In this document: positions 1-20,813 of the stretch, piece by piece
Layout of the letters: every line of letters starts with the position of its first letter
Position numbering within the stretch: position 1 is the first letter of the stretch
Notes under the pieces: generated by a model
What the model saw: only the letters and a program-made list of their open reading frames with translations
Told to the model about the DNA's origin: nothing
The model's database searches: none
Virus record (IMG/VR): IMGVR_UViG_3300009094_000079
Location: 1-20,813 of that record
DNA from: a virus
Reading direction: 5' to 3' (one strand)
Length of the DNA: 20,813 nt
Made by a program: the position numbers and the translations under genes

Positions 1-272
1 ACGGGATAGGGTCCGTCAGCGGCTGCCGTGATGGCTTCCGCATACCGGTCTGGCGTGAACGGTGGACGCAGATCCCCATGGTCAAAGCGGAAGCGGTCAG
101 CGTAGTGCTTGGCCCTGCCTGCCTCTGTGTCAATGACGCAGAAGGGCGCATCACCCGCCATCCCATTCGCCAGACGCATGGCCGTGAACGTCTTTCCGCT
201 GCCGCTGCTGCCGGATAGACCGATCAGGAGTCCGACGTTTTCACGGGTGGCTGGGCGGAAGTCAAACGCCAT
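1..272 (-). CDS. Sak4-like RecA-fold ATPase, 3' part cut by window edge
   Basis: This is the N-terminal 90 residues of a P-loop ATPase; the rest lies beyond base 1. The Walker A motif GSSGSGKT is preceded by the hydrophobic strand VGLLIGLS, and a second strand, FCVIDTE, follows, as in phage RecA-like ATPases of the Sak4/AAA_24 type. Sak4 proteins assist annealing-type recombination with phage SSB or a partner nuclease (family knowledge). Here the gene sits directly downstream of a RecE-like nuclease, which supports that role. The ATG at 272 overlaps the stop of the preceding small gene by one base (TGATG), implying translational coupling. Walker B and the C-terminus cannot be seen, so a generic AAA ATPase remains possible. 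Confidence 0.75.
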   Translation of the reverse strand, partial: MAFDFRPATRENVGLLIGLSGSSGSGKTFTAMRLANGMAGDAPFCVIDTEAGRAKHYADRFRFDHGDLRPPFTPDRYAEAITAAADGPYP

Positions 273-448
273 CAGCGCCGGTCCTTTACTGGCTTCATTT
301 CACCCGTCAGCCGGTCTGTCATCCGCAGGATGGGAATGACAAACAGCTGCCGGTCACCGTTCTGGTGTTCCACTTCCAGGGTGGCTTCCTGAATGGCCGT
401 GGGTCTGTCTTCCCAATGCAGACTAATGACAATGGCCGTGACCGTCAC
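272..448 (-). CDS. Small conserved-looking protein between RecE-like and Sak4-like genes (58 aa)
   Basis: I do not recognise this protein. It is 58 residues, probably a small beta-rich fold: alternating hydrophobic strands (TAIVISLHW, ATLEVEH, RQLFVIPILRM) and a basic C-terminus ending VKDRR. I chose the GTG at 448 because a perfect Shine-Dalgarno AGAAGGAG lies 5 nt upstream and the GTG overlaps the nuclease stop as GTGA. The ATG at 469 is an alternative but has no comparable site. It is coupled at both ends, so it is probably made in step with the nuclease and ATPase and may be an accessory recombination factor (inference from context only). Confidence 0.65.
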   Translation of the reverse strand: MTVTAIVISLHWEDRPTAIQEATLEVEHQNGDRQLFVIPILRMTDRLTGEMKPVKDRR

Positions 449-1320
449 CGTAACTCCTTCTCTAACCATTCCGCTTCATGCCACGGGGGCAGGGTGGCGT
501 AACAGGTCTGCCGTGGATAACCGGTCCAGTCTCCTGACTGGAGACACGCACGCCAGATGTCCAGCGCATACAGACACTTCTTCTCTGCCAGCATCAGCGC
601 ATCTGGACCCAGACTAATGACGCTGCAGGCATAGGGGGGGTAGGTCTCCTGCACGCAATAGCGGAAGATGGCAGGGTGCCCGGTCAGTATCTGCAGTCCA
701 CGCAGATACCACGCAGCCTGAATGTCCCAGCCGTTCTGGAACATGGACCGTGACCAGATGTCAGGATTGGCGCTGCCGCTGGTGGTCTTGAAGTCATCCA
801 CAGCCAGCGGAGTCTGACGCAGCCAGTCCAGCCGTGCCCTGCACCACACGCCGTACCCGTCTTCCTGCCACACCAGCGTGCGTTCAGGTTCCCCATTCAG
901 AAACATCCCCGCACTGCCGCTGTCCTGGTGCTGCGCTAGCTGCAGCCGCAGCGCCGTCACCATCTGCAGCACGTCATTCCAGCGGGGGGCAAGGATAGGC
1001 GTCTGCCCCCGTGCCCATGCCTGATCACGGGCATCCTTCGCCGCATTGGTCCGGTAGTCCTTCGCATCAATGACCGTGACGGCTGTGCTGCCTTCCAGCA
1101 GCAGTGCATGTGCGGCACGGCCAATGTCAAAGGCTTCGCAGTTCTCTGGTTCGACATCCAGGTTCAGCCGTGGGTGTGCCTGCCGTGCATGGGCAGCGGA
1201 GTGCAGGCAGATGCGCTGCGCTAGTGAACTGGACAGGGATGGCGCGGGGCAGGGGTCTGCGTGGTAGACCTGCGCCGGAATGTCATAGATCCCCGCTGTC
1301 AGGGTCTGCTGTTCAGACAT
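445..1320 (-). CDS. RecE-like PD-(D/E)XK exonuclease
   Basis: A 291-residue putative exodeoxyribonuclease VIII-like protein (RecE/PDDEXK family, PF12684-like). It would resect double-stranded DNA ends to produce 3' overhangs for annealing. Visible motifs are GRAAHALLLEG (about 68-78, with the conserved His), RARLDWL (Asp165), VDDFKTT (D176-x-K178, the core of the active site) and DIQAAWYLRGL, the Q-x3-Y motif of RecB-type nucleases. The ATG at 1320 is preceded by GGGGAAGG at good spacing; an upstream TTG at 1344 is less likely. It is the first gene of a leftward operon with the small protein at 272-448 and the Sak4-like ATPase. No annealase is seen in the window. A Cas4-like or other RecB-type nuclease is less likely because no cysteine cluster is present. 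Confidence 0.85.
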   Translation of the reverse strand: MSEQQTLTAGIYDIPAQVYHADPCPAPSLSSSLAQRICLHSAAHARQAHPRLNLDVEPENCEAFDIGRAAHALLLEGSTAVTVIDAKDYRTNAAKDARDQAWARGQTPILAPRWNDVLQMVTALRLQLAQHQDSGSAGMFLNGEPERTLVWQEDGYGVWCRARLDWLRQTPLAVDDFKTTSGSANPDIWSRSMFQNGWDIQAAWYLRGLQILTGHPAIFRYCVQETYPPYACSVISLGPDALMLAEKKCLYALDIWRACLQSGDWTGYPRQTCYATLPPWHEAEWLEKELR

Positions 1321-1357
1321 AGCGGTGCCCTTCCCCACTGGCAAAACAGATTTCCAC

Positions 1358-1418
1358 AGTGACCGTCAGTGACCGTGGTGACCTGCGGAGTGACCGTCAG
1401 TGACCGTGAATGACCGAA
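1358..1418. repeat. Six direct repeats with 10-bp period (TGACCGT array)
   Basis: Six units start at 1358, 1368, 1378, 1389, 1399 and 1409. Four of them are AGTGACCGTC or AGTGACCGTG; the third and sixth are degenerate (GTGACCTGCG, AATGACCGAA). Spacing is 10 bp with one 11-bp step, so all units lie on the same face of the helix. The array ends 37 bp before the RecE-like start codon, the position of an operator or leader element. The TGACCGT core recurs inverted at 5591-5630, and a one-base variant (TGCCCGT) recurs at 5531-5550. Multimeric binding of an RHH regulator or of a replication initiator would fit (inference). Confidence 0.7.
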
Positions 1419-1513
1419 TGGGATTTTGTGATGCGTCAGGCAGGAAGGGCAGGACAGTGCTGCAGGGTGCAGCTGTGCGGCTAAACGCAGTAACCCCCCA
1501 CCAGACAGAGGCA

Positions 1514-1530
1514 GCCGGGGAACCCCCGGC
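1514..1530. other. Short GC hairpin
   Basis: GCCGGGG and CCCCGGC form a perfect 7-bp stem with a 3-nt loop in the divergent non-coding region. No T-tract follows on either strand. It could be an attenuator or pause site on the leftward transcript, or simply a chance GC palindrome. Confidence 0.3.
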
Positions 1531-1570
1531 GAAGTGGCGAACATACGCCCGGTGCCCGTGCCGGGTCAAC

Positions 1571-1588
1571 ACGGATCTGCAGATCTGT
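1571..1588. repeat. Palindrome, possible operator
   Basis: A perfect 12-bp palindrome GATCTGCAGATC lies at 1574-1585. It extends to 18 bp (1571-1588) with a single mismatched pair. It stands between the two divergent transcription units, 10 bp before the stronger inverted repeat at 1598, so it may be a repressor half-site pair. The function is inferred from position only. Confidence 0.4.
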
Positions 1589-1597
1589 GCATTGGAC

Positions 1598-1628
1598 GAT
1601 GGTCCTAGACCGTGGTCCTAGGACCATC
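1598..1628. promoter_or_regulatory. Inverted repeat with 9-bp spacer, likely operator
   Basis: GATGGTCCTAG (1598-1608) and CTAGGACCATC (1618-1628) are perfect 11-bp inverted arms around a 9-bp spacer. The spacer itself carries the start of another copy of the left arm, creating a nested perfect palindrome TGGTCCTAGGACCA at 1613-1626. Dense symmetry in a divergent promoter region is typical of phage repressor operators. The geometry (arms plus 9-bp spacer) matches the second element at 1708-1736 although the sequence differs. Confidence 0.55.
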
Positions 1629-1707
1629 CAGCCCAGCCAGACCGGTCACCCCTGCCGAATGGCATCTTGACGGCGCTGGCCTGTTTTTGCTAGGAATTCC
1701 CCGTGCA

Positions 1708-1736
1708 AATGGGGGCAATTCCACAATGCCCCCATT
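1708..1736. promoter_or_regulatory. Inverted repeat overlapping the -35 region of the rightward promoter
   Basis: AATGGGGGCA (1708-1717) and TGCCCCCATT (1727-1736) are perfect 10-bp inverted arms with a 9-bp spacer. The element ends 4 bp before the TATAAT box at 1741 and covers the position where a -35 hexamer would sit. A protein bound here would block or activate RNA polymerase, so this is a strong operator candidate. The G5/C5 runs could also form a hairpin, but transcription probably starts downstream of it. Confidence 0.55.
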
Positions 1737-1740
1737 GTTG

Positions 1741-1746
1741 TATAAT
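1741..1746 (+). promoter_or_regulatory. Promoter -10 box for the rightward operon
   Basis: A consensus TATAAT lies 40 bp upstream of the GTG at 1787, in the most AT-rich stretch of this GC-rich region. No good -35 is found at 16-18 bp (the best is near TTCCAC at 1719), so an activator or the inverted repeat at 1708-1736 may set its strength. It would drive the RHH gene at 1787 and possibly on through the integrase. Confidence 0.55.
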
Positions 1747-1786
1747 CGTATCTGGTTTGTTTGATTGGATTTACGGGAGACCCGCA

Positions 1787-2014
1787 GTGAAGAAGAAGAC
1801 CAGGAAGCAGAAGCACACCGTGGAAAGGCAGGCACGTCCCACACGGGCGTACAGCCGGGACTTCACCCCGTCACGGGGTGACGGCCATGACTTCAAGATT
1901 CGCCGCATCCCTGATGCGTTCTGGAAACAGGTGCAATCGAAGGCGAAGCGTGAAGGGGTCAGCTTACGGGGGATGCTGCTGACGCATCTGCAGCAGTGGG
2001 TGGAGGCAGACTAA
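1787..2014 (+). CDS. Ribbon-helix-helix (Arc/CopG-like) DNA-binding protein (75 aa)
   Basis: The N-terminus (about residues 1-32) is very basic and probably disordered. The C-terminus has the RHH pattern: a short strand FKIRRIP, then helix AFWKQVQSKAKREG, a turn with VS, and helix LRGMLLTHLQQWVE. RHH dimers insert the paired strand into the major groove, and many phage and plasmid members bind tandem repeats (family knowledge). I chose the GTG at 1787, which has GGGAG about 8 nt upstream; the ATG at 1703 would place the -10 box and operator inside the gene. As the first gene after a promoter flanked by inverted repeats, it may regulate itself or the opposing recombination operon (inference). 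An antitoxin role is possible, but no toxin is adjacent. Confidence 0.65.
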   Translation: MKKKTRKQKHTVERQARPTRAYSRDFTPSRGDGHDFKIRRIPDAFWKQVQSKAKREGVSLRGMLLTHLQQWVEAD

Positions 2015-2212
2015 ATGGCAATGATGTTAGGCGCACTGTACCGGGCACTACTAGACGGGAAGGTGCCAGAAGAACAGGCACGCAAGGCAGCGGAAGAAGT
2101 GGCGGGGTACGACAGCCGTCTATCCAGCGTGGAACGTGATCTGACCGTGCTGAAGTGGATGGTGGGTACCAACGTGGCGCTGACCTTGTTCGTACTGGGC
2201 AAGGTCTGGTAA
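2015..2212 (+). CDS. Small protein with coiled coil and C-terminal membrane segment (65 aa)
   Basis: The start is immediately after the stop of the RHH gene. An N-terminal amphipathic part (KVPEEQARKAAEEVA) resembles the front of small phage DUF1640-like proteins. A short heptad-like stretch follows (SRLSSVERDLTVLK) and then one predicted C-terminal transmembrane helix (WMVGTNVALTLFVLGKVW). Proteins of this build are common in phages and have no settled function; some are thought to associate with the inner membrane. The family assignment is tentative and the protein would be shorter than most members. Confidence 0.6.
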   Translation: MAMMLGALYRALLDGKVPEEQARKAAEEVAGYDSRLSSVERDLTVLKWMVGTNVALTLFVLGKVW

Positions 2213-2216
2213 CAGC

Positions 2217-2456
2217 ATGGAACCACAAAAACTAGAACATTGGGTGTTTTCACGGGCACTCTCAGACAGGGAAAGCATTTTATTGGCTGTCGTTATCGGT
2301 GCATGCCGTGGTTCATGCGTGAGAGAACGCAACAACAGAGTATGGGGGTGTACCGCCAGAGAAATAGACGTGCAAGATTTCATCCGGTCGAAAGAAATCA
2401 AGCGCCTGAAAGCAATCCTTGTTTCTGAGAAATATTGGGTGGACCCACTTTACTAG
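2217..2456 (+). CDS. Hypothetical protein upstream of the integrase (79 aa)
   Basis: I do not recognise it. It is an open frame of 79 codons, 4 bp after the previous stop, with no convincing ribosome binding site. Composition is mixed, with three cysteines (GACRGSC and WGCTAREI) but no clear CxxC pair. The C-terminal half looks helical and basic (VQDFIRSKEIKRLKAILV). The local base composition is less GC-rich than its neighbours, which may indicate recent acquisition or a non-coding stretch. A second open frame overlaps at 2240-2428. It is kept because it fills the gap in the rightward operon. Confidence 0.4.
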   Translation: MEPQKLEHWVFSRALSDRESILLAVVIGACRGSCVRERNNRVWGCTAREIDVQDFIRSKEIKRLKAILVSEKYWVDPLY

Positions 2457-2470
2457 GACGGCAGAAAGCT

Positions 2471-2505
2471 GGGTGCAGGCTGCTGGTTCAGAGCAGACCG
2501 CACCC
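2471..2505 (+). other. Hairpin in the leader of the integrase gene
   Basis: GGGTGC (2471-2476) pairs with GCACCC (2500-2505), and inside it CTGCT pairs with AGCAG around a 7-nt loop. The element sits in the 84-bp gap between the 79-aa gene and the integrase, 36 bp before the integrase ATG. It could act as an attenuator or a weak terminator limiting integrase expression; only a short, mixed U-containing stretch follows it. Confidence 0.35.
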
Positions 2506-2540
2506 GTTCTAATCAACGGCAAATTACAGGAGTCAGTCTA

Positions 2541-3767
2541 ATGACAGTGTTTCTACGGTGCAAGTGCGGCACCCGCAGCAAGCGTGGGGCAGGCTGCAAG
2601 CACACATGGGCATCACAGTTCAAGTTCAAGGGGGGGAACCCCATCCCGATTCAAACCCCACACATCAACCGGATCGATGCAGAACGGTATGCGGACAAGG
2701 TGCGAACCAATTGGATCAAGCGGGAAACGGGTGAAGCCTACGATCAGGAATTCATGGCGCTGCATGAAGGGAAGTCCTTCACCCCCACCACGGGCAGCAC
2801 CGGTCTGCAAGTCATCCAGTGCCGGGACCAATACCAGGAAGCCGCCAAACTGGAGATTACGACAGAGACCAGAGACCGGTATCTCCGCATCCAGAACACG
2901 TTCATGGCGGTGGTCGGGGCAGAGACCCTAATGCACACGCTGACCCCTGCCGACATTGACCGCTGGCGTATCGCACGGGTGGATGCTGGCGTGTCACGGG
3001 CCACGGTGAATACGGAAATGGCAGCCATTCGGGTGCTGGTGAGGCATGCGGCACGGTCACACACCATCTTTGGGAAGACCGTGCTGGTGAATGGGCAGAA
3101 GGTGGATGGGATTCGAAACTGGAAGCTGCAGAAACACGTGCGCAAGCACAGACCCCTGTCCGCTGAAGAACTGAATCTGGCATTCAGCAAGCTGCCGCAC
3201 CCGTACGACATCATGGCCCGTGTCACCCGTGAAGTCACGGCACGCTTGTCTGAAGTCTTCCCGCTGCAGCGCCGTGACGTAGGCATCAGCACAGACGCAG
3301 ATGGCACACGGTACGGCTGGGTGATCAAGCGGCTGAAGGGGGGCAGTGGTGACCGGTCCACCATCCCGCTGGATCTGGCCCTGACCCTGATGGCGCTGGC
3401 ATCCAGGTCTGATGCGCTGCTGTTTCCTACGGTCTATAACCCGGCACGCACACTGGCGCAGAATGCGAAGCGCATCAGCAGTAACTTCTGCAGCTACTTC
3501 AAGCGCATAGGGCTGAAGTGCTCACACCATGCCTTCAGGCACACAGCCATCACAGCCATGATGGACAGAGGCAATGTTAGTGACCTGACCATTGCGCAGC
3601 ACGCTGGCTGGAAGAACACCCGGCAGATCTCCACCTACGGTCACGTATCCAAGACAGCCGCACGGCTGGCGGTGGATGGTAACGCCGCAGAAGTGGCTGC
3701 CATCCTAAAGACCGTGACCCGTGCCCCCATCAACACCAAACCCGCGAAGTGGAAGGCAGTGGCATGA
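2541..3767 (+). CDS. int: Tyrosine-type site-specific integrase
   Basis: A 408-residue phage integrase that would recombine attP with a bacterial attB. The N-terminus has a C7-x-C9-x9-C19-x-H21 cluster that may bind zinc. A SAM-like core-binding domain follows at about 90-175 and the catalytic domain at about 205-380. Visible catalytic residues are R235 (TARLSEVF), a lysine in the IKRLKGG beta-hairpin (263/266), H330-x-x-R333 (HAFRHTAI), H354 (AQHAGW) and nucleophile Y366 (ISTYGHV), so the active site is complete. The ATG at 2541 has AGGAG about 9 nt upstream. Its stop overlaps the next gene as ATGA. A lineage-specific C-terminal tail rich in Lys/Pro follows the tyrosine region. Confidence 0.93.
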   Translation: MTVFLRCKCGTRSKRGAGCKHTWASQFKFKGGNPIPIQTPHINRIDAERYADKVRTNWIKRETGEAYDQEFMALHEGKSFTPTTGSTGLQVIQCRDQYQEAAKLEITTETRDRYLRIQNTFMAVVGAETLMHTLTPADIDRWRIARVDAGVSRATVNTEMAAIRVLVRHAARSHTIFGKTVLVNGQKVDGIRNWKLQKHVRKHRPLSAEELNLAFSKLPHPYDIMARVTREVTARLSEVFPLQRRDVGISTDADGTRYGWVIKRLKGGSGDRSTIPLDLALTLMALASRSDALLFPTVYNPARTLAQNAKRISSNFCSYFKRIGLKCSHHAFRHTAITAMMDRGNVSDLTIAQHAGWKNTRQISTYGHVSKTAARLAVDGNAAEVAAILKTVTRAPINTKPAKWKAVA

Positions 3768-4183
3768 AGACACACACACAGAAGGAGTCCGCTGGGATGG
3801 CATTCGAACTACGGGCCAACGTGGCAATCCGCATTCTGGTGGAACGGGTGGAACTGGAACACCACCCGCACCTGACGCTGGATGGACACAGCGCACGGCG
3901 CACGGCATGGCAGGCCATTGCGGGGGCAGCGGTGGAACAGCTGATCGATTCACCACCCGCAGCCGTGACGCACCGCAAGTCCCGGAAGCGCCGGAAGCTG
4001 AAGGCTGCCGCAGAGACCAGTGCAGCGGACACCCATACCCACACCTGCACGCATTGCCAGCGCCGGTATACGCCACTGCCGCAGCACCGGGCACGGTCCA
4101 AGTACTGCACACGGCTGGAGTGCCAGAAGGTACGCCGTGCCGCTGCCTCCAAACGGAAGGCACTGAAGGCAGGTGCCGCATGA
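3764..4183 (+). CDS. Zinc-finger protein coupled to the integrase (139 aa)
   Basis: I chose the ATG at 3764, which overlaps the integrase stop (ATGA); the ATG at 3749 would overlap further. The N-terminal 60 residues look helical. A very basic linker follows (RKSRKRRKLK, about 71-80), then a C-terminal treble-clef-like finger with C95-x2-C98 and C115-x4-C120 (CTHCQRRY ... SKYCTRLEC). This finger resembles small HTH-less fingers seen in phage accessory proteins. The basic linker suggests nucleic-acid binding. Because it is co-translated with the integrase, a role in integration control, for example as a directionality factor, is possible but unproven. Confidence 0.65.
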   Translation: MKTHTQKESAGMAFELRANVAIRILVERVELEHHPHLTLDGHSARRTAWQAIAGAAVEQLIDSPPAAVTHRKSRKRRKLKAAAETSAADTHTHTCTHCQRRYTPLPQHRARSKYCTRLECQKVRRAAASKRKALKAGAA

Positions 4184-4506
4184 AGCGCCGCACCATCCGC
4201 CCATACAAACGGCGCATTGCCCCACGGCTGGCATCGGGTGAGCACCGGGTGCCAGCCGGGAACGGTCTGCCCCCCGTGGTGAAGTTTGCGATTCAATCCA
4301 TTGCCGCTGCGGAAGGCCGGTCCTTCAGCTGGGTGGTGGAGGAAATCCTGATCGATTGGGCACGGCAGGACTCCAGGTTGAAGAAGCTGCTGAGACCGGA
4401 TGACGTGGCGTATCAGCCACGCAAGGCTGATGCAGCGCAACAGGCGAAGGAGCACGCAGAAGACAGCAGGCTGCAGGCTGCGGCACACGCCAGGAAGGCA
4501 TCCTGA
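4180..4506 (+). CDS. RHH-like DNA-binding protein in the integrase operon (108 aa)
   Basis: The start codon overlaps the previous stop (ATGA at 4180-4183). After a basic N-terminus (MKRRTIRPYKRR), residues 33-60 fit an RHH fold: strand VVKFAI, helix QSIAAAEG, turn RSFS, helix WVVEEILIDWARQ. The C-terminal 35 residues are Ala/Gln/Lys-rich and probably helical (QQAKEHAEDSRLQAAAHA). It is a second, distinct RHH protein besides the one at 1787. Small basic DNA-binding proteins next to integrases often act as excisionases or as regulators of integration. That role here is inference from position. Confidence 0.6.
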   Translation: MKRRTIRPYKRRIAPRLASGEHRVPAGNGLPPVVKFAIQSIAAAEGRSFSWVVEEILIDWARQDSRLKKLLRPDDVAYQPRKADAAQQAKEHAEDSRLQAAAHARKAS

Positions 4507-4736
4507 TGGCTGAATCGTTCACCAGCACCTACACCTGTGACGGCTGTGGCAAGACGGTGACCATCGAAGGGCTTGCGGACTGCCCCCCGTTCTGGCTGGC
4601 GGTCAGCTTCCGCACGCCAGACCCAGACGGAACACATCCGGGTGGGTCCACATCCCACTACTGCAGCGTGGCGTGCGTGCTGGCATCTGTGGGCAAGTTC
4701 GCCGCAGCGCACGCGGATGAAGACTGGGCACAATGA
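4506..4736 (+). CDS. Small double-CxxC zinc protein (76 aa)
   Basis: The start overlaps the preceding stop by one base (TGATG). C11-x2-C14 (CDGCGKTV) near the N-terminus and C53-x3-C57 (YCSVAC) near the C-terminus form one zinc knuckle pair around a beta-rich middle with FWLAVSF. Proteins with this C-x2-C ... H-Y-C-S-x2-C layout occur widely in phages and actinobacterial genomes as hypothetical zinc-finger proteins. No enzymatic motif is visible. It is the second zinc protein in this coupled operon. Confidence 0.6.
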   Translation: MAESFTSTYTCDGCGKTVTIEGLADCPPFWLAVSFRTPDPDGTHPGGSTSHYCSVACVLASVGKFAAAHADEDWAQ

Positions 4737-5143
4737 GTAAACAGCTATTGGTGCTTGAAGAAGTGCTTGCCATGCTTGACACCATCGGTGCGTCCAAGCA
4801 GACACGAGAGAACTTCCGTAAGCAGGCTGAAGGTGTGCTCGCCAAACGTCCCATGCGCGGTCACGATGAAGTGACGGTGAGCAGTGGGTACGGGCGTACG
4901 TCCCAGCGGGGGTTTGTGGAATTGACGCTGGATGAAGTGCGTTCACAGATGGAACCACGGAAGGCCAGAGAGATCGGTCTGATGCTCATTGAGGCAGCTG
5001 AAGCCGCAACATCAGATGAACTGTTCATCAAACTGCTCACCGAAAAAATCGGTCTGGATCTAGATGACACGGCGCGGGGTGCATTCCTGCTGGACATCCG
5101 CGAATTGCGGCAGGGCACCCGCGACATTTCAAGACCACAGTGA
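4733..5143 (+). CDS. Unknown helical protein, last gene of the integrase operon (136 aa)
   Basis: I do not recognise it. It starts within the stop of the zinc protein (ATGA) and ends 19 bp before a strong hairpin, so it closes the operon. It appears mostly helical and acidic in the C-terminal half (LLTEKIGLDLDDTARGA), with no cysteines. The central segment GFVELTLDEVRSQMEPRKAREIG is conserved-looking. Coupling to the integrase and its zinc/RHH partners suggests a shared role such as lysogeny control (inference). Confidence 0.6.
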   Translation: MSKQLLVLEEVLAMLDTIGASKQTRENFRKQAEGVLAKRPMRGHDEVTVSSGYGRTSQRGFVELTLDEVRSQMEPRKAREIGLMLIEAAEAATSDELFIKLLTEKIGLDLDDTARGAFLLDIRELRQGTRDISRPQ

Positions 5144-5162
5144 ACGTAGCCAACTGAAGCAG

Positions 5163-5199
5163 AACACCCGGCACGGGGCACCATCCCCTGCCGGGTGTT
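5163..5199 (+). terminator. Strong hairpin terminator of the rightward operon
   Basis: AACACCCGGCA plus GGGG pairs with CCCC plus TGCCGGGTGTT, giving a 15-bp stem with one bulged C and a 6-nt loop. It begins 19 bp after the stop at 5143. No long T-tract follows (only TT at the stem end), so it may depend on stem strength or act in both directions. Confidence 0.65.
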
Positions 5200-5299
5200 G
5201 CGCTGTACGGGGGTCTGCCGGTCACCAGCGGCTGCCTGCGCCACGATCCGGCTGGCTGGCAGGGTTCTGCCCCTGTGGCGGCTGTGCCCCTGCAGGGGG

Positions 5300-5365
5300 C
5301 AGCGTCAGCGGCAGCCGGTGCGGAGTAGTACCGGGGTTCAGTGATCAGCCTAGCCGCTGACGCTG
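5300..5365. repeat. 13-bp inverted repeat with structured 40-bp loop
   Basis: CAGCGTCAGCGGC (5300-5312) and GCCGCTGACGCTG (5353-5365) are perfect inverted copies. Inside the loop CCGGT (5315-5319) and ACCGG (5330-5334) can form a second stem, and TGATCA at 5342-5347 is palindromic. The whole could fold as a branched RNA or a cruciform. Function is unknown: it could be a site for recombination, a structured leader or an operator. Confidence 0.55.
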
Positions 5366-5380
5366 GGCAGTCTACCGCTA

Positions 5381-5420
5381 TCCACGGGCACCCACGGGCA
5401 TTCACCGGTACCGCACCGGT
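5381..5420. repeat. 10-bp-phased repeats, CCACGGGCA type
   Basis: CCACGGGCA occurs at 5382 and 5392, followed by CACCGGTA at 5403 and again at 5414, giving 10-11 bp steps. The first pair is the reverse complement of TGCCCGTGG, a one-base variant of the TGACCGTGG seen at 1358-1418 and inverted at 5591. Confidence 0.5.
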
Positions 5421-5467
5421 AGTGCATTAGGTAATCATGGCTGGGGGGTCAGCGCAGTTCATGCCCG

Positions 5468-5580
5468 TATTCATTGGGTGAAATGCGTGTGTCACGGGAT
5501 ACCGTCTGAATCCCAGATGTCGTTCCTGTCAGTGCCCGTCAATGCCCGTTAGTCCCCTAAAGTCCCATATTTATTGGGTG
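5468..5580. repeat. 13-bp direct repeat, copies exactly 100 bp apart
   Basis: TATTCATTGGGTG (5468-5480) and TATTTATTGGGTG (5568-5580) differ at one base; partial identity (a shared CCC) continues just upstream. The 100-bp distance equals ten units of the 10-bp phased repeats around them. Candidate arm-type integrase sites or initiator boxes; function is inferred. Confidence 0.55.
5531..5570. repeat. 10-bp-phased repeats, AGTGCCCGTC type
   Basis: Four consecutive decamers, AGTGCCCGTC, AATGCCCGTT, AGTCCCCTAA and AGTCCCATAT, decay progressively from the first. The first differs by one base from the AGTGACCGTC unit at 1358-1418. Confidence 0.5.
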
Positions 5581-5590
5581 TTCCAGGTTC

Positions 5591-5631
5591 CCACGGTCAT
5601 CCATGGTCACCCACGGTCACCCCACGGTGAT
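5591..5631. repeat. 10-bp tandem repeats, inverted copies of the 1358 array
   Basis: CCACGGTCAT, CCATGGTCAC, CCACGGTCAC and CCCACGGTGA follow each other with exact 10-bp period. Read on the minus strand the consensus is RTGACCGTGG, the same unit as in the 1358-1418 array. It lies just upstream of the gene starting near 5647-5707 and could control it. Confidence 0.65.
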
Positions 5632-5706
5632 CAGAGCGGTAAGCATATGGTAAGCATGGATTCACCCATACTCCGGGGGGAGTCTTCCAGTGCTACGGTC
5701 TGCGCC

Positions 5707-6048
5707 ATGAACTGCTGGACCATGACCTACTGGATGCTGGCGGATGACGGGGAGACCCCCATCCCCACCACGGATGTCCTGCGGTGGGGGGCGTGGTTCC
5801 AGACCGCAGACCGGGTGGTGCGGCAGGACTTCTGGGAAGGGCAGCCGGTGCAGACGGGAGTCTCCACGGTCTTCCTGGGACTGGATCATGACTTCCTCTG
5901 CACCGGCAGACCCGTGCTGTGGGAGTCTCTGGTTTACGGGACCAGCCTTGATGGGCAGATCACCCGCTACCGGTCACGGGCAGACGCACTGGCTGGGCAC
6001 GCCAGCCTGCTGGCAGCCGTCACGGCGCAGCTGAAGGTGGACCGGTGA
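5707..6048 (+). CDS. Conserved phage protein of unknown function (113 aa)
   Basis: It belongs, by recollection of pattern, to a family of small phage proteins of unknown function that carry WARWF-type, STVFLGLDH, ETMVFG and LDG-x-x-RY motifs. Here these appear as LRWGAWFQTADR, VSTVFLGLDHDF, LWESLVYG and LDGQITRYRSRADALAGH. No enzymatic function is established that I know of. The start is uncertain: ATG 5707 matches the family's N-terminus best. ATGs at 5647 and 5656 are possible, and the open frame extends to 5542 across the repeat arrays, which I treat as non-coding. It is transcribed toward the late operon. Confidence 0.7.
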   Translation: MNCWTMTYWMLADDGETPIPTTDVLRWGAWFQTADRVVRQDFWEGQPVQTGVSTVFLGLDHDFLCTGRPVLWESLVYGTSLDGQITRYRSRADALAGHASLLAAVTAQLKVDR

Positions 6049-6176
6049 CGCTGGACCACTGGCGTGGACGTGGGGGGCTTCTCGGCTGGCTGGTGCTGCG
6101 CTGGGGATGTCTGGCAGCTGTGGCGCTTCAGCCGTCACCTGCGGCACACGCACCGCAGGTGACGCTGGACGGCTGA
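6045..6176 (+). CDS. Possible 43-aa protein with signal-peptide-like segment
   Basis: A GTG start overlaps the preceding stop (GTGA). The product has basic residues near the N-terminus (HWRGRGG), a hydrophobic run GLLGWLVLRWGCLAAVAL and then PSPAAHA, which resembles a signal-peptidase site. The last third of the frame is a perfect hairpin (6134-6163), so the coding signal there is confounded. It may be a small membrane or exported peptide, or an accidental frame. No separate Shine-Dalgarno site is seen. Confidence 0.35.
   Translation: MTLDHWRGRGGLLGWLVLRWGCLAAVALQPSPAAHAPQVTLDG
6134..6163. terminator. Hairpin at the convergence of the two transcription directions
   Basis: GTCACCTGCGG (6134-6144) and CCGCAGGTGAC (6153-6163) form a perfect 11-bp stem with an 8-nt loop. 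It lies between the rightward gene ending at 6048 (or 6176) and the last leftward late gene ending at 6183. No T-tract follows on either strand. The position suggests a bidirectional terminator. Confidence 0.5.
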
Positions 6177-6182
6177 CTGCCG

Positions 6183-6317
6183 TTAGGTGGGCAGCTGTGA
6201 CGGTTCCTCACCACCCGGTGCAATCGGATGGGTCGGGAACCCTGGACCCTGACTCGGCCCCATTGGTCCTTCATCCCACGTCATCACCCCTTGAATTGTG
6301 ACTTGTCTTGTCGGCAT
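6183..6317 (-). CDS. Proline/glycine-rich small phage protein (44 aa), last late gene
   Basis: A short frame with a clear ribosome binding site (GAAGGGA about 7 nt before ATG 6317). The N-terminus MPTRQVTIQGVMTWDEGP is followed by Pro/Gly-rich sequence containing PTHPIAPGG. Longer Pro/Gly-rich proteins with a similar start and repeated HPI motifs occur at the end of tail modules in uncultured phages (recollection, not verified). This one would be a short version. Function is unknown, perhaps a virion-associated or fibre-linked peptide. It lies 28 bp after the 90-aa gene, in the late operon. Confidence 0.6.
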   Translation of the reverse strand: MPTRQVTIQGVMTWDEGPMGPSQGPGFPTHPIAPGGEEPSQLPT

Positions 6318-6345
6318 ATGTGTCCCTTCTTTCCCTTGCACGTTC

Positions 6346-6618
6346 TTAAAGACCAGTCCCCAGCAGTTGCTTCATCCATGTGGATGCCTTCAGCAGATCC
6401 CTAATGGCTGGCATGTCGCCCACGTAAAAGCCTTTCATGGCATTGACTTCTTCTTGACTCAACCCAAGTGTGATCAGGTCCGCATCGGGCCAGGACTCCA
6501 ACTGTGCTCGGAGATTGTCCGCACGCTGCACCGCATCCCGCACCATTGCAGCCACGCTGCCAGCGTCAGCCTGTAATTGTTCCGCCGTAAACTGCCGACC
6601 CGCTTGGATGATAGCCAT
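6346..6618 (-). CDS. Small tail-end phage protein (90 aa)
   Basis: A mostly helical protein of unknown function found at the end of tail modules. Visible features are AGRQFTAEQLQADAGSVAA, the segment SWPDADLITLGLSQEEV and a C-terminal KASTWMKQLLGTGL. The ATG at 6618 is preceded by GGAGAGGAAG with proper spacing, so I prefer it over the ATG at 6636. It could be a fibre chaperone or a minor structural protein (inference from position after the fibre-like gene). Confidence 0.65.
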   Translation of the reverse strand: MAIIQAGRQFTAEQLQADAGSVAAMVRDAVQRADNLRAQLESWPDADLITLGLSQEEVNAMKGFYVGDMPAIRDLLKASTWMKQLLGTGL

Positions 6619-6641
6619 TTCGGACTTCCTCTCCATTCACC

Positions 6642-7127
6642 CTAGAATTCATAGCTGATTTGTCCGCGCACGTAGAGTGACGACGTAGCGGTGAAGTCGC
6701 CTGAGGTCCGTTGCACCGTAAGCCACGTATACGGGGCTATTGAGATTTCCCCGACGCCGATCTCCCACACGGAGTTTAGAAAAATCACAACTGATGCCAT
6801 CATGGCCCCGCTCGGAAACGGAACAGCCGCGAGCGGGATACCAACGTGGATTTGATTGGTCGCTACGGACAGGCTCGATGCTTCTATTGAATACAGTACC
6901 GTGCAACATCGACCGACGGTGTGGTATTTGCCGAGTTTGCTGGAACTTGACCAGACGCCAGCATTTGTTGACAGTAGCGGCGTATACGGCACCCATACGC
7001 CGGTTCCTATCTCCGCATCTACCGCGTCCATCAACGCATCCACGTCTGCCTTATCCCAGACGGACCCGCTGACCCCATCCCCACTGTCATCAATCAGCGT
7101 GTTGTACCAGGTTCGATCTAACGCCAT
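6642..7127 (-). CDS. Tail-fibre-like protein (161 aa)
   Basis: The N-terminal 40 residues (LDRTWYNTLIDDSGDG ... VDALMDAVDAE) resemble the attachment segment of small phage receptor-binding proteins. The remainder is beta-rich with many Ser/Thr and aromatic residues and a C-terminal SLYVRGQISYEF, typical of a trimeric jelly-roll-like fibre tip. The start overlaps the stop of the tail hub gene by one base (TAATG), and GAAGGTGG serves as ribosome binding site. It is the best candidate in the window for host recognition, though the family is assigned by pattern only. Confidence 0.6.
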   Translation of the reverse strand: MALDRTWYNTLIDDSGDGVSGSVWDKADVDALMDAVDAEIGTGVWVPYTPLLSTNAGVWSSSSKLGKYHTVGRCCTVLYSIEASSLSVATNQIHVGIPLAAVPFPSGAMMASVVIFLNSVWEIGVGEISIAPYTWLTVQRTSGDFTATSSLYVRGQISYEF

Positions 7128-9550
7128 TAGGGCACGCCACCTTCCCGGCCACGCAGCCGCCGCAGTAAGTCCGCAAAGGTAAACAGTTTGTTGGTGGCTT
7201 CAATGGTCCGCAGCGGATACGGCGTACCCCGCGCACCCGCAATGGCTATCTCACTAAACGTCACCCGCTGAATACGGAACGTCCCATTGATCGGCGGCTG
7301 GCTGATGTTCACGGTAATCAATCGGCCCACCTGCAGGGACGGGTCACGGGATTCAAAGCGCAGGGTCAGGTGGGGGTCTTTCCGTTCCAGCAGCGTGGCG
7401 GTCATGTTCGCCAGCAGTTCCACGGGTCCGAAGCGGCTATCACTCAGCGCATACTCAATGACCCCATCGTCTGGCACCGCTGCCTGTCCTGGGAACTTCA
7501 GCCGGTCTGCCATCACATCCCGTGCTGCCGTGTCTGTCTGTTCCAGACGGATGGTCACCGTATCCCCCTTGCGCAGCGGCTGCAGCAGCGCACCCGTGCC
7601 AGATGCAGGCACCCCCACCAGCCGTGGCTGAATCAGCACCTGTGTGCCATACCGCACTGTGGCTGTCAGGGATCCAGGTCCACTGGCAGGAAGTCCGGTC
7701 AATGTCCCCGCACCGATACCGCCATACTTCACCACCAGATTGCCCACCCGTGCCCAGCCACCACTGGTGCCCCCGTCTGCCTCAAAGGGTCCAGTGGCAG
7801 ACACGGGCAGGTCTGTGACCCCTGCAGACACCTGCCGGTTATCCGTCAGCCCAGAGGTATCAGTGGTGGGTGGCGCTGCGCCCAGCAGGTTATCCCCCGT
7901 CGTATCAAAGAAGACCGTATCGGTGTTGTTATTCAACGTGGTCAACAGCTTCAGCTGTGATCCATTCGTCATGGTCCGGTACACCTTGCGCTGCGTGATC
8001 GGGGGTGTCGTCGCTGCCGCGATAGGGATCTGCGTCAGTTTTAGGTTACTGAAGATCGGGCCTTCTGGTGGACGCAGATTGTAATCATGGGCAATGTCCC
8101 CGTCTGGCGGGTTATAGGTCAGCGTCAACCATCCCGGTGACCCAGAGATAGGATTGGCTGGCACGTCCACAAACCCGCAGGAATAGTACGTGCCAGCATT
8201 CGCCAACGTGCGATAGATCCAGACCTGCAGATACCGTGCGGGGGGTGGACTATTACTAAACCCGCTCAGATACGTAAAGCCTTGCGGGGCCAGTAGCGTA
8301 TCCCCGCACCAGATCTGCCAATACTTCCCGTTATAGGTCAGTGGTCCAGCAACAGGACCGTTCCAGGACTTCGTGCCCCCTTCAATACTGAAGATGGTGA
8401 AGAAGTGATAGACCCCACCCACCACTGGTCCTGGTGTCCCCGCTGGCGTGGTGGACTCCCGCATGGTGCAGGACGTGGGCACTGGCGGGTTCTGCCCAGA
8501 CGGGATGCCAGTGACCAGTGGACCCGGCAGGGTTTCGCCAGACCCCGTGACAAAGGTCACGGCGTACTTATAGGATGCCCCCACCGTCAACGCTGATGCG
8601 CCACCGTATTGGATGACGGATGGCGCACTGGTCGGACTATTGCCCACCCCCACCAGCGCACCAGTCCCACCACGTCCACGCACACCCGCATACGTCACCC
8701 GCTGGGCATTGATTTCCACAATGCCACCCGTGGGCGTATACCAGGACTGCTGCGTATTCTCCCCTTCATCCAGCGGTATCTCTGTGGCACCCGCCTGCAC
8801 ATCAATCACCGCACTGACTCCACCCCCACGACCAATGACGCGGGTGATGACCTGCGATAAGTCTTCCGTCAGTGTAAAGTGCCGTGCCGTGCGTGGGGTG
8901 GAGTCCGTAATGGAATACGCCGTGCCGGGTTCACTGGTGTACAGATGCAGGTCACCGGCATAGTCCACATACCAGTACGCGCCAATCCGCCGACAGATTT
9001 CCGTCAGGCAACTGGGCACCTGTTCATTCGTGAAGGTGATCGCATCAATGACCGGCAGTCCCGCCTGCACGTGCTGCGTGGTGACATTGCGGCAGAAGCG
9101 GGTGATCAGGTCCACCGCAATGGTGGACGCGGACTGGTTCACGTAGGTGCCCAGCACCAGCGTGCGCTGCATCATCCAGGTGGGATCAATGCAGTTGATG
9201 TCATACGCCACGTTCTGCTTCGTGTCTTCATACAGCAGCGTGGTTTCCAGAATCCTGCCCCCGAATAGCTGATGGTCGGCGGAGTACTCCCCCGTATAGA
9301 CCTGTAGCGTCTGCCCAGCCACGGGAGTGAACCCACTGGTTCTGAACTGCGCCGTGTCTGGCTGTTCATTCAGCTGGTGGGTAATCCCTGCCCCTTCAAT
9401 CCGCAGACCCTTGCCGGGTCCGGTCTGGGGATTACTGCCATTGATGATGCCTGCCATCCACGCTTCATAGACATTCAGCCGTGCGGCCTTCAGCCGCATC
9501 ATGCCCAGACGGGCACAGCCCTGTTTATGGTTCGGGGATAGGGGGGCCAT
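7127..9550 (-). CDS. Tail hub / tip protein with duplicated beta modules (807 aa)
   Basis: A large tail protein directly after the tape measure, the usual place for a distal tail or hub protein. Residues 45-240 look like a hub domain (QTLQVYTGEY, FGGRILETTLLYED, WYVDYAGDLHLYTSE). Two related modules are seen at about 250-300 (AGATEIPLDEGEN ... INAQRVTYAGV) and 575-635 (AGVTDLPVSATGP ... VGNLVVKYGG), an internal duplication. Between them lie fibronectin-III-like stretches at about 323-350 (YKYAVTFVTGSGETLPGP) and 505-565 (RKVYRTMTNGSQLKLLTTL). The C-terminus has RLITVNISQPPINGTFRIQRV, common in hub proteins. The start at 9550 has no strong ribosome binding site; ATG 9502 is an alternative. Confidence 0.75.
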   Translation of the reverse strand: MAPLSPNHKQGCARLGMMRLKAARLNVYEAWMAGIINGSNPQTGPGKGLRIEGAGITHQLNEQPDTAQFRTSGFTPVAGQTLQVYTGEYSADHQLFGGRILETTLLYEDTKQNVAYDINCIDPTWMMQRTLVLGTYVNQSASTIAVDLITRFCRNVTTQHVQAGLPVIDAITFTNEQVPSCLTEICRRIGAYWYVDYAGDLHLYTSEPGTAYSITDSTPRTARHFTLTEDLSQVITRVIGRGGGVSAVIDVQAGATEIPLDEGENTQQSWYTPTGGIVEINAQRVTYAGVRGRGGTGALVGVGNSPTSAPSVIQYGGASALTVGASYKYAVTFVTGSGETLPGPLVTGIPSGQNPPVPTSCTMRESTTPAGTPGPVVGGVYHFFTIFSIEGGTKSWNGPVAGPLTYNGKYWQIWCGDTLLAPQGFTYLSGFSNSPPPARYLQVWIYRTLANAGTYYSCGFVDVPANPISGSPGWLTLTYNPPDGDIAHDYNLRPPEGPIFSNLKLTQIPIAAATTPPITQRKVYRTMTNGSQLKLLTTLNNNTDTVFFDTTGDNLLGAAPPTTDTSGLTDNRQVSAGVTDLPVSATGPFEADGGTSGGWARVGNLVVKYGGIGAGTLTGLPASGPGSLTATVRYGTQVLIQPRLVGVPASGTGALLQPLRKGDTVTIRLEQTDTAARDVMADRLKFPGQAAVPDDGVIEYALSDSRFGPVELLANMTATLLERKDPHLTLRFESRDPSLQVGRLITVNISQPPINGTFRIQRVTFSEIAIAGARGTPYPLRTIEATNKLFTFADLLRRLRGREGGVP

Positions 9551-9554
9551 GGCT

Positions 9555-11279
9555 TTACAGCCGGATCCCGTTCCGTTTCATTTCACCCACCAGCTTCCCG
9601 GCAATGTCACTGGCGTCCGTGCTGTTCACATTCACGTTCAGGGTATTACCCCACGGCGTGGTGGTGTCATTGCGGGTCAGCTGTCCATACGTGGGCATCA
9701 CCCCTGACTGCTTCAGCCGGTCAAACTGATAGCCACCCGTGGCAATCTGCATCCCCGTAGCGACACCCGCCTTGTTGTAGGCGTCCATCAGGGCATTGCC
9801 TGCCGCTAGTGACTCCCAAGCCGTCATGGCGGTATTACCCATGTCCCGCAGCGCCACAGACAGCTGTTTGGTGGAGTCCGTCAGTTCATCCGTGGCCTTA
9901 GTCGAATCTTCCAGCGGCTTCTTATAGTCCTTCGCCTGCGTCTTGGAGAATTCATCCGCCATACGCTGGGTCTCTGCTTCATAGGCAGCGGCTGAATCCT
10001 TCATGCGGTCAATATCCGCCACGACACTATTTGCCGTGATGGTGACCTTCTCCCCCACATTCCCCCATTCCGCACCCAGACCCGTGGTGATGGTGATGTG
10101 CGTCTTCAGTTCATCAGACGCAGCCTTCACCTGCTGCACTGAGAGACCGTAAGCAGTTGCCACGGCTGACTGGGAGGCACCTAACTGCAAGTCCGCCTGC
10201 ACCGCCTTCAAAGTCTCAGGGGTCATACTGACCAGCAGTCCACCATACCCCTTGCGCACTTCGCCCAGTTCCTTCTCTGCCGCAGCCAGTGCCTTCGCGG
10301 CAGCTTCATGTTCCCGCTTGGCGTCAGCTTCAGCCTTCTCCCGTTTGGCACGTTCCACGGGAGTCTCACCCGCGCCAGGACCAAACCCCCCCTGCCGTTC
10401 TATCTCCGCTAACTCTGCTTTCGTCAGTTTGGATGCGGTGTCCTTCGCTGCACTGCCAATGGCACTTAGCTGCTGCAGAAAGATGGAAGTGGTCGGACTA
10501 TCCACCCACATCTGAATCGTCTTCAGCAGTCCCTGCTTCGCCACCTGTTCACCAGACAGCAGCAGACTCCCCGCTGTCCCCACCGCTGCGTTCTTAGCTG
10601 CGGTACTCCAACTGGAAATGGCACTCTCTGCCGCAGCCAGTGCTGCCACCTGCTGGTCACTGGACGTGACGGCAGCTTCACCCACCGCACGCATGTCACT
10701 GACCAGTGTGGGCAGTAACTTTGCGCCGGACTCCCCAAACAATTCCACCGCACGCTGCGCTTGTTCGGCAGGGTCTGCAATCCCACGCAGCGCATCAGAG
10801 ACTTGCAGCAGCTGGTCATACGGCTTCGCTGCGGCAAACTGCCGGAATTCAATCCCCAGTGCCTCTACCGCCAGCTGTCCCTTCTCTGTATCCAGCGCCA
10901 CCTGCATCTTGCTCGCGGCATTCGTTATCTGGTCCAGCGAGTTACCAGACTGTTCAGCGGTATAGGACAGCCGCTGCACCTGTTCCACCGTCAGCCCAGT
11001 CTGCTGGGATAGCCGTGTCAGGTCTGAGGCAGTCTGTAAGATCTCCTTGCCAAATCCAATGACCGCATCCACGCTGAACGCAATCCCGAATGCCCCCGCA
11101 ATAGACTTCAGCGTGCCGGTCATCTGCGACAGGGACTTATCGGATCCCCCCAGTTCTTTGTTCAGGGCACTGCCGGTCTTCTCCGCCTGATCTTCCATGT
11201 ACGCCAGTTCCACACTGGCGGCTTTGGTCTCACTGATGAAGTCTGAGAAGTCTGCGTCAATGGTGGCAGCTAAAGCCAT
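9555..11279 (-). CDS. Tail tape measure protein (574 aa)
   Basis: It sits directly after the frameshifting chaperone genes, as tape measures do. The N-terminal 250 residues show the TMP pattern: SQMTGTLKSIAGAFGIAF, LTRLSQQTGLTVEQVQRL, NSLDQITNAASKMQ, LRGIADPAEQAQRAVELFGE, with SGAKLLPTL. A charged, Ala-rich helical stretch with coiled-coil character follows at about 300-350 (RAKREKAEADAKREHEAAAK). At the often-quoted 0.15 nm per residue, 574 residues would set a tail of about 85 nm, so a fairly short siphovirus tail. No peptidase or lysozyme insertion is seen. Confidence 0.85.
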   Translation of the reverse strand: MALAATIDADFSDFISETKAASVELAYMEDQAEKTGSALNKELGGSDKSLSQMTGTLKSIAGAFGIAFSVDAVIGFGKEILQTASDLTRLSQQTGLTVEQVQRLSYTAEQSGNSLDQITNAASKMQVALDTEKGQLAVEALGIEFRQFAAAKPYDQLLQVSDALRGIADPAEQAQRAVELFGESGAKLLPTLVSDMRAVGEAAVTSSDQQVAALAAAESAISSWSTAAKNAAVGTAGSLLLSGEQVAKQGLLKTIQMWVDSPTTSIFLQQLSAIGSAAKDTASKLTKAELAEIERQGGFGPGAGETPVERAKREKAEADAKREHEAAAKALAAAEKELGEVRKGYGGLLVSMTPETLKAVQADLQLGASQSAVATAYGLSVQQVKAASDELKTHITITTGLGAEWGNVGEKVTITANSVVADIDRMKDSAAAYEAETQRMADEFSKTQAKDYKKPLEDSTKATDELTDSTKQLSVALRDMGNTAMTAWESLAAGNALMDAYNKAGVATGMQIATGGYQFDRLKQSGVMPTYGQLTRNDTTTPWGNTLNVNVNSTDASDIAGKLVGEMKRNGIRL

Positions 11280-11282
11280 GGT

Positions 11283-11791
11283 CTATGCCCGTGCGCTGCG
11301 GTGCAGGTCATCCACGATGATCGAATAGATATGTTCCGGCAATTGCTGCACGGCATTCCAGGTCAATCCCGTCAGGCGACAGACTGCAAGGTCTGAGGCA
11401 ATGGCGCGACGGTACCATCGGTTTTTTTTTGATCCTCTGCCGCTGCCCCAATGGTGGCATCATGCGCTTGCACCGCTTGCTTCACCTGCAGCGCCACGGG
11501 AATGCGCAGGTTATTCAGTACGTCTTGCAGGTCTTCCGGCTTCAGTCCCTTGATGTCGATCCGTTCCCCGCTACTGTCGGTCAGCGTCCAGTCCACCAGA
11601 TAGGCAATGACCAGCGCATCACTGTTCTTCAGCGCATCGCGGTGTAACTTCCCGTCGTCTGTTTCCCGATACACCCGCGCCAGCATGGCGATATGCTGCC
11701 CGTGGTTTAGTTCTTCATGGACGGTCAGGGTCCAGCCATCCACGGGCAGCGGCAGCACTTTGGTACGGGGGGTGACCACGGCAGACGGCAT
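11283..11791 (-). CDS. Tail assembly chaperone GT fusion made by -1 frameshift (169 aa)
   Basis: Ribosomes that slip -1 on the A-tract (11422-11430, minus strand) leave the 0 frame after residue 123 and continue for 46 codons to a TAG at 11283-11285. The added part reads WYRRAIASDLAVCRLTGL and WNAVQQLPEHIYSIIVDD, with an intact coding pattern up to 4 bp before the tape measure. In lambda the GT product, made at a few percent of G, links the tail tube protein to the tape measure; this architecture is conserved in long-tailed phages (established knowledge). Gene order here is the canonical tail tube, G/GT, tape measure, with one small extra gene. Confidence 0.75.
11372..11791 (-). CDS. Tail assembly chaperone, G-like unshifted form (139 aa)
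   Basis: The 0-frame product begins at ATG 11791 with GGAAGG upstream and ends after QTLQSVA. It contains VLPLPVDGWTLTVHEELNHGQHIAMLARVYRET and IAYLVDWTLTDSSGERIDI, as in phage tail chaperones that bind the tape measure during assembly. The last 16 codons, after the A-tract, are the out-of-frame tail of the shorter form. Start and most of the sequence are shared with the frameshift product at 11283-11791. Confidence 0.75.
   Translation of the reverse strand: MPSAVVTPRTKVLPLPVDGWTLTVHEELNHGQHIAMLARVYRETDDGKLHRDALKNSDALVIAYLVDWTLTDSSGERIDIKGLKPEDLQDVLNNLRIPVALQVKQAVQAHDATIGAAAEDQKKTDGTVAPLPQTLQSVA
11422..11430 (-). promoter_or_regulatory. Programmed -1 ribosomal frameshift site (A9)
   Basis: Nine consecutive A on the minus strand are read as CAA AAA AAA ACC in frame 0. 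They contain the canonical slippery heptamer A AAA AAA. After a -1 slip decoding resumes at AAC and stays open for 46 codons. This sits near the 3' end of the G-like gene, as in lambda G/GT. No long downstream hairpin was identified. Confidence 0.7.
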
Positions 11792-11794
11792 GTC

Positions 11795-12085
11795 TTACCT
11801 TCCTTCAGGTGGACCCAGTGCAGCCGTCAGTGCCGCACCCTGCACCTGCAGAGACTTCGGCAGCACGGGGAAACACCACAGCCCTGCAGGCTTCGTCTTC
11901 CGTGGTGCGGTAAACAGTAGCGGCAGCTGGCGCAGCCGGAAGGAGTCCGCACGTTCCACGTGGGCAGTCAGCGTGAACTTGAATTGGTCATCACGGCACA
12001 GCGTCCAGCGGCTTAGTTCTGCCGCATCACTTCCGGACCAGAGAATGGTTCCCCGCTGCCCACGCAGCACGATCGTGCGGAACAC
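11795..12085 (-). CDS. Small protein between tail tube and chaperone genes (96 aa)
   Basis: I do not recognise it. A GTG start at 12085 has GAAGGG 5-6 nt upstream. Beta-rich sequence (TIVLRGQRGTILWSG, QFKFTLTAHVERAD) is followed by a Pro/Gly-rich C-terminus. It begins 9 bp after the tail tube stop and ends 3 bp before the chaperone start, so it belongs to the tail operon. A tail assembly or minor tail role is inferred from position. Confidence 0.6.
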   Translation of the reverse strand: MFRTIVLRGQRGTILWSGSDAAELSRWTLCRDDQFKFTLTAHVERADSFRLRQLPLLFTAPRKTKPAGLWCFPVLPKSLQVQGAALTAALGPPEGR

Positions 12086-12094
12086 GTCAGCCCT

Positions 12095-12514
12095 TCACGG
12101 CGCAGTGGGCAACGTCCACGGGCCAGCCGCCATAAAGGTGCCCGTCAATGCCGGTGCCCCTTCCACATCCGTATCCAGGTTGGCATCCATGTACGCCAGC
12201 CCGGTGAAGCTGTGGGGTGTTGCGGTGCTGGGGTCATTGCTGTGCGGGATGAGTTCTAAGTAACCCGGCGCAGTTAGTGCTGTCGCTTCGATCAGCGACA
12301 TATCCGCACTATTCCAGAAGCCACTTAGATCCCCTGAGATATCACGCATCCCTGGAATATAGACACGGTTTGAGTCTTGGAAGCAAGTTACGTTTATCTT
12401 CTCTGTACTCAAACTCAGGGTCCATGACTTAATGGACACTAACGCCACGGCTGTGACACCACCCGCACCAGTGGGATCCCATTTCACCAGTCCATCACGG
12501 CCTGCTCTAATCAT
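12095..12514 (-). CDS. Major tail (tube) protein (139 aa)
   Basis: I chose ATG 12514, which overlaps the stop of the previous gene (ATGA) and has GGAGAAGG upstream; the frame extends to 12568 without a better start. Visible pattern: VALVSIKSWTLSLSTEKINVTCF, NRVYIPGMRDISGDLSGFWN and YMDANLDTDVEGAPALTGTF, with alternating strands and a late ALTGTFMAAGPW typical of tail tube proteins that end on a strand aiding ring stacking. Position between the tail completion proteins and the chaperones is canonical. Confidence 0.75.
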   Translation of the reverse strand: MIRAGRDGLVKWDPTGAGGVTAVALVSIKSWTLSLSTEKINVTCFQDSNRVYIPGMRDISGDLSGFWNSADMSLIEATALTAPGYLELIPHSNDPSTATPHSFTGLAYMDANLDTDVEGAPALTGTFMAAGPWTLPTAP

Positions 12515-12957
12515 TGTCCTTCTCCCAATGGCGTGACCATCACGCGGTAATGCCCACCCTGATGCCACCAGCGAATGTTCTGATCCACAGAGTCCACTTC
12601 GGGATATCTGATGCGTTCGGTCCGTACCGTGGACATCCAGCCATAGCCAGGAATGGTCAGCGGCTGGTCTTCCAGCACCGCATCAATGCGTGCCGCTGCG
12701 GCTTCCACATCACTGCCCACACTGTCCATCACCACAGCCTTGACGTTATAGGTGATGTCTTCTATGGCACGTCGGTCTGCGCTGTCTTCCGCAAATTGCC
12801 ACTCACTGAAATCCACCACCAGCGCCACTAACACAAACTGCCGTCTGTCCCGTGGGGCCACCCCGAAGTACACGCCACCCGGACAGACGGCCTGCAGCTG
12901 CGCATCAGCCGCCAGCGCACTGACGACGGCGGTATCCACGGCGCTGACATCAGGCAC
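12511..12957 (-). CDS. Tail completion protein (gp17/DUF3168-like, 148 aa)
   Basis: The first 35 residues (AVDTAVVSALAADAQLQAVCPGGVYFGVAPRD) match the DUF3168-like pattern with 'L..D..L...CPGGVY' and 'P..FVLV'. A central helix VEAAAARIDAVLEDQPL and a late strand GHYRVMVTPLG complete the fold. Such proteins (SPP1 gp17, HK97 gp10-adjacent, lambda gpU type) connect the head-neck with the tail. The gene overlaps its upstream neighbour by 8 bp. Confidence 0.7.
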   Translation of the reverse strand: MPDVSAVDTAVVSALAADAQLQAVCPGGVYFGVAPRDRRQFVLVALVVDFSEWQFAEDSADRRAIEDITYNVKAVVMDSVGSDVEAAAARIDAVLEDQPLTIPGYGWMSTVRTERIRYPEVDSVDQNIRWWHQGGHYRVMVTPLGEGQ

Positions 12958-13387
12958 TGCCCGTCACCACAAACTTCTTTGCCCGGAGAATGGCGGCATA
13001 CGCTGGCTGCAGTTCCCGGTTCATGCGCAGAATGACGGGCCAGAAGATGTGCAGGCCATACATCATGCCCCGGTTCCCATACTCTGGACCCCAGGAGGTA
13101 TGACGGGCCACCGTGCCATCTTCAATCAGGTGCGCCAGTGGAGACTTCACCACCACGGTAGACGTGGCAACAGCCAGCCGCTTCGTCCCGGACTTCTTCC
13201 CTTTCTCCACCGCGACACTGCGGCGCAGGTTCCCAGTCCTGCGGGGATAGGCACGCCGTATCTCTTTCGCGGCTTCCTGTGCCTTACTGTTGACCACGGC
13301 CAGTGCTTCTGTCGCCAGTTGGTCAGGCAGCTGCAGCAGGTTCTGCTGTTCAGCCTTCACCCCTTTGATGGTCAGCTTGGTCTTCAT
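12950..13387 (-). CDS. HK97 gp10-like neck / tail protein (145 aa)
   Basis: The pattern YPRRTGNLRRSV and SPLAHLIEDGT is diagnostic of the HK97-gp10_like family (PF04883), which sits at the head-tail junction. The N-terminus (MKTKLTIKGVKAEQQNLLQLPDQ) and an early helix AVVNSKAQEAAKEIRRA fit as well. The start overlaps the previous stop (ATGA). Confidence 0.85.
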   Translation of the reverse strand: MKTKLTIKGVKAEQQNLLQLPDQLATEALAVVNSKAQEAAKEIRRAYPRRTGNLRRSVAVEKGKKSGTKRLAVATSTVVVKSPLAHLIEDGTVARHTSWGPEYGNRGMMYGLHIFWPVILRMNRELQPAYAAILRAKKFVVTGSA

Positions 13388-13743
13388 GGCTGCAGTTCAG
13401 AGACCACCAGCACCAGTTCACGCCGTGCGTTATCGGGATTGCGCAGCGAAGCCACTTGGAACGTGCGCTGTCCATGGTCAGGGTCCACATAGGACAGCCG
13501 GGTCTTCAGCGTCACCTGCGGGTGATAGAACATCCCCACCGTAAACAGACCCTGCCCAATGATGGTCCCTGCACTGGCAGCGGACTGTTCCATGTCGGCC
13601 TGTGACGTGGCATCAATGTGTGCCCAGACCTGTGCCGGTGACAGCGGCAGCCACTGTTCACTGAAGGTGCCACGGGGATCAGGCACCGGGTCCGCTGGAT
13701 TCTCCAGGGTCACCAGCGTGTCTAATTGCCCAGCCGTGATCAT
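13384..13743 (-). CDS. Head-tail adaptor / stopper (gp16-like, 119 aa)
   Basis: A head closure protein of the SPP1 gp16 type (PF05521). Features are TAGQLDTLVTLENP at the start, the middle WLPLSPAQVWAHIDATSQ and a late strand pattern with RTFQVASLRNPDNARRELVLVV. It would seal the connector after packaging. The ATG overlaps the stop of the connector gene (ATGA at 13740-13743). Confidence 0.8.
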   Translation of the reverse strand: MITAGQLDTLVTLENPADPVPDPRGTFSEQWLPLSPAQVWAHIDATSQADMEQSAASAGTIIGQGLFTVGMFYHPQVTLKTRLSYVDPDHGQRTFQVASLRNPDNARRELVLVVSELQP

Positions 13744-14090
13744 GCCAGCACCGGATCCGTATAGCGGCGCAGCAGGCCAATCACCACGGGGGGCAGGTCT
13801 TCCCCGGCATTGCGTGGTGCGGCATAGATGGCTGCGCCCACATCATCCCCACGGAAGCGCCACAGGTCCGAGAACATCAGCAGCACCGCCGCCTTGACAT
13901 CCGCTGGGGTGGTGCTGGGACTGGTCCACAGCAGGGCATTCGAATTGCCAAACGTGGACTTTCGCACCCAGCGCAGCACGGCTTGTTCTGCACCGTCAGC
14001 CTTCAGCGTCACATCCGCATCTTGCGGACTGCCATCCGCAAACGTTAGCCGCTGGTGCAGCTTCACTTCCTGCAGCGTCACCAGCGTCAC
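13740..14090 (-). CDS. Head-tail connector (gp6/gp15-like, 116 aa)
   Basis: An all-helical connector protein of the HK97 gp6 / SPP1 gp15 kind. Features are a helix with VTLKADGAEQAVLRWVR, then STTPADVKAAVLLMFSDLWRFRGD and the common closing DLPPVVIGLLRRYTDPVLA, which matches 'L P . . V . . L L . . Y R D P' of PF05135. A GTG start at 14090 overlaps the previous stop as GTGA. Confidence 0.8.
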   Translation of the reverse strand: MTLVTLQEVKLHQRLTFADGSPQDADVTLKADGAEQAVLRWVRKSTFGNSNALLWTSPSTTPADVKAAVLLMFSDLWRFRGDDVGAAIYAAPRNAGEDLPPVVIGLLRRYTDPVLA

Positions 14091-14617
14091 CGGCTGTCCT
14101 TCCCGTCACGGCCACACTTCACGGCCAGTGTCCAGCCGGTCACTCCATCACCGGGACGTGCGCCAGTGTCTGTGTGGCAGAACCACATGGACCCACGGTC
14201 TGTGACCATCTGCCCCTTGGTGTAGGTCTGCCCGTCTTTGAACGTGCCGGTATAACTGGGCACGGTCAAGCGCAGCGTGCCAATGGTCTTCTGCTGGTCC
14301 CCACGGCGGTACGACAGGGTAATCAGCTGCTGGTCTGTGGGATCCTGCACTGCGGTCATTTCGTCACAGGAGAAGCCATCCGCCCCGTCTGCGCCGTCTT
14401 TCCCGGCTGGGCCAGGAATGAACGACCGTGTTTCCGTCACGGCCATGCGTTCACGCAGCAGGGTCACGGCAGGTTCCATGGTGGACAGCCGTGCATCCAT
14501 CTGGCTGCACCGTTCCAATAGTGTGGCGTGCTGTGCATGCAGTGGACCCAGCGCACCCTTGATCATCAGCAATAGCCTATCGGCTAACGCTTCAGCAGCA
14601 TCAGCAGCGTCAGACAT
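14087..14617 (-). CDS. Collagen-like protein after the portal (176 aa)
   Basis: I chose ATG 14617 with AAGGTGA upstream; a GTG at 14632 is an alternative. An N-terminal helical segment (AADAAEALADRLLLMIKG, then a coiled-coil-like RCSQMDARLSTMEPAVTLLRERM) is followed by a Gly-x-y collagen stretch (IPGPAGKDGADGADG, about 88-102). The C-terminus carries a beta module, YTGTFKDGQTYTKGQMVTDRGSMW and GVTGWTLAVKCGRDGKD, resembling chitin-binding-like domains of fibres. Probably a trimer. It is an unusual occupant of the slot between portal and connector; it may decorate the head or neck. Confidence 0.65.
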   Translation of the reverse strand: MSDAADAAEALADRLLLMIKGALGPLHAQHATLLERCSQMDARLSTMEPAVTLLRERMAVTETRSFIPGPAGKDGADGADGFSCDEMTAVQDPTDQQLITLSYRRGDQQKTIGTLRLTVPSYTGTFKDGQTYTKGQMVTDRGSMWFCHTDTGARPGDGVTGWTLAVKCGRDGKDSR

Positions 14618-16019
14618 GAAGGTCACCTTCACAATACTTCCGCGTCAGAATAGCCGCCGTCTTATACAGCATCTTTGTCACGTCGTCAGCGCCAGATGGC
14701 GCAGCTGCCGCTGGTGCCTCTGGTGTGCTGAACGGCTTCAAGCTATCGCGGTCGGACAGCGCCTGCAGTGAAAACATCTGCTGCTGCATGTACGGACTGC
14801 TACCACCCGGCACGGTGCCCATCCCGAAGTACTTATGCCGTGCTTCATCAGGAGATAGCACGCCACCACTGACCGCATCTGTCGCAGCCTTTGTCCGTGT
14901 CGCGGTATCCATCCACAGCAGATCGTCAATATCAAACTCTGTCCCGTAGATATGGTCCGGTACCGTGGTCAGTCCCAGTCCGTCATCCAGGGACAGTTCC
15001 AGCGCCACAATCAGTGACTGCAGGCACTGACTGTAATATTGCTGCATCAACGGCTCTGAGTTGGCGTAGGGTACCGGGTGCCCACCAGAGTCCACCAGTG
15101 CGGCTGGCACATGGAAGGCTGCGCAGATGGTTTCCGTGGTCCACTTCAACTGTTCAATCAGCTGGGCATCCACGGCATTGACGGCCATGGGTTCATACTT
15201 CAGCCCATCACCTAAGACAGCCACCTTCCCGACATTCGCGCCGGTATAGTTCTGGTCCCAGAAGTCTTTCAGCCGGTCTGCGGTGGTCTGGTCAATGCTG
15301 CCGGGTGCGGTCAATACCCCACCAGGATTAGACCCATTGCCAAAGAAGTTGGTGGAATTGTCCTGGATCTTCAATCCCTGTAACGCCACCATCCCGCACG
15401 CATAGATGGGGGAGACCCCAATCAGCGGATGGAATAAGGGCACCATGGGATCGTGAATGACTTCACGGGCAGGGACAGCCACCCCCTGCTGCGGCACACC
15501 CGCCAGATCACTATGCGTCAGCTGATAGAAGACACTGCCATCCGGTGCCACCAGCACGGTCACGGCTTGCGGGTCCAGTCCATACAGGGCAATGACCACC
15601 CCACGGCTATCCCGCTGCTTCAGGATGTAGGCATTCCCGAAGCGCAGCTTCGAGACCAGCCAGTATTCAATGAACTTATTGATTAGTTGGTACCGGTTCG
15701 GCTTCCTGAGCACCGGACTGAATGCCGGTGATGTGGTCTCTGTCCAGATCCCCGCGTCATCCTGTTCCACCAGCCGCAGCCGCAGCTTCCCCACATCCTG
15801 CGCAATCAGCGTGGTGCAGGCAAAGACCGCTGCATAGGACATGGCCGTTTGGCCTGTCCACAGTTCATCGTTCTTCTGCCATGCGCCAGGATAGTGGTCA
15901 CGGACAATGACCGGGAACCACCCGCCACTGCCCGTGCCACGGGCCGACACGGGCACGCCAGCTGGTAGGTTGGCACCAGTTGGACGTGCCCGTGTCAGTT
16001 CCATCCCCCACAGCCGCAC
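14610..16019 (-). CDS. Portal protein (469 aa)
   Basis: An HK97-like portal (PF04860 type) that forms the dodecameric ring through which DNA is packaged. Features are AVFACTTLIAQDVGKLRLRL near the N-terminus, FGNAYILKQRDSRG, then LFHPLIGVSPI, GLKIQDNSTNFFGNGSNPGG and the clip/stem region TADRLKDFWDQNYTGANVGKVAVL with AAFHVPAALV. I use the GTG at 16019 with AAGG 7 nt upstream, 2 bp after the capsid stop; ATG 16004 is an alternative. Order here is capsid before portal, the reverse of the HK97 order. Confidence 0.88.
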   Translation of the reverse strand: MRLWGMELTRARPTGANLPAGVPVSARGTGSGGWFPVIVRDHYPGAWQKNDELWTGQTAMSYAAVFACTTLIAQDVGKLRLRLVEQDDAGIWTETTSPAFSPVLRKPNRYQLINKFIEYWLVSKLRFGNAYILKQRDSRGVVIALYGLDPQAVTVLVAPDGSVFYQLTHSDLAGVPQQGVAVPAREVIHDPMVPLFHPLIGVSPIYACGMVALQGLKIQDNSTNFFGNGSNPGGVLTAPGSIDQTTADRLKDFWDQNYTGANVGKVAVLGDGLKYEPMAVNAVDAQLIEQLKWTTETICAAFHVPAALVDSGGHPVPYANSEPLMQQYYSQCLQSLIVALELSLDDGLGLTTVPDHIYGTEFDIDDLLWMDTATRTKAATDAVSGGVLSPDEARHKYFGMGTVPGGSSPYMQQQMFSLQALSDRDSLKPFSTPEAPAAAAPSGADDVTKMLYKTAAILTRKYCEGDLHV

Positions 16020-16021
16020 GC

Positions 16022-17935
16022 TTATGCCTTGCTGGGTGTGCGTGCCGTGGTGACGGGTTCCTCCGCAGGCATGGTGCCTGTCGGCGCAGGATACGCGGCT
16101 GCCGTCAGATACTTCACGGCATTCACGTTGGCCTTCTTCCAGTTAATGAACCGTTCGGCCCGAAGACCGACACAATTGTTTTGCCACAGTGAGACCAGCA
16201 CTGTGGTGGCATCAGCCGGTGACATCGGCGCGGAGTCCATCTGCAGTGAAGCTTCCCGGCTGGCGTCAATGGTCACGCCACCTTCATCCGCCAGCAGCAC
16301 CAGTGATGGCTGCATGGCAATGACCAGTGCCTGCGCAGCCATGCTGGTGATGAACGTCAGCCCTTTGTACGTGCCACCTTCCAGACCCACGCCAGGAAAC
16401 ACGGGACTGCCATCCAGGTTGGTCCTGAAAGACAGGGATAGGGCATTCGTGGGCGACAGGATGATGTGGACCCCACCCACCGCAATGTTATTGCTGGCGA
16501 AGTGGCCTATCAGCGCCATGATGTCGGCCAGCGGGTTAGCCGTTGCCGCTGCCGTGGGTGCGCCATTGGTGACGCTGGCAGGGTTCACCCCCGCCACGGC
16601 TGCCACTGCCGGATCAATGAACTGTTGATCCAGGAATTGGGCAATGCCTGCCACCATATCCGCACGCACCAGTGCTTCTGCGGAAGGATTAGACAGCCTG
16701 ACCAATTCCTCTGTCAGCACAATGATGCCAGCAGCTTTGCTGACCGTCAGGGCTTCTGAGGCAAAGGCTAACTTTGAGACTGGTTTGGGCTTTTGTTCTC
16801 CAACCCAGGAATATGTCCCGCCAGCGGTCTGACTGGGGACTTTGGTATTGAAGGGCACTTCCCGGAAGCCGGTGATCTTGCCCAGAATGGTGGCGGGTCG
16901 GAGTAACTCCAGGAAGTCATCCGCAATGTTCTGATTGACCAGCGGCGCTGCCCATGTGGCATCCGTGGTGGTGCCCGGTGCCACAGCCGCCTTCAGACTC
17001 AACGCCACTTCTGGCGTGCTGTCCTGCCACCGCTTCGCATACTCTGCGGCTTCGAACATGTTCCCGTTGCACACCAGCTTTGCGCACGCCAGTCTGACAA
17101 ACGCGGTGCCCTTGGGAATGTTGGACTTGACCTGCACCACAGGCTGCGGTCTCTGCTCTGGGATGATGACTGGCTTGGCCTGTTGGACGTTCAGGGTCTC
17201 CATTTCACGCAGACGGACAATGTGCCCATCCAGTGACTTCACTTCAGCGGAGTACCCGTCATAGACCTTGGTGTCTTCCGCTGACAGCGTGGTCCCGTCT
17301 GTGTCAGCCTTCTTCATCAGGTCAGCCATGGACGTGACCACAGCCGCACGCTTCTGTTCATGCTGCGTGATCTGTTCTGCATATGTCTGTTGCATGGGTG
17401 GCGTGTTCCTGACACGCACAGTGGGCAGTCCCGCAGCGCCGGGAAGGTTCAGGCTTAACGCAGCCGCTGATTTAATCGTGGTGATGGTGGCTGCCATGTT
17501 CGCGGGGATCGTGACGGCTGATGTCTCAGCCCACAGCCACTTCGTGATATGCCGTCCAGACCACGGGTCACGGGCATTGACCGGCACATGGTCCAGTGCC
17601 TTGAACCCAATGGAGAACCCGCGCACCAGCCGTGCCTTCACGGACTGCCACGCTTCGTCAATGCGTGCCTTCAGGGTTCCAGGTTCATCAATGCGCGCAA
17701 ACTTGGCCGTAATGTGGATCCCGTCTGGGGTCACCCGTGCGGCAATGACTTCCCCCACAGGCTGGGCCTGATCGTGCTGCCACAGCAGCGGCATGGGCAG
17801 CGTGAACTGCGCACCCGTGGGTTCCACAATGTCCCCGCTGCGGTCACAGGCAGGGGTGGTGGCGTAGCCTTCAATGGTCCGCTGGTCTACGTCAACGGAC
17901 TTGATGTCCAGCAGGGCATAGGCACGGTCCAGCAT
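16022..17935 (-). CDS. Fused prohead protease and HK97-fold major capsid protein (637 aa)
   Basis: Residues 1-160 form a U35-type prohead protease with ALLDIKSVDVDQRTIEGYAT, His54 in LWQHDQAQPVG, Ser108 in RGFSIGFK and WLWAETSAVTIPAN. A scaffold/delta-like helical region follows at about 184-250 (QITQHEQKRAAVVTSMADL, EVKSLDGHIVRLREME). The rest is an HK97 capsid: TAGGTYSWVGEQKPKP, SNPSAEALVRADMVAGIA, TNLDGSPVFPG and RAERFINWKKANVNAV. Protease, scaffold and capsid in one chain imply self-cleavage during maturation. I chose ATG 17935, the first Met matching the protease; it has no clear Shine-Dalgarno. An A-rich stretch lies 40 nt upstream. Confidence 0.88.
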   Translation of the reverse strand: MLDRAYALLDIKSVDVDQRTIEGYATTPACDRSGDIVEPTGAQFTLPMPLLWQHDQAQPVGEVIAARVTPDGIHITAKFARIDEPGTLKARIDEAWQSVKARLVRGFSIGFKALDHVPVNARDPWSGRHITKWLWAETSAVTIPANMAATITTIKSAAALSLNLPGAAGLPTVRVRNTPPMQQTYAEQITQHEQKRAAVVTSMADLMKKADTDGTTLSAEDTKVYDGYSAEVKSLDGHIVRLREMETLNVQQAKPVIIPEQRPQPVVQVKSNIPKGTAFVRLACAKLVCNGNMFEAAEYAKRWQDSTPEVALSLKAAVAPGTTTDATWAAPLVNQNIADDFLELLRPATILGKITGFREVPFNTKVPSQTAGGTYSWVGEQKPKPVSKLAFASEALTVSKAAGIIVLTEELVRLSNPSAEALVRADMVAGIAQFLDQQFIDPAVAAVAGVNPASVTNGAPTAAATANPLADIMALIGHFASNNIAVGGVHIILSPTNALSLSFRTNLDGSPVFPGVGLEGGTYKGLTFITSMAAQALVIAMQPSLVLLADEGGVTIDASREASLQMDSAPMSPADATTVLVSLWQNNCVGLRAERFINWKKANVNAVKYLTAAAYPAPTGTMPAEEPVTTARTPSKA

Positions 17936-17994
17936 GGGTGTGGCTGGACACTGTTGGGCACCGCAGACCCTGTGGCAATTTTTCGTTTTTTTAT

Positions 17995-18528
17995 TCAGTC
18001 CCAGAACGAAGGTTGCACGGGCCGCTTTGTGTGCCGCCGATAGGCATCCCAGAAGGCACAGCGTCCACCCCACGCCTCAGGTGACATCTGCTGCTTGGCG
18101 CGATTGCACGTCTGACAACACCAGCGGACATTCGTGGCGTAGTACGGTTGCACAGTAGGGTTCACAATATCCAGCGTCAGATCGTGCAGACCATGCGGCA
18201 TACCAATAAATGCGCTGTGGCAATACACACAGGCACCCGCATAAGCCATCTGGACATCACGCAGCATCTGGTCCGGGTGCCATCCGAAATGTGTCCGTAG
18301 ACGGTCACCGGCAATACGCAGCCGCCGTGCGTGGGTGTTGATGACATTTCGAACCTTCACAGCCATCCGTCCAGCGGTGGTCTGTTTGGAGGCATCACGC
18401 TTGTTCTGTTCACACCCAATACAGACAGCGTGATAGCCAGATGCACCACGTGCATGTAGTGCATGGGCCTTCCTGAATCCGTGGTCAACGTCGCAGACAA
18501 TGCCGCAGTCCTTGCACCGTTTTGTCAC
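17995..18528 (-). CDS. HNH-type endonuclease, variant motif (177 aa)
   Basis: An N-terminal zinc-ribbon-like part (CKDCGIVCDVDHG, then CIGCEQNKRD) precedes a C-terminal HNH-like ββα-metal site: C100-x2-C103 (CVYCHSAF), DLTLDIVNP, YYATNVRWCCQTCNRAKQ. The usual DH pair of the first motif reads DI here, so the catalytic set may be altered. HNH proteins next to terminases assist cos cleavage and packaging (HK97 gp74; established), which suits this position between TerL and capsid. The GTG at 18528 has AGGTGA upstream; the frame is open to a TTG at 18579, which lacks a site. A homing-type HNH is the main alternative. Confidence 0.7.
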   Translation of the reverse strand: MTKRCKDCGIVCDVDHGFRKAHALHARGASGYHAVCIGCEQNKRDASKQTTAGRMAVKVRNVINTHARRLRIAGDRLRTHFGWHPDQMLRDVQMAYAGACVYCHSAFIGMPHGLHDLTLDIVNPTVQPYYATNVRWCCQTCNRAKQQMSPEAWGGRCAFWDAYRRHTKRPVQPSFWD

Positions 18529-18580
18529 TGTGTCACCTGCCAGCGCCGGAACTATGTGCCCACAGGATTGGAATAGCAAT

Positions 18581-18595
18581 TAAAAGATTCTTTTA
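18581..18595. repeat. AT-rich palindrome between RHH and HNH genes
   Basis: TAAAAGA and TCTTTTA form a perfect 7-bp inverted repeat around one T, overlapping the stop of the 58-aa RHH gene. It is a rare AT-only patch in this region and could be a weak transcription pause or an operator. Confidence 0.3.
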
Positions 18596-18769
18596 TTCCT
18601 TCTGCGCCGTTTCAGCATATTGCAAGGCAGTGCGCACTAAGTCAGGCACGCTGCGTTTCAGCAACAGCGCACGCTGATATAGCCGGTCATATCGTTTGCT
18701 GGGTAAGGCGAAACTGACCGCAACAGACCGGTCAGCTGGATCGATACGTGGTCTGCCTCTGCGCTTCAT
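18593..18769 (-). CDS. Ribbon-helix-helix protein in the packaging operon (58 aa)
   Basis: A basic start MKRRGRPRIDPADR is followed by a strand VAVSFALP, a helix SKRYDRLYQRALLLK, a turn RSVP and a helix DLVRTALQYAETAQK: a full RHH pattern in 58 residues. The ATG overlaps the terminase stop (ATGA at 18766-18769), so it is translated with TerL. It is a third RHH protein in this window, unlike the other two in sequence. Possible roles are autoregulation of the late operon or help in terminase DNA recognition (inference). Confidence 0.7.
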   Translation of the reverse strand: MKRRGRPRIDPADRSVAVSFALPSKRYDRLYQRALLLKRSVPDLVRTALQYAETAQKE

Positions 18770-20295
18770 GGCTGCCCCCCGAAGATGAATGCCTGATACT
18801 GCTTCGGCGCTGGCGCTGCGGTCTGCCGGTCTTTGCGGTCTACCGCCATCACCAGTGCTGCCACCGTGTCTATCCGTGCGGATGACAGCTTCTTGGATGG
18901 CTTCATGTTCCCCGCATGATCGGTCTCTACCGCGACATTGCCCACGTGATGGCGCAGCACGGGGTGCCCATTGTGGCGCAGCGTGCGGGATAGGACGGAC
19001 TTCTCCAGGGATTTAGTCGGAGCAGACAGCTGCGCCAGACCCTGCCGCACCGGCACGCACGTGAACCCGTCCTGGTCCTTCAGCCGGTTCACCAAGTCCG
19101 TGGCATTCCACGGATCGAAGGCCACTTCACGCACGTCACTGCTGTCCGCCCATGTCGCCAGTTCACTGCGGACCCGTTCATAGTCCACGACATTGCCGGA
19201 TGTGACGATCAGGTGTCCATCCGCTGCCCACTGTTCATAGGGCAGCCGGTCACGGAGTCCCCGTTCATGCAGCTTGTCTCCCGGCAGGAAGGCTGCCACC
19301 CGCACAGAGAAGCCATCCCCATCCGCATCAGGATAGACAGCCACCATGGCCGTGATATCCGTGGTGGTGGACAAGTCCAGTCCGACATAACAGGGTCCGC
19401 TCCAGGTAGACCGCTGCTCGCAGCAACTGTCCCATGCGTCAATGCCAATCCATCTGGCGGCTTGCTCTGTCCACTGATTCAAGTACAACCGTCGAAACGT
19501 GTTCTCCTGTGCGGGTATCTCCTGCGCACGGGCAGCCATCACCCGCATTTCATCCATGCTGCGGAAGTCCCCCAGCGCCGGATTACACCCACGCCAGACG
19601 GCTTCATCACGCCAGTCCGCATCTTCTGCGGCTTCATAGATGACCGGCAGGAATGATGGATCTAACTTGGGATTGACTAAGACGTTCTTCGCGTGTGCAT
19701 ACAGTTCATACAAGATACTGTGCCGGTCATAGCCTGCCGTGGAGATAGCAATAACTAAGGGCTGTGCTCTCGCACCCGTGCTGCTGGCTAAGACATGCCA
19801 TAACTCAGAGTTAGGCGCACAATGCAGTTCATCATAGATGATCCGGCTAGCGTTAAATCCATGCTTAGAATACGCTTCTGCAGAGATAGCCCGGTACACG
19901 GACCCAGACTTCCGATGCACGATGCGCTTCTGACTGTCTAAGATGTCGCACTGTGACAGTAACTGCGCATCGTTTCGGATCATCTGTGCTGCGACATTGA
20001 ACACCAGTGCTGCCTGATCACGGTCTGCTGCGGCACTATAGACTTCTGCGCCAGCTTCCCCATCAAACAGCAGTCCATCAATCGCCAGCGCAGCGGCTAT
20101 CTCTGTCTTGCCGTTCTTGCGTGGCAACATCAGCAGCATGGTCCTGGTCACCCGTCTGCCCCGTTCCGTGCGGAACAGTGGACGGATGATGCGCCGTTCC
20201 TGCCACTGGCGCAGCTTGAACGGCTGACCGGCAAATGGACCCTTGGTGTGGGTCAGCTTGTTGATGATTTCAACCTTGCGTGTGGCATCAAGCAC
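18766..20295 (-). CDS. terL: Terminase large subunit (509 aa)
   Basis: The packaging motor and DNA-cutting nuclease. The ATPase shows GPFAGQPFKLRQWQ (adenine-binding region), Walker A LPRKNGKT (57-64), Walker B IIYDEL (152-157, D155/E156) and the coupling motif SSTGARAQPLVIAISTAG. The nuclease starts with YVGLDLSTTTD (about 303-313, metal-binding Asp306) and continues to KSLEKSVLSRTLRHNGHPVLRH. It fits the Terminase_1 (P27-partner) group. The start is a GTG at 20295, in a frame that has a stop 12 bp upstream, without a clear ribosome binding site; the N-terminus is a little short for the family. Confidence 0.92.
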   Translation of the reverse strand: MLDATRKVEIINKLTHTKGPFAGQPFKLRQWQERRIIRPLFRTERGRRVTRTMLLMLPRKNGKTEIAAALAIDGLLFDGEAGAEVYSAAADRDQAALVFNVAAQMIRNDAQLLSQCDILDSQKRIVHRKSGSVYRAISAEAYSKHGFNASRIIYDELHCAPNSELWHVLASSTGARAQPLVIAISTAGYDRHSILYELYAHAKNVLVNPKLDPSFLPVIYEAAEDADWRDEAVWRGCNPALGDFRSMDEMRVMAARAQEIPAQENTFRRLYLNQWTEQAARWIGIDAWDSCCEQRSTWSGPCYVGLDLSTTTDITAMVAVYPDADGDGFSVRVAAFLPGDKLHERGLRDRLPYEQWAADGHLIVTSGNVVDYERVRSELATWADSSDVREVAFDPWNATDLVNRLKDQDGFTCVPVRQGLAQLSAPTKSLEKSVLSRTLRHNGHPVLRHHVGNVAVETDHAGNMKPSKKLSSARIDTVAALVMAVDRKDRQTAAPAPKQYQAFIFGGQP

Positions 20296-20366
20296 AGGGG
20301 CATGGACTCACACGGCAGGATGGGGCACCGGGCCAGCGGGGAACTGGCAGCGACTAGTCTACAGTC

Positions 20367-20564
20367 TCAGTATCGAAGCACAGAAGCACCGCAGTGCTTG
20401 CAGTGCCCACTTGGATTGAACGTCCCACAGTACGCACAGCGTGGCGTGGTCACACAAACAGTCCGCTCAGAATCACCATGCGTGGTGACTTCCACGTAAT
20501 CCAGCGCACATCCTAGCCTAATCTCCAGCTGCTGGACCTGCCTGAATGTCATCACGCCGTTCAC
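20367..20564 (-). CDS. Small zinc-ribbon protein between terminase genes (65 aa)
   Basis: I chose the GTG at 20564, overlapping the small terminase stop as GTGA, with AGGA upstream; GTG 20579 is an alternative. After a short alpha/beta part (VMTFRQVQQLEIRLGCALDY), the C-terminus has two CxxC knuckles, CAYCGT and CKHCGA, a classic zinc ribbon. It lies between the two terminase subunits and so may join the packaging complex, but no function is known to me. The 71 bp after it contain no further gene. Confidence 0.6.
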   Translation of the reverse strand: MNGVMTFRQVQQLEIRLGCALDYVEVTTHGDSERTVCVTTPRCAYCGTFNPSGHCKHCGASVLRY

Positions 20565-20813
20565 AGCAATCCTGCCCACTTGGACTGCTCTGGGGTCTCT
20601 GCCAGCGGCAGCTTAGACAGCCGTGCCCTGCCCTTGGGGGTCAGTCCCAGATCGCGCCATAACGTCACGCACTGGTGCAGTGCCTTGTCACTGATGCGGA
20701 TGAACCGCGCCACTGTCGCGGTATCACCCTGTCCACATGCCCGTATCTTCTGCTCTGTATCCAGGTAACGGGACCACTGCTGACAGCACGCAATCAGCGC
20801 ACTGCGGTCAGCC
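20561..20813 (-). CDS. terS: Terminase small subunit, P27-like, 5' part cut by window edge
   Basis: The last 83 residues are visible. ADRSALIACCQQWSRYLDTEQKIR and the closing LGLTPKGRARLSKLPLAE fit the P27 small terminase family, in which 'LGLTP..R..L' is conserved near the C-terminus. The helix-turn-helix that binds cos or pac DNA lies beyond the right edge or in TVARFIRISDKALHQCV. It is the most upstream late gene visible and is directly coupled to the zinc-ribbon gene. Confidence 0.75.
   Translation of the reverse strand, partial: ADRSALIACCQQWSRYLDTEQKIRACGQGDTATVARFIRISDKALHQCVTLWRDLGLTPKGRARLSKLPLAETPEQSKWAGLL

Follow-up and report, generated by a model that had tools for sequence, protein, structure and literature searches.

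A 10-bp repeat unit shared by a putative phage attachment region and the early-gene switch points to an excisionase-like protein as its candidate binder

Introduction

Downstream of the integrase genes of a virus record, 20,813 bp in length and referred to as a whole as the window, lies a short region (5381–5631) filled with repeats spaced by ten base pairs, which raises the question of which protein might bind there and what it would do. A preliminary description of the sequence had offered iterons of an origin, integrase arm sites of a phage attachment site (attP) or a multi-site operator as possible readings. With a probability of roughly 60% we propose that the 10-bp units are helically phased sites of an excision factor within attP, and that the same protein would also act at the early-gene switch in the manner of Apl from coliphage 186.

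Results and Discussion

Genome organization

A near-identical record (G001, 30,728 bp) matched the whole window at 99.89%, and as its ends are identical over 123 bp we read it as a circle of 30,605 bp, whose circular coordinates equal those of the window. The early operon runs leftward from about 1320, begins with an exonuclease VIII-like gene (445–1320, minus strand) and continues with an AAA protein, more genes, a replication-initiator-like gene (circular 27236–27625) and, beyond the window, a gene for an excisionase-like winged helix-turn-helix (wHTH) protein (circular 26331–26609, minus strand; L004:3164–3442). Running rightward from 1787 to 5143, the integrase operon encodes an Arc-like ribbon-helix-helix (RHH) protein as its first gene (1787–2014, plus strand), a tyrosine integrase (2541–3767, plus strand; phrog_1, E 4e-28) and small genes, and also a second, weakly RHH-like protein (4180–4506, plus strand). 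The late operon extends leftward from the terminase genes (18766–21019) down to about 6346. The repeat region follows the integrase operon, as had been described, and is located between the convergent ends of this operon (last gene 4733–5143) and of the late operon. That it contains no gene, also part of the earlier description, is likely: an open reading frame can be read from 5542, though it may just as well start downstream of 5650. Neither tRNA genes nor Rfam families were detected in G001. Searches for relatives gave no direct match of the window among annotated phages, no integrase match by tblastn in phages, no integrase relatives across 84,980 genomes and, in 50 genomes from a single Verrucomicrobia family, neither integrase nor terminase.

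One repeat unit at two loci

To judge the periodicity against chance, 2000 dinucleotide shuffles of the region were used. Lag-10 identity in 5381–5631 is 0.390 compared to 0.253 in the shuffles (z 4.7), none of which reached the observed value, and 23 near-identical 8-mers occur at lag 10, whereas the shuffles have 0.19 on average and never more than 7. Lags 9, 11 and 20 are mildly raised, which fits a helical phasing with one-base slips. Tandem repeats finder (TRF) returned 10-bp arrays at 5382–5400, 5528–5549 and 5590–5628, and thus recovered the three repeat sets that had been noticed before. The 13-bp repeat was likewise found as described, with TATTCATTGGGTG at 5468 and TATTTATTGGGTG at 5568 being exactly 100 bp apart; other copies with up to two mismatches are present in the genome only at 7262 and 18413.

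Sliding the lag-10 8-mer count round the circular genome ranked 5381–5631 first and 1351–1418 second with nothing else close, and strong 10-bp tandem repeats are confined to these two loci of the 30,605 bp. The second locus precedes the early operon, which begins with the exonuclease gene and diverges from the integrase operon. The three sets, rightly called related, represent one motif in two orientations, RTGMCCGT when read in the proper orientation at both loci, but a fourth set (1357–1418) and repeats of a second type, GGTAAKCAT, had been overlooked. We refer to the sets as blocks A to D. Block A (1357–1418, plus strand) precedes the exonuclease VIII-like gene at the divergent early/lysogeny switch and consists of two triplets of the unit 31 bp apart; it is the longest array, 4 kb away from the other blocks. 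Block B (5383–5402, minus strand) has the two 10-bp units GGTGCCCGTG and AATGCCCGTG, block C (5531–5570, plus strand) has AGTGCCCGTC and AATGCCCGTT followed by two decayed units, and block D (5592–5632, minus strand) has GATGACCGTG, GGTGACCATG and GGTGACCGTG with a weaker fourth unit 11 bp further on. A weight matrix built from block A alone and scanned over the genome at the strictest cut-off, with pairs spaced 9–11 bp, gave 11 pairs, three of them in A, four in B–D and four scattered over the remaining 30 kb. Runs of RTGMCC at 9–11 bp occur in G001 in blocks A, B, C and D alone. Scanning for sigma-70 promoters gave no match in 5100–5760 and a single weak one upstream of block A.

Helically phased repeats at a place where no conserved gene is found could in principle be iterons of a replication origin, but identical units at the switch would not be expected for iterons. 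The detrended extremes of the cumulative GC skew (1075 and 6239) fall near points where the coding strand switches, and the replication-initiator-like gene is far from both repeat loci, namely about 8.7 kb from the region around the circle. No origin signal was found, and we give this reading almost no credence.

The unit differs at all places in a related phage

A relative of 30,537 bp (G002) encodes an integrase that is 80% identical and allowed a direct comparison of the sites. All four blocks are kept there with offsets within 1 bp and in the same orientations, with the unit being RTGAAN instead of RTGMCCGT. The offset between the two genomes is +7620 or +7619 from block B to the right arm sites described below and +6995 at block A, and despite these constant offsets the gap-free identity is just 56%. 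Block B has a third good unit in G002 at the position matching 5373–5382, and the first of the two decayed units of block C is a good unit in G002. At position 5 of the unit a C is present in 13/13 sites of G001 and an A in 13/13 counterparts in G002, a count that is partly circular as the compared sites (A1, A2, A4, A5, A6, B1, B2, C1, C2, C3, D1, D2 and D3) were picked by motif match. The preceding TG is common to both phages in 12 of the 13. The non-circular part comes from G002 itself, searched independently with its own unit: runs of at least three RTGAA occur genome-wide only at the four places homologous to A–D and on the same strands, and the only two RTGMCC pairs in G002 are both away from these places.

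As all sites changed together, the comparison suggests that one trans-acting protein reads both loci and serves the switch as well as the attachment region. Such a coordinated change would be expected from a specificity change of one protein serving all sites, unlike independent drift. The co-divergence, our strongest result, is a single comparison, the site being carried by just two phage lineages; searching with an integrase alignment did not yield a third. Homologues of the gene at 4733–5143 are present in G003 (93% identical) and in L022 with unrelated neighbouring sequence, so the repeats are not comparable there, and relatives of the excisionase-like protein on two short contigs (L057 and L058) are accompanied by no repeat arrays.

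Evidence for an attachment site

The exact motif GGTAAKCAT is present in G001 only at 5430, 5638 and 5649, with a related partner CGGTAGTGCATTA at 5417. These repeats flank the region and look like integrase arm sites, forming a putative left doublet (5417–5442, plus strand; CGGTAGTGCATTA and GGTAATCATGG), of which 25 bp are identical in G002, and putative right sites (5625–5659, plus strand; CGGTGATCAG, GGTAAGCATAT and GGTAAGCATGG). Their layout is the same in G002 and the repeats are nearly unchanged, as is the integrase. The two longest identical blocks between both genomes in this region are 5417–5441, within the left doublet, and 5462–5482 on the plus strand. This second block of 21 bp is our candidate for the crossover core and includes CCCG-TATTCAT-TGGG at 5464–5478, in which 7 bp are enclosed by a short inverted pair. 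Such an arrangement suits the core of a tyrosine integrase, which makes it plausible that strand exchange takes place here. A second core-like copy, CCCA-TATTTAT-TGGG (5564–5578, plus strand), follows 100 bp downstream, corresponds to the 13-bp repeat mentioned above and is degenerate in G002. No attB, attL, attR or lysogen junction was found, and the position of the candidate core is a guess.

In order to find a host attB, the 18-mer CCCGTATTCATTGGGTGA was searched in 84,980 genomes and gave seven matches, which is about what chance predicts, and it is not claimed as a host core. One match, from Verrucomicrobia, extends to 25 bp; no prophage was seen there.

In the syntenic G003, a sequence resembling a tRNA 3' end is located at the equivalent place (L021:2821–2862). 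It is likely the attP core of that phage and in line with an attachment site at this place. The earlier suggestion of attP is favoured by the position, the arm-like repeats and the conserved core-like block, although no lysogen junction was found.

The suggestion that the 10-bp units themselves are arm-type sites of the integrase is probably wrong. They flank the core-like block and adjoin the integrase operon, and arm sites of the lambda type can be spaced by about 10 bp. However, the longest array of units is at the early switch, and the units have changed between two phages whose integrases are conserved in their N-terminal part, while GGTAAKCAT shows the placement expected for arm sites and is nearly unchanged. 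We therefore regard this explanation as quite improbable.

Candidate binding proteins

The integrase, the two RHH-like proteins and the wHTH protein were considered as binders. The wHTH protein of 92 amino acids belongs to the excisionase family: it scores above the cutoffs of NCBIfam TIGR01764 'excisionase family' (34.4 against 28.8 bits) and of Pfam HTH_17 (46 against 27 bits), and it matches phrog_66 'excisionase and transcriptional regulator'. Its sole sequence match in the PDB is Pukovnik Xis (E 0.011). The AlphaFold model has a mean pLDDT of 68.6 with about 72–88 in the wHTH part, and in structure comparisons it ranked Pukovnik Xis, RdfS, BldC and the DNA-binding domains of small terminases highest with modest scores (Foldseek E 0.011 or worse, none below 0.001; Z at most 7.5). 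Between the two phages this protein differs most in its helix-turn-helix (DMSPGTLKNWVSRG in G001 and GVKRGTLFNWVSRS in G002), while the wing and the C-terminal part are nearly identical. The strand with which the RHH protein presumably contacts DNA is nearly identical (FKIRRIP and FKVRRIP). A helix-turn-helix that differs together with an RHH contact strand that does not is, as a correlation, evidence for the wHTH protein, and from these sequences we infer that it is the probable binder of the 10-bp units.

If instead the units were operators of the Arc-like RHH protein, this protein would be a lysogeny repressor that silences the early promoter at block A and would also coat attP. Several RHH proteins bind tandem sites, the gene is the first of the operon that diverges from block A, the protein matches an Arc-like repressor (phrog_6506, E 1e-6), and no CI-like repressor was found among the proteins scanned. 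The nearly identical contact strand is difficult to reconcile with units that differ throughout, a repressor needs no three blocks at the attachment region, and direct repeats spaced by a helical turn are a signature of excision factors (PMC7498355). This makes the RHH protein a rather unlikely binder of the 10-bp units. In the window upstream of its gene (1600–1760) we observed the palindromes GGTCCTAGGACC and ATGGGGGCA...TGCCCCCAT around promoter-like sequences, which are partly kept in G002 and could possibly be the operator of the RHH protein.

The excisionase-like protein also matched phrog_57, a small terminase family, and in other phages CCCGTATTCATTGGGTGA and GTGAAC repeats directly precede a Nu1-like small terminase gene. 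Both would fit a packaging (cos) site with the units as small-terminase sites. The small terminase of the phage itself is of another family (Terminase_4) and is encoded beside the large subunit at the opposite end of the late operon (20561–21019), the region 5381–5660 is not adjacent to the terminase genes, and block A at the switch would be left unexplained. A packaging site is hence highly improbable here.

Comparison with known systems and proposed mechanism

Apl of phage 186, a dual excisionase and regulator of lysis and lysogeny, binds direct repeats spaced by 10–11 bp, both at attP and between the early promoters, and it does so cooperatively and with low specificity at loosely conserved units (PMC7498355). 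The repeats bound by Apl and other excision factors at att and switch are direct and follow each other at one helical turn, with Pukovnik Xis and lambda Xis binding head-to-tail, one unit per helical turn, and P2 Cox and HP1 Cox also regulate lytic and lysogenic promoters (PMC7498355). RdfS of ICEMlSymR7A, an excision factor with a wHTH, binds to a promoter region as well as to attP (PMC11963761), and the Pf4 excisionase also controls the lysis–lysogeny decision (PMC7379572). The likeness to Apl consists in common units at attachment region and switch, a feature of the Apl/Cox group that is present in both G001 and G002. The drifting of units, which had been called unusual, does occur, but it is expected for relaxed and cooperative excision-factor sites (PMC7498355). 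The multi-site operator of the preliminary description was partly right, as RTGMCCGT units recur at the early-gene switch.

What sets the system apart from those described is the place of the gene, the three alternating blocks and a unit that changes from one relative to the other. The early operon of the P2-like Cox/Apl group begins with the excisionase gene, and the candidate gene here is located several genes down; it would thus work like Apl, yet we do not file it with this group. In P2-like phages the lytic and lysogenic promoters face each other, while the operons diverge from the switch here, and no P2-type repressor was found. The best match of the candidate in sequence and fold is Pukovnik Xis (PDB 4j2n) with an aligned identity of about 25%; for Pukovnik Xis and lambda Xis no described switch-region site was found. 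The sites of RdfS (PDB 8dgl) have no consensus motif, whereas the unit here is clear.

According to our model, 5381–5631 would be part of the attP of a temperate phage, in which the integrase binds GGTAAKCAT-type arm sites on the left (5417–5442) and on the right (5625–5659) and cuts at a core near 5462–5482. A small winged-helix excision factor, expressed from the early operon, would occupy blocks B, C and D cooperatively, its monomers aligned head to tail at one per helical turn, and may bend the DNA in favour of excision. On block A the same factor would adjust early versus lysogenic transcription, as Apl does. Several points stand against the model, among them the weak structural matches: the excisionase-like gene follows several genes after the exonuclease gene instead of being the first of the early operon, and three blocks with alternating orientation around the candidate core exceed the usual set of excisionase sites. 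Only tentatively, and with odds clearly below even, we suggest that B, C and D carry three oppositely oriented filaments round one core, and that between the two close relatives the DNA specificity of the factor was switched, with all sites at two unlinked loci following. If true, excision would involve a folded complex, in contrast to Apl, Cox or lambda Xis with their single tandem arrays.

Two phages with nearly the same integrase and a re-coded set of putative excision-factor sites represent a natural experiment, with which it can be tested how a regulator of attP and switch changes its DNA specificity while keeping both functions. One 10-bp unit occurring at an integrase-proximal region and at the switch might also be used as a computational signature for dual excisionase-regulators in uncultured temperate phages.

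Further observations

Over 20 contigs of related phages (L041:10700–10900, L029, L037, L044 and others) carry the 18-mer CCCGTATTCATTGGGTGA upstream of Nu1-like small terminase genes, and the GTGAAC repeats that flank it there equal the unit of G002. In a Verrucomicrobia MAG its 25-bp version lies about 45 bp inside the tmRNA-3'-end junction of an element, and three related genomes have one-mismatch copies of the first 20 bp of this version. Four genomes from a single Verrucomicrobia family (L061:4136–4278, L069, L071 and L072) thus have a 20–25 bp version of the core-like block, which, lying in the tmRNA duplication, might serve as a landing site or be an att feature in common. As the independent matches are near chance, we regard these contexts as suggestive and do not build upon them. 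In L061:1913–7142 three tmRNA 3' ends follow in a row (2242, 4203 and 6931), which looks as if integrated elements had piled up. Upstream of the terminase genes, TGCCCCC repeats occur at circular 22800–23100 (end of L005) and at L024:390–520, near both contig breaks, and these repeats are a possible packaging site.
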